Shown here: positions 1-64,000 of the stretch, piece after piece
Layout of the letters: each line of letters starts with the position of its first letter
Numbering within the stretch: position 1 is the first letter of the stretch
Assembly: GCF_016592575.1 (NCBI RefSeq)
Contig: NZ_AP017470.1
Span: 1,324,501-1,388,500, forward strand
DNA length: 64,000 nucleotides
Direction: 5' to 3'
From: Thermotomaculum hydrothermale
GTDB lineage: Bacteria; Acidobacteriota; Holophagae; Thermotomaculales; Thermotomaculaceae
The notes under the pieces: generated by a model
Told to the model about the DNA's origin: nothing
Database searches by the model: none
Seen by the model: only the letters and a program-made list of their open reading frames with translations
Program-made: the position numbers and the translations under genes

Positions 1-331
1 CGCAGGCAATTACCTCAATAACCTGTGCCCTTGGTGGGGACTGAATTCCTAACAGTTTTTCAACTGCCAATGTATAACCTACATTGTTGTTTATTGAAGA
101 GGTGTAATTCATCCTGTCTGTAAAGGGGATAAATTTCTGATAGGTTCTGTTTTCCCCTAATTTCTCAACACCTCTATGCAAATACCCTATCCTTGTCTCG
201 CTCCCAACAATGGTTTCCCCCTCTAATTCTAAAATAATGTGCAAAGTACCGTGGGTAATAGGGTGAGAGGGGCCCATGTTAACTATCATTCTGTCAGTTT
301 TAATATCTAATTCTTTCTTTATATTAGTCAT
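1..331 (-). CDS. nuoD: NADH-quinone oxidoreductase subunit D (partial, N-terminal part only)
   Basis: The minus-strand frame starts at ATG 331 and runs off the left edge, giving the first 110 residues. Visible landmarks are the MVNMGPSHP-like start of the 49-kDa subunit (here [14 protein letters not shown]) and the conserved [10 protein letters not shown] stretch. NuoD lies in the peripheral arm of complex I and forms part of the quinone-binding pocket with NuoB. It overlaps the end of nuoC by 8 bases, as expected for translational coupling in a nuoABCD operon. The frame is open to the edge, so this is truncation by the window and not a pseudogene. Confidence 0.95.
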
Positions 332-788
332 GGCAGTGTAAATTATCTCCTTCCAGAGGATACTCTTTTCTCAAAGGATGGCCTTTAAAGCCTTCCCACA
401 TGAGAATCCTCTTTAAGTTTGGATGGTTCTTAAACCTTACACCGAACATGTCGTAAACCTCACGCTCATACCAGTTTGCTGTTTTATAAAGAGAGGTAAC
501 CGAATCAATTTCCGGCCAATCCTCCTTCATAGGGACTTTGACTATAAGCCTTAAAAGAGGCTCCATAGACAGCATATTGTAGATTATTTCAAACTTGTAC
601 TCGCGGTGAGGATAATGCACCGCCGTTAAATCAATAAGCATATTGAACCCATTCTCTTTTAACAACTGTAAAACTTCAACTATCTTTGAAGGGTCTTTAA
701 GGATTAAAAAGGTGTCTCCCCTTAGCCCTTCCTGAAACTCAATTGAGTCAGCGAAGTATTTCGTCAGCAGGCTCATAATCTGTTTCAT
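324..788 (-). CDS. nuoC: NADH-quinone oxidoreductase subunit C
   Basis: The 154-residue protein matches the 30-kDa/NuoC family: a central block with TAVHYPH, then the family signature around [12 protein letters not shown] and a C-terminal [10 protein letters not shown]. NuoC is a peripheral-arm subunit of complex I without cofactors and interacts with NuoD. The start at 788 is chosen because GGAG lies seven bases upstream; the in-frame Met at codon 5 lacks this. It overlaps nuoB by 41 bases and nuoD by 8, so translation is probably coupled. NuoC and NuoD are separate polypeptides here, not the CD fusion found in some lineages. Confidence 0.96.
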
Positions 789-1305
789 TGATCTGCTCCA
801 ATCTTTTATAGAATTCTTCTATTCTTCTTTTTCTATCAATCAAAGATTCACGCTCTACAAGCTTCTGAATTTCCATTAATCCTTTTATAAAGGATTCAGG
901 CCTTGGCGGACAACCATTAACATAAACATCAACAGGTATTATCCTGTCTATACCCTGCTGAACAGAATAAGAACGGAAAAAGCCGCCTGAACAAACACAG
1001 GAACCAACAGCCATTACCCATTTGGGCTCAGCCATCTGTGCATATATTTTTCTCAAAACAGGCACCATTTTTCTTGTAATAGTACCCATAACCATCATCA
1101 AATCACTCTGCCTGGGGGAAAACCTCATAGCTTCGGCACCAAACCTTGAAAGGTCAAAGTGCGATGCCTGAACAGCCATAAACTCTATGGCACAACATGC
1201 TGTACCAAATGGCATTGGCCACAGAGACCACTTTCTCGCCCAATTAACAGCCTTCGATAGTTGAGTGGTGAATATGGTATCACCTAAAGCCTTTTCTATT
1301 CCCAT
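748..1305 (-). CDS. nuoB: NADH-quinone oxidoreductase subunit B
   Basis: NuoB carries the terminal N2 4Fe-4S cluster that hands electrons to quinone. The ligands are visible: the tandem cysteines in FGTACCAIEF, the Cys in VGSCVCSGG and the Cys in VNGCPPRPE. The frame is open from 1326, but I prefer the ATG at 1305 (MGIEKALG), because an AAGGAG Shine-Dalgarno sits just before it and this start leaves only a 10-base overlap with nuoA. The C-terminal 40 residues are charged and extend past the usual NuoB core, overlapping the nuoC start. Confidence 0.96.
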   Translation of the reverse strand: MGIEKALGDTIFTTQLSKAVNWARKWSLWPMPFGTACCAIEFMAVQASHFDLSRFGAEAMRFSPRQSDLMMVMGTITRKMVPVLRKIYAQMAEPKWVMAVGSCVCSGGFFRSYSVQQGIDRIIPVDVYVNGCPPRPESFIKGLMEIQKLVERESLIDRKRRIEEFYKRLEQINETDYEPADEILR

Positions 1306-1670
1306 TCCAGTGCTCCTTTCCACCAAACATAAAGGTAACCGGCAAGTAAAACAATCAAGAAAAATATAATTTCAACAAGAATAAATTTGCCTGTTGTTAT
1401 GTATTTTTTATAAACAACCGCCCAGGGATACATAAACGCAATTTCAACATCAAAAAGTAGAAACAACATTGCAATTACAAAGTATTTAACCGAATACCTT
1501 CTCCTTGCATCCGGCTGCACAAGGGGAGCACCGCACTCGTAGGTATCCAATTTCTTATCGTGAGGCCTTTTAGGACCTAACAGATAGGACAACCCTACCA
1601 TAATTAGGGCTGTAATTACGGATAAACCTAACAAAAGAACAATAGGCTTAAAAAGTACCACTTCCCCCAT
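1296..1670 (-). CDS. nuoA: NADH-quinone oxidoreductase subunit A
   Basis: A 124-residue membrane protein with three hydrophobic segments (about residues 8-30, 62-84 and 95-117). It carries the NuoA hallmark loop YECGAPLVQPDARRRYSVKY and the acidic FDVEIAFMYPWA segment in helix 2. NuoA is a membrane-arm subunit at the junction with the peripheral arm and quinone channel. It begins the nuo block, 14 bases after the TPR-protein gene, and is followed by overlapping nuoB, nuoC and nuoD. No terminator or clear promoter is seen between it and the upstream TPR gene. Confidence 0.96.
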   Translation of the reverse strand: MGEVVLFKPIVLLLGLSVITALIMVGLSYLLGPKRPHDKKLDTYECGAPLVQPDARRRYSVKYFVIAMLFLLFDVEIAFMYPWAVVYKKYITTGKFILVEIIFFLIVLLAGYLYVWWKGALEWE

Positions 1671-1684
1671 TTCTCATTCCTTCC

Positions 1685-3001
1685 TTACTGTCTAAACTTT
1701 CCGTAAAGTTTTTCATAAGTTTTCAATGCTTTTTCTAATTCAGCCTTATCGCTCTCATAACTTGCAGGATACCTTCCAGACTTTCTCTTAATCTCTTCTG
1801 CTTTTCTTATTCTGCCTTTTAGAGTCATAATTCTGTTAGCAAGTTTTCTCTTATTCTCCTGCTCAATTTGTTTATTTTTCTTTTCAATTTCAAGGTTCTT
1901 TTCAAACCTTGCTATGATCTCCTGAGCTTCCTTTTTCTTTTTTAGTAAATTTCTATTTCCAGGAAATTTTCTTAACCCGTCATTAACAGTTTTTAATGCA
2001 ATCTTGCACTTTGAAAGATTGTTTTCGTTCTTTCCTATAGCAAGCTGTGCAGTAGCAATGAAATTGTAAATTAAAGCATTATTCATTTTACCTTTAACCT
2101 TTAAGAGATAAGGTAACGCATTTTTATAATCTTTATTTCCCATATATGCAGAACCTAACCCAAAAACAACCTGGGTGTCATTGGGATATTTCTTGTATAA
2201 TTGAGAAAACAGGTTAATTGCAGTTGAATACTGTTTTGCACCTAAATAAGCATTTGCAAGATTAAGCTGTAGTTTTTTATCTCCAGGGAAGTACTTTAAT
2301 CCTTTGTTAGCCACATCAACTGCCTGTAAGTAATATTTTTTCTTTGAGTTGGCATCTCTAACTCTTCTTGCCTTATTTATTAATGTATCTGTTAAAAGAT
2401 AATATGTAGCCTTTGATTTTGGGTAAAGTTGCATAGATTTTGTTAAAGATTTAATAGCACCGTCTAAATTTCTATTGTGAATGTACGCAAGCCCTAATTC
2501 AAACCATGCAGATGGATTTTTAGGATTAATACCAGTTGAATTTTTTAAATCTACAACTGCTTTTGAGTGATTTTTTAACTTATTTTCACACTTTCCTTTA
2601 ATAAAATAAAACATCGCCTGAAACTCTGCTGGAGACTGTGGGATATACTTTGAACAAAGTTTAATAGCTTCTTTGCATTTACCTGATGCTGCTAAAACCT
2701 TTGCCTCAAGAATCTTTACCTTGGGCAACTCAACAACCTTTTTATCTGATTTCATTGCGGCATTTTCAGCCATTCTTAGCATTTCAAGCGCTGCCTTATA
2801 ATCTTTTAACTGGTAATAGCACATAGCTGCCATATATGAAGGAAAATACCAATAACTATACTTTTCAGCATCAACCTGAAATTCCTGCAATGCCTGTTTA
2901 ATTTTCCCCTGTTTGTACAATTTGTAACCTAACTTGTAGTCTGCTTTCACAAAGTTAACGCTCAACAAAAAAACCAGAACAAGGATAACTGTCTTTTTCA
3001 T
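1685..3001 (-). CDS. Exported tetratricopeptide-repeat protein
   Basis: A secreted or periplasmic protein of about 438 residues. It starts at ATG 3001, preceded by AGGAGTGATT; a longer frame would begin at a GTG six bases upstream. The N-terminus is a signal peptide (Lys-Lys, a hydrophobic stretch, then KA before DYK). Most of the rest is degenerate TPR units, for example NPKNPSAWFELGLAY, PGDKKLQLNLANAYLGAK and PNDTQVVFGLGSAYMGNK, ending in a Lys/Glu-rich coiled coil. No enzymatic motif is seen. It sits between a DUF4388 gene (10 bases away) and nuoA (14 bases away), so it may be co-transcribed with complex I. Its role is unknown; scaffold or assembly functions are typical for TPR proteins. 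Confidence 0.8.
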   Translation of the reverse strand: MKKTVILVLVFLLSVNFVKADYKLGYKLYKQGKIKQALQEFQVDAEKYSYWYFPSYMAAMCYYQLKDYKAALEMLRMAENAAMKSDKKVVELPKVKILEAKVLAASGKCKEAIKLCSKYIPQSPAEFQAMFYFIKGKCENKLKNHSKAVVDLKNSTGINPKNPSAWFELGLAYIHNRNLDGAIKSLTKSMQLYPKSKATYYLLTDTLINKARRVRDANSKKKYYLQAVDVANKGLKYFPGDKKLQLNLANAYLGAKQYSTAINLFSQLYKKYPNDTQVVFGLGSAYMGNKDYKNALPYLLKVKGKMNNALIYNFIATAQLAIGKNENNLSKCKIALKTVNDGLRKFPGNRNLLKKKKEAQEIIARFEKNLEIEKKNKQIEQENKRKLANRIMTLKGRIRKAEEIKRKSGRYPASYESDKAELEKALKTYEKLYGKFRQ

Positions 3002-3017
3002 AATCACTCCTATTTAT

Positions 3018-3878
3018 TTATTTGGTAGATTTTGATTTCAAAATTTCTTTAAATTCTAAAGACAATTTTTTGGAAAACTCTTTACCTTCCACCTCTGCAA
3101 GTGTAAAAAGGATATTGTTTGCAAAATCAATTACTATCTTTTTTTCATTTGGAGAGGTTTTTAACCTTTTCAGGGATTTTAAAAATTCTGTTTCAATTTT
3201 ATCTGAAAAACCTGGAACTGATACAGTAAATCTCCTTGCTGCCTCTTTTAAGGCCAGCATTTTTTTGTATAGAGGAGATTTTTCAAGAAAATTTATTTCA
3301 GACTCGTTTTTGCTTTCAAAAGTTGTACTTTTCACCTCGTAGGGGAACTTTGAAAGCATAACGAGATTGTTAACAATCAAACCGTAAATAAGTTTCGCAA
3401 CAACAAATGGAGTCAATCCACTTTTCTTTGAAATATCTCTAATATTTGTTTGTCCATCAATATATTTTATGATTTGCAATTCTGAGGTATTCATAGTTTG
3501 CTGAGTATTAGGATTATCTATTAAAACAGGATAATAAGCAAGAGAGGGTATCTTTTTAGACAAAACTCTCCATTCGTCAAGCCTTCTTGCAGCTTCCATC
3601 AAAAGGCTTGTTAAATTAGATTTAACATTTTTAGGGTAATTCTGGTCAATTTCTCCAACTTTAAAATGGCCTTCAAGCCAAATTGCAATTTCATAAACTG
3701 CTTCATCTCCCTCAAGACTGTCTGTTTTAGCATAAACCATATTTCCATCAATCAGAACAATCTTCCCTTTTTCACCATCTTTGTTCATAAAGTTAATAAG
3801 ACAGGTTTCTCCCGCCATATTGGCTAATTGTAAAATGTCAGGCAATTTTAATTCACTTAAGCTCCCCTGTAGGATCAT
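3018..3878 (-). CDS. DUF4388 (PATAN-type) domain protein
   Basis: The N-terminal 100 residues match the DUF4388 pattern: MILQGSLSELKLPDILQL, then a block ending in KGKIVLIDGNMVYA and GEEAVYEIAIW-like text. Such domains are found in bacterial signalling and gliding-type proteins, often beside GTPases or response regulators. The middle (about 115-180) contains a winged-helix-like segment, TNIRDISKKSGLTPFVVAKLIY, resembling a second family-typical domain. No signal peptide is present, so it is cytoplasmic. The SD is GAGG nine bases before ATG 3878. It is the first gene after the terminator that closes the exb-tonB unit and precedes the TPR gene. Its function is not known. Confidence 0.75.
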   Translation of the reverse strand: MILQGSLSELKLPDILQLANMAGETCLINFMNKDGEKGKIVLIDGNMVYAKTDSLEGDEAVYEIAIWLEGHFKVGEIDQNYPKNVKSNLTSLLMEAARRLDEWRVLSKKIPSLAYYPVLIDNPNTQQTMNTSELQIIKYIDGQTNIRDISKKSGLTPFVVAKLIYGLIVNNLVMLSKFPYEVKSTTFESKNESEINFLEKSPLYKKMLALKEAARRFTVSVPGFSDKIETEFLKSLKRLKTSPNEKKIVIDFANNILFTLAEVEGKEFSKKLSLEFKEILKSKSTK

Positions 3879-3900
3879 GCTAACCTCTTTTTTATTATTT

Positions 3901-3925
3901 AAAACAGAGCCCGCTTTAAGCGGGC
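3901..3925 (-). terminator. Rho-independent terminator after tonB
   Basis: Inverted repeat GCCCGC / GCGGGC (3909-3914 and 3920-3925, five-base loop) followed on the minus strand by TCTGTTTT. It sits nine bases past the tonB stop and closes the exbB-exbD-exbD-tonB transcript. Confidence 0.8.
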
Positions 3926-3933
3926 CCGTTTTA

Positions 3934-4680
3934 TTACCTTGTGTAGCGTGTTTTCAGTGAGAACCTTATGGTAAGGGTCATTATAACATCAACTGGATGT
4001 CCTCTTAGCTTACCTGGCGTAAATTTAAGCTTCTTAACAGCATCAATTGCCGCTTTTCTAAAGAAAGGATAGTTTCTCAAATTTCCGCCTATAATCCTTA
4101 TATCGCCTACCGTTCCATCCTTTCTCAAAACAGCCTGCAAAATAATGATCCCCTGTAAGCCAGCTTTTTTACCCAACTCTGGGTATATAACATTGGACAT
4201 TAACTGCTGTCTTGAGTATTTAGGTTTTACAAGACCAATAGTTGCTTCACTTACAGGCCCGGTTGGTACAGGCGGTTCATCAGGAATGTCACCAACCATG
4301 TACTCAGTATCAATGTCCGGAGTGTCCTGTTGAACATTTGTTTCAATTGGAACCTCAGGTTCCGGCTCATCTGGAGTTGGATCCGGTATAGGTATTTTTT
4401 TAACTTTCTTTTCTATCTTTAACTGCTCAAGCTGTTTTTCAGGCGGAGGAGGTAACACAACCCTTGTCACTTTCTTTTCCACCTTTTTCTCTTCAACAAT
4501 CTCTTTTGAACCAAAGTTAGGCAATTTAATCCAGATAAGAGCAAGGTGGAATAAAAGCGCAATCAACAACGCAATTTCAAAATACTTTTTGTCTTCATTA
4601 TACTCCGCTAAATAATCCTGTAGAAGAGAATTATCTTCTACAGCAGTTACCGGAGTATTTTTTTTAGCTTCTTCTACCAT
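3934..4680 (-). CDS. tonB: TonB-family energy transducer
   Basis: A 248-residue protein with TonB architecture: a short cytoplasmic N-terminus, one membrane helix (about 35-55, LIALLFHLALIWIKL), a Pro/Glu/Lys-rich periplasmic spacer (about 75-150) and a C-terminal TonB domain with YPELGKKAGLQG, GGNLRNYPFFRKAA and KFTPGKLRG. TonB transmits proton-motive force to outer-membrane receptors. It lies 17 bases after the second exbD and is the last gene before a terminator. No TonB-dependent receptor is present in this window, so the substrate cannot be told. Confidence 0.9.
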   Translation of the reverse strand: MVEEAKKNTPVTAVEDNSLLQDYLAEYNEDKKYFEIALLIALLFHLALIWIKLPNFGSKEIVEEKKVEKKVTRVVLPPPPEKQLEQLKIEKKVKKIPIPDPTPDEPEPEVPIETNVQQDTPDIDTEYMVGDIPDEPPVPTGPVSEATIGLVKPKYSRQQLMSNVIYPELGKKAGLQGIIILQAVLRKDGTVGDIRIIGGNLRNYPFFRKAAIDAVKKLKFTPGKLRGHPVDVIMTLTIRFSLKTRYTR

Positions 4681-4697
4681 AATATCCCCCGCTCTCC

Positions 4698-5171
4698 TTA
4701 ATAACCCCAGGCTTCAAGCTCGGCAGACGTCGGTATTGAAATAGTCAATCCCTTGTCAGCCGGCAAACGGCCTTCTTTTGCAACCTGTTCTTCAACCTGT
4801 TTCAACGTATCAAGCACTGCAATCATAGATTCGTAATTGGCTTCGGGGTTTACATGAATAATTATCGGCTTCTTATAGTTTCTTGATACTTTCTGATAAA
4901 CATAATCCTTTAAAAACATCATATCCCTGATAGATCTCGGCTCTTTCTGGTCAACAGAGTAAGTTCCATCAGCATTGATTTTAATATAAATTGACTCTTC
5001 TTTCTCCACCTGAGTTGTATCAGACTTATCCTGCTGAGGCAAAATATGCTCAATACCTTTAGTTGCAGAAATAACAGTAGTCAACATAAAGAAAACTATA
5101 AGAAGAAACGCAATATCTGCCATTGACGCGGTAGGGATTTCAGGCTGTTCTTTTTCTTTCTGTAACTTCAT
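4698..5171 (-). CDS. exbD: ExbD/TolR-family biopolymer transport protein (copy 2)
   Basis: A 157-residue ExbD/TolR protein with a short cytoplasmic tail, one helix starting at IPTASMADIAFLLIVFFMLTT (the Asp in MADIAF is the protonatable residue of this family), and a periplasmic domain. It is 26 bases from tonB and 11 from the preceding exbD. The two exbD paralogs share the helix almost exactly but diverge in the periplasmic domains, which suggests a heteromeric ExbD pair rather than a recent duplication. Confidence 0.9.
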   Translation of the reverse strand: MKLQKEKEQPEIPTASMADIAFLLIVFFMLTTVISATKGIEHILPQQDKSDTTQVEKEESIYIKINADGTYSVDQKEPRSIRDMMFLKDYVYQKVSRNYKKPIIIHVNPEANYESMIAVLDTLKQVEEQVAKEGRLPADKGLTISIPTSAELEAWGY

Positions 5172-5182
5172 CTCATACTCCC

Positions 5183-5605
5183 TTACTGCTCTTTTGTTTT
5201 TAACTCAGTTAAGAACTGCAGGTTTTTAACCCTTGCCTGTTCTAACTGTTCCAATATTTTATCAACCACATGCCACTTAACTCTCTTGTCAACCTTTAAA
5301 ACAACGTGATGCTCCGGGTCTTTGGACATCAAATCAACCGCAAAAGACAATACATCTGACGCGTCAATGGGATGTGTATCTTCTTTACCATCCGAAACCT
5401 TAATATAACCGTCTTCAGTTACAACAACAAATGCTGAACCTTTTACAACCTCACTCCTTACAACAGACGCAGGAAGTGTTAAAACAGTTTTGTCAACCTG
5501 GAAAACAGTTGTAATCATAAAGAAAACAATTAACAGGAATGCAATGTCTGCCATTGAAGCCGTTGGGATGTAAGCCTCAATTGTTTTTGTTTTTCTAAGT
5601 TTCAT
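5183..5605 (-). CDS. exbD: ExbD/TolR-family biopolymer transport protein (copy 1)
   Basis: A 140-residue ExbD/TolR protein. The membrane helix reads IPTASMADIAFLLIVFFMITT with the conserved helix Asp, followed by a small periplasmic domain containing HHVVLKVDKRVKWHVV. It follows exbB by 15 bases and precedes a second exbD. The tandem exbD arrangement is common in Bacteroidota and Acidobacteriota Ton systems. SD AAGGAA lies just before ATG 5605. Confidence 0.9.
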   Translation of the reverse strand: MKLRKTKTIEAYIPTASMADIAFLLIVFFMITTVFQVDKTVLTLPASVVRSEVVKGSAFVVVTEDGYIKVSDGKEDTHPIDASDVLSFAVDLMSKDPEHHVVLKVDKRVKWHVVDKILEQLEQARVKNLQFLTELKTKEQ

Positions 5606-5620
5606 TGCTATTCCTTTCTC

Positions 5621-6250
5621 TTATTGTAAAGACTCTATTTCTCCGAATGTCTCCAATAAAACATTAGATGCTGATTCAATTTCTCTAATAAAACCTGCAA
5701 TTAATGAGGTGTAGTAGTTGTAGAACATCAAAACAGGTACCGCAACTATCAAACCGCCAGCGGTTGTAATCAACGCCTCAGAGATACCTTCAGCAACCTT
5801 ACCAGGGTCATTCAACTTTGACATAGCATCAAAAGACTGAATCATACCGGTAACTGTACCCAAGAACCCCAACATAGGAGCAAGGTTTGCCACAGAAGCA
5901 AGTATTCCAAGCCCTTTTTCCAGCCTTGCAATTTCATGAATAGCGGCATTTTCCATTGCTTTTTCAACTTCTTCCTGAGGTCTGCCAAACTTTATTAAAC
6001 CAGCTTTAAGAATAGAAGCGATAGGGCTTTTATACTCTTCACAAAGATCAATTGCTGCTTTAACATTTTTCTTCTTCAAAATTCCCTTTAATCTTCCTAA
6101 AAATTCTGAAGTATTGATTCTTGCTTTATAAAGGATAAAACCTTTCCAGATAATAACAACCAACGCCATAATTGAAAAGAGAGCCAATACGTACATAATC
6201 GGGCCGCCCTTATCCATATATTCCATCAATCCGTTTGTAAATGCTTCCAC
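5621..6250 (-). CDS. exbB: ExbB/TolQ/MotA-family proton channel protein
   Basis: A 209-residue protein with three hydrophobic segments (about 15-37, 110-135 and 155-180). It carries the family signature LGFLGTVTGMIQSF and the Thr/Gly-rich SEALITTAGGLIVAVPVLM that lines the proton channel. It forms the inner-membrane motor with ExbD. The start is GTG 6250 with a full AGGAGG six bases upstream; no ATG is nearby. First gene of a four-gene exb-tonB unit. An IS256 element is inserted about 150 bases upstream. Confidence 0.92.
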   Translation of the reverse strand: MEAFTNGLMEYMDKGGPIMYVLALFSIMALVVIIWKGFILYKARINTSEFLGRLKGILKKKNVKAAIDLCEEYKSPIASILKAGLIKFGRPQEEVEKAMENAAIHEIARLEKGLGILASVANLAPMLGFLGTVTGMIQSFDAMSKLNDPGKVAEGISEALITTAGGLIVAVPVLMFYNYYTSLIAGFIREIESASNVLLETFGEIESLQ

Positions 6251-6403
6251 TTTTTACCTCCTAAATTTTTTTTAATACTTAAATGGGTAATATACAATTG
6301 CTTTTTTTTCAAAAAGTTAAAATATTGAGCAATCACCTCCCTTAATACATTTATTCAAACATTAAAATTTTTATCATAATAGGTAGTAAAATTCAAGATA
6401 ATA
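6251..6403 (-). other. Upstream region of exbB, bounded by the IS insertion
   Basis: AT-rich DNA with no gene. It should hold the exbB promoter, but I find no well-spaced -35/-10 pair. On the minus strand AAGGGAGGTGATT (6331-6343) closely matches the anti-Shine-Dalgarno complement yet precedes only a seven-codon frame. The IS sits at the distal end of this region. Confidence 0.4.
6396..6403. repeat. Target-site duplication, left of IS copy 1
   Basis: AGATAATA directly abuts the left inverted repeat at 6404 and is repeated exactly at 7661-7668 after the right end, as made by an 8-bp staggered cut. Confidence 0.95.
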
Positions 6404-6440
6404 GGCAGTGTAACATTAATTGTGTCAGGGAGAAAAAAAA

Positions 6441-6496
6441 CTCCTTTCGGGAAGGAGAGGTTAAAATAACCTCAGAAGAAAAATTCCCGAAAGGAG
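6441..6496 (+). promoter_or_regulatory. RNA hairpin that can hide the transposase ribosome-binding site
   Basis: CTCCTTTCGGGAA (6441-6453) is perfectly complementary to TTCCCGAAAGGAG (6484-6496), and the latter contains most of the transposase Shine-Dalgarno AGGAGG (6492-6497). A second hairpin GAGGTTA/TAACCTC (6457-6473) nests inside, so a transcript that includes all of it can fold into one long stem that blocks translation. A short alternative hairpin CTCCTT/AAGGAG (6441-6457) would compete. Protection of IS transposases against read-through transcription by such structures is known for other IS families; here it is inferred. Confidence 0.6.
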
Positions 6497-6505
6497 GTAC
6501 CACCA

Positions 6506-7639
6506 ATGAGTGATTTAATTTTCACTCAATTTAAAGAATTTTTCAAGAAAATGTTGCAGGAAATGTTGTTGGAAGAGAGGGAAAGATACTTAAAAGAAGC
6601 AAGAGGCCAAACAAGGGCAAACGGTTATTATAAGCGAACGCCTAAAAGCTTTTTAGGAGAGATTGAATTGCAAATTCCAAGAACAAGAGACAGTCAGTTT
6701 AAGGTTAAATGGCTTCCCCAGAGAAAAAGGGTAATGTTTTTTCTTGAAGATATTGTGGAGGCAATGTTTATAGCAGGAGTATCCACAAGAAAGACAGCAG
6801 GGGTAATTAAAAATCTCATAGGGGCTAACATATCCGCTCAATATGTAAGCAGGATAAGTGAAATATCTGAAGAAGTAATTGAAAAATGGAAAAACAGCAG
6901 ATTAACAAAAACATACCCCGTGCTATACATAGACGCAACATACATTTCATTAAAAAGAGACAGTGTGGCAAAAGAGGCAGTATATGCAGTATTGGGCCTG
7001 TCTGAAGACGGTAAAAGAGAAATTTTAGGATACTTTCTTCCTGGAGGAAACGAAAAAGCATCCCTCTGGCAGGAAATATTCAGGGATTTAAAAGAAAGAG
7101 GCTTAAAAGGAGTAAAACTGATTATAAGTGATGATTTAACAGGTTTATCTGAAGCGATAAAAGAAGAATTTCCTGAGACTATGCACCAACTTTGTTGGTT
7201 TCACCTGAAAAGAAACATAAAAAACAGAGTAAGAAAACATCATTTTGAGAAAATAAAAGAAGAATTAGACGAGATAATGAAATGCGAAAGCAGGGAAGAA
7301 GGGAAAACCAAACTTCTTGCATTTATTGAAAAATGGAAAAAGATATACAGGTTTTTAAAAAACATTAAGGCAAAAGTTGATAACTATACATTCTTTCTCC
7401 TTGCCCCTGATGAGATAAGAAGTTACTTCAGAACAACAAACTGGATGGAAAGGTGTTTTAAAGAGTTAAAAGATTACATACGAATACGAGGATTTTTTCA
7501 AAATGAACAAAGTGCAGAGAAGTTTCTTTACATTTTCTTCACAGACAAGAATGAGAAGTATCAATCAAGGAGTTTAAGGTATTCTTCTTCTTTTAATCGC
7601 TTTTTTTCTTCTCTTTCCCGGGAGGCTTCCCATGCCTGA
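6506..7639 (+). CDS. IS256-family (Mutator-type) transposase, copy 1
   Basis: A 377-residue transposase. The DDE catalytic residues appear as YIDATYISLK (first Asp), IISDDLTGL (second Asp) and TNWMERCFKELK (Glu), with the family's CxxH motif LCWFHLKRN between the second Asp and the Glu. The N-terminal 130 residues (with TRANGYYKRTPKSFLGEIEL) form the end-binding region. The start is set by AGGAGG nine bases before ATG 6506. Full length and intact, identical to the copy at 55903-57036. Cut-and-paste or copy-out transposition through a circular intermediate is typical of the family. Confidence 0.96.
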   Translation: MSDLIFTQFKEFFKKMLQEMLLEERERYLKEARGQTRANGYYKRTPKSFLGEIELQIPRTRDSQFKVKWLPQRKRVMFFLEDIVEAMFIAGVSTRKTAGVIKNLIGANISAQYVSRISEISEEVIEKWKNSRLTKTYPVLYIDATYISLKRDSVAKEAVYAVLGLSEDGKREILGYFLPGGNEKASLWQEIFRDLKERGLKGVKLIISDDLTGLSEAIKEEFPETMHQLCWFHLKRNIKNRVRKHHFEKIKEELDEIMKCESREEGKTKLLAFIEKWKKIYRFLKNIKAKVDNYTFFLLAPDEIRSYFRTTNWMERCFKELKDYIRIRGFFQNEQSAEKFLYIFFTDKNEKYQSRSLRYSSSFNRFFSSLSREASHA

Positions 7640-7660
7640 CACAATTAACTTGACATTACC

Positions 7661-7668
7661 AGATAATA
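7661..7668. repeat. Target-site duplication, right of IS copy 1
   Basis: AGATAATA, exact repeat of 6396-6403, directly after the right inverted repeat of the IS. Confidence 0.95.
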
Positions 7669-7706
7669 TATTGCCTATTTATTATTTTCATATATAATAT
7701 TCATTT

Positions 7707-8366
7707 TTATTTTTTCTTTTTAGTAGTTTTGTTTTTCGGCCAGTATTTAGAGATAAGAACACCGTTATCGTTAAAATAGAGAACAACCTTTCTCTTTAAT
7801 TCTGGCTCTCTGTAAACCCATGCGATAACTGTTCTTCCATACTTATCTTTTTGTTCAACCTTCTCGAGGGGGTACCCTATAAGAGCCTGTACCTCTTCAA
7901 AAGTCATTTTTCTTTTTATCTTTTTAAATTCATCCTTAGTCAAAAATTCCCAATCATTGATTTTTTCAAGAAGCTTTTTAGCATCTTCGTTATTTGGGGA
8001 AAATTCAAGAACATTTTCAACCATTTCCTTGGCCTTTGAGTACTTTCCTCTTTCCATCCAGCCTTTAGCATAGTAAAGCTGAACAAAATCCATTACACTG
8101 TTTGCGTCTGCATTATTAGGATCAAGGTTTAAAATCTCTCTTGCTGAGTTGTATAACTTCTGCACCAGGTCATCTTTTTCTTTTTGGGTTTTTAGTTGGT
8201 CAAACTGCGCTTTCAAATCAAGCATAGCCTTTACTTTTTGAGCAATCTCCTGCTGATTTACCTGTGGTTTCTGTGGTTCTGCCTTTTTAGTTTCCTTTTT
8301 TCCACCGCACGCAAGCATAAAAATAGTCAAAGTAAATACAAGTAATAGAGAAAAAAACCTTTTCAT
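7707..8366 (-). CDS. Lipoprotein with TPR-like segment and BamE/SmpA-like C-terminal domain
   Basis: A 219-residue protein. The signal peptide ends in a lipobox (IFMLACGG), so it is a lipoprotein. Residues about 70-130 contain TPR-like helices (NLDPNNADANSVMDF, FSPNNEDAKKLLEKI). The C-terminal 70 residues follow the SmpA/OmlA/BamE pattern: a KMTFEEVQALIGYPLEKV block, then GRTVIAWVYREP and VVLYFNDNGVLISKYW. Such domains occur in outer-membrane assembly lipoproteins. SD AGGAGG precedes ATG 8366. It lies alone between the IS and letB. The fold assignment rests on pattern only; no partner is evident. Confidence 0.65.
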   Translation of the reverse strand: MKRFFSLLLVFTLTIFMLACGGKKETKKAEPQKPQVNQQEIAQKVKAMLDLKAQFDQLKTQKEKDDLVQKLYNSAREILNLDPNNADANSVMDFVQLYYAKGWMERGKYSKAKEMVENVLEFSPNNEDAKKLLEKINDWEFLTKDEFKKIKRKMTFEEVQALIGYPLEKVEQKDKYGRTVIAWVYREPELKRKVVLYFNDNGVLISKYWPKNKTTKKKK

Positions 8367-8484
8367 ACTTCCTCCTTTGTCATATACATCATCATCATTA
8401 TTAACTATACACTATTTAATTTTAATTTAAAACATTTTAATCAAGAACAAAAAGACAATTTTGTGAAAAAACTCTTAAAAGTTT

Positions 8485-11091
8485 TTATTCTTTGGAAGAT
8501 TGAAGAACAAATTTATGCCATTCTTCAACTTTTTTGCCTTCCCCATTGGTAACAATCTCTATTCCGCCTTTTATCATTGTTGCAAACGATTTAAAATCGA
8601 CTTTTGCATATATAAACCCAGCTTTAAAGGCAATAGGCTTTACTTCTAAAAATCTACTATTATCAGTAATCAAATTTTTATACTTTTTATCAATAAAAAG
8701 GGTTAATTTCACTGAAGTTAAATCTTCTGAAAGAGAGATATCTTCTACCTGGCCTATTTGCACACCTCTATTTAAAACAGGCGAGCCGACACTTAAAGAA
8801 GTGATTTGGGGAGCAAAAACAAAAATCCTGAATCCCTCAAGATAAACAGTGTCAGAGGGATTTACACCTACAAGTTTAAAAACTGTTTGTCGCTTCCCAG
8901 ATTTAAAATATGCAATTTTTAATGATGAACCTAAAAAAGCAGATTCAATGTTTTTGACTTCTCCAGCGGAAAACTTTGTTTTTTCAATATAGAATCTGCT
9001 TTTGTCTGACAACAGAAAAGAATATCTTTTGTCTATCAAAAAAGTGATTTTTACATTTTCATTGTCAATTGATAGCGCCTTTACTTTTCCAACAACAACT
9101 CCTTTGTAAAAGACAAGGCTTCCTTCTTTTAAACCGTATCCGTTATCAGATAAAAGATATCCTTTAACATACTCCCTGTTCTCAAGTTGCTCTAAAGTAA
9201 AAAGTTTGTATTGTTTCTTAGGAAAAGATTTTGAATTATTTAAGTTATTGTTTTTTAAAACTATAGCTCCCTTCAAAAGGGAAAGAAGATTCTCAGTTTT
9301 AACTGTAACACCCTGAAGCCCCATTTTGATATCAATTCCTGATGCTTTGTAAAATAAAGAATTTTCCTTTACAAGGCTTTTAAAATTCTTTTCAATGTAT
9401 GCTTTTAATAAAAATCTGTTATTTTTTTCATCAAAAGAGATTTTGTAAACCTTCCCAATTTTCATACTTTTATAAAAAACAGGTATTCCTTCATAAATAC
9501 CATTTAAATTTTCCGTAATTAAATTTAATTTAAGTCCTCTACCATTAAGATAGAGGTAATTTTCTGCTTCCTTCCTGCTTTTAAAGAGAGGGTAATAGGT
9601 TAATACTTTTCCTTTGTTTTCACTTCCTTTCAACATTGCCACTCCCCCAGAAAGTAATTCTTTCAAGGGGGAGACCTCAACTGAAGCGTTCTCTAAAGAA
9701 AAATTTAATTCTGCAGCATTTTTTTTATAAAAAACAGGGTTATACAGTAAAAGATTTTTAAATTCTTTGTAAATTATACAATTATATTTTTCCTCATACT
9801 CATTTAACATTACCGAAACAACTTCTCCGATTATCTTCTTGCCATAAAACAAATAATCACCTTCATTTAGTCCTATTGGAGATTTTGCTTTTAATACAAT
9901 TGTTTTCACACCTTTGTAAGGCCTTGAATGATATAAAATATATTCTTGTTTAGGCTTGACTTTTTGGTTATAAAAGGAAAATTCAATGTGAGTCCCTTTA
10001 ATCAAAGAGGATAAATTTAAACTCTCGAAATCGGGTTTTTGAATCCAGAAAAAGGATTTATAGGCAAGGAAGCCTGAATACCTCCTTTTCATTCTTACAT
10101 AAAGGTACTTGACATCTTTTTCTACAATATAATCAGAGTTAACGACTTTTCCAGCTATATCTCCCTTGTAATAAATAAACTTTAAAGAGGACTGAATTTT
10201 ATGGGCATTTTTTAATATAAGCTTAATCTTTTTTAAAGAGTACTCGGTATCACCCCTGGAGGGGAAAAGATAAAAACCCTTTTGATTACAAACCTGGAAT
10301 TCCTCTGAAGATTTATCTAACTCACAAACAGGAGTTGAATTTTCAGGAGAATCAAATTGAATACCCCCAAAAAAGAAATTAAATATGTTGTTTACCTTTA
10401 ATTGAAATTCAGGGAGAGATGCTTTAACATCCACCGGAGAGATTTTCCAGAAATGGGAGTCTACCTTAACAAGGGAAGCAAATTTATTGTTTATTGAAAT
10501 AATATATTCAACATTATTCCCTTTCAATGATTTTTTTGTAATATTACCAACTATAAAGCTTTTATAAAGGACAGGTGCTCCTTCAATTAAAGAGCCATCT
10601 TCACTGTACAATCTAAAATAAGTAACATTTGTCTTTGGCTCTTCCTCAAATCCATAAAATTTCCTCTTTGATTTAAGTTTTGATAATTTCCTAACATCCG
10701 AAGTAGCGGGAGAAAATTCTATATAGCTTCCTGAAAAAATAGAAGACAAACCAGTAAACTCTGTTGGCTTTAGTTTTGGGCTTACCTTCCAGAACCTTGC
10801 CCCTTCAGTTAAATACTTTACAAAACTTTTCTTGATTTTTGCGGTTACAAAAAATTTATTTAAATTTTCAGGGTCAACCTCAATGTTCTTTACTATACCT
10901 ATTTCAATTCCTTTGTATTTTACAGGCGTTTCATCCTGCTTAAACCCTCTAACATCTTTAAAAATTATTACAACAGATTCCCCCATTTTTGCATACTCGT
11001 TAAACAGCATAATGCCAGATATAATAATTGCTATTATGGGAATAACCCAGATTAAATAAATTGTAGAACGCTTAACTACCATAGGTTTCAT
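8485..11091 (-). CDS. letB: LetB-like MCE tunnel protein with seven MCE repeats
   Basis: An 868-residue protein with one N-terminal membrane helix (about 12-32). Seven repeats of the MCE signature (small-x-G-x-x-V/L-x-Y-K-G-x-x-x-G-x-V) are visible near residues 55, 175, 307, 415, 540, 660 and 775. Length and repeat number match Escherichia coli LetB (YebT, seven MCE rings) better than PqiB (three). LetB forms a stacked hexameric tunnel across the periplasm for phospholipid movement between the membranes. It starts at ATG 11091, where the upstream gene's TAA overlaps the ATG, so it is translationally coupled to the split LetA. Confidence is high for the MCE family, moderate for LetB versus PqiB. 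Confidence 0.85.
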   Translation of the reverse strand: MKPMVVKRSTIYLIWVIPIIAIIISGIMLFNEYAKMGESVVIIFKDVRGFKQDETPVKYKGIEIGIVKNIEVDPENLNKFFVTAKIKKSFVKYLTEGARFWKVSPKLKPTEFTGLSSIFSGSYIEFSPATSDVRKLSKLKSKRKFYGFEEEPKTNVTYFRLYSEDGSLIEGAPVLYKSFIVGNITKKSLKGNNVEYIISINNKFASLVKVDSHFWKISPVDVKASLPEFQLKVNNIFNFFFGGIQFDSPENSTPVCELDKSSEEFQVCNQKGFYLFPSRGDTEYSLKKIKLILKNAHKIQSSLKFIYYKGDIAGKVVNSDYIVEKDVKYLYVRMKRRYSGFLAYKSFFWIQKPDFESLNLSSLIKGTHIEFSFYNQKVKPKQEYILYHSRPYKGVKTIVLKAKSPIGLNEGDYLFYGKKIIGEVVSVMLNEYEEKYNCIIYKEFKNLLLYNPVFYKKNAAELNFSLENASVEVSPLKELLSGGVAMLKGSENKGKVLTYYPLFKSRKEAENYLYLNGRGLKLNLITENLNGIYEGIPVFYKSMKIGKVYKISFDEKNNRFLLKAYIEKNFKSLVKENSLFYKASGIDIKMGLQGVTVKTENLLSLLKGAIVLKNNNLNNSKSFPKKQYKLFTLEQLENREYVKGYLLSDNGYGLKEGSLVFYKGVVVGKVKALSIDNENVKITFLIDKRYSFLLSDKSRFYIEKTKFSAGEVKNIESAFLGSSLKIAYFKSGKRQTVFKLVGVNPSDTVYLEGFRIFVFAPQITSLSVGSPVLNRGVQIGQVEDISLSEDLTSVKLTLFIDKKYKNLITDNSRFLEVKPIAFKAGFIYAKVDFKSFATMIKGGIEIVTNGEGKKVEEWHKFVLQSSKE

Positions 11092-11594
11092 TATTCACTC
11101 CAATATAATTTTGTATCAAATTTTTTTGTTGCTAAAATTGTAAAAATTACCACAAGGGCAAAGGGGATAACAGCTGGACCAGGTTTTGCATATGATAAAA
11201 AGCCAAACTGCACCAGAGAACTCATCAATGCCACCACAAAAACATCAAGCATTGACCATTTGCCTATAAAATGAAGGATATGGTACAGGGTAACAGCTCT
11301 TTCTCTTAAATGGTAAACCTTAAAGTGATAAACCAATAAAAGAAAAATCACCCCAACTATTTTTACTATAGGGATTAAAATACTTGCAACAAAAATAACA
11401 CATGCAATAAAGTAATCTCCGTTAACAAAAAAGTAAACCACTCCGGAAAATATTGTATTTTCTTCAACCTTGCCTAATTTTCCTGTTATCATCATTGGGA
11501 GCAAATAAGCGGGAAGCATAAAAAACAATGCAGTTAAAGAATAACCCCACGATTTAAACAACACCTTTCTCTTATAATGTTCATCAAGTTTCAT
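11091..11594 (-). CDS. LetA/PqiA-like integral membrane protein, second half
   Basis: A 167-residue protein with about four membrane helices. It carries the PqiA-family motif GKWSMLDVFVVALMSSLVQF in the C-terminal half and LLPMMITGKLG near the N-terminus. It corresponds to the C-terminal repeat of E. coli LetA/PqiA but has no cysteine, so the zinc ribbon that normally begins each half is missing here. It overlaps the first-half gene by 11 bases and the letB start by one base. The two products presumably assemble in the inner membrane at the base of the MCE tunnel. Confidence 0.8.
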   Translation of the reverse strand: MKLDEHYKRKVLFKSWGYSLTALFFMLPAYLLPMMITGKLGKVEENTIFSGVVYFFVNGDYFIACVIFVASILIPIVKIVGVIFLLLVYHFKVYHLRERAVTLYHILHFIGKWSMLDVFVVALMSSLVQFGFLSYAKPGPAVIPFALVVIFTILATKKFDTKLYWSE

Positions 11595-12234
11595 CTTCTA
11601 CCTCTCTGTAAAAAAGCAATTCTTCCCTGTTTTTACAATGGAAATCACCACAGAAAAGGTAAACATCGTTTGGGTTAAACCATTCAACGCTTATGTAAAA
11701 GGTAACAATAAATAGAAGAAAAATTAAAGTTCCATTCCCAACCGTTACTTCTGCAAGGGAACGAAGTTTAATTATTGCTATAAGAATTCCAACAAGATAG
11801 ACTTCTGCCATATTCCACTCGTGCAAAACTTTATAAAAGTTTAGCATTTTAAAGGTAGCAGGGGATAATGCTTTCAATCTGACAGATACCATTACTGCAA
11901 TCCTTAATATTAGCATTGCATAGGGGATTACAATTACAGTTAGAGATAGTATCAAAGCAGTTAAATAGTATTCTGTTTCAATTAAATAACCTATACCATT
12001 AGCAAAGGTAATAGTCCTTTCAATATTGAGTATCTTTACTGAGAGCAAAGGTGCGTTGAGCATCCAGAAAAAAAGCAAAAGGCTTGTTATTGAAAGAAAA
12101 AAAACATGCTGGAAAGGCTGCCCCCTTCTATAAACAAGGCTTTTACAAACCGGACAAAGGTAGTCAGTATCTCTTGAAAGTTTCTCAATCTCAACAGTTG
12201 TCCCACAATAATTACATTCTCTTTTTATAGCCAT
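11584..12234 (-). CDS. LetA/PqiA-like integral membrane protein, first half with zinc ribbon
   Basis: A 216-residue protein beginning with a zinc ribbon (CNYCG at residue 7, CPVCKS near 28), followed by about four hydrophobic helices. It carries the PqiA-type motif EWNMAEVYLVGILIAIIKL. It matches the N-terminal half of LetA/PqiA, which in E. coli is a single protein of about 420-430 residues. Here the halves are encoded by two overlapping genes whose lengths add to 383. First gene of the letA(split)-letB unit. A CGDFHC sequence near the C-terminus adds two further cysteines of unknown role. Confidence 0.8.
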   Translation of the reverse strand: MAIKRECNYCGTTVEIEKLSRDTDYLCPVCKSLVYRRGQPFQHVFFLSITSLLLFFWMLNAPLLSVKILNIERTITFANGIGYLIETEYYLTALILSLTVIVIPYAMLILRIAVMVSVRLKALSPATFKMLNFYKVLHEWNMAEVYLVGILIAIIKLRSLAEVTVGNGTLIFLLFIVTFYISVEWFNPNDVYLFCGDFHCKNREELLFYREVEDET

Positions 12235-12273
12235 CTTGAATTATATTGTAGCATAAAATAAAAGTTTAAAACC

Positions 12274-13455
12274 CTATTTAACAAGCCAGATTTCTTTTTG
12301 AAGATTTGAAAGAAACCTGCCTCCCTCTTTTGTAACAACAATTATCTCTTCTATTGTGGCGACACCGTAACCCTCAATCCTTACCCTTGGCTCTAAAGTG
12401 TAAACCTGGTTTTCCTCAATCTTTTTATATGGCAAATCTCCGTATCTTTCCCATTCAGGTGCTAATAAACCACCACCGTCATGAGCCACCCTACCTACCT
12501 GATGCCCCAATGCATGAGGGTACTCGTCAAAGCCTCTTTCAATAATCAAATTCCTTGCAATTGCGTCAATCTCTCTTCCCTCCATCCCTGGACGAATAGC
12601 TTTAGCACACTCAACAATTGCATCTCTCACTGCACAAAAGCCTTTTAAAACCTCATCTGGAGCCTGAGTTTCTCCTTCTCTCAAAACATACCATGTTCTT
12701 TGCAAATCAGAGCAGTAATCATTTATCTTTAACCCAAAATCCATATTTAAGACATGCCCTCTTTCAATAATCTTGTCTGTTGGCCCTGTGTGGGCTTCCC
12801 CTTCTTCTGGAATTCCGGTAAAAACAGAGGGACACATCTCTATATCCCAGGCAGGCTCATAACCCAAATCTTCCATTCTTTTAACCATATAATCATGGAC
12901 TTGCTTTTCAGTTAAACCTGGTTTCAAATAATCCCATATTTCGTGGTATAGCTTCTCAGTCTCTTTAATTGCAAACTTTATTCTTTCAATCTCTGTTTTT
13001 GATTTCCTGCCCCTTAAAGCAGAAATAATCTCTTCAGATGATACAAGCCTATCGACATAAGGGGTTCCTTCTAATAATTTTTTTAAAGTTATAAAACTAC
13101 CATAAGTTAAACCATCAGCCATTACATTGTCTTCTGAGAAATTTATTGCTATTTTTTGGGGATCTTTGTCTTTAATGTAATTTAACAAATCGTCTTTTAT
13201 TGATTTAAGATAGGGTATAACCTTTTTGTAAATTTTCCTCTTTTCAATATTTGCAGCATCAAGACTCCCTATTATAGCGACACTGTCTCCGTCTTTTGTA
13301 ATTATAAAAGCTGAATGCCAGGTGTAACCTGTCCCTAAAATCAGGTCAGTTGCCGGGTCGTGAAGAGTATGGCTTTCTCTTCCAAAGGTAAGCCACATAT
13401 CAATATTTAATTCATTTAGTATTTGTACAGCCTGTTCAATTTTTTCCTTATACAT
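12274..13455 (-). CDS. M24-family metallopeptidase (Xaa-Pro aminopeptidase-like)
   Basis: A 393-residue two-domain protein: a creatinase-type N-domain (1-150) and a pita-bread metalloprotease domain. The dinuclear-metal ligands are visible as NMDFGL and CSDLQRTW (two Asp), HALGHQVG (His), YTLEPRV (Glu) and TIEEIIV (Glu). It has no signal peptide and acts in the cytoplasm, probably cleaving N-terminal residues before proline, though some relatives act on other dipeptides. It overlaps ftsZ by 8 bases, so it is the last member of the dcw transcript. Confidence 0.85.
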   Translation of the reverse strand: MYKEKIEQAVQILNELNIDMWLTFGRESHTLHDPATDLILGTGYTWHSAFIITKDGDSVAIIGSLDAANIEKRKIYKKVIPYLKSIKDDLLNYIKDKDPQKIAINFSEDNVMADGLTYGSFITLKKLLEGTPYVDRLVSSEEIISALRGRKSKTEIERIKFAIKETEKLYHEIWDYLKPGLTEKQVHDYMVKRMEDLGYEPAWDIEMCPSVFTGIPEEGEAHTGPTDKIIERGHVLNMDFGLKINDYCSDLQRTWYVLREGETQAPDEVLKGFCAVRDAIVECAKAIRPGMEGREIDAIARNLIIERGFDEYPHALGHQVGRVAHDGGGLLAPEWERYGDLPYKKIEENQVYTLEPRVRIEGYGVATIEEIIVVTKEGGRFLSNLQKEIWLVK

Positions 13456-14851
13456 AATCTCTCTCCTTAAATTCTTCTTGTAATTTTATATATGCCCTTA
13501 CAAAGGCAGGCACATTTTTCAAATTATCCAGATGTGTGGTATCCGTTCCCCCATCCATAGAAAAAGGAAAGGGGATATTAGAATTTTTTATAAAACTTTC
13601 TGCAATTTCTTTTAGAGGGTAATTGACAGATTCATATCTCTTTGATGAGTTTTTGGAAATAGAACTCACAGAAGGAGACTCAAAGTCAGAATTATCAATT
13701 TCAGGCATTGTCCCGGTTAATATCAGGCTTTCATCACTTCCGTCGTCTAAAAGTTCCTCTTCCGAATTATCATCCATTTGTAAATCATTACTTTTAAGGA
13801 CAAAACTATCATCAATAAAGCTGTGGTCAATCATTTTACTCAACTCTTCTTCAGGAAGAGGCTTAAAACTTGAATAATCGTATCCTGTTGCAATAATTGT
13901 AATTCTTAATTCATCTCCTACCTCTTCATCCTGAACCATACCTTTTATAAAATTTACATTAACGTTTGTTCCCAGAGCATCATGGGCAGCTTTTAAAATA
14001 GCATCATGTTCTTTAAGGGTTAATTCGTTATCCCCTGTTCCATAAGTAATATTCATTATTAAACCCTTTGCCTGTGCAAGTGGATAGGTTTCAAGCAATG
14101 GAGATTGCCTCGCCTCCTCAAATGCAAGGATAGCCCTATCTGAACCTGATGCTTTGCCTAACCCTAACAGGGCAAAGCCTTTATACTCAAAAATGGTTTT
14201 TACATCGGCAAAATCAATGTTTTCAACCCCTGGTTTAAATAGCATATCAACAATTCCCCTCAACGCTTTTTCAAGAACAGAGTCTATCTCTCTATATGCT
14301 GTTGAAATAGGGACATTAGGGTCAAAAATCTCTTTTATTTTGTCATTTTTTAAAATAATCATTGAATCAACATGTTCTTTCAATTCGTTAAAACCTCTTA
14401 AAAAGTTTTTGTACCTGAATGTTCTTTCTGAATAAAAGGGCTGTGTCACAATAGCTACAGAAAGAATTCCCAGCTCTTTTGCAATCTCTGCAATTACAGG
14501 GGCCGCCCCTGTGCCTGTCCCCCCGCCTAATCCTGCTGTTATAAAAAGCATGTGGGCACCTGAAATAATTGATTTAAGCTTATCCTTGTCTTCAAGAGCC
14601 GCCTGTCTTGCTATTTCCGGGTTTGACCCAGCCCCCAAGCCCTGCGTTAAGTTTTTTCCTATCTGAATTTTTACCTTGGCTTTTGATGTTAACAGTGATT
14701 GATAATCGGTGTTTACAGCAATAAACTCAACATTCTGAATATTAGATTCAATCATTCTATTTATTGTGTTGCACCCGCCTCCACCTACTCCTATTACTTT
14801 GATTTTAGGAAACAAGGTTTCCGCCTCTTCAATGATAAATTCCGGAGTCAT
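13448..14851 (-). CDS. ftsZ: Cell division protein FtsZ
   Basis: The tubulin-like GTPase that forms the division ring. Visible motifs: the VIGVGGGGCNTINRM nucleotide-binding start, the tubulin signature AGLGGGTGTGAAPVIA, and the T7-loop region with NVPISTAYREID. The core (about 1-325) is followed by an acidic/Ser-rich linker and a C-terminal peptide KNVPAFVRAYIK resembling the FtsA/ZipA-binding tail, here followed by 16 further residues, many of them charged. At 467 residues it is longer than typical (380-400) because of the linker. It lies two bases after ftsA, as in most dcw clusters. Confidence 0.97.
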   Translation of the reverse strand: MTPEFIIEEAETLFPKIKVIGVGGGGCNTINRMIESNIQNVEFIAVNTDYQSLLTSKAKVKIQIGKNLTQGLGAGSNPEIARQAALEDKDKLKSIISGAHMLFITAGLGGGTGTGAAPVIAEIAKELGILSVAIVTQPFYSERTFRYKNFLRGFNELKEHVDSMIILKNDKIKEIFDPNVPISTAYREIDSVLEKALRGIVDMLFKPGVENIDFADVKTIFEYKGFALLGLGKASGSDRAILAFEEARQSPLLETYPLAQAKGLIMNITYGTGDNELTLKEHDAILKAAHDALGTNVNVNFIKGMVQDEEVGDELRITIIATGYDYSSFKPLPEEELSKMIDHSFIDDSFVLKSNDLQMDDNSEEELLDDGSDESLILTGTMPEIDNSDFESPSVSSISKNSSKRYESVNYPLKEIAESFIKNSNIPFPFSMDGGTDTTHLDNLKNVPAFVRAYIKLQEEFKERDYV

Positions 14852-14853
14852 AT

Positions 14854-16140
14854 TTACCCCCTCTTTTTTCTATTAAAAATTGTTTTTAACTTGCCCATAA
14901 CTCTATTAAAAATACCTGAACTTAATTCAGGTTTCCTCAAATCTCCTGCAAAATACTCTGCTAAACCATAGACTGGAACAAATTCAGGGGAATCAATCTC
15001 TTCAAAATCCACTCCGGAATCAATAAAAGGGGTGGCAACCACAACAGGCAGATTGAATACCTCTTTTGCAACATCAGCAATACCGTCAAATTTTGCAGTT
15101 CCTCCTGCTAAAATAACCTGGGCATAATTAATCCCTCTTGCTTTTAAGACATTACTTTGCTCAACTTCATCTTTAATTAAACTGAATATTTCCTTAACCC
15201 TTTCTCGCATAACAAGTTTCACCTGCTCAAGGTTTAGAAAAAGGTCGCTTAAAAGGTCAGGTTCAAAGAAAATATTTTTCTGAGAATCCTCTGCTTCAAT
15301 TATCAGGTTGCTGTACTTTTTTTTCATTTTTTCTGCCAGTTCAAAGTTTCTGTCGTCAATATTTTTCCCAAATGCTCTCACAAGGTCAGAGGTAATTGTA
15401 TCTCCCCCTAATGGAAGGGAATAAGAATGAACAATACTGTTATTTTTAAACACAACAGCATCTGTAAATGATGCTCCGAAATCAATATACAAAGCCCCGT
15501 TTTTTCTTGCAGTGTAAGGCACAGCTTTTAAACTGCCTGGAACATATGGGACTGTTACCTTATCTAAAATAACCTCAAGTTCGTCAAATATATTCTGCAA
15601 TGTTGAAATTACATAGCTTTCTGCAAGAACAAAAAACATATCCATTCCAAGAGAATAAGCATGCATACCTATTGGATTATCAACAATTTCATACTTAGAT
15701 TTAGGGGTGGGGGAAGTGCTGTACTCGTTTATCATAAAATCAATTAAAGTTAACTGTTGGCTTTCAGATTTCCTTTTTATCTCATCAATCAGTTTTTCAG
15801 TTAACTCACTTACATGGCTGTTATCTATAATCGCCGATCCGGTTGAATCTGCAACAATCATCTGTTTTACCATATTGTTTTGAAGGGTATTAATCGGGGG
15901 AATACTTAAATAAACATCATCAACATAATCTCCAACCTCTTCTGTCAGAGACTCAATAACCTTTTCTACCTGTTCTTTAAGTAAGTTGGGATTTTTTATC
16001 TTGCCTTCTTCTATCCCCAGTGTTTTTTCTTTTTTTGCTGCAAGAACATGTATTGTGTTTTTGTACTCTACAATCTCAAAGATTATCCCCTTTAATTCAT
16101 AACTGCCAAGGTCAAGTGCAAGAGTTAATTTTCTTCCCAT
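14854..16140 (-). CDS. ftsA: Cell division protein FtsA
   Basis: A 428-residue actin-like ATPase that tethers FtsZ to the membrane. Phosphate-binding features include LALDLGSYELKGI at the N-terminus, ALYIDFGASFTDAVV (phosphate 2) and VILAGGTAKFDGI (adenosine motif). The 1C-like domain lies at about residues 85-165. The C-terminus SGIFNRVMGKLKTIFNRKKRG is a basic amphipathic helix suited to membrane anchoring. It is located between ftsQ (8 bases) and ftsZ (2 bases). Confidence 0.95.
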   Translation of the reverse strand: MGRKLTLALDLGSYELKGIIFEIVEYKNTIHVLAAKKEKTLGIEEGKIKNPNLLKEQVEKVIESLTEEVGDYVDDVYLSIPPINTLQNNMVKQMIVADSTGSAIIDNSHVSELTEKLIDEIKRKSESQQLTLIDFMINEYSTSPTPKSKYEIVDNPIGMHAYSLGMDMFFVLAESYVISTLQNIFDELEVILDKVTVPYVPGSLKAVPYTARKNGALYIDFGASFTDAVVFKNNSIVHSYSLPLGGDTITSDLVRAFGKNIDDRNFELAEKMKKKYSNLIIEAEDSQKNIFFEPDLLSDLFLNLEQVKLVMRERVKEIFSLIKDEVEQSNVLKARGINYAQVILAGGTAKFDGIADVAKEVFNLPVVVATPFIDSGVDFEEIDSPEFVPVYGLAEYFAGDLRKPELSSGIFNRVMGKLKTIFNRKKRG

Positions 16141-16148
16141 ATATCCCC

Positions 16149-16925
16149 CTAATCCCCTTTTTTTACAATAAGCTGGTTGTTAAAAGAAATATCTACATAA
16201 TCAATTTTCCCAAGATCTTCAATAAGCCTGTTTTCCATTCTCAAAAAAGCTTCTATGTTTTTAAACTGTCCGAACGGGTCAACATAAACTCTGGCCTTAA
16301 AGTTTTTGAGAAAAACAACCCATTTTGAATCCCTGTCTTTTACCACAATTTCTGATGTATCTTTTAAAAAATCTGAACCGTCTTTTCTATTCCTCAACAT
16401 CTTTAATTTTGAAACCACATAGGGGATATAATCTTTGTCACACTGAATAATAGGCAGATACAAATAGCCAAACTTTTTAGCATAGTATCTGTTTAGAATC
16501 TCTCCATTCTCCCCTACAATCCACAATATTCCTTTCTTGTTTCTATAAAAAACAATAGGCTCCTGCTCTTCAATATAAAGAACAAGGGTTTTTGAAGGAA
16601 AATTTGAGATAGCAACAGACTTTATCCACTTAAATCTGGATTTTAAATAATGCTTCAATTCTTCCCTATCAATACTCCAGTTTACTCGACCTTTATATAT
16701 TTCGAGGGCATTTTTCAAATCCTCTGCATCGTTGTATTCAACCCCTTCAATTTTTATATTTTCAATCACAAATATTCCAAATATAAAATCTTTTAAAGGA
16801 GGGAAAACAATCATACTTAAAGAAAATATAACAATTACTGTCGCAAAAGATATTAGAAGGCTTTTCCCCTTTTCTCTTATAAATCTTTTAAATCTAAAAC
16901 GCAGCTTTTTAGTCACCTTACTCAT
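16149..16925 (-). CDS. ftsQ: Cell division protein FtsQ
   Basis: A 258-residue bitopic protein: basic cytoplasmic tail, one helix (about 22-45), then a POTRA-type domain (IENIKIEGVEYNDAEDLKNA) and a beta domain with the family pattern KSVAISNFPSKTLVLYIEEQEP. It links early and late divisome proteins. It overlaps murC by 8 bases and is followed by ftsA. Identification combines this pattern with its canonical position between murC and ftsA. Confidence 0.9.
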   Translation of the reverse strand: MSKVTKKLRFRFKRFIREKGKSLLISFATVIVIFSLSMIVFPPLKDFIFGIFVIENIKIEGVEYNDAEDLKNALEIYKGRVNWSIDREELKHYLKSRFKWIKSVAISNFPSKTLVLYIEEQEPIVFYRNKKGILWIVGENGEILNRYYAKKFGYLYLPIIQCDKDYIPYVVSKLKMLRNRKDGSDFLKDTSEIVVKDRDSKWVVFLKNFKARVYVDPFGQFKNIEAFLRMENRLIEDLGKIDYVDISFNNQLIVKKGD

Positions 16926-18288
16926 TTATTGTTCTCCCAAACTCCCTTGCATAATTATCAATGTAGCCTGCTCCTAAAAACACGATAAGGTCGTATTTAT
17001 CCTTATCTTTATCAAGCACATTTAAAAGTGCTTCTTTATCCTCAACAAATGAACAATTTACTTCTTTTTTACTTATTTTTTTACATAACAATTCTGAAGA
17101 TACGCCTTTTATAGGTTTTTCCCCTGCAGGGTAAATAGGAAGTAGAATTAAATTTAATTTTTCAGGAAAACACTCTATAAAATCGTCAAACAATGCCTTT
17201 GTTCTTGTATATCTATGAGGTTGAAAAACTACCAGTATTTTATCTGTCTTGTAAAAATCGGATAAAGCATTTATGGTGCTTTTTATTTCTACAGGGTGAT
17301 GTGCATAATCAGTGATAACCTTTAATTTCCCCCTTTCCCCAACAACCTCACACCTTCTTTTAGTTCCTGTATAAGCCTCTAAACCTGCTTTTATTTTCTT
17401 TGAAGAAATCCTTAATTCCTTTGCAAGTGCAATAACAGCAGTAGCATTCTGAACATTGAATACTCCCGGTACTTTTATTTTAAATTCTCCTATTGATTTT
17501 CCAAACTCTTTAACTTTGAAAGAGTAATAGCCCCTTCCTTTCTCAAGGTCAGAGATTGAATAATCAGCCTTTTCAGAAAAACCGTAAGTGACAACCCTCT
17601 TATTTAAGCCTGGTATTATATCAAGGCAGTTCTTGTCATCTGCATTCAAGATTATTGAGCCAAAAAAAGGCACTTTGTTTGCAAAAGCTTTAAAAGTTTC
17701 TTTTATATCATCAAGATCCTTATAAAAATCAAGGTGGTCAAGATCAATGTTGGTGATTACCACAAAAACAGGGGAAAGATTCAAGTGGGATTTATCTGAT
17801 TCGTCTGCCTCTGCAATTAAGAAACGGGAGTTCCCTAATTTTGCGTTAGAATTTAATTTTTGAAAAATTCCTCCTATTATAACTGTTGGGTCGAGCCCTG
17901 CTTCATTGAATACGCTTGCAGCCATTGCTGTGGTCGTCGTCTTTCCATGAGTTCCGCTTATTGCAATCCCATACTTCATTCTCATTAATTCTGCAAGCAT
18001 TTCCCCTCTTCTAATAATTGGAATGCCTCTTTTTTTAGCCTCAATAACCTCTATATTATCACCTTTTATAGCGGTTGATATGACAACCAAATCAGCACCA
18101 TCAAGGTTATGGGGGTTATGACCGTAAAAAACCTTTATCCCCAAATTTTCAAGCCTTTCTGTATAAATAGACTTATTTAAATCAGAGCCCTGTACATTAA
18201 ATTTTAAATTGTGTAAAACTTCTGCGATGCCGCTCATTCCTGTTCCGCCAATTCCAATAAAATGTATAGTTTTAATTCTCCAGAACAT
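16918..18288 (-). CDS. murC: UDP-N-acetylmuramate--L-alanine ligase
   Basis: A 456-residue Mur ligase that adds the first L-Ala to UDP-MurNAc in the cytoplasm. Motifs: N-terminal HFIGIGGTGMSGIAEVL, ATP loop GIAISGTHGKTTTTAMAA, AEADESDKSHLNLSP and DYAHHPVEI. It is 2 bases after ftsW; in the usual dcw order murG would lie between them, and it is absent here. It overlaps ftsQ. Confidence 0.96.
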   Translation of the reverse strand: MFWRIKTIHFIGIGGTGMSGIAEVLHNLKFNVQGSDLNKSIYTERLENLGIKVFYGHNPHNLDGADLVVISTAIKGDNIEVIEAKKRGIPIIRRGEMLAELMRMKYGIAISGTHGKTTTTAMAASVFNEAGLDPTVIIGGIFQKLNSNAKLGNSRFLIAEADESDKSHLNLSPVFVVITNIDLDHLDFYKDLDDIKETFKAFANKVPFFGSIILNADDKNCLDIIPGLNKRVVTYGFSEKADYSISDLEKGRGYYSFKVKEFGKSIGEFKIKVPGVFNVQNATAVIALAKELRISSKKIKAGLEAYTGTKRRCEVVGERGKLKVITDYAHHPVEIKSTINALSDFYKTDKILVVFQPHRYTRTKALFDDFIECFPEKLNLILLPIYPAGEKPIKGVSSELLCKKISKKEVNCSFVEDKEALLNVLDKDKDKYDLIVFLGAGYIDNYAREFGRTINE

Positions 18289-18290
18289 AA

Positions 18291-19445
18291 TTACCCCTTA
18301 ACCCTTGCCTTCATTACTAACGCTATCATTATAATGTTTGAAATATAGGAAGACCCACCGTAACTTACCAATGGCAATGAAATTCCTTTTTCAGGGAAAA
18401 CCTGAAAATTTACCCCAAAATGCAAAAGCGCTTGCATGAATATTACAAATGCAATGCCTAAAGTTATGTAATGAACAAAAACACTTTCAGTGCTAAAGGA
18501 AATTTTAGTTATTGCAAAAAACATTATTAAAAACAAAAGCCCTATCAGGGAAATCCCTACTATTCCCAATTCCTCTAAGGCAAGAACAGCTATATAGTCA
18601 TTGTGTTTTGCAGGTAAATACTTGGTAAAATATCCCTGCGATAAGCCTGAACCCAACCATGTTGCATTTTCAATTGCCTGTTTAACCTTTAGAGATTGTT
18701 CTGAATACCCGCTTGAAGTATCGACTGTTATAGGATCAAATTTAACCTGCATTTTGGAGATATTTAAGTCAACTTTGTATGGGAAAATCATTGCCCTGAA
18801 CCTTTCTATTCTATTTAACTGGTAGGACTTCATTGAATCTACTTTGTTTTTAAAAGTAGATGATAAAAAATAAAGAGCAAAGGCAACTAAAATCCCTGCT
18901 GTTAGTAACCCAAATGATGCCTTGATTTTTACCCTGTTGTACAGCCCTGCAATAAAAAATAGCAAAGAACCTATCACAAATATGAAAAAACTCATTCCAA
19001 GATCAGGTTCAAATAGAATTAGAGCACATATAATACAAACAGTCAGGTATGCAATTAACTGAACCACCTCATTTTTATGAAATTTGTATATAACATAAGA
19101 AACTAAAATCACTACATATAGTTTTGCAAATTCTGATACCTGAAGGGAAAATGGCCCTATAAACAACCACCTTTGTGCCCCATTAATTTTCTTGCCTGCA
19201 ATAAGTATATAGATTAACAAACTTATTATTACCACACCACCAACAGCATAAATCCAATCATAAAGCAAATATTCGTATTTAAAAAATTTGATTATCAACA
19301 TTAACAAAACCAGTCCTATAACAACTATAATTACGCTTTTAAAAAAATAAGTGCTATTAGTTGTAATTATTGAAGCATTCAACAATAGTCCAAAAAAAGT
19401 AAGAACAATTGTTGAAATAGCCACTATTAGTTTTTCAAAGTTCAT
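18291..19445 (-). CDS. ftsW: SEDS-family peptidoglycan polymerase FtsW
   Basis: A 384-residue polytopic protein with about ten hydrophobic segments. SEDS features are visible: GAQRWLFIGPFSLQVSEFAKL, LFEPDLGMSFFIF, ALEELGIVGISLIGL and the C-terminal KGISLPLVSYGGSSYISNI. FtsW polymerises glycan strands with its partner transpeptidase, the ftsI product encoded in the same operon. Overlaps murD by 11 bases. RodA is the alternative, but the position in the dcw cluster favours FtsW. Confidence 0.92.
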   Translation of the reverse strand: MNFEKLIVAISTIVLTFFGLLLNASIITTNSTYFFKSVIIVVIGLVLLMLIIKFFKYEYLLYDWIYAVGGVVIISLLIYILIAGKKINGAQRWLFIGPFSLQVSEFAKLYVVILVSYVIYKFHKNEVVQLIAYLTVCIICALILFEPDLGMSFFIFVIGSLLFFIAGLYNRVKIKASFGLLTAGILVAFALYFLSSTFKNKVDSMKSYQLNRIERFRAMIFPYKVDLNISKMQVKFDPITVDTSSGYSEQSLKVKQAIENATWLGSGLSQGYFTKYLPAKHNDYIAVLALEELGIVGISLIGLLFLIMFFAITKISFSTESVFVHYITLGIAFVIFMQALLHFGVNFQVFPEKGISLPLVSYGGSSYISNIIMIALVMKARVKG

Positions 19446-20745
19446 CTTTCAGCCTCTTTACCAGGTTTTTAAAAACCTTACCCCTTTCCTCATAATTCTT
19501 GAACTGGTCAAAACTGGAGCATGCAGGGGATAGTAAAATCACATCTCCTGGATTTGCTTCATTAAATGCATGCTTTATCGCGTTTTCAATATTTATTGAT
19601 ATCTCGCAATCAATAATACCTTTCATTTTACCCATAAAAATTGGAGCTGAATCCCCTATAAAATAGCCTTTCTTTATATTTTCCCTGTATATGTAAAAGT
19701 CTTCAAAATCTCCCCCTTTATAAATACCGCCTGCTATCCACCTGATATTTTTAAAAGAAGAAAGGGCTTTTTTAACAGAATCGAAATTTGTAGCCTTTGA
19801 GTCATTGTAAAAATAAACCCCTCTTATAATATCTACAAATTCAAGCCTGTGCTCTATTGGGTTAAAACTTCTTATTTTTTCAACACAATGTCTTAACCCT
19901 ATCCCTGCTTCATGAGCCATTGATATTGCAAAAGCTGCATTGTATAAATTGTGCAAGCCTTTAAACCTTACCTGCTCACTTCTCAAAATCAAATTTCTTT
20001 CATAGTAAATCCCTTTTTCGTCAACACCTATTGGAAGGGTTTTCTCACCTATCCATCTTGTAAATGATGGTAGTTTATCTCTATAATTAAGCAATCCATC
20101 GTCATCTGCATTCGCAAAAAACACAGTATTTTTGTTCATATTTTTAAATATATTAAATTTGGCAAAGTAGTAGTCTTCAAGGGAGTTATACCTGTCAAGG
20201 TGGTCAGGGGATAGATTTAATATGCATGCAATTTTAGGTTTAAAATCCTTTATCAATTCAAGCTGAAAGGACGAAAGTTCAACCACATACCAGCCTTCAA
20301 ACTTTTGCTCAATCAAAGCTTTACAAAATGGATAGCCATAGTTCCCGCAAACTGCTGTCTCCTCTTCACCGTGCATTATATGTCCCACCATTGCCGTTGT
20401 TGTTGTTTTCCCGTTTGAACCAGTAATACCTATCACATTGCCTTTTAAATATCTGAAACCAAATTCAATTTCTGATATAACATCGCTATTTTTTTCTAAG
20501 AAGAATTTAACAATCTTGTTTGTTTGAGGTACTCCAGGGGAAACAACAACTGTATCAAAATCAACCTTTTTAACTTGCTCGGATGACAAAAGCTCAACCC
20601 CGTATGCATTCAAAAATAATCTTGTGTTGTCTTCTATCTTCTCAGGATAATCGTCGTACAAAAAGCATTGATGATCCATAAAATGGCCTAATTCAAGGGC
20701 TGAAAGCCCGCTTTTCCCCCCTCCTATTACCAATAACTTTCTCAT
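19435..20745 (-). CDS. murD: UDP-N-acetylmuramoylalanine--D-glutamate ligase
   Basis: A Mur ligase of about 436 residues that adds D-Glu. Motifs: LLVIGGGKSGLSALEL at the N-terminus, ATP loop VIGITGSNGKTTTTAMVG, LNLSPDHLDRY and NDSKATNFDSV. The start is set at ATG 20745: it has a GGGGAG SD and forms an ATGA stop-start overlap with murF; a longer frame begins four codons upstream. No mraY lies between murF and murD, where most dcw clusters carry it. Confidence 0.95.
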   Translation of the reverse strand: MRKLLVIGGGKSGLSALELGHFMDHQCFLYDDYPEKIEDNTRLFLNAYGVELLSSEQVKKVDFDTVVVSPGVPQTNKIVKFFLEKNSDVISEIEFGFRYLKGNVIGITGSNGKTTTTAMVGHIMHGEEETAVCGNYGYPFCKALIEQKFEGWYVVELSSFQLELIKDFKPKIACILNLSPDHLDRYNSLEDYYFAKFNIFKNMNKNTVFFANADDDGLLNYRDKLPSFTRWIGEKTLPIGVDEKGIYYERNLILRSEQVRFKGLHNLYNAAFAISMAHEAGIGLRHCVEKIRSFNPIEHRLEFVDIIRGVYFYNDSKATNFDSVKKALSSFKNIRWIAGGIYKGGDFEDFYIYRENIKKGYFIGDSAPIFMGKMKGIIDCEISINIENAIKHAFNEANPGDVILLSPACSSFDQFKNYEERGKVFKNLVKRLKDEL

Positions 20746-22112
20746 TTTTCTCCCCATTTTTTAATAATTTCATCAATTATTACTTCACCTTTCATACCCC
20801 TTGATGCTTTTACAATAATTAAATCTCCCTCTTTAACAATATTATTAATCTCTTCAGCAACATTTATATTCTTCTCAAAGTGGAATTTTGCTTTTCCCTC
20901 AACTTCGCTGTTTATAAATCTTGCGTCCTTTCCCCATGTGATTATTAAATCAAAATCACTCTTATTTAACAATTTGCCTATTTCTCTATGCATCTCCTCA
21001 GAAAAACCGCCTAACTCTAACATATCCCCTATTATTGCGACCTTCCTTCCTTTATGCTCAACAGAAGAAAAATGACTAATAATTCTTTTTAATGCCTCAG
21101 GATTTGAATTATAGCAATCGTTGTACAACAAAATTCTATCTTTTATAACAAATCTCCCTCTATTTTCAAGTGGAACAAATGATTCGACACTCTCCTTTAT
21201 TTTTTCAATCGAGACATTAGCAAGTAATGCTGTTAGAACAGATGCCGCAATGTTGTAACAGTTAAAATCTCCCACAAGTGAGGATTTCAAAACAATATCC
21301 TTTCCTTCAAACTCCAAAACCAAAATAGAACTATTAAGCCCTGTCTCACACTTTTTTATTTTTAAATCAGCGCCATCTGCCTTTCCAAACGAGTATTTTA
21401 CTCCTATTGCCCTATCAACCTTACTTTTTACAAGTATGTCATCATAGTTATAAACAATAACTGTATCGGGGTCCTGATTAAGAAGAATCTCAGCCTTAGC
21501 GTCTCTAACCTCTTCTATGCTACCAAAATTTCCTATATGCGCAGGATATACATTTAGCCATACCCTTATATTTGGATTTAAAATATCAATAAGTCTTTTA
21601 ATTTCTCCCTTATAGCTCATTCCCAATTCTGCTATAAAATAGTCAATCTTTTCATCAACAGTATTTAATATAGAAAGGGGCAAGCCTAATGTGTTGTTGA
21701 AGTTTCCTAATGTTGACCTTGTTTTAAAGTATGATTTGAAAATGTGGTATGTAAGTTCTTTGGTTGTTGTTTTTCCTGCACTCCCTGTAATTGCAACACT
21801 ATCAGAAACCTTCTTTGATACAAGGTTTTTTGCAGCTTTCTGTATTGTTTGAACCGTATCTCCAACAAAAAATAAATTTTCAAATGCGTCTAAATCTATA
21901 CTTCTTCTCTTGTAGCTTAAAAGATAAGAACATGCTCCTTTTCTTTTGGCATCCTCAATAAACCTATGGCCATCGTCTCTATCTGTTTTAATAGCTATAA
22001 ACATTTCTCCTTCTTTAATAGTCCTTGTGTCTATTGAAAATCCCTTAATCTCTCTTTCTTTGAAATTGTAGGCTTCTTTTCCTATTAACTTTGCAAATTC
22101 ACTTACTTTCAT
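20742..22112 (-). CDS. murF: UDP-N-acetylmuramoyl-tripeptide--D-alanyl-D-alanine ligase
   Basis: A 456-residue Mur ligase that attaches D-Ala-D-Ala. Features: FSIDTRTIKEGEMFIAIK (N-domain typical of MurF), ATP loop VAITGSAGKTTTKELTYH, AELGMSYKGEI and YNDCYNSNPEAL. It overlaps murE by 14 bases and murD by 4. As in many MurF proteins, the ATP loop has Ser-Ala in place of the Thr-Asn/His of MurC and MurE. Confidence 0.95.
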   Translation of the reverse strand: MKVSEFAKLIGKEAYNFKEREIKGFSIDTRTIKEGEMFIAIKTDRDDGHRFIEDAKRKGACSYLLSYKRRSIDLDAFENLFFVGDTVQTIQKAAKNLVSKKVSDSVAITGSAGKTTTKELTYHIFKSYFKTRSTLGNFNNTLGLPLSILNTVDEKIDYFIAELGMSYKGEIKRLIDILNPNIRVWLNVYPAHIGNFGSIEEVRDAKAEILLNQDPDTVIVYNYDDILVKSKVDRAIGVKYSFGKADGADLKIKKCETGLNSSILVLEFEGKDIVLKSSLVGDFNCYNIAASVLTALLANVSIEKIKESVESFVPLENRGRFVIKDRILLYNDCYNSNPEALKRIISHFSSVEHKGRKVAIIGDMLELGGFSEEMHREIGKLLNKSDFDLIITWGKDARFINSEVEGKAKFHFEKNINVAEEINNIVKEGDLIIVKASRGMKGEVIIDEIIKKWGEK

Positions 22113-23526
22113 TTAAAGCCTCCAGAGCAATTTCTCTGTCGCTGAAAGGAATTTTTCTATTCCCTATAATCTGGTACTCTTCATGGCCTTTGCCTGCTAA
22201 AACAACTATATCACCTTTTTTAGCACCTGAAATTGCTTCAAAAATAGCATCCTTCCTATCTTCAATATAGGCTACATCTTTTTCGTATGTTTTTCCTTTT
22301 TTTATATCTGAAAAGATTTCTGATAAATCTTCGCCTCTTGGATTATCAGCCGTTACAAAAACCCTATCGGAATATTTACATACAGCTTCAAGCATAAGAG
22401 GCCTCTTGCTTCTATCCCTATCTCCACCACATCCAAAAACAGTTATTAACTTTCCTTCAGTGTGTTTTTTTACTGAAGAAAGCAAGTTTTCAAGTCCCTC
22501 AGGAGTGTGGGCAAAATCAACAATAACAGTAATTCCTTTTTGTGAATGTATTTTCTCTACCCTTCCAGGTACAAAAAAGGATTTTTCAATTTTCTTAAAA
22601 AAACCGTCTATGTTTACTCCAAATCTTTCAAGCACCGCAATTGCAAATCCTAAGTTGTATGCATTGTAATCCCCTATCATTGGAAATAAAGTCTTTTTCT
22701 CTTTTCCTTTAATTGAAAAAGTAATCTCCAATCCGTCAGCTTTCCTTTCTATTTTGTTTATTTTTATATCTGGATTGTTATTCATGCCCACTGTGATTGG
22801 GTTTTTGCACATACTTTTTAAAGAATTGAAAATTTCTAAATCACTATTCAATACACAAAAACCACTATCTTTTAACATTGAAAAAACCTTTAACTTTGCA
22901 TTTAAGTATTCTTCCATTGTTTTGTAGTAATCAAGATGATCTTGCGAAAAGGTCGTAAAAACAACGGCGTCAAATTCCAGTCCAAAAACCCTTTTTAATG
23001 TTAAGGCATGGGCTGAAACTTCAATAACCGCGTTTTTAATACCTGAATCAACCATTTCCCTTAAATATTTGAAAATGTCAGTTGATTCAGGGGTTGTAAG
23101 CCTGGCTTTTTCACTTCTTTTGCCTGTTATTATTTCAATTGTAGAAATTAATCCTGCATTCAACCCTTCTTTAATAAGGTAAGATGTTGTGGTTTTCCCA
23201 TTTGTGCCTGTTATCCCGACAATTTTAAGAAAATTCTGGGGATTTCCATAAAAATTAGCAGATGCAATAGCCTGTGCTTCCAGTATATCCTCAACAACAA
23301 TACAGGGAAAGTTTTTAAAACCTTCCTCTCCAAAAAAAACGGAAACCCCCTTTTTAAAGCACCCAGGGATAAAACGGAAGCCGTCGTATTTCAAGCCTTT
23401 TCTGGCAAAATATGCAAAATTTTCTTTACAATCTCCTGAATGATAGCAAACCCCTCTTATCTCAGTTTCAAGGTCTGCGTTTATCTCCTTAATTTTAATA
23501 CCTTTTATCAAATCTTTTAATTTCAT
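22099..23526 (-). CDS. murE: UDP-MurNAc-tripeptide synthetase, predicted meso-diaminopimelate-adding
   Basis: A 475-residue Mur ligase. The ATP loop is VGITGTNGKTTTSYLIK. The substrate-selecting motif reads TADNPRGED, and DNPR is the sequence associated with meso-diaminopimelate rather than lysine, so the peptidoglycan is predicted to be m-DAP type. Other landmarks are TTPESTDIF, STFSQDHLDYYKTMEEY-like text and VDFAHTPEGLENLL. It overlaps ftsI by one base and murF by 14. Confidence 0.95.
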   Translation of the reverse strand: MKLKDLIKGIKIKEINADLETEIRGVCYHSGDCKENFAYFARKGLKYDGFRFIPGCFKKGVSVFFGEEGFKNFPCIVVEDILEAQAIASANFYGNPQNFLKIVGITGTNGKTTTSYLIKEGLNAGLISTIEIITGKRSEKARLTTPESTDIFKYLREMVDSGIKNAVIEVSAHALTLKRVFGLEFDAVVFTTFSQDHLDYYKTMEEYLNAKLKVFSMLKDSGFCVLNSDLEIFNSLKSMCKNPITVGMNNNPDIKINKIERKADGLEITFSIKGKEKKTLFPMIGDYNAYNLGFAIAVLERFGVNIDGFFKKIEKSFFVPGRVEKIHSQKGITVIVDFAHTPEGLENLLSSVKKHTEGKLITVFGCGGDRDRSKRPLMLEAVCKYSDRVFVTADNPRGEDLSEIFSDIKKGKTYEKDVAYIEDRKDAIFEAISGAKKGDIVVLAGKGHEEYQIIGNRKIPFSDREIALEALNESK

Positions 23527-25460
23527 TACATATTTCCGTAAAGTTTATAAAAGTTTTTGCCTATTTTCTTGTAACCAACAACATAGCCATGTCCTTCAAA
23601 AACACAATCACACCCTTTCAAAGATAGTAGTTGCATAGCCTCTCTAAATGAAAGCCCTTTTATTTTAAGTGGGTCATTATCACTTTCATCAACCTTTGAT
23701 GCTAATAATGGCCTATTTTTTTCTGGCAAAGGTATCTCTTCACTTGAAATTTCTTCTATTAAAAATGGATATATCTTTTCAACAATCTCTCTAAAAACAG
23801 GTGCAGCAACATCGCCACCATAAAAATATTTCCCTTTTGGATTGTCAACAACTACATAGATAGAAATTGCAGGATTATCAACCGGGAAAAACCCAAAAAA
23901 TGAAGCAATGTAATTATTAGAGTACTTGCCTCTGATTAGCTTTTTTGAGGTACCTGTTTTTCCACCTATTGAAATTCCGTCAATACTGGCCTTTCTTCCA
24001 GTACCTTTTTCAACCACTCCTTTGAGTATTTGTCTCATTACAGAAGAAGTACTCTCGTCTATCACTTTCCATCTCTTTTGCTGAGAAATAGTCTGAGATT
24101 TAACACTTGCTTTAAGTATAGAAGTTGAAGGCTCGCAAATCTCTTTCACAATTAATGGAGAGATGTAGTATCCACCGTTAATAACAGCATTCAAAGCTGT
24201 TATCATTTGAACTGCGGTAACCCCTATTCCGTAACCAAAAGACATTGAAATTTTTCTCTGTAATGTAAACTCTTTCCTTGTAGGGAATAAACCTCTGCTT
24301 TCCTTATAAAAAGGAATACCTGTTCTCATTCCAAAACCAAACATTTTTAAGCCATTGTAAAAATCATCATCTTTAACCTTCATAGCAATCTTGGATATTC
24401 CCACATTACTTGAATGCCACAAAATTTCCCTGAAACTTAAATTCCCAAACTTTTTGTGGTCTTTTATAACTCTTCTTTTTATCCTTAACATTCCATTTTC
24501 ACAGAAAAAGGTGTCTGTCTCTCTAACAGCCCCTAAGTCAAGGGCAAGAGAGCCTACAATCGGTTTCATTGTCGAACCAGGCTCATACGCTCCCCTTATA
24601 ATCAGGCTGTTCATGTTTCCATATTTTCTTGAAATACTGACAAGTGAAAGGATTTCCCCTGTTTTAGGTTTTGACACAATAACATAAACATTGTCTGCTT
24701 TATGTTTTTTCAAAGTTTTTTTAGCAATTTTCTCACATATAAACTGAACTGATGAATCAATTGTTAAAATCAGGCTCTTGCCGTCCACTGGCCTTACCTC
24801 TTTGTAAAGCCCTACCCTTCTGTCAAAAAAGTATGTCCTAAAACCATCCTGGCCTTTAAGAATATCGTCAAAGCTTCTTTCAAGCCCTATTTTTTTCAAC
24901 CCCTCTTCATCCCTGTACATATAGGCAAGGAATTTAGGATAAAATTCATCTGTGCTGTAATATCTTTTGTATTCGTAATCATAAATTAAAACATCTCCTA
25001 ATTTTAATTTATTTAACCTCTTTCTTATCTTTTCCAGATAATTTTCTTCAAAAAATTGATGATACGGAATTTCTGCAACTTTAACAGTAAAATGGTTTGA
25101 TTTAACCAACCTATTGAATTCCCTTTTTCTAATTTTTTTCCCAAAGAGTTTAAGGATTTTACTGTAATTGTTGTAACCTATTTTTTCTAAAACATCTCTC
25201 CTTATAGACACTTTTGCCACATAAAAATTGCCTGCAATTATATCCATATTTCTATCATAAATAGTGCCTCTAATGGCTTTTAAAACCTCTTTTTGTTTAC
25301 CTGTGTCTGAATATGCAAAAACCTTTTTTGTATTTGCTTTAAGAAACATTGACAAAAAAATTACGATATAAAGAGAACAAAGTATTCCGGAAACTATAAA
25401 AAACTTTTTCCTTTTAGCATAAGCAACATTTTTCGTTCTGATGGTTATCCATCTTTCCAT
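23526..25460 (-). CDS. ftsI: Division transpeptidase (FtsI/PBP3-type) with C-terminal PASTA-like domain
   Basis: A 644-residue class B penicillin-binding protein. An N-terminal helix (about 18-40) precedes the pedestal domain. Active-site motifs are SxxK in EPGSTMKPIV, SxN in WHSSNVGIS and KTG in SIGGKTGTSKK. The C-terminal 65 residues (KIKGLSFREAMQLLSLKGCD onward) match a PASTA domain, giving a SpoVD/FtsI-PASTA layout more typical of non-proteobacterial lineages. It cross-links septal peptidoglycan with FtsW. Two bases after ftsL and overlapping murE. Confidence 0.93.
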   Translation of the reverse strand: MERWITIRTKNVAYAKRKKFFIVSGILCSLYIVIFLSMFLKANTKKVFAYSDTGKQKEVLKAIRGTIYDRNMDIIAGNFYVAKVSIRRDVLEKIGYNNYSKILKLFGKKIRKREFNRLVKSNHFTVKVAEIPYHQFFEENYLEKIRKRLNKLKLGDVLIYDYEYKRYYSTDEFYPKFLAYMYRDEEGLKKIGLERSFDDILKGQDGFRTYFFDRRVGLYKEVRPVDGKSLILTIDSSVQFICEKIAKKTLKKHKADNVYVIVSKPKTGEILSLVSISRKYGNMNSLIIRGAYEPGSTMKPIVGSLALDLGAVRETDTFFCENGMLRIKRRVIKDHKKFGNLSFREILWHSSNVGISKIAMKVKDDDFYNGLKMFGFGMRTGIPFYKESRGLFPTRKEFTLQRKISMSFGYGIGVTAVQMITALNAVINGGYYISPLIVKEICEPSTSILKASVKSQTISQQKRWKVIDESTSSVMRQILKGVVEKGTGRKASIDGISIGGKTGTSKKLIRGKYSNNYIASFFGFFPVDNPAISIYVVVDNPKGKYFYGGDVAAPVFREIVEKIYPFLIEEISSEEIPLPEKNRPLLASKVDESDNDPLKIKGLSFREAMQLLSLKGCDCVFEGHGYVVGYKKIGKNFYKLYGNM

Positions 25461-25461
25461 A

Positions 25462-25743
25462 TCAATCCTTCACCACAAATATTTTGTTCCTTTGGGGATT
25501 AATATAATCAAATCCCATTTGTTTAGCCTTTGACTCAACCTTTTTGTAATCTATCCTCTCTGAAAAAATCCTTTCAAGGTTGTTTATTGATTTTTTAGTC
25601 CTCAAAATTTCAGATTCAATCCTTTTTATCTCCCTTCCCTTTCTCTCAACCATACTTTTTATAGCAACATATGAAAGGTAAGGAAGCCCTATAAGAAAAA
25701 CAACTATTAGAGTTTTAAAAACAAGGTTGTACTCTCTCCTCAT
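25462..25743 (-). CDS. ftsL: Cell division protein FtsL-like
   Basis: A 93-residue bitopic protein: short basic tail, one helix (about 8-28) and a coiled coil with regularly spaced charged residues (ERKGREIKRIESEILRTKKS), ending KAKQMGFDYINPQRNKIFVV, which fits the FtsL C-terminal pattern. Sequence alone is weak because FtsL diverges quickly. The call rests on size, topology and the position between rsmH and ftsI. Confidence 0.8.
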   Translation of the reverse strand: MRREYNLVFKTLIVVFLIGLPYLSYVAIKSMVERKGREIKRIESEILRTKKSINNLERIFSERIDYKKVESKAKQMGFDYINPQRNKIFVVKD

Positions 25744-26673
25744 TTAAATCACCTTCTCGCAGGCTCTTAGCCTTGCACTTCTTGACGCAGGATTCTCACC
25801 TACTTCAACTTCAGAGGGTCTAATCACCTTTTTTGTTAATACTTTAACAATGGCATTATTTCCCCCGCAGGTGCATCTCATCTGAAATTCAGGGCAAATA
25901 CAATTTTTTGCCTTATCTCTAAAAAAGTTTTTAACAATCCTATCCTCAAGGGAGTGAAAAGAAATCACCACAAGCCTGCCCCCTTTTTTCAAAAGAGGAA
26001 TAGATTTTTCCAGGAAAATTTTAAGGTTTTCAAGTTCTTTATTTACCTCTATCCTTATTGCCTGAAAAATCCTTGTAGCTGGGTGTATTCTGCTCTTTCT
26101 TGACCCATAGGCTTTAACTGCTATTTCAGCCAATCTTGAGGTAGTTTTTATTGGGGATATTTTCCTTTCCTCAACAATCATTCTTGCTATTTTTTTGGAA
26201 AGCCTTTCCTCTCCATACTCTTTGAAAATTAATGCAAGTTCATTTTCAGAGTATCTGTTTACAACCTCTTCTGCTGTTAAATTACTTTTCCTGTTCATTC
26301 TCATATCAAGTTCACCTTCTCCGGAAAAGCTAAAACCTCTTTCAAAATCCTTTAATTGAAACATTGACGTTCCTAAATCAGCCAATATTCCGTCCACTTC
26401 CCCTGCAATACCTACTTCATTCGCAACTTCATCAATATCCTTGAAATTTTTATGAAAAAAGAACTTATTACATTTATAACTTTTAAGCCTTTCTCTTACC
26501 CTCTCAATAGCATCTTCATCCATATCAAGGCAGATAAGCATTCCTTTCTCAGAAAGCCTCTTTGCAATCTCCTCGCTGTGTCCTCCTCCCCCTGATGTAC
26601 AGTCAAAATAAATCCCTTCTGGTTTTACATTTAAAAATTCAATAGATTCGCTGAGCAATACAGGGGTATGCAT
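25744..26673 (-). CDS. rsmH: 16S rRNA (cytosine1402-N4)-methyltransferase
   Basis: A 309-residue SAM-dependent methyltransferase (MraW). It begins MHTPVLLSESIEFL, with FDCTSGGGGHSEEIA (SAM loop), DGILADLGTSMFQL, the ERGFSFSGEGELDMRM block and LVVISFHSLEDRIVKNFF. A Cys-rich stretch CICPEFQMRCTCGG near 265 is present as in many RsmH. One base before ftsL and 11 after mraZ. Confidence 0.97.
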   Translation of the reverse strand: MHTPVLLSESIEFLNVKPEGIYFDCTSGGGGHSEEIAKRLSEKGMLICLDMDEDAIERVRERLKSYKCNKFFFHKNFKDIDEVANEVGIAGEVDGILADLGTSMFQLKDFERGFSFSGEGELDMRMNRKSNLTAEEVVNRYSENELALIFKEYGEERLSKKIARMIVEERKISPIKTTSRLAEIAVKAYGSRKSRIHPATRIFQAIRIEVNKELENLKIFLEKSIPLLKKGGRLVVISFHSLEDRIVKNFFRDKAKNCICPEFQMRCTCGGNNAIVKVLTKKVIRPSEVEVGENPASRSARLRACEKVI

Positions 26674-26684
26674 TCTATCTCCCC

Positions 26685-27146
26685 CTAATTAAAAATGCCT
26701 GCTATAAGTTCGTCATCAACCATTCCCTTTTCTTCATATTCATCAAACCTTGAAGCTTTCCATAACTCAATAAAGTTTCCGTTTCCAATCAAATAGGCAT
26801 CGTCTCCTGATTCCACTTCAGCCATTTCTGACAATCTTTTGGGAATAACAAACCTTCCCTGCTTATCAAGGGTTACAAAGTCTGAGTTTCTGTTTAAAAT
26901 CCTTCTCAACCTTTCTTTTTCAACAGGACTTTTATCATCCATCTCATTAATCTTTTCAAGGGCTTCAAGCCATTTCCGTTCAGGGATTATAACAAGGTAT
27001 CCTATCCCTTCACTTTTTCTGTATGCTATAACAAGCTCCTCCCCGTAAAAATCCTTCTCAATTATTTTGAGATAGCGAGAGGGCAACTTAACCCTGCCGC
27101 CAGAATCAATTGTTATAGCTTTGTTTCCGTAAAACTTTCCTCGCAT
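26685..27146 (-). CDS. mraZ: Transcriptional regulator MraZ
   Basis: A double AbrB-fold DNA-binding protein that controls the dcw cluster. The first half has ITIDSGGRVKLPSRY and the second VTLDKQGRFVIPKRL, the two expected DNA-contact repeats. The frame is open to 27203, but I place the start at ATG 27146 (MRGKFYGNK), giving 153 residues, near the family norm. The 5' extension would overlie the TGG repeat operator and has no counterpart in the family. The SD is weak (AAGGGCGG). Confidence 0.93.
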   Translation of the reverse strand: MRGKFYGNKAITIDSGGRVKLPSRYLKIIEKDFYGEELVIAYRKSEGIGYLVIIPERKWLEALEKINEMDDKSPVEKERLRRILNRNSDFVTLDKQGRFVIPKRLSEMAEVESGDDAYLIGNGNFIELWKASRFDEYEEKGMVDDELIAGIFN

Positions 27147-27171
27147 CAATCCGCCCTTGTTGTTTCTTAAT

Positions 27172-27196
27172 TTCCATTTTATTCCATTTTTTCCCA
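27172..27196 (-). promoter_or_regulatory. Predicted MraZ-binding repeats upstream of mraZ
   Basis: On the minus strand three boxes TGGGA, TGGAA, TGGAA occur with an exact 10-base period (27192-27196, 27182-27186, 27172-27176), 26 to 50 bases before the mraZ ATG. MraZ of other bacteria binds direct TGGGN-type repeats spaced one helical turn apart in its own promoter. A possible -10 (TATAAA, 27222-27227) lies just upstream, so bound MraZ would repress the whole cluster. Box degeneracy is noted. Confidence 0.7.
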
Positions 27197-27351
27197 TTTG
27201 CAAGTAAAAAACAAAAAAAAATTTATACCCACTACAACTTAAAGAAAAACAAGATACTTCTTTTTAAAGAAAATTTAAAAAAAATTTTTTATTTGATTTA
27301 ATTATGGAAAATTTTTAGGAAATAGTGGAATTTGTATAAAACACCAAAAGT

Positions 27352-27765
27352 TTAAATGCCATTCAAAATTAAATAAATCCAGTTTGCAATAAAAAGGATA
27401 AAAACAATAATTAAAATTATCTTTTTTTCCTTTTTAGTTATATCTATTGAAAGTTTCTTTTTGAAAAATACAGGTAAAAATCCTGTTAAACTCCATAAAC
27501 CAAATAAAACCCCCGATATAAACATAAAGGGGTTAAACTTAAACGCAGAAATTAAATCAAAATTATAAAGGGATAAAACAAGCCTTGTTGTACCACAGGT
27601 TGGGCAAGGATATCCTGTAAAGTGTTTAAACTGACACTGCATAGGGGGCATTAATCCTAATTTAACAAAAATATACCCCCCAATTGCTGCAGTAAAAAAC
27701 ACTATAAAATAGATAAGGGGGATATTAATATCCCCCTTTTTATACTCTTCTAACTTTAATTTCAT
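27352..27765 (-). CDS. DUF2752-family membrane protein
   Basis: A 137-residue protein with three hydrophobic segments (about 16-36, 75-95 and 113-133). The DUF2752 signature is clear: a loop CQFKHFTGYPCPTCGTTRL followed by FNPFMF. The function of this family is unknown. The SD precedes ATG 27765, and the gene follows the Yip1-like gene by three bases. It ends about 150 bases upstream of the mraZ operator, and no terminator is visible in that gap. Confidence 0.8.
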   Translation of the reverse strand: MKLKLEEYKKGDINIPLIYFIVFFTAAIGGYIFVKLGLMPPMQCQFKHFTGYPCPTCGTTRLVLSLYNFDLISAFKFNPFMFISGVLFGLWSLTGFLPVFFKKKLSIDITKKEKKIILIIVFILFIANWIYLILNGI

Positions 27766-27768
27766 AAA

Positions 27769-28593
27769 TTAATGTCCACCACCTGCAGCAGCCATTCCTA
27801 CAACACCGAGAATTGCAACAATATAAATAACAAAGCATAAACAACAAAAAATATAGGGTAATAAAACTGCAAAGGTTGCTTTACCAGTTGTGGTTTCGTG
27901 AACTTCAGCCAATCCCATAATGTTCAGGATAATCCTGTAAATCCAGCCTAATAATCCACCGCAAAATGGGACAATTGCAAACAACATAACTGCTGAAGTG
28001 TATGCAACAACATTAACTGTTGATTCAAAACCATTTTTAGCACCGTTTACTATCATTAAGAGAAGGTGATAGATACCTGCCATTATAAAAAGCCCTATTA
28101 TAACTCCAATAGGGATTAAGAAAATACCCAACACCCCACCAAAAACAGCAAACATACTCTGCATCTGCATCTCTTTTGCTGGAATATTCCCCCATTGTGC
28201 AAGCATTGAATAGAGAGAAGACCTGAACACAAGGTTATAGATAAAACTAAAAATGCCAGAAACAAAACCCATAATAAGTGCAAACAAAATTCCAGCTCCA
28301 ATTTGAGCCTTAAAATCATAATTTGCAAAAAACTCTCTTGGGCTAAATAACACCAATTTTACAGTTGATACAAGCCTATCAAAAAAAGGTAGCGATGAAT
28401 CTGCAAAGGGTATAGCCATTTTTGAATAAGACGGTGTTGATTCTGGAGGGGTTTGTGGAACGGAAGGCGGTGGTGGAGTCTGATTCATTACTTCTCCACT
28501 GTCTGTCTCTTCTTTTTTTAAAACATACCCACAGTTTGGGCACTTTGCTTCATCCCCATTTAAAGAAAAACCGCAATTGGGACACTTAATCAT
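27769..28593 (-). CDS. Zinc-ribbon, Yip1-domain membrane protein
   Basis: A protein of about 274 residues. It opens with a zinc ribbon (CPNCG ... CPNCG within the first 30 residues), then a Pro-rich linker (TPPPPSVPQTPP) and a C-terminal membrane domain with about five helices and the FFDRLVSTVKLVLFSPREFF amphipathic entry typical of Yip1-family bacterial proteins. The start is set at ATG 28593 (MIKCPNCG) by a GGAGG five bases upstream. Role unknown. It forms a two-gene unit with the DUF2752 gene and lies 40 bases from purA. Confidence 0.75.
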   Translation of the reverse strand: MIKCPNCGFSLNGDEAKCPNCGYVLKKEETDSGEVMNQTPPPPSVPQTPPESTPSYSKMAIPFADSSLPFFDRLVSTVKLVLFSPREFFANYDFKAQIGAGILFALIMGFVSGIFSFIYNLVFRSSLYSMLAQWGNIPAKEMQMQSMFAVFGGVLGIFLIPIGVIIGLFIMAGIYHLLLMIVNGAKNGFESTVNVVAYTSAVMLFAIVPFCGGLLGWIYRIILNIMGLAEVHETTTGKATFAVLLPYIFCCLCFVIYIVAILGVVGMAAAGGGH

Positions 28594-28633
28594 AAATTCC
28601 TCCAAAAAATAGTGGTTTAATTAAATATTACCA

Positions 28634-29941
28634 CTAAAGTTTGGTTTTCTCAATAAAATTATCAACTACTATGCTTTCACTTCTGTCTGGACCTGTTGAA
28701 ATTAAATATAGTTTTGTTTCAAGAGCGTCAGAAATATATTTGACATAGTCTTTTGCCTCAGCAGGCAAGTCATCAAAGTTTTTAATTCCTGAAATATCAG
28801 AGCCCCAACCCTTTAGAAATTTGAAATAAGGTTCAACTTTTTCAAGAATATTGATATCAGAAGGAAATTCTTTCAGCAATGTCCCTTTATACCTGTAACC
28901 TATACACACGGGTATCTCTTCAAACTTGCTTAAAACATCTAACTTCATCAAAGCAATATGAGTGTACCCGTTTATAATTGTTGCATACTTTGCGGCAACA
29001 AGATCAAACCAACCACATCTTCTCGGTCTGCCTGTGGTTGTACCAAACTCTCCACCTGCTGCCCTTAAAATTTCTCCAACACCATTCTCTGCTTCAGTTG
29101 GGAATGGGCCATTGCCGACCCTTGTACAGTATGTTTTAAATATTCCAATAGAATAATCAAGCTTCTTTGCCGGGAATCCTGCCCCTGACGATACTCCACC
29201 TGAAATAACAGAGGACGAAGTCACAAATGGGTAAGTGCCGTGATCAATGTCAAGGAGAGAGGCCTGCGCACCTTCAAAAAGTATGGATTTGCCCTCTTTT
29301 GAAAATTTTTCAAGTTTGTACACAGTATTTGAAATAAACGGCCTGAAATACTCCTTTATTTCCATTAATTCGTCGTAAAGTTTTTCTATATCAACAGTTT
29401 CAACTTTAAAGTAATTTTCAAAAAGAAAATTAAATTTATTAATCGCATCTTTCAGCATTATTTTAAGGCTATTATCATTAAACAAATCGACTACTCTTAT
29501 TCCTGTCCTTAAAGCTTTGGTTGCATAAGCAGGACCTATGCCTCTTCCTGTTGTTCCTATTTTTTTAAAATTTCTATTATCTTCTAAAGCCTTATCTAAA
29601 ATTTTATGGAAGGGAAGCACAAGGTGGGCCCTGTCACTAATAATCAATTTTTCAGGTGTTACTTTAACCCCTTTTTCTTTTAAATTTTCAATCTCCTCTT
29701 TTAAACTAAATGGATCAATTACAACCCCATTGCCAATTACACATACTTTGTCATCGTGAAAAATTCCAGAAGGGACAAGGTGCAAAAAATAGGTTTTTCC
29801 ATCTATAACAACAGTATGCCCTGCATTGCTTCCACCCTGAAACCTGACAACAACATCAAAGTCTCTGGAAAGTATATCAATTACCTTCCCTTTGCCTTCA
29901 TCTCCCCACTGTCCCCCGGTCACACAAATATTGATTCCCAT
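28634..29941 (-). CDS. purA: Adenylosuccinate synthetase
   Basis: A 435-residue enzyme that joins IMP and aspartate with GTP, the first committed step to AMP. Motifs: the GTP loop GGQWGDEGKGK, GGSNAGHTVV, IGTTGRGIGPAY and TTTGRPRRCGWFDLV. The start is ATG 29941 with GGAG six bases upstream; a TTG four codons earlier is less likely. It stands 88 bases after the terminator downstream of the M3 peptidase gene, so it starts its own unit. Confidence 0.97.
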   Translation of the reverse strand: MGINICVTGGQWGDEGKGKVIDILSRDFDVVVRFQGGSNAGHTVVIDGKTYFLHLVPSGIFHDDKVCVIGNGVVIDPFSLKEEIENLKEKGVKVTPEKLIISDRAHLVLPFHKILDKALEDNRNFKKIGTTGRGIGPAYATKALRTGIRVVDLFNDNSLKIMLKDAINKFNFLFENYFKVETVDIEKLYDELMEIKEYFRPFISNTVYKLEKFSKEGKSILFEGAQASLLDIDHGTYPFVTSSSVISGGVSSGAGFPAKKLDYSIGIFKTYCTRVGNGPFPTEAENGVGEILRAAGGEFGTTTGRPRRCGWFDLVAAKYATIINGYTHIALMKLDVLSKFEEIPVCIGYRYKGTLLKEFPSDINILEKVEPYFKFLKGWGSDISGIKNFDDLPAEAKDYVKYISDALETKLYLISTGPDRSESIVVDNFIEKTKL

Positions 29942-30019
29942 ATCTATCTCCAATATTTTTTTGCTCAGACTTAATAAATTTTACCACAGTGAGTGAAAAT
30001 TAAGCTATAAAAACAAAAA

Positions 30020-30039
30020 AGCGGGGACAAAACCCCGCT
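30020..30039 (-). terminator. Rho-independent terminator after the M3 peptidase gene
   Basis: Perfect stem AGCGGGG / CCCCGCT (30020-30026 and 30033-30039) with a six-base loop, followed on the minus strand by TTTTTTG. It closes the long gene chain that ends with the M3 peptidase at 30068. Confidence 0.9.
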
Positions 30040-30067
30040 TGAAATTTTAGTCAATTTTGCATATTCA

Positions 30068-31924
30068 TTAATTCTTTTCATTTAATAGTTTTTCAATCTG
30101 ATCCATTGTGTCACTAAAAACCTTCATTGTGGTCTCAAATGGGATTTCAGTTTCTAAATCTGCCCCTGCCTTTCTCAAAATATTTATTGGCGTATCTGAG
30201 CAACCAGACTTTATAAATCCAAGGTATTCTTCCACATCTTTTTTATCCCCATGAATTACCTTCTGAGCAAGGTGGGTTGACGCAATCAATGATGTTGCAT
30301 ACTGATAAACATAAAAATTGTAGTAAAAATGTGGTATATATGCCCACTCAATACCGTAAAGGTCATCAACCTTGCAAATTCCCTTATCGTGTCCATAGTA
30401 CTTTCTCACAATATTTAGATAAATCTTTGACAAATCGGCACCAGTTAAAGCCTCTCCCTTTTCAACCCTTTTGTGAATTTCAAGCTCAAACTCCGCAAAC
30501 ATTGCCTGCCTGAAGATTGTTTGCCTTATACCTTCAAGCAAATGCCCTAAAAGAAAGAGTTTCATATCTCTATCTTTTGTATGGATTAAAAGGTAGTGGT
30601 TGAGCATATTTTCATTAAATGTTGAAGCAACCTCAGCAACGAAGATGGTGTAATCTGAATAAACATAAGGCTGGTATGTATTTGAAAACATTGAGTGCAT
30701 TGAGTGGCCTAACTCGTGGGCAAGGGTTGATAATGATTCGTAATCTTCATTATAGTTTAACAATATGTAAGGGTGCACATCGTATGCATTTCCGCTTGAA
30801 TATGCTCCCCCTCTTTTCCCTTCATTGGGATATACATCAATCCATCTCTCCTTAAATGCCCTGTGTAAATAAGTTTCATACTCATTCCCAAGGGGCTTTA
30901 ATGCATCTTCAATAATCTTTTGTGCCTGCTCATAGGTGTATTTAGCATCAACACTTTTCACAAGCGGCGTATAGAGGTCTGCATAAGTCAATTCCTTTAA
31001 ACCAAGCATTTTCTTTCTCAACTTTAAATACCTGTGGAGAAGGGGAAGGTTTGCATTAATTTCTTTTATAAGGTTGTGGTAAACCTTCACAGGCACTTCA
31101 TTTGGAGTTAAGGCTGCTTCAAGTGATGAATTGTACTTTCTTGCATTTGCATAGAACCAGTCTTTTTTTACCTGAGAATAGAGCAAGGTGCCAAATGTGT
31201 TTTCAAAGCTTTTGTATGTGCCAAAGAATTTTGGGAAGACAATGTTTCTTATCTTAATGTCAGGGTTTGAACGCCATTTTGTATAGGCTGCCTGATTCAA
31301 CTTCACCTTTTCTCCGTTTAATTCAACAATTGGGAAAGGCATATCAGTATATGAAAAAATTGAATATGTCTGGTAAGGTGCATCTGAAATCATTGAGGTT
31401 TTTGCAAGTAATGCTTCCTCATTCTTTGAGAGAATATGCTTTTTCTCTTTTAAAATCCTTGTGAGATAAAGCTTGTATAATTTTAAATCCTTATTTTCAA
31501 GGTATTCGTTTATCTTTTTTTCGCCTAACGATATAATTTCTGGCTCAATAAAAGAAGAGGCTTCAGCAAACTTCCTGGCAACATTATAGGTTTCATTCTT
31601 CAACTTCTGGTTTTCTGAATTTCCTAAATCCTCGTCTGCCCTTAAAGAAACATAGGTTATAAGTCTGTCAAGTTCTTTATGAAGATTAAAGTATGTATCA
31701 AGGCATTTTTTTAACTCTTCAGGTGAATTGCCTAATTTACCCTGAAAGCTTTTTAAAGATTCAATCTTTTTGGAAAATTCTTCTCTATTTTTTTTAAAAA
31801 CCTCTACCGATGGATACAAATCTTTCAAATTCCACTTATACTTTTCAGGAATCTCTTCCCTTGTTTTAGAAATTGCTGTAAAAGTAAACATTAGCATAAA
31901 ACTTAAAATGACAAAAAACTTCAT
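30068..31924 (-). CDS. Oligoendopeptidase F-like M3 metallopeptidase, exported
   Basis: A 618-residue M3B peptidase. The zinc site is TLAHELGHSMHS (HExxH), with a downstream third-ligand Glu in VAEVASTFNE. The N-domain contains KYKWNLKDLYPS and LRADEDLGNSENQ-like text typical of PepF. Unlike cytoplasmic PepF, it begins with a clear signal peptide (MKFFVILSFMLMFTFTAISK), so it probably degrades oligopeptides in the periplasm. It is 8 bases after the PBP1A gene and followed by a terminator. Confidence 0.9.
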   Translation of the reverse strand: MKFFVILSFMLMFTFTAISKTREEIPEKYKWNLKDLYPSVEVFKKNREEFSKKIESLKSFQGKLGNSPEELKKCLDTYFNLHKELDRLITYVSLRADEDLGNSENQKLKNETYNVARKFAEASSFIEPEIISLGEKKINEYLENKDLKLYKLYLTRILKEKKHILSKNEEALLAKTSMISDAPYQTYSIFSYTDMPFPIVELNGEKVKLNQAAYTKWRSNPDIKIRNIVFPKFFGTYKSFENTFGTLLYSQVKKDWFYANARKYNSSLEAALTPNEVPVKVYHNLIKEINANLPLLHRYLKLRKKMLGLKELTYADLYTPLVKSVDAKYTYEQAQKIIEDALKPLGNEYETYLHRAFKERWIDVYPNEGKRGGAYSSGNAYDVHPYILLNYNEDYESLSTLAHELGHSMHSMFSNTYQPYVYSDYTIFVAEVASTFNENMLNHYLLIHTKDRDMKLFLLGHLLEGIRQTIFRQAMFAEFELEIHKRVEKGEALTGADLSKIYLNIVRKYYGHDKGICKVDDLYGIEWAYIPHFYYNFYVYQYATSLIASTHLAQKVIHGDKKDVEEYLGFIKSGCSDTPINILRKAGADLETEIPFETTMKVFSDTMDQIEKLLNEKN

Positions 31925-31932
31925 ACACCCTC

Positions 31933-34482
31933 CTAATGGTAAATAATAAATTCAATATTTGGTTTAATTTCTCCTGTTTTAGGGTCAACCATTATATTTT
32001 TCCCGTGCTGTTCATAGTACGGCAAAGAAAGAATTTCGTGAATCTCCTTACTGCACTTTTCAACAGGCTGAGTCCCCTTTTTAAACGCTTCAAGTATTAT
32101 ATCCTCAGGCTTACAGCCTGCATCAATATTTGCAAGCAATCCGCTTCTTTTATCAATAGGCACCCTCACTATGCCCTTTGGCACTGGCCAGTCTGTTTTA
32201 ACCGAATGCTTGATGTATTCTTTCATAAAGTCAATCCATATAGGCAACGCTGCCCTTGCACCTGTTTCTTTGTTCCCTAAACTTTGTTTTAAATCAAACC
32301 CAACCCACACACCTAAAGTAATATTTGGGTCACTTCCCACAAACCATGCATCTGTATAATTGTCTGTTGTACCTGTTTTTCCACAGAGATTCCAGTTTAA
32401 CTGCCTTGCCCTTCTCCCTGTTCCATGCTGAATTACACCCCTCATTGCTTCCAGAGTAATATAGGCTGTATCCTTTGAAATAGCCCTGTATGATAGTATT
32501 GTTTGTTCTTCAAGGGTATTTCCATACCTATCAGCAACCTTTCTAATAAAAAATGGTTCTGTGGTAACCCCAAGATTGGCAATTGTTCCATAAGCCCTGC
32601 AAACTTCAAAGAGTGTTAAATCTGTTGAGCCTAATGCAGATGAAAGGTAAGGTGCTATTTTTTCTTTTATCCCCAATTTCTTTGCAAAAGACCTTATTTT
32701 TTTGTAACCAATTCTATTGAATAGTTTAACCGATACTATGTTTTTTGATTTTTCAAGGGCAGTTCTTAAGGTAACCAATCCATCATACTCGTGGTAATAG
32801 TTTTGAGGTTCATAAGGCTCTGGCTCGTCAACTTCCCCCTCTCTAATCTTTTTCTTATACTGCTCACTTAACTCATACCTTTGAATATTTCCGTATTCGT
32901 CAACATAAAATAGTTTAGGATCAAGAAAAATGGTAGGCTCATCAAAAAAGGTATCTGCTAAAGTGAAGGCACTGTCAAAGGCAGCACCGTAAAGTATTGG
33001 TTTGAATACTGAACCTGTCTGCCTTTTAGCCTGAATAGCCCTGTTGAATTTTGAACGCTTGAAGCTGTACCCTCCAACCATTGCAAGAATTTCACCAGAA
33101 TGGTGATTAATTGCAAGCAATGCACCCTCAACCTTTGGCTCCTGGTCTAGGGAGATATTAAATTTGTTGTGTTCAGGATCAAATTTGTGAATTTTAAATA
33201 AAACAACATCTCCTGGCTGCAATATGTCATTTACTTTTTTAGCCCTTGTCCATACAATTTCATATTTACCAATCTTTATCTTGTAATCCTTTATCCTGAC
33301 AATAGCAGATTTTTCATCTGATTTAACAATTACCCCTTCAACAGTATCTCCTTCTTCAATTGACTTATTCCAGGTTGGAGACCAGTATGTTTCAATCTCT
33401 TCCTTTTTAACAAATTTTTTATCTTCAACCCTGAAGCCCTGCCTTTTATCAAGCGCTTTCAAGCCATCTCTTACCGCTTTTTCAGCCGCTTTTTGAAGTT
33501 GTAAATCAAGAGTGGTATAAACATTCAACCCATCATCCAATACAGTGTCTGCACCATATTTTTCATAAAGGTATTTTCTCACCTCTTCAAGGAAATAAGC
33601 CCCAACCCTCTCTTTCACTTCAACATTCTCTCCAGGCAAAACAAGGGGGGTTTTTACTGCATCCTTATACTGCTCTTTTGTTATATACCCCTCTTCAAGC
33701 ATTCTTTTTAAAACATGATCTCTTCTTTTTTTTGCAAGTTTAATATTTCTTGTAGGGGAATATCTTGAAGGTGCCTGAACAAGACCTGCAAGGAAAGCGC
33801 TCTCAGGTATTGTTAACTCAGCTGCATCTTTTCCAAAATAATACCGTGATGCAGCCTGTAAGCCATATAAACCTCTTCCAAAATAAACCTGATTTGCATA
33901 CCTTTCAAAAATCTCTTCTTTTGTAAACAACCTTTCAATTTGAATCGCTAAAAGAGCCTCGGTAATCTTCCTTTTTATACTCTTTTCTTTCCTTCCTGTC
34001 ATCTGTCTTACCAATTGCATTGTAATTGTTGAAGCCCCCTGTGAAGCCCTCATAGTTATTAAATCTGAAATTGCAGCCCTGATAATACCAAGTGGGTCAA
34101 CTCCAACATGTTCAAAAAATCTTGCATCCTCAACCGCCACAAGTGCCTCTACAAAACTTTTAGGAATATCGTTATAGCTTATTAATTCCCTCTTTTCCCT
34201 TGCAAAGGTACCAATTACATCTCCATGTATATCGTAAACCTTGGTAACAAGCTTGGGCTTGAAGTCTCTAAGTTTTTCCATTAATTCATTATTCTGCCCT
34301 AAAGAAAGTATATATTTAGCAAATCCAAAACCAAAGATTGCGCAGAAAAGAAAGAATAGAAAAAGATAAAGAATTTTTCTATAAAAAGGTTTTTCTTTCT
34401 TTTTTTCCCTCAATTTTTTTAAATTAACTTCTTCCTGATCTCTTTCTACAATAATTTCATCTTTTTTGTGTTCTTCACTCAT
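31933..34482 (-). CDS. Bifunctional class A penicillin-binding protein (PBP1A type)
   Basis: An 849-residue enzyme: charged cytoplasmic tail, one helix (about 35-60), a GT51 glycosyltransferase (AVEDARFFEHVGVDPLG, GASTITMQLVRQ, YANQVYFGRGLYGLQAAS), an OB-like insert (about 350-420), and a transpeptidase domain with SxxK (RQTGSVFKPI), SxN (LEKSKNIVSV) and KTG (CGKTGTTDNY). It polymerises and cross-links peptidoglycan on the periplasmic face. It overlaps the thiamine-binding-protein gene by 8 bases. Confidence 0.94.
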   Translation of the reverse strand: MSEEHKKDEIIVERDQEEVNLKKLREKKKEKPFYRKILYLFLFFLFCAIFGFGFAKYILSLGQNNELMEKLRDFKPKLVTKVYDIHGDVIGTFAREKRELISYNDIPKSFVEALVAVEDARFFEHVGVDPLGIIRAAISDLITMRASQGASTITMQLVRQMTGRKEKSIKRKITEALLAIQIERLFTKEEIFERYANQVYFGRGLYGLQAASRYYFGKDAAELTIPESAFLAGLVQAPSRYSPTRNIKLAKKRRDHVLKRMLEEGYITKEQYKDAVKTPLVLPGENVEVKERVGAYFLEEVRKYLYEKYGADTVLDDGLNVYTTLDLQLQKAAEKAVRDGLKALDKRQGFRVEDKKFVKKEEIETYWSPTWNKSIEEGDTVEGVIVKSDEKSAIVRIKDYKIKIGKYEIVWTRAKKVNDILQPGDVVLFKIHKFDPEHNKFNISLDQEPKVEGALLAINHHSGEILAMVGGYSFKRSKFNRAIQAKRQTGSVFKPILYGAAFDSAFTLADTFFDEPTIFLDPKLFYVDEYGNIQRYELSEQYKKKIREGEVDEPEPYEPQNYYHEYDGLVTLRTALEKSKNIVSVKLFNRIGYKKIRSFAKKLGIKEKIAPYLSSALGSTDLTLFEVCRAYGTIANLGVTTEPFFIRKVADRYGNTLEEQTILSYRAISKDTAYITLEAMRGVIQHGTGRRARQLNWNLCGKTGTTDNYTDAWFVGSDPNITLGVWVGFDLKQSLGNKETGARAALPIWIDFMKEYIKHSVKTDWPVPKGIVRVPIDKRSGLLANIDAGCKPEDIILEAFKKGTQPVEKCSKEIHEILSLPYYEQHGKNIMVDPKTGEIKPNIEFIIYH

Positions 34483-34768
34483 CCATTTTCTCCAGCACTG
34501 ATTTTACCTTTTTATCCATTCTATTCAGGTCTTCTCCCCTGTCGTCTATGCTAACTCTCGTTAAAACCCTGTTTGAATACTGCTTCATTATTTTATGACA
34601 CTTCTTTATTAAATCAAAAACCTCATCAGTCTCCCCCTCAACAATTGTTGCCATTGGAGTTAACTGATACTTTAATCCACTTTTCTTAACCTCTTTTAAG
34701 ATAATTGCAACATACTTTGATAGCGATTCTTCCCCTGTTATAGGCACTATAGAAAATTCAGCAATCAT
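34475..34768 (-). CDS. MTH1187/YqgV-family thiamine-binding protein
   Basis: A 97-residue protein of the DUF77 family, a ferredoxin-like fold that binds thiamine or related ligands. Characteristic pieces: AEFSIVPITGEESLSKYVA at the start, YQLTPMATIVEGETDEVFDL, and the C-terminal VLTRVSIDDRGED. Cytoplasmic. It overlaps the upstream exported-protein gene by 4 bases and the PBP1A gene by 8. A thi operon begins about 3 kb upstream in the same direction, which fits a thiamine-related role, but this is context only. Confidence 0.85.
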   Translation of the reverse strand: MIAEFSIVPITGEESLSKYVAIILKEVKKSGLKYQLTPMATIVEGETDEVFDLIKKCHKIMKQYSNRVLTRVSIDDRGEDLNRMDKKVKSVLEKMDE

Positions 34769-36684
34769 CTCATAGCCTCCAGGCCGTACAGATAGGTATG
34801 GTCTCTATCTCCAAAAAGGTAAAACCCGCATATCGGCTTATCTGATACAGCAATCATTCTATAAACTCCCTCACTATCAAAAATATCCTTACCAAGTGAA
34901 ACATACTTTTGAAGGGGGGTTAAATTGATTGTCTTTTCTTCAATTAAATTTCCATTTGAGTCAAAGCCTTTTAAATTAACTTCAATGCCTTCATTGTTCG
35001 GGTTGAATATCCCAATCCCTGTCCATTCATTATCACCTGAGGGCATTAAAGCAAAGTAAAGCTTTTTTGAATAAATTGCTGAAGAGTTAAGCCCGCCAAA
35101 AACATCTTCTGTAATATCGTCTCCCCTTTTTGTTCCAAAAAGGTAAAGCCCCTGAACAGGCAAGTCTGAAACAATCTTCATTGCAGCAGCAGTTTCAGGC
35201 AAATCGTTTTCAAAGTAATCTGTCACAATCCCCACAGATTTCCCTTCAGGTTCAATTGAAATATCCGCTTCTCCAACACTATTTCCATCAGAGTCAAGTG
35301 CAATAAGTTTCACATTTGCCTGCATATTATTTGGATTAACAATTGAAATCCCAGTCCACCAAAAGTATCTAACATCAATATGGGGAAGAAAAAACACCCT
35401 TGCAACCTGTGGAGTTAATGTAAGTGCTGTTGCCTGAAAGAAGTCGCCACCTATAAGCCTGAACATCTCAATTCCACAAAATTCAGCATCGCTTTCAGCA
35501 ATCCCCCAGGGCGTTAAAATATTGTCATTATAAAACTGGTTAAAATTAACCAAAAATGAAGAGTTTTCTAAAATTGAATTGCTCAATACATCGCTTCCAT
35601 AATTTAGAAAAGTGCCATTGTCATTAAAAGAAAAGTAAGAGAATGTTTCATAAAGATAGGTCTGAGTTGCAATATGGCTTACTATTGTATTGTTTAAAGC
35701 AAGAATTTTTGCTTCATACCCTATAGCCTCGTTTTTATCTCCATTTATCCCGTAAGCTGAAGCATTAACTTCAAGGTTATCTGAATATGCCTTCAAATAA
35801 TAGTAATCGCTCCCATCAAAACTCTTTGTTTCATAAGGTTTAAAGTGTTCAACAGTATTTGAGACTTCCTGGCCATCAGCATCGTAAAAGTGAATTTCAA
35901 CATCCCCTTCTTTATCACTTAAATTGCTTACAACAATGTTTTTTTCAAAACTTCTATCAAAATCTGTTAAAGGAAGGTAAATAGGGAAATTGCCTTTCAC
36001 TGTTAAAGAATAATCCCCTGTTTCCTTTATTGGTGAGTAAACCTTTACTGTGTAAATCCCTCTTTCAAGAGAGAGGCTTAAACTCTCATCTCCTTCAAAG
36101 TCTGAATCTGATTGAGCTATTAAATTACCCTCATCAAAAACCTCAAGGCTTAAATCTATATCAGAATCAAGGGATATTTTTACATCAGTCTTTCTGTCAA
36201 TCTTTAAAGAATAATAATCAATATCTTCCTGGCTTATTAAAGATGAGAGGATTGTCCCCCTCTCAAGGTAAAAAACATTTCCTTCAAAATTGTTCGGCTC
36301 AAAGGGGTCTTCCGATTTGTCAGGATTAACTGTGAAATCTTTTTCTTCTGTCTCATTATTAAATGTTAATTCAACCTTATAGTTTCCAACACCCTTTAAA
36401 TCAACCCTCTTATAAAATATCCCCTCTCCGTCAAAATCAACACTTTCGTTAAACTCACTCTCGCTTCCGTCAGGATAGGTTACCTTTAATGTTAAACTTT
36501 CTCCATTTGTTACATTACCTAAATCAGAAACAACATAAAAGCAAGCGTTTGAGTAGTTAATCGTTTCCAGGCTTTCAGGGATATAATCCCCAAATGTGTC
36601 ATCGTAGTAATCTGTTATAACAACATCAAATGAATATGTAAAAAGAGAAAAAATTAAAAACAGTAAAATACAAAGCCTTTTCAT
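34765..36684 (-). CDS. Exported protein with PPC-type beta domain
   Basis: A 639-residue secreted protein with an N-terminal signal peptide (MKRLCILLFLIFSLFTYSFD). Residues about 130-230 fit a bacterial pre-peptidase C-terminal (PPC) domain: DPFEPNNFEGNVF, EDIDYYSLKI and GIYTVKVYSP. The rest is rich in beta strands, with repeated modules that include WTGISIVNPNN and WTGIGIFNPNNEG, each followed by a V(K/N)LK/IALDS(D/N)GN-like strand, so tandem Ig-like domains of about 100-120 residues are likely. No peptidase motif is seen. Surface or secreted role; function unknown. It overlaps the thiamine-binding-protein gene by 4 bases. Confidence 0.7.
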   Translation of the reverse strand: MKRLCILLFLIFSLFTYSFDVVITDYYDDTFGDYIPESLETINYSNACFYVVSDLGNVTNGESLTLKVTYPDGSESEFNESVDFDGEGIFYKRVDLKGVGNYKVELTFNNETEEKDFTVNPDKSEDPFEPNNFEGNVFYLERGTILSSLISQEDIDYYSLKIDRKTDVKISLDSDIDLSLEVFDEGNLIAQSDSDFEGDESLSLSLERGIYTVKVYSPIKETGDYSLTVKGNFPIYLPLTDFDRSFEKNIVVSNLSDKEGDVEIHFYDADGQEVSNTVEHFKPYETKSFDGSDYYYLKAYSDNLEVNASAYGINGDKNEAIGYEAKILALNNTIVSHIATQTYLYETFSYFSFNDNGTFLNYGSDVLSNSILENSSFLVNFNQFYNDNILTPWGIAESDAEFCGIEMFRLIGGDFFQATALTLTPQVARVFFLPHIDVRYFWWTGISIVNPNNMQANVKLIALDSDGNSVGEADISIEPEGKSVGIVTDYFENDLPETAAAMKIVSDLPVQGLYLFGTKRGDDITEDVFGGLNSSAIYSKKLYFALMPSGDNEWTGIGIFNPNNEGIEVNLKGFDSNGNLIEEKTINLTPLQKYVSLGKDIFDSEGVYRMIAVSDKPICGFYLFGDRDHTYLYGLEAMR

Positions 36685-36692
36685 ACAAACCT

Positions 36693-37484
36693 CTAAACCT
36701 TTTCAACCTTACTTAAAGAGTAAATAGGAGTAGGTTCATTCTGTTTTGCTATATCTATACTTACCGGCATTCCCTTAACCACCCTTGAAACACTCATTAA
36801 AGCAATATCAGGATTATTGTTTTCCTCGCTTAAATGTGCAAGAACAATATAACCTGTATTGTCAGAAATTACCCTTTCAACAAGCCTCGCACAATCCCCA
36901 TTTGAAAGATGCCCCTTTCTGCTTGCTATCCTTTGCTTTAATTCCCAGGGATACTTAGTTGAGAGTTTCAACATTTCAGGGTCATGGTTTGATTCAATAA
37001 TTAAGGCATCCGCCCCCTTTAACTCGTGGGATACAAGCTCAGTTGGATAGCCTAAATCTGTAACAAGTGCAAACTTTATCCCTTCCGAATATACAACAAA
37101 TCCAACAGGGTCTGCTGCATCGTGAGATATAGGAATAAAAAAAACATCAACACCTTTAAACTCTGAAAAAGTTTTGCCAGATTCAACAAATACTTTATCC
37201 TTTATTCCTTTATCATCAAGCCTTCCTGCTTTAAATGTTTTTTCAGAAGTAATTATTGGAACATTGTACCTTTTTGAAAATGTGTGAATACTTCTTATGT
37301 GGTCATCGTGCTCATGGGATAAAAAGACAGCATCAATTGATGAGGGTGATACACCTATTTTCTCAAGCCTTAATTCAACCTGTTTACAGGATAAACCGCA
37401 ATCAAATAGAAAAGAGTAGCCATTTATCCTCAAAAAGGTGGAATTTCCTTTACTTCCACTGCCTAAAACTGAAAATTCAATCAT
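36693..37484 (-). CDS. Metallo-beta-lactamase-fold hydrolase, YycJ/WalJ-like
   Basis: A 263-residue cytoplasmic MBL-fold protein. Metal-binding motif [13 protein letters not shown] (HxHxDH), later ligands in [19 protein letters not shown] and [12 protein letters not shown]. The N-terminus [16 protein letters not shown] is the signature of the YycJ/WalJ group, which is linked to DNA processing and cell-wall coordination in Gram-positive bacteria. It overlaps the B12-domain gene by 8 bases. Substrate not known. Confidence 0.85.
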
Positions 37485-37875
37485 TTTTAACCACTTGGTT
37501 TATGAAATCAACAACCTCAGATATCTTTGTACCTGGCAAAAAAACTCGTTTTATTCCAATTGATTCAAGAAAGGGGATATCGTCTTCGGGAATTATACCG
37601 CCGGCAAAAACAGGGATATCTTCAGCGCCTTTTTCTTTGAGAAGCTTCATTATTTCAGGAAAAAGGTGGTTGTGTGCCCCTGACAAAATACTCAAACCGA
37701 TGCAGTCAACATCTTCCTGAATTGCAGCGTTTACTATTTGCTCCGGGGTCTGCCTTAACCCTGTGTAAATAACTTCCATACCAGCGTCTCTCAATCCCCT
37801 TGCAACAACCTTTGCCCCTCTATCGTGGCCATCCAAACCTGGTTTTGCTATTAAAACTCTTATCTTCTTACTCAT
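37477..37875 (-). CDS. Stand-alone cobalamin-binding domain (methylmalonyl-CoA mutase small/C-terminal type)
   Basis: A 132-residue protein equal to the B12-binding domain of methylmalonyl-CoA mutase. It has the base-off signature [18 protein letters not shown] (DxHxxG), then [11 protein letters not shown] and [12 protein letters not shown], the expected Rossmann-type cobalamin contacts. In many anaerobes the mutase large and small parts are separate genes. No large subunit is present in this window, so whether it serves a mutase cannot be decided. It overlaps the YycJ-like gene and lies 44 bases after thiH. Confidence 0.88.
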
Positions 37876-37919
37876 AGTTTTATTTTACTTTAAAACACCT
37901 TTTTTTTAAATATAAAAGC

Positions 37920-39032
37920 CTAATCAAAAAGAAAACTTTTATCAAAATCCTTCCATACAGGCTCAAGCCCTTTTTCTTCAATCATTCTTGCAATCTCTTC
38001 AGGACTTCTTTCATCTGCTATTTCAAACTGCTTTAAAGCATCTGTGTGAACAGAGTATCCACCTGGGTTTGTTTTTGAACCTGCACTAATCCTTGTAACC
38101 CCAAGCCCAACCATTCCATCTCTGAATTCTGGGTTCTCCCTTGTTGATAAAACTATATCAACATCGTTTAAAACCATTCTCAAGGCAAAAATAACCTGCG
38201 CTAATTGTTTATCATTAACTATTTCGTAAGGCTTAAAATGGCCTTCTGCATCCCTTAACCTCGGGAAAGAAATTGCAACCTGAGATTTCCAGTAATGCTT
38301 CATTAAATACCTTGCATGAATTGCAACCATTGATAAATCAACCCTGAAATCGGATAAACCAAATAGCGTTCCTAACCCCAATTCTCTAAATCCAGCTTTT
38401 GCAGCCCTTTCTGGAGTTTCAAGCCTGTAAAAGAAATCAGCCTTTGGTCCTTTGTGTAATTCTCTGTACCTTTCAAGGTTGTATGTTTCCTGATAAACTG
38501 CTATTCCAGTAACACCTGCTTTTGATAGTCTCTCGTATTCCTCAGTTTCCATAGGATAAACTTCAATTGAAACAGCGTAAAACTTTTCTCTTAACCTTTT
38601 AACAATCTCTTCAAAGTATTCAACTGGAACTGCCTTTTTATCTTCTCCGCTAACTAAAAGTATGTGGCCAATACCGTGTGAAAAAATCTCATCAGCCTCT
38701 TTTAACACCTCGTCAATAGAAAGGGTTATTCTTGGAAATTTATTGTTCACATTAAACCCACAGTATTTGCAGGCATTTACACAACTATTTGAAACATACA
38801 GGGGGGCGTAAAGCTTTATAGTTTTCCCAAACCTTAAAAAGGTTATCTTTCTTGAAATTTTAGCCATCTGTTCAATAAATTTTTCAGCAACAGGGGAAAC
38901 AAGGTATGGGAAGTCGTCAACACTCCACCTGCTTTTTTTCAATATCCTCTCTACATCATTCTCTGTAGCAGAGTAAATAATTTTTTTTATCTTATTCTGG
39001 TCTATCTTTTTGTAAATTTCTGAAAAACTCAT
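37920..39032 (-). CDS. thiH: 2-iminoacetate synthase ThiH
   Basis: A radical-SAM enzyme of about 370 residues that cleaves tyrosine to give dehydroglycine for the thiazole ring, the oxygen-sensitive route that replaces ThiO. The 4Fe-4S motif is CVNACKYC (CxxxCxxC) near residue 85, followed by GFNVNNKFPRITL. Other landmarks are SGEDKKAVP and KTNPGGYSVH. The start is ATG 39032, just after the thiG stop; a TTG two codons earlier overlaps thiG. Last gene of the thi block. Confidence 0.94.
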   Translation of the reverse strand: MSFSEIYKKIDQNKIKKIIYSATENDVERILKKSRWSVDDFPYLVSPVAEKFIEQMAKISRKITFLRFGKTIKLYAPLYVSNSCVNACKYCGFNVNNKFPRITLSIDEVLKEADEIFSHGIGHILLVSGEDKKAVPVEYFEEIVKRLREKFYAVSIEVYPMETEEYERLSKAGVTGIAVYQETYNLERYRELHKGPKADFFYRLETPERAAKAGFRELGLGTLFGLSDFRVDLSMVAIHARYLMKHYWKSQVAISFPRLRDAEGHFKPYEIVNDKQLAQVIFALRMVLNDVDIVLSTRENPEFRDGMVGLGVTRISAGSKTNPGGYSVHTDALKQFEIADERSPEEIARMIEEKGLEPVWKDFDKSFLFD

Positions 39033-39034
39033 AA

Positions 39035-39799
39035 TCAATCCAGAAATCCAGTTAATGGGCTTGATGCAGAAGCCTTTTCCTGTTCCTCAATTGGTCCTGC
39101 TTCAATGCCTAAAACAGCAGACTCAACTGCCAACTTAAAAGCCCTTGCCATTTTAACAGGGTCTTCTGCTAAAGCTATTGCAGTATTAACAAGGACAGCA
39201 TCGGCACCTAACTCAATTGCCCTTGCGGCATGAGATGGAAGCCCTAAACCTGCATCAACCACAACAGGCACATTAGCCTGCTCAACAATAATTCTAATAA
39301 ATTCCTCAGTTTTCAATCCCCTTGCACTACCTATTGGTGCAGCCAAAGGCATTACAGTGGCACAGCCGACATCTTCAAGCCTTTTTGCAAGCACAGGGTC
39401 TGCATGCATATATGGAAGAACAACAAACCCTTCCTTAACAAGCATTTCTGCAGCCTTTAATGTTTCAAAAGGGTCTGGCAATAAGTAAACAGGGTCTGGA
39501 GTTACCTCAAGTTTTACCCAGTTTATCCCGGATGCAGCCCTTGCAAGCCTTGCAAGCCTAACAGCCTCTTCCGCATCCTTTGCACCAGATGTATTGGGTA
39601 GAACAATGTATTTATCAAAATCAATTGCACTTAAAGTTGGGTCTGGAGAATTAAAACTTACCCTTCTCAAGGCAACGGTAACAATCTCAGCCCCTGAAAC
39701 CTCAAGAGCCTCTGCCATAACCTTTGGGGAAGGAAATTTCCCTGTTCCTATAAACAACCTTGATTTTATCTCTTTTCCTGCAATTATAAGCGGTTTCAA
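39035..39799 (-). CDS. thiG: Thiazole synthase ThiG
   Basis: A 254-residue TIM-barrel enzyme that condenses 1-deoxyxylulose 5-phosphate, ThiS-thiocarboxylate and dehydroglycine. Landmarks: [22 protein letters not shown], the WVKLEV segment carrying the Schiff-base Lys, [10 protein letters not shown] and [12 protein letters not shown]. One base after thiS; thiH follows directly. Confidence 0.96.
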
Positions 39800-39800
39800 A

Positions 39801-40004
39801 TTATCCTCCTCCTACAAAAGAAACAACCTCAACCTTGTCTCCTTCTTTAATTAAAGTTTTGTCAAAATCTTCTTTATAAATTACCTTTCCATTCAACTCA
39901 ACAGCAACAAACCTTGAGTTTATTTTTAAAGCTGAAAGAAGTTCAGACACATTGGTTAGATTATTTTCAAACTCTCTTATCTCTCCGTTTATTCTCAATT
40001 TCAT
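39801..40004 (-). CDS. thiS: Sulfur carrier protein ThiS
   Basis: A 67-residue ubiquitin-like protein ending in VSFVGGG. The C-terminal glycine is adenylated and converted to a thiocarboxylate. It starts at ATG 40004 in an ATGA overlap with the thiF-like gene upstream and is one base from thiG. The triple-Gly end is like that of Bacillus ThiS. Confidence 0.94.
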
Positions 40005-40804
40005 TTTTCCAGCCCTAAAAGTATTCTTACAATTAAATGGGATTGAATAGAAGCAGCTACCCCTACCCTTGTTGCCACAAGGCCTAAGCCATCCCTTACC
40101 TCACTCACCCCATCTCCTACAATATAAATTTTATCAGATATTTTTTTTACCGATATAGTTTTTTCCGAATCAAAACCTGCCACCCCGCTTGCTGCAACTA
40201 TTACTTTTTCAGGAAACTTTTCCCTAATTCCACTTACCAATTCTGCCTTTGCTTCAGGATTATCAAAACATTCTGCAACTATATGGCAATCTTTAAAAAC
40301 TTCAACATTATCTCTTGTTATCTTTAAAATATGGCCTTCAACTTTTGTAAATCCTGAAATTTTATCCATATTCTCCTTAAATGCTTTTACTTTAAGCTCT
40401 CCAATCTGATGCACAAAATACCTCTGTCTGTTTAAATTTGGCGGCTCAACAATATCAAAATCTGCAACAACCAATTTCCCAACACCTGCCCTAACAAGGT
40501 TTTCTCCAATAACACTCCCCAATCCACCTAAACCTGCTATACCTACAACACTTTGTTGAAGTCTCTCTGTGTAATTATCAGGCTGTCTTGCAAACATTAA
40601 ATCTTTTAAGGAAATGTCAGGGGGTATTTCCCCTTTTTTGAAAACAGAAATCCTGTCTCCCTCTTTCAAAATAGTTGAAAAATCAGGTCTTAAAACTGTG
40701 TTTAAAATAACATTATCAAAGTCAGAAAAATATTTATTTAAAAAATCTTTAAGACTAATTGCCCTATTTATTTCAACTGGTTTACCATTTAAAAAAACCT
40801 TCAA
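40001..40804 (-). CDS. thiF: ThiF-like E1 enzyme with N-terminal ThiS-like domain
   Basis: A 267-residue fusion. Residues 1-60 look like a ThiS/MoaD beta-grasp (FLNGKPVEINRAISLKDFL, then ILKEGDRISVFKKGE) but lack a C-terminal Gly-Gly. Residues 75-267 form an E1-type adenylating domain with GIAGLGGLGSVIGENL (nucleotide loop), ADFDIVEPPNLNRQRYF and AECFDNPEAKAELV. This matches the short ThiF family 2 often paired with ThiH in anaerobes. I see no paired CxxC zinc motif. It would activate the separate ThiS encoded next to it. Confidence 0.88.
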   Translation of the reverse strand: MKVFLNGKPVEINRAISLKDFLNKYFSDFDNVILNTVLRPDFSTILKEGDRISVFKKGEIPPDISLKDLMFARQPDNYTERLQQSVVGIAGLGGLGSVIGENLVRAGVGKLVVADFDIVEPPNLNRQRYFVHQIGELKVKAFKENMDKISGFTKVEGHILKITRDNVEVFKDCHIVAECFDNPEAKAELVSGIREKFPEKVIVAASGVAGFDSEKTISVKKISDKIYIVGDGVSEVRDGLGLVATRVGVAASIQSHLIVRILLGLEK

Positions 40805-40806
40805 AT

Positions 40807-41373
40807 TTAATCCCTTCTTCCGAAAAACATTGTAATTCCGGCTATTGAAAAATCCTTTTGCAATTTTAATTTTAAACCTTTTACCCTCTCAAAATCAATG
40901 CCGCCTAATAAAACAACCTTATCCCCAAATTTATCTAAAAGAGGTGATATTTCATCAAGCCCAAGGGGTTTTAAATGGTAATCTTTTTTAGAATACGGCT
41001 TAAAAATTGGGGATATAAAAACAAAAGTTGCGCCTTTTTCAAGCATTTTTTCTGCTAATTCAATACTATGGCAGGATACAGAAAAACGAAAATTAAAGTT
41101 TTTCTTTAAAAAATCATTAAAAAAAACAATGCTTTTTTCTTTGAAATGACAAATTATGTGGTTGTCTTTCAAATCTTTCCATTTATCAAAGGGAATAAGA
41201 GGAATCATTCCCTTATCTTTTAATTTTTCACAAATATTTTTTAATTCAGGGGAATTTAAAATTAAAGGGCTTCTCACATATATGTGGGAAGCCCCTATTT
41301 CCTTAAGTAAACAGAATGAATTAACTAAATCGTCACAATTAAAATCATCCGGTGTAATTGCTATAAATTTCAT
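40807..41373 (-). CDS. Thiamine-phosphate synthase/TenI-like TIM-barrel protein
   Basis: A 188-residue protein, shorter than ThiE (about 210). Fold-level signs are HIYVRSPLIL, VSCHSIELAEKMLEKGATFVFISP, FKPYSKKDYHLKPLGLDEI and LLGGIDFERV, all matching ThiE/TenI strand-loop positions. The canonical ThiE HLGQED-type phosphate motif is replaced by ICHFKEKS, so it may be a TenI-type aminase or isomerase or a divergent ThiE. It is four bases after the lytic-transglycosylase gene and two before the thiF-like gene. Confidence 0.7.
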   Translation of the reverse strand: MKFIAITPDDFNCDDLVNSFCLLKEIGASHIYVRSPLILNSPELKNICEKLKDKGMIPLIPFDKWKDLKDNHIICHFKEKSIVFFNDFLKKNFNFRFSVSCHSIELAEKMLEKGATFVFISPIFKPYSKKDYHLKPLGLDEISPLLDKFGDKVVLLGGIDFERVKGLKLKLQKDFSIAGITMFFGRRD

Positions 41374-41377
41374 TAAA

Positions 41378-42010
41378 TTAAATTTCTGAAAACTTCTTAT
41401 GTCTCCTTAAAACAACCTTTGCGTACCTGAATGCCGGTAAATCTTTTTTGTGTTTGTATTTTCTTAACGCAGTTTCTCCCATATTGTAAGCTGCAAGAAC
41501 AAGGTTCATATCCTTGAATCTTTCTGAGAGTTTTTTAAGATAATACATACCTAAGGTTACATTTAACTGAGGATTGTAAAGGTGTTTTTTATCTTTGATT
41601 ACAATCCCAAAATCTTTGGCAAGTGCTTTGCCTGTGACTGGCATCAACTGCATTAGACCAATCGCACCAACACGAGAAGTTGCAAATTTGTTAAAACTTG
41701 ATTCAGTCTGGATAACAGCAAGGACAAATTCAACTGAAAAACCATACTCAATACTCTTTTCTGCAATAATCCTTGCCACATCTGCCTTTTCTTCTTCCGT
41801 CAGGTTTGTTTTTACTGAATTCAAAACTCTGAGAACCTTTTGATAGTTTTGCAAAAACTCAATTTCGTATTGAACAGAGTTTTCTATAGAATTTTCATAG
41901 TTTTTCTCGTTTTTAGCCATCGGCAAATTCACAGGTTTAACAAGGTTGTTATACCCTGTAAAAGCCGCCATAATCATGGCTGTTGTTAATAAAATTAAGT
42001 ATTTCTTCAT
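41378..42010 (-). CDS. Lytic transglycosylase (SLT domain)
   Basis: A protein of about 210 residues. A signal-type N-terminus MKKYLILLTTAMIMAAF starts at ATG 42010 with GGAGG nearby; a longer frame begins 17 codons upstream inside the promoter region. The catalytic domain shows VIQTESSFNKFATSRVGAIG (catalytic Glu), GLMQLMPVTG and LAAYNMGETAL, the Slt/MltC-type goose-lysozyme core. It cleaves glycan strands in the periplasm. It leads into the thi genes with only a four-base gap, an unexpected operon partner. Confidence 0.9.
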   Translation of the reverse strand: MKKYLILLTTAMIMAAFTGYNNLVKPVNLPMAKNEKNYENSIENSVQYEIEFLQNYQKVLRVLNSVKTNLTEEEKADVARIIAEKSIEYGFSVEFVLAVIQTESSFNKFATSRVGAIGLMQLMPVTGKALAKDFGIVIKDKKHLYNPQLNVTLGMYYLKKLSERFKDMNLVLAAYNMGETALRKYKHKKDLPAFRYAKVVLRRHKKFSEI

Positions 42011-42033
42011 AGCACTACCTCCACAAGAGGTAG

Positions 42034-42061
42034 AATTTAACACAGACAAAAAAAATGTCAA
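42034..42061 (-). promoter_or_regulatory. Sigma-70-type promoter for the lytic transglycosylase-thi operon
   Basis: On the minus strand TTGACA (42056-42061), 16-base spacer, TAAATT (42034-42039), about 25 bases before ATG 42010. No TPP riboswitch-like element fits between this and the gene. Confidence 0.6.
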
Positions 42062-42134
42062 GGGAAAATTTTTATCAGGTGATATTTATCACTCAAATGT
42101 TGAAATCGATTTTTATTAAAAAAAATAACTAATT

Positions 42135-42470
42135 TTAATATTTATGCTCTGAATGAATTGTACAGTAAAATTTTCCATCCTCTAAATAGTATTCTCCCCC
42201 TGCCGGACATTCAGGAATCTGCAAGCCGTACTCTTTTAATTGCTCAATTGTAACATCAGCAGGGTCATCTATCCCATGTGTTGACATATAGGTTTTAACA
42301 AAATCGTTTAGCATCTTTAAATTCTGCCTGCACGCCAACTCTTTTGTTTTGTCTATCTGAGCCTGCGCTTTTGCAGGAGGGTTACTCTTTGTACCTACAA
42401 AATCCCCTGCCCCTGTATAAACCAGATAACCGATAACCCCAACAACAATTAAAAGCACAATCAAACGCAT
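42135..42470 (-). CDS. Small single-pass protein with pseudopilin-like tail
   Basis: A 111-residue protein. The N-terminal helix MRLIVLLIVVGVIGYLVY (anchor or uncleaved signal) is followed by a soluble region with QNLKMLNDFVKTYM and a tail CPAGGEYYLEDGKFYCTIHS. That Cys-Pro-x-Gly-Gly-x-Tyr ... Cys-x-x-His tail is common at the ends of type II/IV pseudopilins, but the prepilin-peptidase motif (Gly-Phe-Thr-Leu-x-Glu) is absent. SD GGAGG precedes ATG 42470. It lies 98 bases after the last gene of the cytochrome operon and may belong to it or stand alone. Confidence 0.55.
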   Translation of the reverse strand: MRLIVLLIVVGVIGYLVYTGAGDFVGTKSNPPAKAQAQIDKTKELACRQNLKMLNDFVKTYMSTHGIDDPADVTIEQLKEYGLQIPECPAGGEYYLEDGKFYCTIHSEHKY

Positions 42471-42568
42471 ATTGCCCTCCTAAAAAAGATTCAAATGTTA
42501 AATAATATTTTATCAATTAAAATAACATTGAAAAGATTAAAAATTTTTAAATAAGCAAAACCACATAT

Positions 42569-43042
42569 TTACTGGAAAAATTTTTGAATATGCCCCAAAA
42601 TCTTTTTTTGTTTTTCTCTATTTCTTAAAATTTCTTTTATCAAATCTTCCATCGCATAAGGAATATCTTCAAATTCTTCGGGAAGTTGAGAATCAATTTT
42701 ATCAATCGGTTCTTTCATTTCAATAAGTTTGCAAATAATAGACTCAAACCTTTTAAAGAATTTCTCAATTTTTAACCTGAAGTAAGAGTAAACGAGAATT
42801 ATTAACGATATCAAAAACAAACTGCTAAATATGAAAAAAAACTCAAACCTTTTTCTAAAGTATAAAATAAGGTTGTCAAATCTAAAGTGGCTTTTAAATA
42901 GAAGATTATCTAAAGAAGGAAGAAGTTTAAAATAGTAGAACCAGAAATTCAACACTGCAATAAAAAAAACAACAACACCAAACATTATCAAAAACCTTTT
43001 TTGAAATTTTCTATCTATAAAATATTGCTTTCGCCTTCCCAT
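42569..43042 (-). CDS. Two-helix membrane protein with HAMP-like region
   Basis: A 157-residue protein with two helices (about 16-40 and 67-87) enclosing a short periplasmic loop, then a cytoplasmic part with KIEKFFKRFESIICKLIEMK, which resembles a HAMP linker, and a terminal coiled coil. There is no output domain. It is the last of the tightly packed cytochrome operon, 10 bases after the seven-haem gene, and has the same plan as the protein at 43855-44397. Small HAMP-type membrane proteins accompany cytochrome clusters in several metal-reducing bacteria; their task is unknown. Confidence 0.6.
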   Translation of the reverse strand: MGRRKQYFIDRKFQKRFLIMFGVVVFFIAVLNFWFYYFKLLPSLDNLLFKSHFRFDNLILYFRKRFEFFFIFSSLFLISLIILVYSYFRLKIEKFFKRFESIICKLIEMKEPIDKIDSQLPEEFEDIPYAMEDLIKEILRNREKQKKILGHIQKFFQ

Positions 43043-43052
43043 ACTCTCCCCC

Positions 43053-43865
43053 CTACAAATTATGACAGGATAAACACAGTTTACTTCCTCTATTACTCAT
43101 AACCAATTTACCTTTTAACTTTGAATAATGGTCATGGCAGGTTAAACATTCAACCTTCCCGTTAATCAATTTTATTTGAGGTGGCAAACTTTGAGGCGGA
43201 TGATAAAAATTAGGAGATTTACGATAAACCTCTTCATAATTCACCCCAATCGGGTGTGATAGCCCTATTCCTCCCAAATGATTCCATGATAACTGTGTTC
43301 CACCTCCGTCAGCATTTGATGCAATAACACCATTATGACAAGTCATACAATCCCTGGAACTTCTATCTAAAATTTTTAAAATCTCTGGTGAATCAAATTT
43401 TACATGAGCCACGCCAAAAGAAACACTATGAGAAGGTTCACAATTATTACAAATATCATCAACACTATGGCACTGGATACAAAATTCTTTCCCAGCTTTT
43501 TTATATCTTAAAAGATATGGATAATTGTCGGCTTTTCTTTTCTGTGTATCTTTCGAACCATAACTTTTATGAGCATAATGGCATGTTATACATGTCATTT
43601 TATTATTAAAAAGAGGAAACCTTTTTGGCAAAACCCTTTTTACAAAAAAATCTGACGGATGACTTCTTTTATCAATATCCTCGTGGCAATTTTTGCATAG
43701 AAAATCCGGAGAGCCTGTTAACATATTCGGTTCTTTTATTCCCAAATGGCAAAAAGAACATTCATTCTTAAAATTGTGAACCCCACCGGTAATAGAAAGC
43801 CCTCTTATAACCAATACGCATAAAATCAAAATAGCTAACAAAAAGGCATTTAATTTAAAGTTCAT
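43053..43865 (-). CDS. Multihaem c-type cytochrome, seven CXXCH motifs
   Basis: A protein of about 270 residues with a signal or anchor helix (about 6-24). Seven haem-binding motifs are visible: CSFCH, CKNCH, CITCH, CIQCH, CMTCH, CLTCH and CLSCH. Between the fourth and fifth sits CNNCEPSH, which looks like a decayed or modified site with His displaced by three residues. A periplasmic electron carrier is likely, and the N-terminal helix may leave it membrane-bound as a quinol-side entry point. ATG 43865 overlaps the preceding HAMP-type gene by 11 bases; a TTG three codons earlier is also possible. Confidence 0.85.
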   Translation of the reverse strand: MNFKLNAFLLAILILCVLVIRGLSITGGVHNFKNECSFCHLGIKEPNMLTGSPDFLCKNCHEDIDKRSHPSDFFVKRVLPKRFPLFNNKMTCITCHYAHKSYGSKDTQKRKADNYPYLLRYKKAGKEFCIQCHSVDDICNNCEPSHSVSFGVAHVKFDSPEILKILDRSSRDCMTCHNGVIASNADGGGTQLSWNHLGGIGLSHPIGVNYEEVYRKSPNFYHPPQSLPPQIKLINGKVECLTCHDHYSKLKGKLVMSNRGSKLCLSCHNL

Positions 43866-44397
43866 TTTTCTCAATTTCCTTTAATGAATTTACTAATATT
43901 TTTAATTTTTCTTTTTCGGTATCGGAAAGGGAAGCTTTTTGAGATTTAGACAAAATTTCCTCTATTTCGCACAACAATTTTCTCCTTTTTGATTCCCTGC
44001 TCAATAACACTGATAGATCGCTCTCAAGCGGTTTTAAAAAATCTGTTTTTCTAAATGCTATTCTCTCAATCTCTTTACCGTTTAAAAAATCTTTAAACAT
44101 CATTTTAACTCTATACATTGGACCTGAAATTTTGTGTGAAAACCTCAATGCAAGGAACAATATTAGAGACAGGCAAATAACAGTTTGAAGCAACAACGAA
44201 ATAAATACCATGTATAAAACCCGCTGTTTTATAATCGCAATTAAATGGAAAATACTGTGAAAATTACGTGGCAAAGGCTTGTCTAAAATCCCCCATATAA
44301 TTCCTATTCCAATTAAAGAACCTATAATTATTGATATAGAGGCTACAAGCACAAATAAAAATTCTTTTTCCACAGGTATCAACCTGTCATTTTTCAT
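43855..44397 (-). CDS. HAMP-domain inner-membrane protein
   Basis: A 180-residue protein with two helices (about 14-36 and 62-85) and a HAMP segment starting HKISGPMYRVKMMFKDFL, followed by a helical C-terminus. It has no kinase or methyl-accepting domain. The HKISGP(M/L)YR motif is shared by short HAMP proteins next to multihaem cytochrome genes in other anaerobes (from general knowledge). It overlaps its neighbours on both sides by 4 and 11 bases, so it is tightly coupled within the operon. Confidence 0.7.
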   Translation of the reverse strand: MKNDRLIPVEKEFLFVLVASISIIIGSLIGIGIIWGILDKPLPRNFHSIFHLIAIIKQRVLYMVFISLLLQTVICLSLILFLALRFSHKISGPMYRVKMMFKDFLNGKEIERIAFRKTDFLKPLESDLSVLLSRESKRRKLLCEIEEILSKSQKASLSDTEKEKLKILVNSLKEIEKNEL

Positions 44398-45332
44398 CTT
44401 TTACTCCGATATTTTTTCCATAAAACTTTATAGGATTCTTTATAACACCTCATTGCCAAATCAACTAAATTATTTTTCTCAAACTCATTACCTATTTTGT
44501 AAATAACGGTGAAAAATTCTGGCTCAAAATTTACATAATCCGCACATTTTTTTAACTGGTCTATATCGCCTGTTTTAAGATACTGTTCATAATAGTATGC
44601 AAGCATAAATCGTCTGGCCTTTTTCTGTTTAAACATGTTGGCAAATTTTTTCTCCGCCTCTCCAACTTTTCCGTCTAACAACAATGAATAGAACAAGCCT
44701 AAAACAACTCTTTTGTCACTTTTATCTGTTTCGTATAGTTTTGAATAAACTTTAATTGCTACATTATAGTTACCGTTAATAAACATAAAGAAAGCCTGCC
44801 TTATAGCTCTTTCTTTACTTTTTAAACTTTTTTTCTTTCTCATTTCTGCATAAATGTTTTTCGGCAATGAGTTAGATATTAAAGCATTTAAATAACTTTC
44901 AAAAACAATTTTCATATTAGGGATTACACCTGCAATTTCACCAATTAACTTCTGGTTCTCATTAACAAACAATATTGTTGGCAAAACAATAACTCCCATG
45001 CTGCCGTATAACTTCCTCTCATAATCTTCAACCACTTTGAAGTTTTTATACCTTTTCAACAAGACTTCCAATTGTTGACAATCCACATTTACAGTTTTCA
45101 CAAAGAAAACATTTATAACCCTTTTTTTTGTCAAAACATTGCCTATTGTTTTAACTACTTTTTCATTCTTTTTCTTTTTCCCGTTTAAGAAAACTATTAT
45201 TTTTTTCTCATTCACCAAAATCTTTTCATTTAAAGCATTTTTCTTAAACTTTCCTCCTATCGGCACTCCCCTTAGCGCAAAAGAATTTATGAAAAAAGTT
45301 AACAGTAAAAAAATAACTAAAAACTTTTTCAT
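44394..45332 (-). CDS. Exported thioredoxin-like protein with C-terminal TPR region
   Basis: A 312-residue protein with a signal peptide (to about residue 19). Residues 25-150 fit a ResA/TlpA-type thioredoxin fold, with a KIIVFLNGKKKK strand and the cis-Pro loop VIVLPTILFVNENQKLIGEI. The redox CxxC is missing: only one Cys (VDCQQ) occurs in the domain. The C-terminal half (170-305) is helical and TPR-like (AFFMFINGNYNVAIKVYSKL). It sits between cytochrome genes with 4-base overlaps and may act as an assembly or haem-delivery chaperone rather than a reductase. Confidence 0.7.
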   Translation of the reverse strand: MKKFLVIFLLLTFFINSFALRGVPIGGKFKKNALNEKILVNEKKIIVFLNGKKKKNEKVVKTIGNVLTKKRVINVFFVKTVNVDCQQLEVLLKRYKNFKVVEDYERKLYGSMGVIVLPTILFVNENQKLIGEIAGVIPNMKIVFESYLNALISNSLPKNIYAEMRKKKSLKSKERAIRQAFFMFINGNYNVAIKVYSKLYETDKSDKRVVLGLFYSLLLDGKVGEAEKKFANMFKQKKARRFMLAYYYEQYLKTGDIDQLKKCADYVNFEPEFFTVIYKIGNEFEKNNLVDLAMRCYKESYKVLWKKYRSKR

Positions 45333-46624
45333 TGATACTTCTCCGGATTTATTCTGTTATATTTATACCCTCTGTGACAACCTGGAGAACAGCTCCCTCC
45401 GTTTTTATTTATAGTGAAATTTATAGGAATGTCCCATTTACCGAAAGGAGTTTCTTCTCTAATATGTTTCGGCAATTTGCTTGCATGAGCCATATGACAT
45501 GCTCTACATGTTCTTCCTTTTTTCTTATGAACATGAACATAATGTAAATTCTCCGAGCCATTTCTAAAGTTGGTATCAACAGTTGTTTCTGGATTTTCCG
45601 CAAGATTGGCTTCATGACATTCAAAACACAAAGAGTACCTCTTTTTTTCATAAGGGGTATAAAATTTTTTCGGATACTGTGCTACAAGAATTTTGTAAAA
45701 GTTTGAGCCGTGTGGATTGTGACAACCGGCGCAATTACCCTCTCTAATAGGCCCATGTTTTTGTGGGTTTTCAGTAAGTATTTTAAATATATTATAATCT
45801 TTTCCGTCTGTACCTATAATAGGCTTATTATGACAGGATAAACATAAAGAAACCTGATTATCTTTAAGATTATTATCATATAGAGAACCGTGCGGGTCAT
45901 GACAGTTAACACAACCTTTTCCATCATTTACAGGCGGATGCTTATAAAGTGCCTGTTTCGCTTGGTCAACCAAATCACTATGGCATTCAGAACAGATTTT
46001 TTTAGGAGATGTTATTAACTGATATTTAAACGAACTTGCGTGGGGATTGTGACAGCCTGTGCAACCATCCTCCAAAGCAGTATGCATTTTTTTCCCAGAA
46101 TTAGTGTAATTTTTATCCGTATGGCAATTTACACAAAGTTGTTCTTGAGGAGATATTAAAAGGTATCTATTATCTGAAGAATGCGCATCATGACATATTG
46201 AACAGTTTCCAGAAATATTGGGGCCATGAATATACTTCCCCTCTTTTGTCTCCCTATCATGGCATTCAAAACAGGTAGCATCAACCCTTTTTGTCCTTAT
46301 TAGGGCTTTAGTATCTCCTCCATGAGGGTTGTGGCAAAAAATACACTTCTTCATTTTTAAAGCCCCGTGTAGAAATTTACCCCCTCCTCTATCTTCATGA
46401 CAATCTGTGCATACCTGATTTACATCTTTATAAAATAATTTAAACTCATGTTTTCCAGTTTTTTCATGGCAACTCTCACAATCTTCTTCAACCGGGGAGT
46501 GAATAATTTTAAATTTTTTAAAATCTGTGTGGCATTTGGATGTTACGCAATTTTTGTCAAAAGAGTAAGATGCAACTGAAAAAATAACCGCACAAACAAT
46601 CAGGATAATGCCCTTGAAATTCAT
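45329..46624 (-). CDS. Multihaem c-type cytochrome, 13 CXXCH plus two longer haem motifs
   Basis: A 431-residue exported cytochrome (signal peptide to about residue 22). I count 13 CXXCH motifs, many in the doubled CXXCHNPHG style, plus CVTSKCH (CX4CH) at the N-terminus and CSPGCH (CX3CH) near the C-terminus, so up to 15 haems. Repeats of about 30-45 residues suggest growth by duplication. GGAGGTGAT precedes ATG 46624. It is two bases after the 12-haem gene. Likely a periplasmic or outer-surface wire in the electron conduit. Confidence 0.88.
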   Translation of the reverse strand: MNFKGIILIVCAVIFSVASYSFDKNCVTSKCHTDFKKFKIIHSPVEEDCESCHEKTGKHEFKLFYKDVNQVCTDCHEDRGGGKFLHGALKMKKCIFCHNPHGGDTKALIRTKRVDATCFECHDRETKEGKYIHGPNISGNCSICHDAHSSDNRYLLISPQEQLCVNCHTDKNYTNSGKKMHTALEDGCTGCHNPHASSFKYQLITSPKKICSECHSDLVDQAKQALYKHPPVNDGKGCVNCHDPHGSLYDNNLKDNQVSLCLSCHNKPIIGTDGKDYNIFKILTENPQKHGPIREGNCAGCHNPHGSNFYKILVAQYPKKFYTPYEKKRYSLCFECHEANLAENPETTVDTNFRNGSENLHYVHVHKKKGRTCRACHMAHASKLPKHIREETPFGKWDIPINFTINKNGGSCSPGCHRGYKYNRINPEKYQ

Positions 46625-46625
46625 A

Positions 46626-48305
46626 TCACCTCCAATACCTCAATGGGTCATGATTTCTCCCATGACATTTTAAATAACAATAACCTCTTCCATTTATAAC
46701 TTCAAATTTTAAAATTCCACTGTTTGAGGGTGAAACAATATTTGTGTCAAAATTTATTAATCCTAAATGATCTCCGTCTGTGGCTGTTCCCTGCGGTACA
46801 CCATGGGGGTCATGACAAGCCGAACAGGGAATTTGCCCCCTAACAATATGCCTATAATGTAAACCAAAAGTGCTACTATTTGACAGAATCACATTGGGGT
46901 CGTGGCATTTAAAACACAATGCATAAGCTGAAGAAGAATAAGGCGTATAATCAGACATCTCGTACCTTTTCTCAAGTAAGTAAGGGTATATAGACCCGTG
47001 AGGACCCTCAGGGCCTGTTCCCCCGGTAGATACCGCATTATCATTGTTATGACAGTCTGTGCAATAAATAATAGATGTTTCAGAATAAGGGGGTTTTAAA
47101 GAAGGAACATTGTTGTTAGCCCCCTGACCCGCAATTGGATGGAAACTGGGGTTAGATGGGTTAATTGCCTGCCTTATATTGCTTGTATCAACCTGCCTAT
47201 TTGCAAAAGGGGCAATATTAATATTTAAATTCGTTCCATGGCATTTTATACACACCTGATATTGGTATAAAGCGGGGTTAACAGTATTTCCCGATAAATC
47301 AGCCCCCTTCACATTGGACAACCTGCCAGAAACATCAGGAGCAGTAGCAGTATTTGAGTTTACGCTATGTGGATTATGGCAATCTAAACACTCAACATGG
47401 GCAGGCATAGTAGTAATATTTTCGATAGGATCATGAATATCTGTATAAGCATACACATTATGCACACTTGATTTAGAAAATTCTGACATAATGTCTTTAG
47501 ATGCCACATTCCCATTGTGACAAACCGAGCAAACATTTTCTTCAGGGGTATTTGCAAGAAGAAAAGAATTGGAAGTGCCACCATGAGACCAATGACAATT
47601 CCAGCAGGCATTATCCGACACATTAGAGTAAAAATTTTTGGGCCAGGGATTGCTTCCCGCACCGTTCCACGAAGCAGTAGACAGGTTGTGTGAGCTTTGC
47701 TCAAAACCAGTTTTTGAATGACAGGTTTTGCATACTGCTGAATTAAGATTGGATTTTACTAAAAAATAGCCGTAAGTATCATCATGAGGGTTGTGGCAAG
47801 TTGTACATTGTACTTTCCCTGAGTGGTCCAATGCCACTTCATCTCCAACAGGGGGGTTATTTATTTCACTTCCCAATGTGGGGACAAAGGATACGGGATG
47901 GTCATTACGAAGGTCTGTGCCAAGGTTTGAACTTCCAGTTAACAACCCGTTATTTGTATTTGACATTGCAAAAGTAACATTGGGATTTTTCACAGAGCCA
48001 ACTGAAATTGTTCCATCATGACAACTTAAACAAACCCTTGATGTCCCGTCAGGTTGATTTATCGCAGAGGACAAAGTAGAACTGCCATACAATACATAAA
48101 CTGATGTAGTGCTATCCTTATTCCACAAAGGAACTTCATAATTAGAGTTGTGGGGAGTATGACAAAAAACACAAACCCTTGTAGTTTCCGTGGTGGTAAC
48201 ATTTCCTGTTCCAGATGCGGAAAGGTTATGTTTGGTATTTAAAATAGACGCATTAACTGAAATTGTGAAAATTATAACAAAAAAGCATAAATAAAATTTA
48301 CTCAT
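46626..48305 (-). CDS. Multihaem c-type cytochrome, 11 CXXCH plus one CX3CH
   Basis: A 559-residue exported cytochrome (signal peptide to about residue 18). There are eleven CXXCH motifs, and CYLKCH (CX3CH) forms a probable twelfth site near the C-terminus. The first 240 residues (CVFCHTPHN, PLWN, LCLSCHDGT-like blocks, LGTDLRNDHPVSF) are clearly homologous to the whole tetrahaem protein at 52936-53559. The remainder has Ser/Thr/Asn-rich spacers between motifs, as in outer-surface cytochromes. It overlaps the NHL gene by 8 bases. Confidence 0.88.
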   Translation of the reverse strand: MSKFYLCFFVIIFTISVNASILNTKHNLSASGTGNVTTTETTRVCVFCHTPHNSNYEVPLWNKDSTTSVYVLYGSSTLSSAINQPDGTSRVCLSCHDGTISVGSVKNPNVTFAMSNTNNGLLTGSSNLGTDLRNDHPVSFVPTLGSEINNPPVGDEVALDHSGKVQCTTCHNPHDDTYGYFLVKSNLNSAVCKTCHSKTGFEQSSHNLSTASWNGAGSNPWPKNFYSNVSDNACWNCHWSHGGTSNSFLLANTPEENVCSVCHNGNVASKDIMSEFSKSSVHNVYAYTDIHDPIENITTMPAHVECLDCHNPHSVNSNTATAPDVSGRLSNVKGADLSGNTVNPALYQYQVCIKCHGTNLNINIAPFANRQVDTSNIRQAINPSNPSFHPIAGQGANNNVPSLKPPYSETSIIYCTDCHNNDNAVSTGGTGPEGPHGSIYPYLLEKRYEMSDYTPYSSSAYALCFKCHDPNVILSNSSTFGLHYRHIVRGQIPCSACHDPHGVPQGTATDGDHLGLINFDTNIVSPSNSGILKFEVINGRGYCYLKCHGRNHDPLRYWR

Positions 48306-49230
48306 TTTCAGCCTCTACTCTCCAAATAGATATTCTTTGGTTCCATCTATCACATATATATATTAAACCATTTTGTGAAAAAATTCCAGATGGCATAACA
48401 AAACACTTTTCGCAATCCCCGTTTTTCCCAAAAAAAGTAAGAAAATTTCCGGTTTTATCAAATAGCTGAACATTGTCAAATACCACATCGGTTACAGCGA
48501 TAAACTTGCCGTTAACAACCGCAATCCCCTTAGGCTTTGAAAAATACCCGCTACCATCTCCTAATTTTCCAAATTTTCTTAAGAAATTCCCTTTAAGGTC
48601 AAAAACCTGCACTCTGAAATTTAAACTATCGAGAACAAATAAAAAATTACCGTCGGTAGAAATAGCAGTAGGGTAATTAAACTCTCCTTCTTTGATTCCT
48701 CTTTTTCCAAATGAAAAAATAAACTTTCCTTCAAGAGAATAACAAGCAATCTTATGATTTTCAGTATCTGTTAAAAACATAAAATTATCTACAATACAAA
48801 GTGATGTAAACCTTTTTGAATTATCGGCAATCAAAATTCTTGCGGAAGATAAGTCTTTATCAAACTTCAAAACACCCTTTCTAACTGAATCAACGATATA
48901 AATATTATCTTTTTTATCTATCCAGATACTTACTGGAGTAGCCAACGGAATTTTCCCTACTCGGGAAACAACTTTTTTTATTTCACCATCGGCAGTAAGC
49001 AATAAAACCATCCCTTTGTCAACATCAGAAACCACAACATCGCCATTTGACAAAACACCTATGGCAAACGGTTTGGCCTGTAGATCTCTTTTACCTAATA
49101 ACAATTTTTTTAAGGCATTGAAAAACCCTTTTTTCTCATGAGGATAAATATTTTTTACAAAGATGACAGAATTGGCAAATACAGTTAAATTAAAAATAAA
49201 AAACAATAAAAATATTTTTAAAAACTTCAA
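48298..49230 (-). CDS. Exported NHL-repeat beta-propeller protein
   Basis: A 310-residue protein with a signal peptide (about 1-19) and six NHL-type blades of about 42 residues. Typical turns are ISTDGNFLFVLDSLNFRVQVF, GSGYFSKPKGIAV and ENHKIACYSLEGKFIFSFG. Near the end is GKNGDCEKCFVMPSGI with a CxxC but no haem His. It is encoded between the outer-membrane barrel and the 12-haem cytochrome with overlaps on both sides. It probably acts as a periplasmic or surface docking scaffold for the conduit. The second NHL protein at 51747-52829 is a paralog. Confidence 0.82.
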   Translation of the reverse strand: MKFLKIFLLFFIFNLTVFANSVIFVKNIYPHEKKGFFNALKKLLLGKRDLQAKPFAIGVLSNGDVVVSDVDKGMVLLLTADGEIKKVVSRVGKIPLATPVSIWIDKKDNIYIVDSVRKGVLKFDKDLSSARILIADNSKRFTSLCIVDNFMFLTDTENHKIACYSLEGKFIFSFGKRGIKEGEFNYPTAISTDGNFLFVLDSLNFRVQVFDLKGNFLRKFGKLGDGSGYFSKPKGIAVVNGKFIAVTDVVFDNVQLFDKTGNFLTFFGKNGDCEKCFVMPSGIFSQNGLIYICDRWNQRISIWRVEAENE

Positions 49231-51152
49231 AAAAACCTCCTCACAGTAAACCTGTAATAATCATGTTTTTTATTTAGATAATTACTGTCATCTAAAATAT
49301 GCTCGTAAAAAAATTCAACTCTTAACTTCCTTACGGTTGCACTTAAATTACAAACCACACTCTCTCTTTTTCTAACAAAACCGGTCTGGTTATAATCTAA
49401 CTTTCTATAATTAAACTGAAAATTTATTCTCTGAAAAAAAGTACCGGATAAAAAAACAGAATTGTTTTTAAAATTTGAGAAGTAATCAATTGACAAAAAA
49501 TTTAAATTATACTTTAAAAAATAATATCCCACTATTATTCTTTGAAATCTGTAGCTTATTTTAAAGTTTTCAGTTTTAAATTTATATTCCGAAAAAGAAC
49601 CATAATATTTAGACCTGCTTTTTCTATAAAAAATTTTTTTGCTTTTAAACCCCCAAAACCTTTCCCTCAAAGTAAATTCTTCAAACGGAGTAATAATAAA
49701 ATCAGAAATGACAGTATTATTACTTTTTTTAATGGAGCCTCCTACAGTCAAATATTTAAAAATATCTATTGATAATGAATCCTCATAATTATGAATTAAA
49801 GTTTTATAATCAGGGAATTGATTATAATCAAAAACAATTAGAACCGTTTCACCCTCATCAATCCCACCTCCATATAACCTTGTTATGACAACTGCCGACT
49901 CGGAAACTATTAAATTATAATCAATACCTTCAATATATACTTTTGTCCCGTCTTTAGACAACACTTTAATACTGGATGGAACTATACCATTTTGACTAAT
50001 CCTGATTGTATCACCACTATCAAAAACAGCATACAACTGGGATAAAGCCAATTTACCTTCCGAAGAATTGGTAACATTTTGATACAATTGAATAAATTTT
50101 AAATTTATTCTGCCTGTTGGAATCCTCTTTTTATAATTCACCGAAAAAAAAGCAATGGAGCGGCTTATAGTATTTGAATCCGATGCTTCTTTTTGAAATG
50201 AAAATTTTGCAGACGATGTAAGGCTTAAGTATAAATTGTGCTTAAAATTAAAATCAATCGCAGAAAAATTTCTTTTTAGAGATTGTGTTTTAGAATTTAG
50301 AAAAGACAATGTTGATACAAAACTCAAATTTTTTCCAATAGGTTTTATATAATTTAAATTACCAGATTTTGTTTCTAAAAAACTCTGGCCATCAATTTTT
50401 CGAAAAGTCAAATGTGCATTAAGCAAACCAAACTCCTTGTTTTCAAATGCTTTATTCCAAACTACCATTGCATTAGTTGATATATAGTGTGTAAGAAATA
50501 CAGATTCATTATAATTTTTGTAAGTCGCTGACAGAGATAAAGAAGAAAATTTTTTATCTATCAAATCAGATTCAAATTTAAAATTATTAGAAGATTCACG
50601 CCTATCATAATAAAGTAACGATTGAGAAATCACCGAATTATGATTAAAATCAAAAACAAAAGGGATTTTTTTCAGATTAGAGATTATTTTAAATCCGTTA
50701 GTCTGAGCATAATTAAAAAATCTACCGTAATAAACTCTGGGATAAGTATTTTCATTATTTTTAAAATAAAGCATTAAATGAACTGGCTTCTTTTTCAAAA
50801 CAAAAAAATTGATATTATACCTGTTATTAAAATCCTTATACGCCTGTGAATCGGAAAATATCTCTGTTTTCGCATCGTTTAAAATCAAATTAGAGTCAAC
50901 TGAAAATTCTAAAAAATAGGGATGGTAAACATATCCTCTAAAATTTAATCCCAAAGAGTACTTTAAAAAATTCTCGCTATAATCATACGACAAAGAATCA
51001 CTTGCCTTACCTATCGTTTCGTCAAGAGATTCAGCTGAAGCGCTTAAATCACCTTGAAACCCATACAATTTCAACCATCTAATCTCTTGAGAATAGACAA
51101 CAGTAAAAAAAAGCAAGAAAAACCCTATCATTAAAATTTTTTTTTGCGTCAT
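49227..51152 (-). CDS. Outer-membrane beta-barrel (porin-like) protein of the cytochrome operon
   Basis: A 641-residue protein with a signal peptide ending at about residue 21 (VVYSQEI). The rest is alternating aromatic/polar strands typical of a large barrel, ending in RFTVRRFF with a terminal Phe as recognised by the BAM machinery. A soluble insert at about 375-450 (NGIVPSSIKVLSKDGTKVYI, LYGGGIDEGETVLI) may be a plug or surface module. It is placed between the five-haem lipoprotein and the NHL and cytochrome genes, as expected for the barrel of a porin-cytochrome conduit. The barrel call rests on pattern, not on a recognised family. Confidence 0.75.
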   Translation of the reverse strand: MTQKKILMIGFFLLFFTVVYSQEIRWLKLYGFQGDLSASAESLDETIGKASDSLSYDYSENFLKYSLGLNFRGYVYHPYFLEFSVDSNLILNDAKTEIFSDSQAYKDFNNRYNINFFVLKKKPVHLMLYFKNNENTYPRVYYGRFFNYAQTNGFKIISNLKKIPFVFDFNHNSVISQSLLYYDRRESSNNFKFESDLIDKKFSSLSLSATYKNYNESVFLTHYISTNAMVVWNKAFENKEFGLLNAHLTFRKIDGQSFLETKSGNLNYIKPIGKNLSFVSTLSFLNSKTQSLKRNFSAIDFNFKHNLYLSLTSSAKFSFQKEASDSNTISRSIAFFSVNYKKRIPTGRINLKFIQLYQNVTNSSEGKLALSQLYAVFDSGDTIRISQNGIVPSSIKVLSKDGTKVYIEGIDYNLIVSESAVVITRLYGGGIDEGETVLIVFDYNQFPDYKTLIHNYEDSLSIDIFKYLTVGGSIKKSNNTVISDFIITPFEEFTLRERFWGFKSKKIFYRKSRSKYYGSFSEYKFKTENFKISYRFQRIIVGYYFLKYNLNFLSIDYFSNFKNNSVFLSGTFFQRINFQFNYRKLDYNQTGFVRKRESVVCNLSATVRKLRVEFFYEHILDDSNYLNKKHDYYRFTVRRFF

Positions 51153-51154
51153 AT

Positions 51155-51784
51155 TTATATTGCCTTAAACTTTTTCATTATTTCCGGTTTAAGAAAAAAC
51201 TTGTTATTTTGAGTGTGAGGGTCATGGCATTTTAAACAACCCGCTCTATTTTTATGATCTTTAATTTTTCTTATTTCATCCGGCTCATGGCACTGAAAAC
51301 ACAATTTTTCATCAGTATACCGCAACAAGTAGGGATTTGGAGATTTGTGAGGATAATGGCAACTTAAACAGGTACCGGGTGCCACAGGGCCGTGAACAAA
51401 TTTTTGAAAAAACCTTTCTTTTTTGTGGCACTGGAAACAAAGTTCATTCTTTGGGACTACCAGAAAACTTTTTTTGTTCCTATCATGGCATTTCTCACAC
51501 TTTCTCTCACCAAACGGCTTGTGAATACTGACAGTTGCATTAGCATTTTTTTTTCTGTTTATAGCTGCAACATTACGCCTTTCTTCTGGAGAACCCTTTT
51601 CATTTTTGTTACTTCCTGACACTTTGTTACTTTCCGATGTTGTTTGATACTCGGGCACACCGTCAAAGAAAACTGCTGCCAGCTGCCTATTTGCCGCACA
51701 GCCACTTGTAATCAACAAAAAAACCAGAATAAAAAAATGAGTTATTTTATTTCTTATTTTTATACTCACCGAAAGCATACACAT
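51155..51784 (-). CDS. Five-haem cytochrome lipoprotein
   Basis: A protein of up to 209 residues. The signal peptide has a lipobox LITSGC near residue 29, so it is anchored in a membrane, probably the outer. Five CXXCH motifs occur in the C-terminal half: CEKCH, CFQCH, CLSCH, CFQCH and CLKCH, including the doubled type (CLSCHYPHKS). The 38-base overlap with the NHL gene makes the start uncertain; ATG 51784, ATG 51778 and GTG 51769 are all possible. Likely the periplasm-facing cytochrome that feeds the barrel. Confidence 0.83.
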   Translation of the reverse strand: MCMLSVSIKIRNKITHFFILVFLLITSGCAANRQLAAVFFDGVPEYQTTSESNKVSGSNKNEKGSPEERRNVAAINRKKNANATVSIHKPFGERKCEKCHDRNKKSFLVVPKNELCFQCHKKERFFQKFVHGPVAPGTCLSCHYPHKSPNPYLLRYTDEKLCFQCHEPDEIRKIKDHKNRAGCLKCHDPHTQNNKFFLKPEIMKKFKAI

Positions 51785-52829
51785 TTACCTTATTATTGCC
51801 AAATTGAGAAGTTATGAATAATAAATACTTCGGTTGAAACTGTTTATCAATATATGCCCTAAAATATTGAGGGATTTCATAAGAAATCTCTATGTCAGCT
51901 GGCAAATTTATACAGCCTTTGCAATTTCCGGAATTTAAAAAGAATAGCAAAAGCTTAAAGTCCTTATCAAAAACCTGAACATTTTCAAACGCTGCATCTA
52001 CCACATATATTCTTCCATCTTTATCCACTGCAATACCTTTAGGCCTTGCAAAAGTTCCTGGAATTGTCCCTATTTTACCGTAAGTAGCAATAAATTTCCC
52101 TTTCAAATCAAAAATTTGAAAACGGAAATTACTTGTTTCGCTAACATAAAGTTTATTGTTTACTACTTTAATATTAGTCGGGTGGAAAAGTTCCCCTTTT
52201 CCGCTGCCAGGTTTTCCAATAGTATACAACACTGTGCCATTTGTTTTATCAAACACGACAATTTTATGATTCCTAACATCACAAGCAAAAACCTTATCTT
52301 TGGTAACAGCCACATCAACGGGGGAAAATTTTGTCTTAACAAAATATGCTTTTACAAATCCCCCTTTTTGATTTAAGACAATTATTTCTCTCCTTATAAT
52401 ATCAGCAATATAAACATCTCCGTTTGTATCAATATCAATATTAACCGGCCTTCCAAGAACACCTGGAGCTTCACCTCTCCAGATTTCAAAAGTACCGTTT
52501 TCAAGATTTAATACAAAAAGCCCTGTCTTCATATCACATATAAACAATTTATTTTTAAACAATTTAACACCATAAGGTTTAATAATTGGAATACCTTTTT
52601 TTGCTTCTTCACCTAACACAAATTCAGCAAATTTGCTTTCTTTAACTTTAATATCATTTGTATTGGAAATCGTACATAAAAATTGATATTTAGGACTTGC
52701 CGGGAAAGGGGGATAAAAAACATGCTTAATCTTATTTATCTGCTCTTTTTTAGCCACATCAGGATGCTGCACACAAGAGATAAAACCAAAAAGCACAACC
52801 AAAAGAGTTAGATACAACTTTATTTTCAC
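51747..52829 (-). CDS. NHL-repeat beta-propeller lipoprotein
   Basis: A 360-residue protein starting at GTG 52829 with AGGGGG six bases upstream. Lipobox GFISC near residue 19. Six NHL-like blades follow, with turns such as IDIDTNGDVYIADIIRREI, GSGKGELFHPTNIKV and GTFARPKGIAVDKDGRIYV. A CxxC (NSGNCKGCINLP) occurs in the last blade at the same place as in the other NHL protein. First gene of the conduit operon, directly behind an extended -10 promoter. Confidence 0.82.
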   Translation of the reverse strand: MKIKLYLTLLVVLFGFISCVQHPDVAKKEQINKIKHVFYPPFPASPKYQFLCTISNTNDIKVKESKFAEFVLGEEAKKGIPIIKPYGVKLFKNKLFICDMKTGLFVLNLENGTFEIWRGEAPGVLGRPVNIDIDTNGDVYIADIIRREIIVLNQKGGFVKAYFVKTKFSPVDVAVTKDKVFACDVRNHKIVVFDKTNGTVLYTIGKPGSGKGELFHPTNIKVVNNKLYVSETSNFRFQIFDLKGKFIATYGKIGTIPGTFARPKGIAVDKDGRIYVVDAAFENVQVFDKDFKLLLFFLNSGNCKGCINLPADIEISYEIPQYFRAYIDKQFQPKYLLFITSQFGNNKVNVYAFGEYKNKK

Positions 52830-52869
52830 TTAAAACCCCCTAAATTTATTAAAAAACTGCCTTTATTGA

Positions 52870-52878
52870 ATTATAGCA
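52870..52878 (-). promoter_or_regulatory. Extended -10 promoter for the electron-conduit operon
   Basis: TGCTATAAT on the minus strand (TGnTATAAT), 41 bases before GTG 52829 and immediately after the terminator of the tetrahaem gene. The -35 region is poor, as is usual for extended -10 promoters. Confidence 0.55.
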
Positions 52879-52903
52879 ATAAAATCGCAAAAAACTTAAA
52901 AAA

Positions 52904-52919
52904 CCCCGGGCAACCGGGG
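52904..52919 (-). terminator. Rho-independent terminator after the tetrahaem cytochrome gene
   Basis: Stem CCCCGG / CCGGGG with a four-base loop (52904-52919), followed on the minus strand by TTTTTTAAG. It separates the tetrahaem transcript from the conduit operon. Confidence 0.9.
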
Positions 52920-52935
52920 CTTGAAACACACAAAA

Positions 52936-53559
52936 TTATTTGTTATGACAAGTTAAACAAAGCTGGCTACCCGCATTGCTCTTGATCAACAACTTATTAA
53001 TTCCGTATGCATTATGAACTTCATGACAGGATGAGCACTCAACTTTGTTGCTAAAAAGCATGTCATTTGCAATTGTGCTTCCCAATCCACTATTTGTGGT
53101 AGCTGGGTCATGCAAACCGCCATCAGTTGTAGCCAAAGCAGTATCATAGGTAATTGAAATGGGGTGATCATTGCTAAGATCTGTTCCAAAGTTAGCATTC
53201 CCAGTAATATAATTTGTTCCAGTGGTAACACCACCAAAAGAGTCAAGCGCTACAGTTCCATCATGGCAGGACAAGCACAACTTAGACCTTCCGTCAGGCT
53301 GTCCTGGAGTAGCATTCAATGTACTTGAACTATAAAGTGTAAAAGTGGATGTAGTAACCTGGTGGTTCCAGAGCGGTGAATCCGTTACAGTAAGATCTGC
53401 GTTATGGGGAGTATGACAAACAATACAAATTTCCCCTGTAGTATTCCATCCGGCACCTGAAAAATCATGGGCACTCCCAACAATTCCCTGAGCACTAACT
53501 ACCATAGAAAAAACAAATGAAGCCATTATTGCCGCACCTAAAAAAAGTTTTTTAAACAT
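52936..53559 (-). CDS. Tetrahaem c-type cytochrome, candidate extracellular filament subunit
   Basis: About 207 residues from ATG 53559 (AGGAGG seven bases upstream; the frame is open further but without an SD). The signal peptide ends near VVSAQG, leaving a mature protein of about 183 residues. Four haem motifs: CIVCH, CLSCH, CSSCH and CLTCH, the last at the very C-terminus. The sequence style (ICIVCHTPHN, PLWNHQVTTSTFTLYSS, LCLSCHDGTVALDS, LGTDLSNDHPISI) is that of small secreted cytochromes of metal reducers, including filament-forming tetrahaem types such as OmcE; this likeness is from memory and not tested. It is flanked by its own near-consensus promoter and its own terminator. Confidence 0.85.
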   Translation of the reverse strand: MFKKLFLGAAIMASFVFSMVVSAQGIVGSAHDFSGAGWNTTGEICIVCHTPHNADLTVTDSPLWNHQVTTSTFTLYSSSTLNATPGQPDGRSKLCLSCHDGTVALDSFGGVTTGTNYITGNANFGTDLSNDHPISITYDTALATTDGGLHDPATTNSGLGSTIANDMLFSNKVECSSCHEVHNAYGINKLLIKSNAGSQLCLTCHNK

Positions 53560-53608
53560 CATAAAACCTCCTGACAAAACATTCTCACAAACATAAAGCC
53601 CCATTATC

Positions 53609-53636
53609 ATTATAATGATTTTTATCAAAATATCAA
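53609..53636 (-). promoter_or_regulatory. Near-consensus promoter for the tetrahaem cytochrome gene
   Basis: On the minus strand TTGATA (53631-53636), 16-base spacer, TATAAT (53609-53614), about 50 bases before ATG 53559. The leader also carries a perfect AGGAGG, so strong expression is expected. Confidence 0.8.
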
Positions 53637-53859
53637 CTCTTTTTTGTTATTTTTTTCACAATAAATAAAATTTTAGAAAAATAAAACAACAAAAGCCAAA
53701 ACAAATCTTGCAATATACGCTTATTATTACATTTTTTGTAAAATAAAGCGAATCTTAATCTACTTATTAAAATTAGCTTTTATTTCAGTTGTCATTTAGA
53801 AGTGTAAAGTAAAAATACATTCCAAAGATGGATTTAATTTTATTTTTTCAAAAATCCCC

Positions 53860-53957
53860 TTGACATTACAAGATTAAACAAGAAATAATAAATCGACAAA
53901 TTATGATTTTTTTCACAATTAAATATTTTTACTAATTTAATAAAAAAATGATATAAT
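53860..53957 (+). promoter_or_regulatory. Candidate promoters for prxU in the 460-base divergent intergenic region
   Basis: The region between the tetrahaem start (53559) and prxU (54020) has no gene. On the plus strand TTGACA (53860-53865) with an 18-base spacer to AATAAT (53884-53889) gives one candidate. A second -10 TATAAT (53952-53957) with weak TTTACT 18 bases upstream lies nearer the gene. Which one is used cannot be told. The rest of the stretch is AT-rich without repeats I could recognise. Confidence 0.5.
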
Positions 53958-54019
53958 AAAAATATCTTAAAAAGAATTGATTTTATTAAAAACTGAAAAC
54001 TTTTTTTGTTGGAGGGTTT

Positions 54020-54742
54020 ATGAATAAAGAGGTAGATGTAGGCTGTGCAAGACCTACAGGGGGACCTGTGGGGAAGAAAGAAGAAGCCCCTCAACTTGAA
54101 GAAACCAATAACAAAAAGGAGGACAATTTTATGGTAATGGTAGGAAAACCTGCTCCCGATTTTGTTGCCCCGGCATACCACAAGGGGAAATTTATTGAAG
54201 TAAAACTTTCAGATTATTTAGGAAAATGGGTACTTTTATGCTTTTACCCTGGTGATTTTACCTTTGTCTGAGCAACAGAAGTTTCGGCAGTTGCCGAAAA
54301 ATACCCAGAACTTCAAAAATTAGGCGTTGAAGTTCTCTCTATGAGTATTGACAGTATTTTTGTACACAAGATGTGGGATGAACACGAATTATCAAAAATG
54401 GTTAAGGGGGGAATTCCATTTCCAATGATGTCTGATACAGGCGGAAAGGTTGGAAGTATTTACGGGGTTTATGATGAAGACGCAGGGGTTGAAACAAGGG
54501 GAAGGTTTATTATTGACCCAGATGGCATTATCCAGGGATACGAAGTACTTACTCCTCCTGTTGGTAGAAATGTAAACGAAACTATCAGACAAATTCAGGC
54601 ATTCCAGCTGGTTAGAGAAACTAAAGGAGTAGAGGCTACTCCATCAGGGTGGAAACCAGGCAAGGTAACATTAAAACCTGGACCTGATTTAGTAGGTAAA
54701 GTCTGGGAAGTCTGGAAAACAGACATGGCTTTTGATGATTAA
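54020..54742 (+). CDS. prxU: Selenocysteine-containing peroxiredoxin (in-frame TGA read as Sec84)
   Basis: One continuous frame of 240 residues if TGA at 54269-54271 is decoded as selenocysteine; otherwise it splits into an 83-residue and a 3' part. The TGA falls exactly at the peroxidatic position: [17 protein letters not shown], against T-x-x-C in ordinary AhpC/Prx. Both sides align with the same thioredoxin-fold peroxiredoxin ([11 protein letters not shown] before, [18 protein letters not shown] after). A bacterial SECIS-type hairpin follows the TGA. It reduces peroxides in the cytoplasm. No resolving Cys is seen in the C-terminal part. An N-terminal extension with GCARPTGG holds one Cys. 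Both ATG 54020 (GGAGGG) and internal ATG 54131 (AGGAGG) have good SDs. Confidence 0.92.
54272..54299 (+). promoter_or_regulatory. Bacterial SECIS-type hairpin for Sec insertion
   Basis: Directly downstream of the TGA: perfect 7-bp stem TTTCGGC / GCCGAAA (54282-54288 and 54293-54299) with tetraloop AGTT, starting 11 bases after the TGA and with loop G-T about 19-20 bases from it. Known bSECIS elements place a small apical loop with G and U about 16-37 bases after UGA, where SelB binds. The hairpin lies inside the coding sequence, as required. Confidence 0.85.
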
Positions 54743-54765
54743 TTTTTTCTGGATATAAAAAAATT

Positions 54766-54791
54766 GAGCCCTTTTTAGGGCTCTTTTTTTT
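54766..54791 (+). terminator. Rho-independent terminator after prxU
   Basis: GAGCCCT / AGGGCTC (54766-54772 and 54777-54783) with a four-T loop, followed by eight T, 24 bases after the prxU stop. Confidence 0.92.
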
Positions 54792-54810
54792 ATATTTACC
54801 TCCCATTTTG

Positions 54811-54838
54811 TTGACAGCTTCGATTAAAATGTTATAAT
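54811..54838 (+). promoter_or_regulatory. Consensus sigma-70 promoter for yceD-rpmF
   Basis: Perfect TTGACA (54811-54816) and TATAAT (54833-54838) with a 16-base spacer, 23 bases before the GTG start of yceD. This shows that the housekeeping sigma factor here recognises the standard boxes. Confidence 0.9.
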
Positions 54839-54861
54839 CAGTCTTTGTCTGGGAGGATTTC

Positions 54862-55383
54862 GTGCAGATAGAGTTTGCAAAAATAGAAGAAAAAATATTA
54901 AAAGGTGATTTTGACATTATCAACGAAAAGGTAATTCAAAATGAATTTGAATTTTTTACCATAAACAATGTCAATGTATCTTTCAGGGCATACAGAATTG
55001 ATATTAATGATGTTTCAATTAAAGAAAAGATTAAAGGAAATATAACTTTAATTTGCACAAACTGCCTTGAAGAATACACACAGGACATTGATTTAAGCAC
55101 AGAAACTATTTTCACAAAAGACAAAGGATTTTTAGGAGGAGAGGTTACATTAACAGAATCTGAGCTTGATGTTCAATACCTGGAAGGAGAAACAATAGAT
55201 TTAAAGGAAGAAGCAATTAAAACTATTGATTTATTTATACCTATGTCGCATACTTGTAAAGAAGATTGCAAGGGATTATGCCCCATTTGTGGAGCAAACA
55301 GAAATATTAATCCCTGCAATTGTAAAATAGAAAAGGTTGATCCAAGACTACAAAAACTTAAAGAATTTTTAAATAAGGAGTAA
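54862..55383 (+). CDS. yceD: YceD/DUF177-family protein (23S rRNA accumulation protein)
   Basis: A 173-residue protein starting at GTG 54862, with GGGAGG five bases upstream and no useful ATG. Cysteine pairs typical of the family are present: LICTNCLEEYTQ in the middle and CKGLCPICGANRNINPCNC at the C-terminus, probably a zinc site. YceD is almost always encoded just before rpmF, and here rpmF follows after three bases. It affects 23S rRNA or 50S maturation in E. coli and plants. Confidence 0.93.
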   Translation: MQIEFAKIEEKILKGDFDIINEKVIQNEFEFFTINNVNVSFRAYRIDINDVSIKEKIKGNITLICTNCLEEYTQDIDLSTETIFTKDKGFLGGEVTLTESELDVQYLEGETIDLKEEAIKTIDLFIPMSHTCKEDCKGLCPICGANRNINPCNCKIEKVDPRLQKLKEFLNKE

Positions 55384-55386
55384 GTT

Positions 55387-55569
55387 ATGGCAAATCCCAA
55401 AAGAAGAACAGGAAAAGCAAGAAGGGACAAGAGAAGAGCACATGATTTTTTAAGGACAAAATCAACAACCATTTGTCCAAATTGTCAGGAAAGAAAGCTC
55501 CCTCACAGAGTTTGCCCTCATTGCGGCTACTACAAGGGAGTACAGGTTATTGAAGTGGAAAACTTCTAA
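55387..55569 (+). CDS. rpmF: 50S ribosomal protein L32
   Basis: A 60-residue basic protein with the L32 start [19 protein letters not shown] and a four-Cys zinc ribbon (CPNCQ ... CPHCG). It binds 23S rRNA in the large subunit. Co-transcribed with yceD from a consensus promoter and followed by a strong terminator. The four cysteines indicate the zinc-binding form. No fatty-acid genes (plsX, fabH) follow, unlike many bacteria. Confidence 0.97.
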
Positions 55570-55594
55570 CCAGAAAACAAAAGCAAACAAAAAA

Positions 55595-55617
55595 GCCCCG
55601 CTTTCGGGGCTTTTTTT
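55595..55617. terminator. Bidirectional terminator between rpmF and the pil operon
   Basis: GCCCCG / CGGGGC (55595-55600 and 55605-55610), four-base loop, with T7 on the plus side and A-rich sequence on the other side. It ends rpmF on the plus strand and the IS-split membrane gene on the minus strand, whose stop codon overlaps the T tract. Confidence 0.88.
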
Positions 55618-55873
55618 ATAATCCTTTTTTGTTTGCTAACAAATAGTATATATAAATTTTTAAAAACGGGAATAAACAATATGTAAGAATCACGGCAATA
55701 TTAATAAAAATATTGGTTTTATTTAATATCCCCAGTATAAAAAACAGGAAAGGCAATCCAACAATTAATATTACAAAAATTAAAAATTTTACAAATTCCC
55801 CTGCTTTAAAACCATTTAACGGAAGAATCAGGAATTTTAATCCTGGGTATTTTCCAAAATAGTTTAATCTTGA

Positions 55874-55881
55874 TTTTATTT
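55874..55881. repeat. Target-site duplication of IS copy 2 (left)
   Basis: TTTTATTT, repeated exactly at 57139-57146 on the other side of the element. Confidence 0.95.
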
Positions 55882-57138
55882 GGTAATGTCAAGTTAATTG
55901 TGTCAGGCATGGGAAGCCTCCCGGGAAAGAGAAGAAAAAAAGCGATTAAAAGAAGAAGAATACCTTAAACTCCTTGATTGATACTTCTCATTCTTGTCTG
56001 TGAAGAAAATGTAAAGAAACTTCTCTGCACTTTGTTCATTTTGAAAAAATCCTCGTATTCGTATGTAATCTTTTAACTCTTTAAAACACCTTTCCATCCA
56101 GTTTGTTGTTCTGAAGTAACTTCTTATCTCATCAGGGGCAAGGAGAAAGAATGTATAGTTATCAACTTTTGCCTTAATGTTTTTTAAAAACCTGTATATC
56201 TTTTTCCATTTTTCAATAAATGCAAGAAGTTTGGTTTTCCCTTCTTCCCTGCTTTCGCATTTCATTATCTCGTCTAATTCTTCTTTTATTTTCTCAAAAT
56301 GATGTTTTCTTACTCTGTTTTTTATGTTTCTTTTCAGGTGAAACCAACAAAGTTGGTGCATAGTCTCAGGAAATTCTTCTTTTATCGCTTCAGATAAACC
56401 TGTTAAATCATCACTTATAATCAGTTTTACTCCTTTTAAGCCTCTTTCTTTTAAATCCCTGAATATTTCCTGCCAGAGGGATGCTTTTTCGTTTCCTCCA
56501 GGAAGAAAGTATCCTAAAATTTCTCTTTTACCGTCTTCAGACAGGCCCAATACTGCATATACTGCCTCTTTTGCCACACTGTCTCTTTTTAATGAAATGT
56601 ATGTTGCGTCTATGTATAGCACGGGGTATGTTTTTGTTAATCTGCTGTTTTTCCATTTTTCAATTACTTCTTCAGATATTTCACTTATCCTGCTTACATA
56701 TTGAGCGGATATGTTAGCCCCTATGAGATTTTTAATTACCCCTGCTGTCTTTCTTGTGGATACTCCTGCTATAAACATTGCCTCCACAATATCTTCAAGA
56801 AAAAACATTACCCTTTTTCTCTGGGGAAGCCATTTAACCTTAAACTGACTGTCTCTTGTTCTTGGAATTTGCAATTCAATCTCTCCTAAAAAGCTTTTAG
56901 GCGTTCGCTTATAATAACCGTTTGCCCTTGTTTGGCCTCTTGCTTCTTTTAAGTATCTTTCCCTCTCTTCCAACAACATTTCCTGCAACATTTTCTTGAA
57001 AAATTCTTTAAATTGAGTGAAAATTAAATCACTCATTGGTGGTACCTCCTTTCGGGAATTTTTCTTCTGAGGTTATTTTAACCTCTCCTTCCCGAAAGGA
57101 GTTTTTTTTCTCCCTGACACAATTAATGTTACACTGCC
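55882..57138 (-). mobile_element. IS256-family insertion sequence, copy 2 (1257 bp)
   Basis: Same length, ends and transposase as the copy at 6404-7660, in the opposite orientation. Bounded by perfect TTTTATTT duplications. It interrupts the last gene of the pil operon. Identity of the overlapping non-coding frames in both copies indicates near-identical DNA. The leader hairpin is at 57046-57101. Confidence 0.96.
55903..57036 (-). CDS. IS256-family transposase, copy 2
   Basis: A 377-residue protein identical to the transposase at 6506-7639, with the same DDE residues and CxxH motif and with the same SD-hiding hairpin before its ATG. Intact and presumably active. It is transcribed in the same direction as the interrupted pil operon, so read-through from pil is possible and makes the leader hairpin relevant. 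Confidence 0.96.
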   Translation of the reverse strand: MSDLIFTQFKEFFKKMLQEMLLEERERYLKEARGQTRANGYYKRTPKSFLGEIELQIPRTRDSQFKVKWLPQRKRVMFFLEDIVEAMFIAGVSTRKTAGVIKNLIGANISAQYVSRISEISEEVIEKWKNSRLTKTYPVLYIDATYISLKRDSVAKEAVYAVLGLSEDGKREILGYFLPGGNEKASLWQEIFRDLKERGLKGVKLIISDDLTGLSEAIKEEFPETMHQLCWFHLKRNIKNRVRKHHFEKIKEELDEIMKCESREEGKTKLLAFIEKWKKIYRFLKNIKAKVDNYTFFLLAPDEIRSYFRTTNWMERCFKELKDYIRIRGFFQNEQSAEKFLYIFFTDKNEKYQSRSLRYSSSFNRFFSSLSREASHA

Positions 57139-57146
57139 TTTTATTT
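57139..57146. repeat. Target-site duplication of IS copy 2 (right)
   Basis: TTTTATTT, exact repeat of 55874-55881. Confidence 0.95.
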
Positions 57147-57583
57147 TCCAGTAAGTAATTATCTTCCATAGGAAAACAATTAAAATAAAGAGAGAAAAGT
57201 AAGTCACAAGTAAAGGAACTTCTGTTAAAGAAACCTCTTTAAACCTTGCGATTAAACCCTTAAACGGAGTAAAAACAATAAAGAATGTAAAAGCATAAAA
57301 AATAAGGCCGAATATTGAGGAAAAAATATAGTATATGTAATATGCAATAGAGCCTCTCTTGTCATAAAAGTCGGTTAAAAAACCCACAACTGATACCATA
57401 TCTACTATATAGAAAAGAATAACAGCTGCAATCCCCAACGATAATTCTTTAAATGAACTAAAAATGGAAGAAAAAGAATATACCTCACTGGCATATCCAT
57501 ACTCTTTAAAGAGAGCAAAATAGAGTATTAGAAAAAATGCAAAGTAAAAAGAATAGAGAATTGTAAGATACTTTCCTGCCTTT

Positions 57584-59503
57584 CTAAAAAACATAGCTTA
57601 TTAACTCCAGATAAAAATTAAACAAAAACAAGGCCACCTGTGCCTCAAAACGCTTTGGCTTATATTTATAAAGGTTGTTTGACCGGTCAAGGTCTATTAA
57701 GATCTTTCTCTCATTATCAACCCAAACATACAATAATTTTTCATCACTATTAATTGGAATATTTATTTGCAGTATGTTTTTTTCTGCTGGAATGGTAAAC
57801 TTTTTAACCCTACCACTATCAAACACAACCACACCGTTAACTTTAACAGGCAATTCCCTTTTACCTACTAAAATTTTGTAATAGTATGATTTTTTCTTTT
57901 TGTTGTTCTGTTGCCCTTTAAAAGAAAATTTTTCGTCGTAACCTTTAAAAGGGTCAACACTATTTTTTTTCACCGAAATAACGGAAGCATCCGGGAAAGA
58001 GGAAGTGTAAATAACATTATCAAGTAATTCTTTATACTTATTGTTTGTTTTTTCATTTAAGATGTTTAAAAACTCTTTCCCATCAGGGTGAGTAAATTTA
58101 AATCTCTGAAAAAATTCCCGTGCAGCATCCACAACCACTTCGTTCCCCTCAATATTTGCTATTGTTTTCAAGGTAAGGGCAAATTTATTGTATGAAGCAA
58201 GCCCATAGCCCCCTCTTGAAACAAATTCCGAGGCTTTTTTGTCAGGTTTTTCGTATTTAAGCATTTCGAAATCAGCAGAAAGAAACCTTGAAAAACCGTT
58301 CTGACAAAATGCTTTAAACTTTAATTCACTACATTTTCCGTATAAAGTGTCCATAATTAAGCCTTCAAAAAAAGAGTTTAAACCTTCATCAGCCCATGCC
58401 TGCCTGTTTTCGTTTGTGGCAACCATCCCCTGCCAGTAGGCATGGCCAAACTCGTGAACAACAGTGCTTTCTGTTGCCCTCAACCACTCAGGAAAAACAG
58501 ACAGGGAAAAGGATGTTGAAAAGTTCTGGTATTCCATTCCTGAAGAAGCAATAGCATTAAAAGGTACATCTATCACTTTGTAGTCCGGATAAGGATATTC
58601 ACCTATATTCTTTTGATACCATTGAAAAACTTTAACCAGAGCATCAAGCTCTCTCTTAGCAATGTCTTTATGTTCATCAAAATAATACACATACAGAGTT
58701 TTTTCTCCTATTTTTTTTGACAGTATCCTGAATTTATCCCAGGCAACAAAGGCAAAATCATGTACATCTTCTGCGTAAAATTTTATTTTTTTTACATCAC
58801 CTTCAATTTTTTCTCCTAAAACAATACCAGTCCCGGTAGCAGTAAAATAAGATGGTAATGTCACCTCAACCTGATATACCCCAAAATCTGAGTAAAATTC
58901 ACCATTACCATCGTACTGCTCGCAATACCAATTGCCATTTTGTTCAAAAACTCCAAGTTTAGGAAACCATTGTCCAACAAAGTGAAAACTTCCCGCATAT
59001 CCGCTTCTAATCATTATCCTCGGCAATTTTGTTTCAAAGTCCACATCGATAATAACGGATTCACCAGGCTTAACCTCAAAAGGAAGGTGTAATATTCCAA
59101 CAGTTTCATCAACAACAAAATACTCTGTTAAATCATTAAAGTTAACCATTATCTTTTTCACACGGCAATAGCCAGCAGTTTGAGGTGTAAGCTTTATTCC
59201 CAACATTCCATGTCTTAATTTTTCGGTATTCCTCATCATTTTCGTGTGGTTGTTTGCAAATGCATTCATAAACAGATGAAAATAGAGGGTTTTGGTGGGA
59301 AATTGTGTATTATTCAACCAGAAAATTTTTTCACTGCCAATAATTTTATGAGAAATTGTGTCCAGTTTTACATTTATCTTATAGCCAACTATCCTATCGG
59401 ATAAAGGAGAAGAAAAAATTGCATGCTCGTTATCTACAAAAGGATTCTGACTAAAAAGATTAAAAGTTATAGTAAAAAATAAGAGTATTATCCCTTTTTT
59501 CAT
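57584..59503 (-). CDS. Exported M1-family metallopeptidase
   Basis: A 639-residue protein with a signal peptide (MKKGIILLFFTITFNLFSQ). The zinc site is VVHEFGHAYW (HExxH) with the third-ligand Glu in WADEGLNSF, exactly 18 residues after the second His, as in M1 (gluzincin) peptidases. A GMEYQNFST segment corresponds to the exopeptidase GxMEN loop, here changed. The N-terminal beta domain is like that of aminopeptidase N/LTA4 hydrolase. It overlaps pilQ by 4 bases and the split membrane gene by 11, so it is co-transcribed with pil genes. Periplasmic; substrate unknown. Confidence 0.88.
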   Translation of the reverse strand: MKKGIILLFFTITFNLFSQNPFVDNEHAIFSSPLSDRIVGYKINVKLDTISHKIIGSEKIFWLNNTQFPTKTLYFHLFMNAFANNHTKMMRNTEKLRHGMLGIKLTPQTAGYCRVKKIMVNFNDLTEYFVVDETVGILHLPFEVKPGESVIIDVDFETKLPRIMIRSGYAGSFHFVGQWFPKLGVFEQNGNWYCEQYDGNGEFYSDFGVYQVEVTLPSYFTATGTGIVLGEKIEGDVKKIKFYAEDVHDFAFVAWDKFRILSKKIGEKTLYVYYFDEHKDIAKRELDALVKVFQWYQKNIGEYPYPDYKVIDVPFNAIASSGMEYQNFSTSFSLSVFPEWLRATESTVVHEFGHAYWQGMVATNENRQAWADEGLNSFFEGLIMDTLYGKCSELKFKAFCQNGFSRFLSADFEMLKYEKPDKKASEFVSRGGYGLASYNKFALTLKTIANIEGNEVVVDAAREFFQRFKFTHPDGKEFLNILNEKTNNKYKELLDNVIYTSSFPDASVISVKKNSVDPFKGYDEKFSFKGQQNNKKKKSYYYKILVGKRELPVKVNGVVVFDSGRVKKFTIPAEKNILQINIPINSDEKLLYVWVDNERKILIDLDRSNNLYKYKPKRFEAQVALFLFNFYLELISYVF

Positions 59504-60966
59504 TTTTGTTCTTTTTTCGTTTTATCATTATTATTGTTAGAACTATCCAGCGGTTTTAAAGCAGTATCCTGGTGAAGCATTGTATCCGTAACAGCCTTTG
59601 CATCACTAAAATCCTCAATTAGGTGAGGTGTTATAAAAAGCAACAATTCTGTTCTCTTCTTTTCACTTTCTCCTGTGCCAAAAATATGCTTAAGTATAGG
59701 GATTTTATTTACCTTTGGTATACCCCTATCTTCATTTTTGTTTTTCTCTTGAATTAAACCACCTAAAACCATTGTTTGACCATTTTTCAATAAAATTGTA
59801 GTGGTAAGGTTTCTTTTTATTGCAATAGGATTTCCAAAGTTATCAACACCTATTAAATCGCTTACTTCCTGGTCTATTTCAAGAACAATATCCCCATTTT
59901 CATTTATATGGGGAGTTACTTTCAGAATAATTCCATAATCCCTTTCTTCAAAATTGGTAAACAAGCCACCTACTCCCACAGCTGCATTTGTGTTAACTGA
60001 AGTTTGAACCCACCTTCTTTCAACAACTTTCATTTCTGCTTTATGGTTGTTGTAGGTAACAATTTTAGGATGGGAAAGAATTTTTGCCTTATTTGCCTGA
60101 GCATAGGCATTTAACTGCGCTTTTACAAGGTCATCATTTACAGAAAGAGCATATGAGAATCCTGTGCCCTCATCAACATCGTTAAGAGGAAAGTTAAGTG
60201 AACCGCTACTTGAAAAAGATGTATCTCCCCATGAATTTCTTATCCTTCCATCTTCACCAAATTGCCATCCTATACCTAATTTATTATTATCGTTCAAAGT
60301 TACCTCTGCAATGATACTTTCCAGTAAAACCTGCTTGGGCTTTACATCTATCTGGCTAACAATTTTTTTAATCTTTTCAATATTTTCCGGTATATCTGTA
60401 ACAATTAAGGCATTTGCGGTTTCATCCGGGACTATAGTTCCTTCTGATTTTCCAAGTATGGGGTTATCCTTGAAAATCTTTACAACATCTTTTGCTTTTG
60501 TATAGTTTAGTTTTATAACTTCAGTTGTTTTGTCTGCAAGCTCTCTGGGTATTATTTCTATAATTTTCCCCTTTTTAATCATTGTTAATTTGTTGAATTC
60601 TAAAACTGTGTCAAGAAGCTGATCCCATGGGACATCCTTTACATCTATTGTTACCTCTCCTTTTACATTATCATGAACAAGAAAACTCACTCCTGCAACC
60701 TCTGAAATTGCCCTGAAAAAATCATGTATGTCTGCTTTGTAAAAAGAAAAGGAAACTTTTTTCCCTGTATAAACCTTAACTGTAGTCTTCTTTTTTTCTT
60801 CCTTTTTCTTTTTTTGTTTTTGGCGCTTAAACTTTTTTACATCAAGTACTTTTATATCATAAACTGGTGTTTTCAAATCAGCAACTTCAGGTTTACTTTC
60901 CGGCGGTTTTTGATTTACACACCCAGTCAAAATGAGGATAAGTACAACACTCATAACCTTTTTCAT
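59500..60966 (-). CDS. pilQ: Type IV pilus secretin PilQ (short, lipoprotein form)
   Basis: A 488-residue secretin. The signal peptide ends in a lipobox (ILTGC near residue 16), so it is a lipoprotein. Domains: STN/N0 (about 68-125, SFYKADIHDFFRAISEVAG), one N1/secretin-N (about 150-210, LIVTDIPENIEKI) and the secretin core with VEVSDLIGV-like text, VLGGLIQEKNKNEDRGIPKV and LLLFITPHLI. The AMIN domains common in long PilQ are absent; a Lys/Glu-rich linker (residues 45-65) replaces them. It forms the outer-membrane pore for pili. Four-base overlap with pilP and the M1 gene. Confidence 0.93.
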   Translation of the reverse strand: MKKVMSVVLILILTGCVNQKPPESKPEVADLKTPVYDIKVLDVKKFKRQKQKKKKEEKKKTTVKVYTGKKVSFSFYKADIHDFFRAISEVAGVSFLVHDNVKGEVTIDVKDVPWDQLLDTVLEFNKLTMIKKGKIIEIIPRELADKTTEVIKLNYTKAKDVVKIFKDNPILGKSEGTIVPDETANALIVTDIPENIEKIKKIVSQIDVKPKQVLLESIIAEVTLNDNNKLGIGWQFGEDGRIRNSWGDTSFSSSGSLNFPLNDVDEGTGFSYALSVNDDLVKAQLNAYAQANKAKILSHPKIVTYNNHKAEMKVVERRWVQTSVNTNAAVGVGGLFTNFEERDYGIILKVTPHINENGDIVLEIDQEVSDLIGVDNFGNPIAIKRNLTTTILLKNGQTMVLGGLIQEKNKNEDRGIPKVNKIPILKHIFGTGESEKKRTELLLFITPHLIEDFSDAKAVTDTMLHQDTALKPLDSSNNNNDKTKKEQK

Positions 60967-61355
60967 TTATATTGCTCCTTATTTAAGGTTTTTTTATCCC
61001 TGTTATTTTCTTTCAATTCTTTTGAAAGATTTAATATCAACTCGTAGTCTTTTCCATTTGCCGTAAGAATTACACTATTAGGCAAAATCTTTTTTATTTT
61101 GAATAAATCTAAACTATCCCCTACCCTGTAAAATTGATGATTTATTATGGCTATACTGTTGTTTAAAATCCCTGACAAAACAAGGCTGTTTAACAAATCC
61201 TTTACTCTGTCTTTGGGAGAAGAGGGTTTTTGCCCTGAGTTTAGAGTAAGCATAATAATGGAAGGTCTTTTAAAAGGGTTCCTTATTTTTGCAAACCCAC
61301 ACACCTGGAAAAGGAGAATTAAAATAACAGATAAAATTATTTTATTTCTTAACAT
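60963..61355 (-). CDS. pilP: Type IV pilus assembly protein PilP
   Basis: A protein of about 130 residues with a signal peptide starting at ATG 61355 (MLRNKIILSVILILLF); GGAG lies six bases upstream. The longer frame from 61397 adds 14 basic residues and is less likely. The PilP pattern KIRNPFKRPS is followed by LNSLVLSGIL and YRVGDSLDLFKIKKI, corresponding to the homology-region domain that binds PilQ. In PilP of proteobacteria this is a lipoprotein; here no lipobox is seen. Confidence 0.85.
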   Translation of the reverse strand: MLRNKIILSVILILLFQVCGFAKIRNPFKRPSIIMLTLNSGQKPSSPKDRVKDLLNSLVLSGILNNSIAIINHQFYRVGDSLDLFKIKKILPNSVILTANGKDYELILNLSKELKENNRDKKTLNKEQYK

Positions 61356-62001
61356 TTTTTTCTCCTTTTTCCTCTGCTTTTTTCTCGCTAAAGGCATTCA
61401 AATAATACTCTAATTGCATAATTTTAAATGCAGAAAGATTTAATGTTACATTCACATTCCCGTTAATCTCTTCGTTAGCGTCAAAACTCATTCCATTAAT
61501 AAGGAAAAACCTATCTGAATCTTCAATTGCTTTAATAAAATGCAATGCGTGATAAAAATCTCCCTCAAGGTAAATTGACATTGGTATTTCGGTATATGCC
61601 TTGTGCTTAATATAATTTTTCTCATCTAATTCTCTGATAAGATAATTCATCTTTTCCGCTTTAGCAAGTGATTTAACAATTTTTGAAACTTCATCTGTTT
61701 CAGGCACTCTATTTTTTAATTCGTAAAACTTTTGTTCTAATTCTTTCAAATCCTTTTCTTTTTTCTGCATACCGATTTTAACAGTATCTAAAACAGAAAC
61801 TTTGCTTTTTAGCATAAAAACCTTTTGCTCAAGATTGTTGTTTTCGTTTTTCAACATCCTGGTTTTATGTATAGTTGTCATTATTAAACCATAATAAAAG
61901 ATAATAAAAATACAAACAAACATAAAATACGGAAAAATTTTCTGGTCTCTTTCAGGCATTCTTTTAAAATAACTTTCTAACCTTAAAAGAAAACTTCTCA
62001 T
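61342..62001 (-). CDS. pilO: Type IV pilus assembly protein PilO
   Basis: A 219-residue bitopic protein: one helix (about 24-45), a long coiled coil (residues 50-105), then a ferredoxin-like domain with MSIYLEGDFYHALHFIKAIE, the typical PilO core. It forms the inner-membrane alignment complex with PilN and PilM. Overlaps pilN by 4 bases and pilP by 14. Confidence 0.9.
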   Translation of the reverse strand: MRSFLLRLESYFKRMPERDQKIFPYFMFVCIFIIFYYGLIMTTIHKTRMLKNENNNLEQKVFMLKSKVSVLDTVKIGMQKKEKDLKELEQKFYELKNRVPETDEVSKIVKSLAKAEKMNYLIRELDEKNYIKHKAYTEIPMSIYLEGDFYHALHFIKAIEDSDRFFLINGMSFDANEEINGNVNVTLNLSAFKIMQLEYYLNAFSEKKAEEKGEKNVKK

Positions 62002-62591
62002 TTTAACTTCTCCGTATCAAAGGTAAAATTAATGCCAAATGAGTAAAACATAACGCCGTTTTTATCAATTACCTTAAAACTCACCTTAACATTTTTATTA
62101 TCTTTTTCCACATTTGAAACAAAATCATTCAAATCCTTCAGGCTAATTGCTCCTCCCTGAACTTGAACATAAAGAAACCTATTGTCTTTACCTAACAAAT
62201 CAACACTCATTGAATTAGCCCAAACATTATCATTCAAATAACCGGAAAAAATCTCTAAAAATTTACTCCATTTAATTTTCTTTTGGAATAATTTATTAAG
62301 ATTAAAAATTGTTTTGTTTAATGCATTTGATTTAATGTTTAACTCTTTTAGCTTAACTGATAAAGCAAGAAGCTCTTTATCCTTTAAAGACAACTCTTTG
62401 TACTCTGCACTTAACTCTTTATTTTTTTTATACTCCTGAAAATATGAGGTGAGAGACACTCCATAATAAATTAGGAAGAAAAAAATTATTATTGCAGACC
62501 CCCAAAAAGTGATGAGAAAATTTCTATCACTTGGCCATTTTTTTGTAGATAAATCTTTTGAATACAGGTTTATATAGTCTCTTTTAGTCAT
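61998..62591 (-). CDS. pilN: Type IV pilus assembly protein PilN
   Basis: A 197-residue bitopic protein beginning with MTKRDYINLYSKDL; the PilN N-terminal motif that binds PilM is normally (I/R)NLLP, here replaced by YINLYS. Helix at about 27-48, coiled coil, then a ferredoxin-like domain with VQGGAISLKDLNDFVSNVE. Four-base overlaps on both sides within pilMNOPQ. Confidence 0.88.
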   Translation of the reverse strand: MTKRDYINLYSKDLSTKKWPSDRNFLITFWGSAIIIFFFLIYYGVSLTSYFQEYKKNKELSAEYKELSLKDKELLALSVKLKELNIKSNALNKTIFNLNKLFQKKIKWSKFLEIFSGYLNDNVWANSMSVDLLGKDNRFLYVQVQGGAISLKDLNDFVSNVEKDNKNVKVSFKVIDKNGVMFYSFGINFTFDTEKLK

Positions 62592-63601
62592 AACAATAAC
62601 CCAGTCCCCAGTGCAACACTTATCCTTAACGGGTCAATTGAAACATCACCGCACTTTAACTTATTAAGAGGGTTTAACAAATCAACTTCAACCCCCAGAT
62701 GAGTTTCAACATATTTATCTAATCCCCTTATATTTGCCAGACCACCAGTTAAAAATAGTTTTTGTACAGTACCGCCTTTAATCACAGAATTATAGTAACC
62801 AAAACTTTTAGCTAACTCATCTATTAGAATATCCAGAGCTTCTTTGGTTGCCCTATCCAATAATGTATCATCACCAATGGAATATCCTAAATAAAGCTCA
62901 CTTAGTGAAGCAAACTCTATCCCTTCTTTTTGTAGAATATCCTCTAATTCAAAACCGGAAAACCTCAACTGCCTTTCAAACCTCACCATATTATTTTTCA
63001 CTATAGAAAGTGAAGAAACCTTTGCGCCTAAATCCAGCATGGCAACATTATTATCAAGACTTCCCCAAAGCTTTTTACAGAGAGCCTTTAATGCAAATGG
63101 AGGAATTGTAATCACATCCACACCCATATCAGCATGCTCAATAAGAGAAACATACTGTTTTAACACGCTTTTTCTGGCAAGATAGACTTTAACAAGATAT
63201 TTCTGGACAGCCTCATTCTCCGTCACCCCTAAAATTTTATAATCAATATTGTATTCCTCGGGGTCATAATCTATAACTTTTTTCAATTCCCATTTAACAA
63301 CTTCAATAAGTTCATCCTCTGGAACAACTGGAACTCTTATCTCTCTAACAGTTACATGAGACATATTTATACAAAGGTTAACCTTTGTCCCTTTGGCTTT
63401 CAATTTATCCCTTATTGAGGTTAATGCAGGCATAACCAAGACTGGCTCTTCATAAGGATATGAGGTAGAGGATTTAAGAGGAATAATAGCACAATTGTCA
63501 ATATTAACAGAGTCCACAGAACAAAGTCTTACCCCTTTAATTGCCGAGTAACCTAATTCAATTGCCACACAATTCCTTTTTTTAAAGAATTTGCTAATCA
63601 T
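62588..63601 (-). CDS. pilM: Type IV pilus assembly ATPase-like protein PilM
   Basis: A 337-residue actin/FtsA-like protein. Motifs: CVAIELGYSAIKGVRL (phosphate 1), VAMLDLGAKVSSLSIV (phosphate 2) and KLFLTGGLANIRGLDKYV (adenosine). PilM is the cytoplasmic member of the alignment complex. It is the first gene of pilMNOPQ. No clear SD is seen before ATG 63601, unlike the other genes here; the 69-base upstream gap has only a weak promoter-like pair. Confidence 0.92.
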   Translation of the reverse strand: MISKFFKKRNCVAIELGYSAIKGVRLCSVDSVNIDNCAIIPLKSSTSYPYEEPVLVMPALTSIRDKLKAKGTKVNLCINMSHVTVREIRVPVVPEDELIEVVKWELKKVIDYDPEEYNIDYKILGVTENEAVQKYLVKVYLARKSVLKQYVSLIEHADMGVDVITIPPFALKALCKKLWGSLDNNVAMLDLGAKVSSLSIVKNNMVRFERQLRFSGFELEDILQKEGIEFASLSELYLGYSIGDDTLLDRATKEALDILIDELAKSFGYYNSVIKGGTVQKLFLTGGLANIRGLDKYVETHLGVEVDLLNPLNKLKCGDVSIDPLRISVALGTGLLL

Positions 63602-63670
63602 ATTTAAAAAATAACATAATTTTTCAAAATTGCAATATAAATGTTTAATTTTTCACATAGTTAGAATAGT

Positions 63671-64000
63671 CTATCCGAGTAATTTTAAATAAACTTCGAC
63701 TTTTTTATAAATTTCTCTTAACTCTTTATAATTTCTTAACTTACAACCCTGTACTCTGCAAAACTCCATCAAAAACTGATATTTGTATTCAAATTTTTTT
63801 GTTTTAAATTTTAAAAATAAATCTCTTTCTTCTCTAGTTAATAATCCTTTTGAATAGAGCTTTTTTACCTTTCCTAAATTTAATTCCAGATCAATTTCCT
63901 CGCATAGTGAAGTTAACAAAGCAGCAATATCTTTCTCACCAACAATCGGAAAAATTTGATTGTATAATTTTTTATAACTCCCAAACTCTTTCCCCTCAAT
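63671..64000 (-). CDS. Unidentified protein, C-terminal part (runs off the right edge)
   Basis: The minus-strand frame is open from the right edge to a stop at 63671, giving 109 residues. A TTG at 63919 could be mistaken for a start, but the frame continues upstream in coding style (GKEFGSYKKLYNQIFPIVGE). The sequence is helical and charged with EIDLELNLGKVKKLYSKGLL and ELREIYKKVEVYLKLLG. No family is recognised. It lies upstream of pilM in the same direction, so it may belong to the pilus locus. Confidence 0.6.
   Translation of the reverse strand: MEGKEFGSYKKLYNQIFPIVGEKDIAALLTSLCEEIDLELNLGKVKKLYSKGLLTREERDLFLKFKTKKFEYKYQFLMEFCRVQGCKLRNYKELREIYKKVEVYLKLLG

Follow-up and report, generated by a model that had tools for sequence, protein, structure and literature searches.

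A widespread, unnamed locus of Thermotomaculum hydrothermale that appears to encode an OmcE-type nanowire and its outer-membrane conduit

A minus-strand locus of Thermotomaculum hydrothermale, lying in the 64,000-nucleotide stretch of DNA analysed here as a whole (the window; contig NZ_AP017470.1, positions 1,324,501 to 1,388,500), appears to be an unnamed, widespread OmcE-type nanowire locus equipped with its own conduit, a reading that replaces the 'undescribed conduit' proposed in a preliminary description of the sequence. With a probability of roughly 0.6, the locus encodes an OmcE-type extracellular filament and an outer-membrane conduit along with the parts needed to secrete, anchor, and electrically feed the filament. 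Ten minus-strand open reading frames, neighbours overlapping or nearly abutting, were verified at 42569-52829, and a motif count over their four cytochromes gives 39 heme sites, in line with the ten overlapping genes and nearly 40 sites described before. The extent of the operon was nonetheless drawn too narrowly, a tetraheme OmcE homologue directly upstream having been missed; its addition brings the set to 11 genes and 43 heme sites (Table 1). A chance origin of the heme motifs was ruled out by comparison with shuffled sequence, the window holding 48 exact motifs versus 2.2 +/- 1.4 in shuffles. No stable RNA elements were found in the window with Rfam.

Table 1. Coordinates of the features of the locus, in window positions, with the basis of each assignment.
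Feature	Position	Strand	Basis
Promoter-like site TTGATA-16-TATAAT ahead of Z	53609..53636	-	11/12 consensus matches
Z, OmcE-type tetraheme cytochrome, putative nanowire subunit	52936..53562	-	PDB match, ligand His
Intrinsic terminator between Z and remaining operon	52901..52922	-	Stem and T run
A, NHL beta-propeller lipoprotein	51747..52829	-	Pfam NHL 5e-16, lipobox FISC
B, pentaheme lipoprotein cytochrome adjoining barrel	51155..51784	-	5 CXXCH, MtrA match
C, MtrB-like outer-membrane beta-barrel	49227..51152	-	AlphaFold2, VIA-align
D, second NHL beta-propeller	48298..49230	-	Pfam NHL 4e-18
E, 12-heme cytochrome, OmcE-like N-terminal module and eight-heme part	46626..48305	-	7tfs match, model
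F, 15-heme MtrA-like cytochrome	45329..46624	-	MtrA match
G, thioredoxin-like/TPR protein	44394..45332	-	Marginal thioredoxin and TPR matches
H, membrane protein with HAMP-like segment	43855..44397	-	Homologue HAMP matches
I, 7-heme cytochrome, N-terminal membrane segment	43053..43874	-	7 CXXCH
J, membrane protein, degenerate HAMP-like segment	42569..43042	-	Homologue HAMP matches, alignment

There is good support for a trans-outer-membrane electron conduit, as an MtrB-like barrel adjoins MtrA-like cytochromes. The AlphaFold2 model of C has a mean pLDDT of 83, about 28 long strands, and a C-terminal Phe, with a small beta domain inserted at about residues 369-443, and bears out the earlier identification of this 641-residue protein as a barrel. 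MtrB (6r2q_B) is its best match in VIA-align, with a Z-score of 17.9, 2.7 above the next structure, and an rmsd of 8.8 over 425 residues at 9% identity, a likeness at the level of the fold only; Foldseek ranked many unrelated barrels, MtrB coming first only in this second look. At E values up to 1, C matched neither Pfam nor NCBIfam families, and its profile found nothing meaningful among PDB sequences; a single iterated profile recovers 102 barrel matches in the fetched loci. The best solved match of B, which carries an N-terminal TSGC interpreted as a lipobox, is MtrA (6r2q_A, 2e-14). F, with 13 CXXCH, one CX3CH, and one CX4CH motif, matches the same MtrA chain at 5e-14 over residues 48-309 and the DmsE family model TIGR03508 at 1.5e-43, under the cut-off of that model. 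The conduit of the preliminary description is thus upheld in its barrel and cytochromes, though the OmcE-type cytochrome that defines the locus had been overlooked.

Barrel and propellers might instead form a secretion or assembly apparatus like that of the osc operon of Geobacter, C then serving for export and not for electron conduction. In osc, OscEFG are proposed secretion proteins and OscD a morphology protein (Shen et al. 2025, as cited in PMC13194489), and the osc barrels give a distant profile match to C over 177 columns (hhalign 90%, 1.6e-6); a search of the osc barrel with the C HMM gave no match at E 10. We regard this alternative as unlikely, considering that the best structural match of C is MtrB, that MtrA-like cytochromes are encoded alongside, and that the operon is without a prolyl isomerase, Pfam finding no rotamase domain (OscH) in the ten operon proteins whereas the isomerase is present in the Geobacter locus L209.

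The filament part of the reading depends on Z, which in phmmer searches of the PDB matches the OmcE filament (7tfs) at 4.2e-30 over residues 28-230 and 9yuq_N at 7e-27. Its four CXXCH motifs and four distal His are invariant in 28 homologues, Geobacteraceae OmcE-type proteins included, and by these alignments Z is clearly a member of the OmcE family with all eight heme-ligand His kept. Translation would start at ATG 53562 or 53559, downstream of the ribosome site AGGAGG; a longer reading frame from TTG 53628 was rejected, as the -10 box, the ribosome site, and both ATG codons would all lie inside it. The promoter-like site ahead of Z is the joint best in the scanned region, judged by consensus only and in a region where the total of such hits is about that expected by chance. 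Behind Z, a 9-pair stem with 6 G-C pairs is followed by a T run, and equivalent hairpins occupy the same position in three relatives (L038, L043, and L044); the terminator is called from the stem, the T tail, and this recurrence, not from the fold energy of the whole spacer, which is not exceptional (z -0.85). The promoter-like site before Z and the terminator behind it suggest a high-copy structural subunit, and a retained terminator together with promoter-like and ribosome sites is what would be expected of a structural subunit that precedes its machine. In relatives, duplicated Z genes adjoin the locus.

Membership of the OmcE family is not proof that Z, a putative filament subunit, polymerises. 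On this ground, and given the MtrAB-like core, the locus could also be read as a porin-cytochrome conduit without a filament, Z and E being terminal reductases or shuttles, either soluble or attached to the surface. We consider such an arrangement improbable in view of the full set of OmcE ligand His retained in Z, both inside and outside the CXXCH motifs, the signals that flank the gene, and its duplicates in relatives.

E, in which 11 CXXCH and one CX3CH motif were found, matches 7tfs at 2.5e-32 over residues 9-198, and residues 25-197 of its predicted model align with OmcE at a Z-score of 8.4 (rmsd 3.8 over 159 residues, 36% identity), AlphaFold confidence in this module being low, with block means of 35-76 up to residue 150. 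The heme number had been given correctly before, but the OmcE module had gone unnoticed. In homologues of E the ligand His are invariant or almost invariant, and the Geobacteraceae counterpart of E is two separate genes. E is proposed to be the base or adapter of the filament.

Both NHL propellers reported earlier were recognised by Pfam; orthologues of A occupying the same slot share 45-52% identity, and the slot of D is retained in relatives. The thioredoxin-like/TPR label of G holds less well, Pfam matches being marginal (thioredoxin 0.023, TPR 0.09) and CXXC absent from the sequence. G is present in L044, L070, L103, L113, L114, and L122, in most cases close to OmcE or the 15-heme gene, and is a probable assembly factor. 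H, I, and J (HAMP, 7-heme, HAMP) are an optional three-gene cassette outside the core, which recurs in relatives with I within it. All 7 CXXCH of I are invariant in 12 homologues, and a GP and an R..D motif are conserved among 12 homologues of H. The designation of H and J as HAMP-type proteins is supported indirectly, by their homologues, where Pfam HAMP matches occur in 3/12 for H (best 0.004) and 7/12 for J (best 6e-7); the two proteins of the window are themselves without a Pfam HAMP match, so that HAMP was rejected as an established feature of them. Elsewhere, the same genome also has a NapC/NrfH-like tetraheme adjoining an octaheme cytochrome.

The same run of genes (OmcE, NHL, cytochrome, barrel, NHL, 12-heme) was met in no fewer than 14 phylum-level groups, carriers including Bacteroidota, Planctomycetota, Verrucomicrobiota, Gammaproteobacteria, Nitrospirota, and Acidobacteriota. 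Carboxylicivirga marina N1Y132, Aestuariivivens sediminis S-DT1-15, and Desulforhopalus sp. IMCC35007 are carriers available in culture. In a gene-order census of 39 E loci, taken with flanks of 8 kb, the barrel was found in 36 and an OmcE-like gene in 31, while at least one NHL gene occurred in 37, two in 32, and a polyheme gene abutting the barrel in 30. F is missing in most relatives and B in several gammaproteobacterial loci, and the locus was not found in the closest genus-mate. What the preliminary description had singled out as the best candidate for an undescribed system is therefore not a one-off, its order being shared across phyla, but it is unnamed: no description of this gene order was met in the literature searched, a partial coverage with the 2022 OmcE and 2025 osc papers outside it, and part of it may already be described. 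Tentatively, and at rather less than even odds, the locus may be a self-contained nanowire kit throughout these groups, with E as a built-in base whose OmcE module forms the first wire subunit and whose eight-heme tail is plugged into the barrel conduit.

In the filament-and-conduit model, Z would be made in excess and polymerise outside the cell, while B and/or F would be threaded in the barrel and move electrons across the outer membrane. E would sit at the outer mouth of the barrel as the base of the wire, its OmcE module bonding the first Z by an inter-subunit His-heme link as within OmcE filaments; OmcE and OmcS subunits are linked through a His of the neighbouring subunit (PMC9473688). 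The propellers A and D may be docking or assembly scaffolds, with G as an assembly factor, and H-I-J an optional inner-membrane module supplying or sensing electrons. The locus most likely provides an outward route for respiratory electrons; inward flow, with Fe(II), minerals, or a partner cell as electron donors to the same hardware, would suit carriers across many phyla, yet it is improbable. The sequence fixes no direction, and the tetraheme-octaheme pair in the genome is compatible with outward flow. Counted against the filament-and-conduit model are the low AlphaFold confidence in the E module, the patchiness of F and B, the genus-mate without the locus, the potential of the barrel to be a secretion channel, and the report that in Geobacter neither current nor the reduction of Fe(III) oxide strictly requires OmcE (PMC13194489).

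The secretion and anchoring of nanowires and their wiring to the cell are speculative or unresolved according to a recent review (PMC12307469). The locus offers a compact, conserved parts list in which an OmcE-type subunit is paired with an MtrAB-like conduit, and could show how living wires attach to cells. E, which looks like a filament subunit in one half and a polyheme relay in the other, opens the anchoring question to direct experiment and, if it is indeed the base, would to our knowledge be the first identified anchor joining a cytochrome nanowire to a porin-cytochrome complex. The distribution of the locus would carry nanowire-based electron transfer far past the usual metal reducers, and its gene signature allows the system to be told from Mtr and osc loci in genome and metagenome data.

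Among known systems, OmcE of Geobacter sulfurreducens (7tfs) is a tetraheme like Z with shared ligand His, and E has the same module. In the Geobacteraceae omcE-type cluster, an OmcE gene likewise has as neighbours an NHL gene and one for a large putative outer-membrane protein, but the cytochromes there have 11 and 8 hemes and an E gene was not seen; the similarity of its outer-membrane protein to C is not significant (hhalign 2%). A locus of Geoalkalibacter ferrihydriticus (Ga0056053_02426-02431) combines an OmcE homologue, two NHL proteins, and an MtoA-like cytochrome, in a passing mention that reports neither a barrel nor a 12-heme OmcE fusion (PMC12016550). OetABI of ANME-partner sulfate reducers, compared here by description rather than by OetI sequence, sets a porin and periplasmic and extracellular lipoprotein cytochromes beside putative nanowire cytochromes, but is tied to OmcS/OmcX-type cytochromes (PMC10553843). 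In relation to MtrCAB of Shewanella (6r2q), C is nearest MtrB by fold and B and F nearest MtrA by sequence, with 5 and 15 hemes versus the 10 of MtrA. An OmcA/MtrC-family surface decaheme was not found in the locus, where a sub-threshold TIGR03507 match in B (6e-6, 25 of 209 bits) is the only trace, and the locus has in its place a filament subunit, a pair of propellers, and E; as no curated porin family matches either, a plain Mtr assignment was rejected, and the earlier view that the layout is unlike Mtr and Omb/Oma/Omc proved right. The osc operon of Geobacter, in which OmcS is encoded together with large cytochromes, a beta-propeller, and a proposed secretion channel (Shen et al. 2025, as cited in PMC13194489 and PMC12977616), differs in its hexaheme OmcS of another filament family, prolyl isomerase, YncE-type propeller, and 26- and 16-heme cytochromes. 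An OmcS query identical to 6ef8 over all 407 residues had no match in the whole window genome at E 0.01, whereas it matches in 17/39 Geobacteraceae genomes; with neither OmcS nor the isomerase, a plain osc assignment was also rejected. Although the layout is not that of osc, the plan of the locus resembles it, in that one operon brings together a filament cytochrome, polyheme cytochromes of very large size, one or more beta-propellers, and a barrel of the outer membrane.

The ten minus-strand genes at 42569-52829, proposed in a preliminary description made from sequence alone as a trans-envelope electron conduit with two NHL propellers, are borne out, with 39 heme-binding motifs counted (exact heme-motif matches in the window number 48, about 2 being expected), and the conduit interpretation is partly supported and extended, the unit having one further gene, Z, directly upstream. 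Z encodes a tetraheme cytochrome with just two PDB matches at E <10: the OmcE nanowire structure from Geobacter sulfurreducens (7tfs, 4e-30) and another multiheme cytochrome of solved structure (9yuq_N, 7e-27). Four CXXCH motifs and four further histidines are invariant across Z homologues (n=28), and no other stand-alone gene of the OmcE type occurs in this 2.3 Mb genome. Translation of Z starts later than the listed TTG at 53628, as shown by ATG codons at 53562/53559 together with an AGGAGG ribosome site and a TATAAT box. The terminator and promoter-like site on either side of Z suggest that it is transcribed in excess over the remaining genes, as is usual for filament subunit genes, and the same Z-A spacer carries GC-rich hairpins with T tails in three fetched loci (L038, L043, L044). 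In family mates, the tetraheme gene has an additional OmcE-like neighbour, which carries a fifth CXXCH (L038:6465-7184, L043:13083-13838).

Features of the operon and its surroundings, in window coordinates
Feature	Position	Description
Promoter-like site	53636-53609	ahead of Z
Z	52936-53562	tetraheme cytochrome
Terminator	52922-52901	intrinsic, between Z and A; AAGCCCCGGTTGCCCGGGGTTT + T run
A	51747-52829	NHL lipoprotein
B	51155-51784	5-heme lipoprotein
C	49227-51152	barrel
D	48298-49230	NHL
E	46626-48305	12 hemes
F	45329-46624	15 hemes
G	44394-45332	thioredoxin-like/TPR, without CXXC
H	43855-44397	HAMP-like membrane protein flanking I
I	43053-43874	7 hemes
J	42569-43042	HAMP-like membrane protein flanking I
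Small protein	42135-42470	just downstream; N-terminal hydrophobic segment, CPAGG motif
Transposase	55903-57036	upstream; Mutator family

Sequence comparison identifies the first 200 residues of E as an OmcE module (7tfs, 2.5e-32), its modelled residues 25-197 align with OmcE at Z 8.4 and 36% identity, and the ligand histidines are kept. Several Geobacteraceae encode the two parts of E as adjacent individual genes, which supports the domain boundary. At L187-L194, from that family, the split E (OmcE-like tetraheme and octaheme genes) and an NHL gene head a type IV pilus/type II secretion-like operon (T2SSF, T2SSE, PilM, PilN) adjoining clpP, clpX and lon. The AlphaFold2 model of C (pLDDT 83) shows the expected barrel, with about 28 long strands and a small beta domain inserted at 369-443. 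Its top solved match (VIA-align) is MtrB of the Mtr complex, at Z 17.9 with the next at 15.2, a fold-level statement only, because barrels resemble one another. MtrA, the partner of MtrB within that complex, is independently the best solved match of F (5e-14) and B (2e-14); the PDB labels this chain 'Cystathionine beta-synthase', while entry and fold are those of the Mtr complex. An iterated barrel profile gave 102 matches among the fetched loci, and distant Acidobacteriota matches centre on C residues 300-474, so the inserted domain may be its best conserved part.

The same gene order, sought in other genomes, recurs in relatives: Z-A-B-C-D-E-F-H-I-J is whole in two family mates and Z-A-B-C-D-E-F in two further Acidobacteriota, one of them with G. 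E is 93% identical in a MAG titled Acidobacteria bacterium S012_49, which places the window in an Acidobacteriota genome. With the locus absent from a genus mate (G205) and a family mate (G220), and E present in 27/344 Acidobacteriota genomes, the distribution is patchy. Relatives of E lie on at least 543 stretches in a scan of 84,980 species, 80 of which were fetched; among the 39 loci having 8 kb either side of E, the barrel family occurs in 36, an NHL gene in 37 (two in 32), an OmcE-like gene in 31, a polyheme gene abutting the barrel in 30, F in 14 and the H-I-J cassette in three. Clustering by phylum in the E tree is strong yet imperfect (14 phylum-level groups; 22 label changes vs 47 in shuffles), which fits an old system inherited mostly within phyla, with some transfer. 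The arrangement of a 7-heme cytochrome between HAMP-like membrane proteins (window 42569-44397) recurs with E loci of several phyla (L069, L084, L086, L088, L102, L107, L134, L169). Around the operon, the downstream small protein, for which no real family match was found, is possibly pseudopilin-like, and a 15-base stretch within the transposase recurs at window 6965 and several other genome places, so that it probably represents a multicopy insertion element. Heme proteins are also encoded elsewhere in the genome (L217 and L218; 771-786 kb and 1597-1610 kb): a NapC/NrfH-like tetraheme and octaheme pair, and an octaheme protein adjoining a 620-residue secreted protein.

Families, folds, gene order and motif conservation are observed here, and localisation, polymerisation, contacts and direction of electron flow are inferred. 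The most likely route would lead from the quinol pool to periplasmic cytochromes (I, anchored beside H and J, perhaps relaying electrons to the periplasm where the cassette exists), across the outer membrane through C via B and/or F, to E at the surface and on to a filament of Z. The OmcE module of E would be the first filament subunit, since OmcE and OmcS subunits are linked by a histidine coordinating a heme of the next subunit (PMC9473688) and E keeps the histidine needed; propellers A and D may hold surface parts or guide assembly. We give this combination of filament and conduit a probability of about 0.6. Its main rival takes C as an export channel for the wire instead of a conduit, though both could hold in one complex.

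No description of the present gene order was found in the literature covered, which was partial (the 2022 paper on OmcE and the 2025 paper on osc lay outside it). In Geobacter, a query with OmcS located the osc (OmcS-companion) operon, which combines OmcS with a prolyl isomerase, a barrel, a propeller of the YncE type, NHL genes and cytochromes of 26 and 16 hemes; a companion paper (PMC13194489) gives the proposed roles as folding for OscH, secretion for OscEFG and morphology for OscD. The plan is common to both operons but the parts differ: OmcS has no match in the present genome, the window operon encodes no prolyl isomerase, and the barrels share only a faint profile link. In Geobacteraceae, OmcE loci contain an NHL gene alongside a large putative outer-membrane protein, and their cytochromes are other than those found here. 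A locus of Geoalkalibacter that pairs one homologue each of OmcE and MtoA with two NHL proteins has been noted in print, with Fe(II) oxidation as the suggested role (PMC12016550). Among published conduit concepts, OetABI (PMC10553843) comes nearest.
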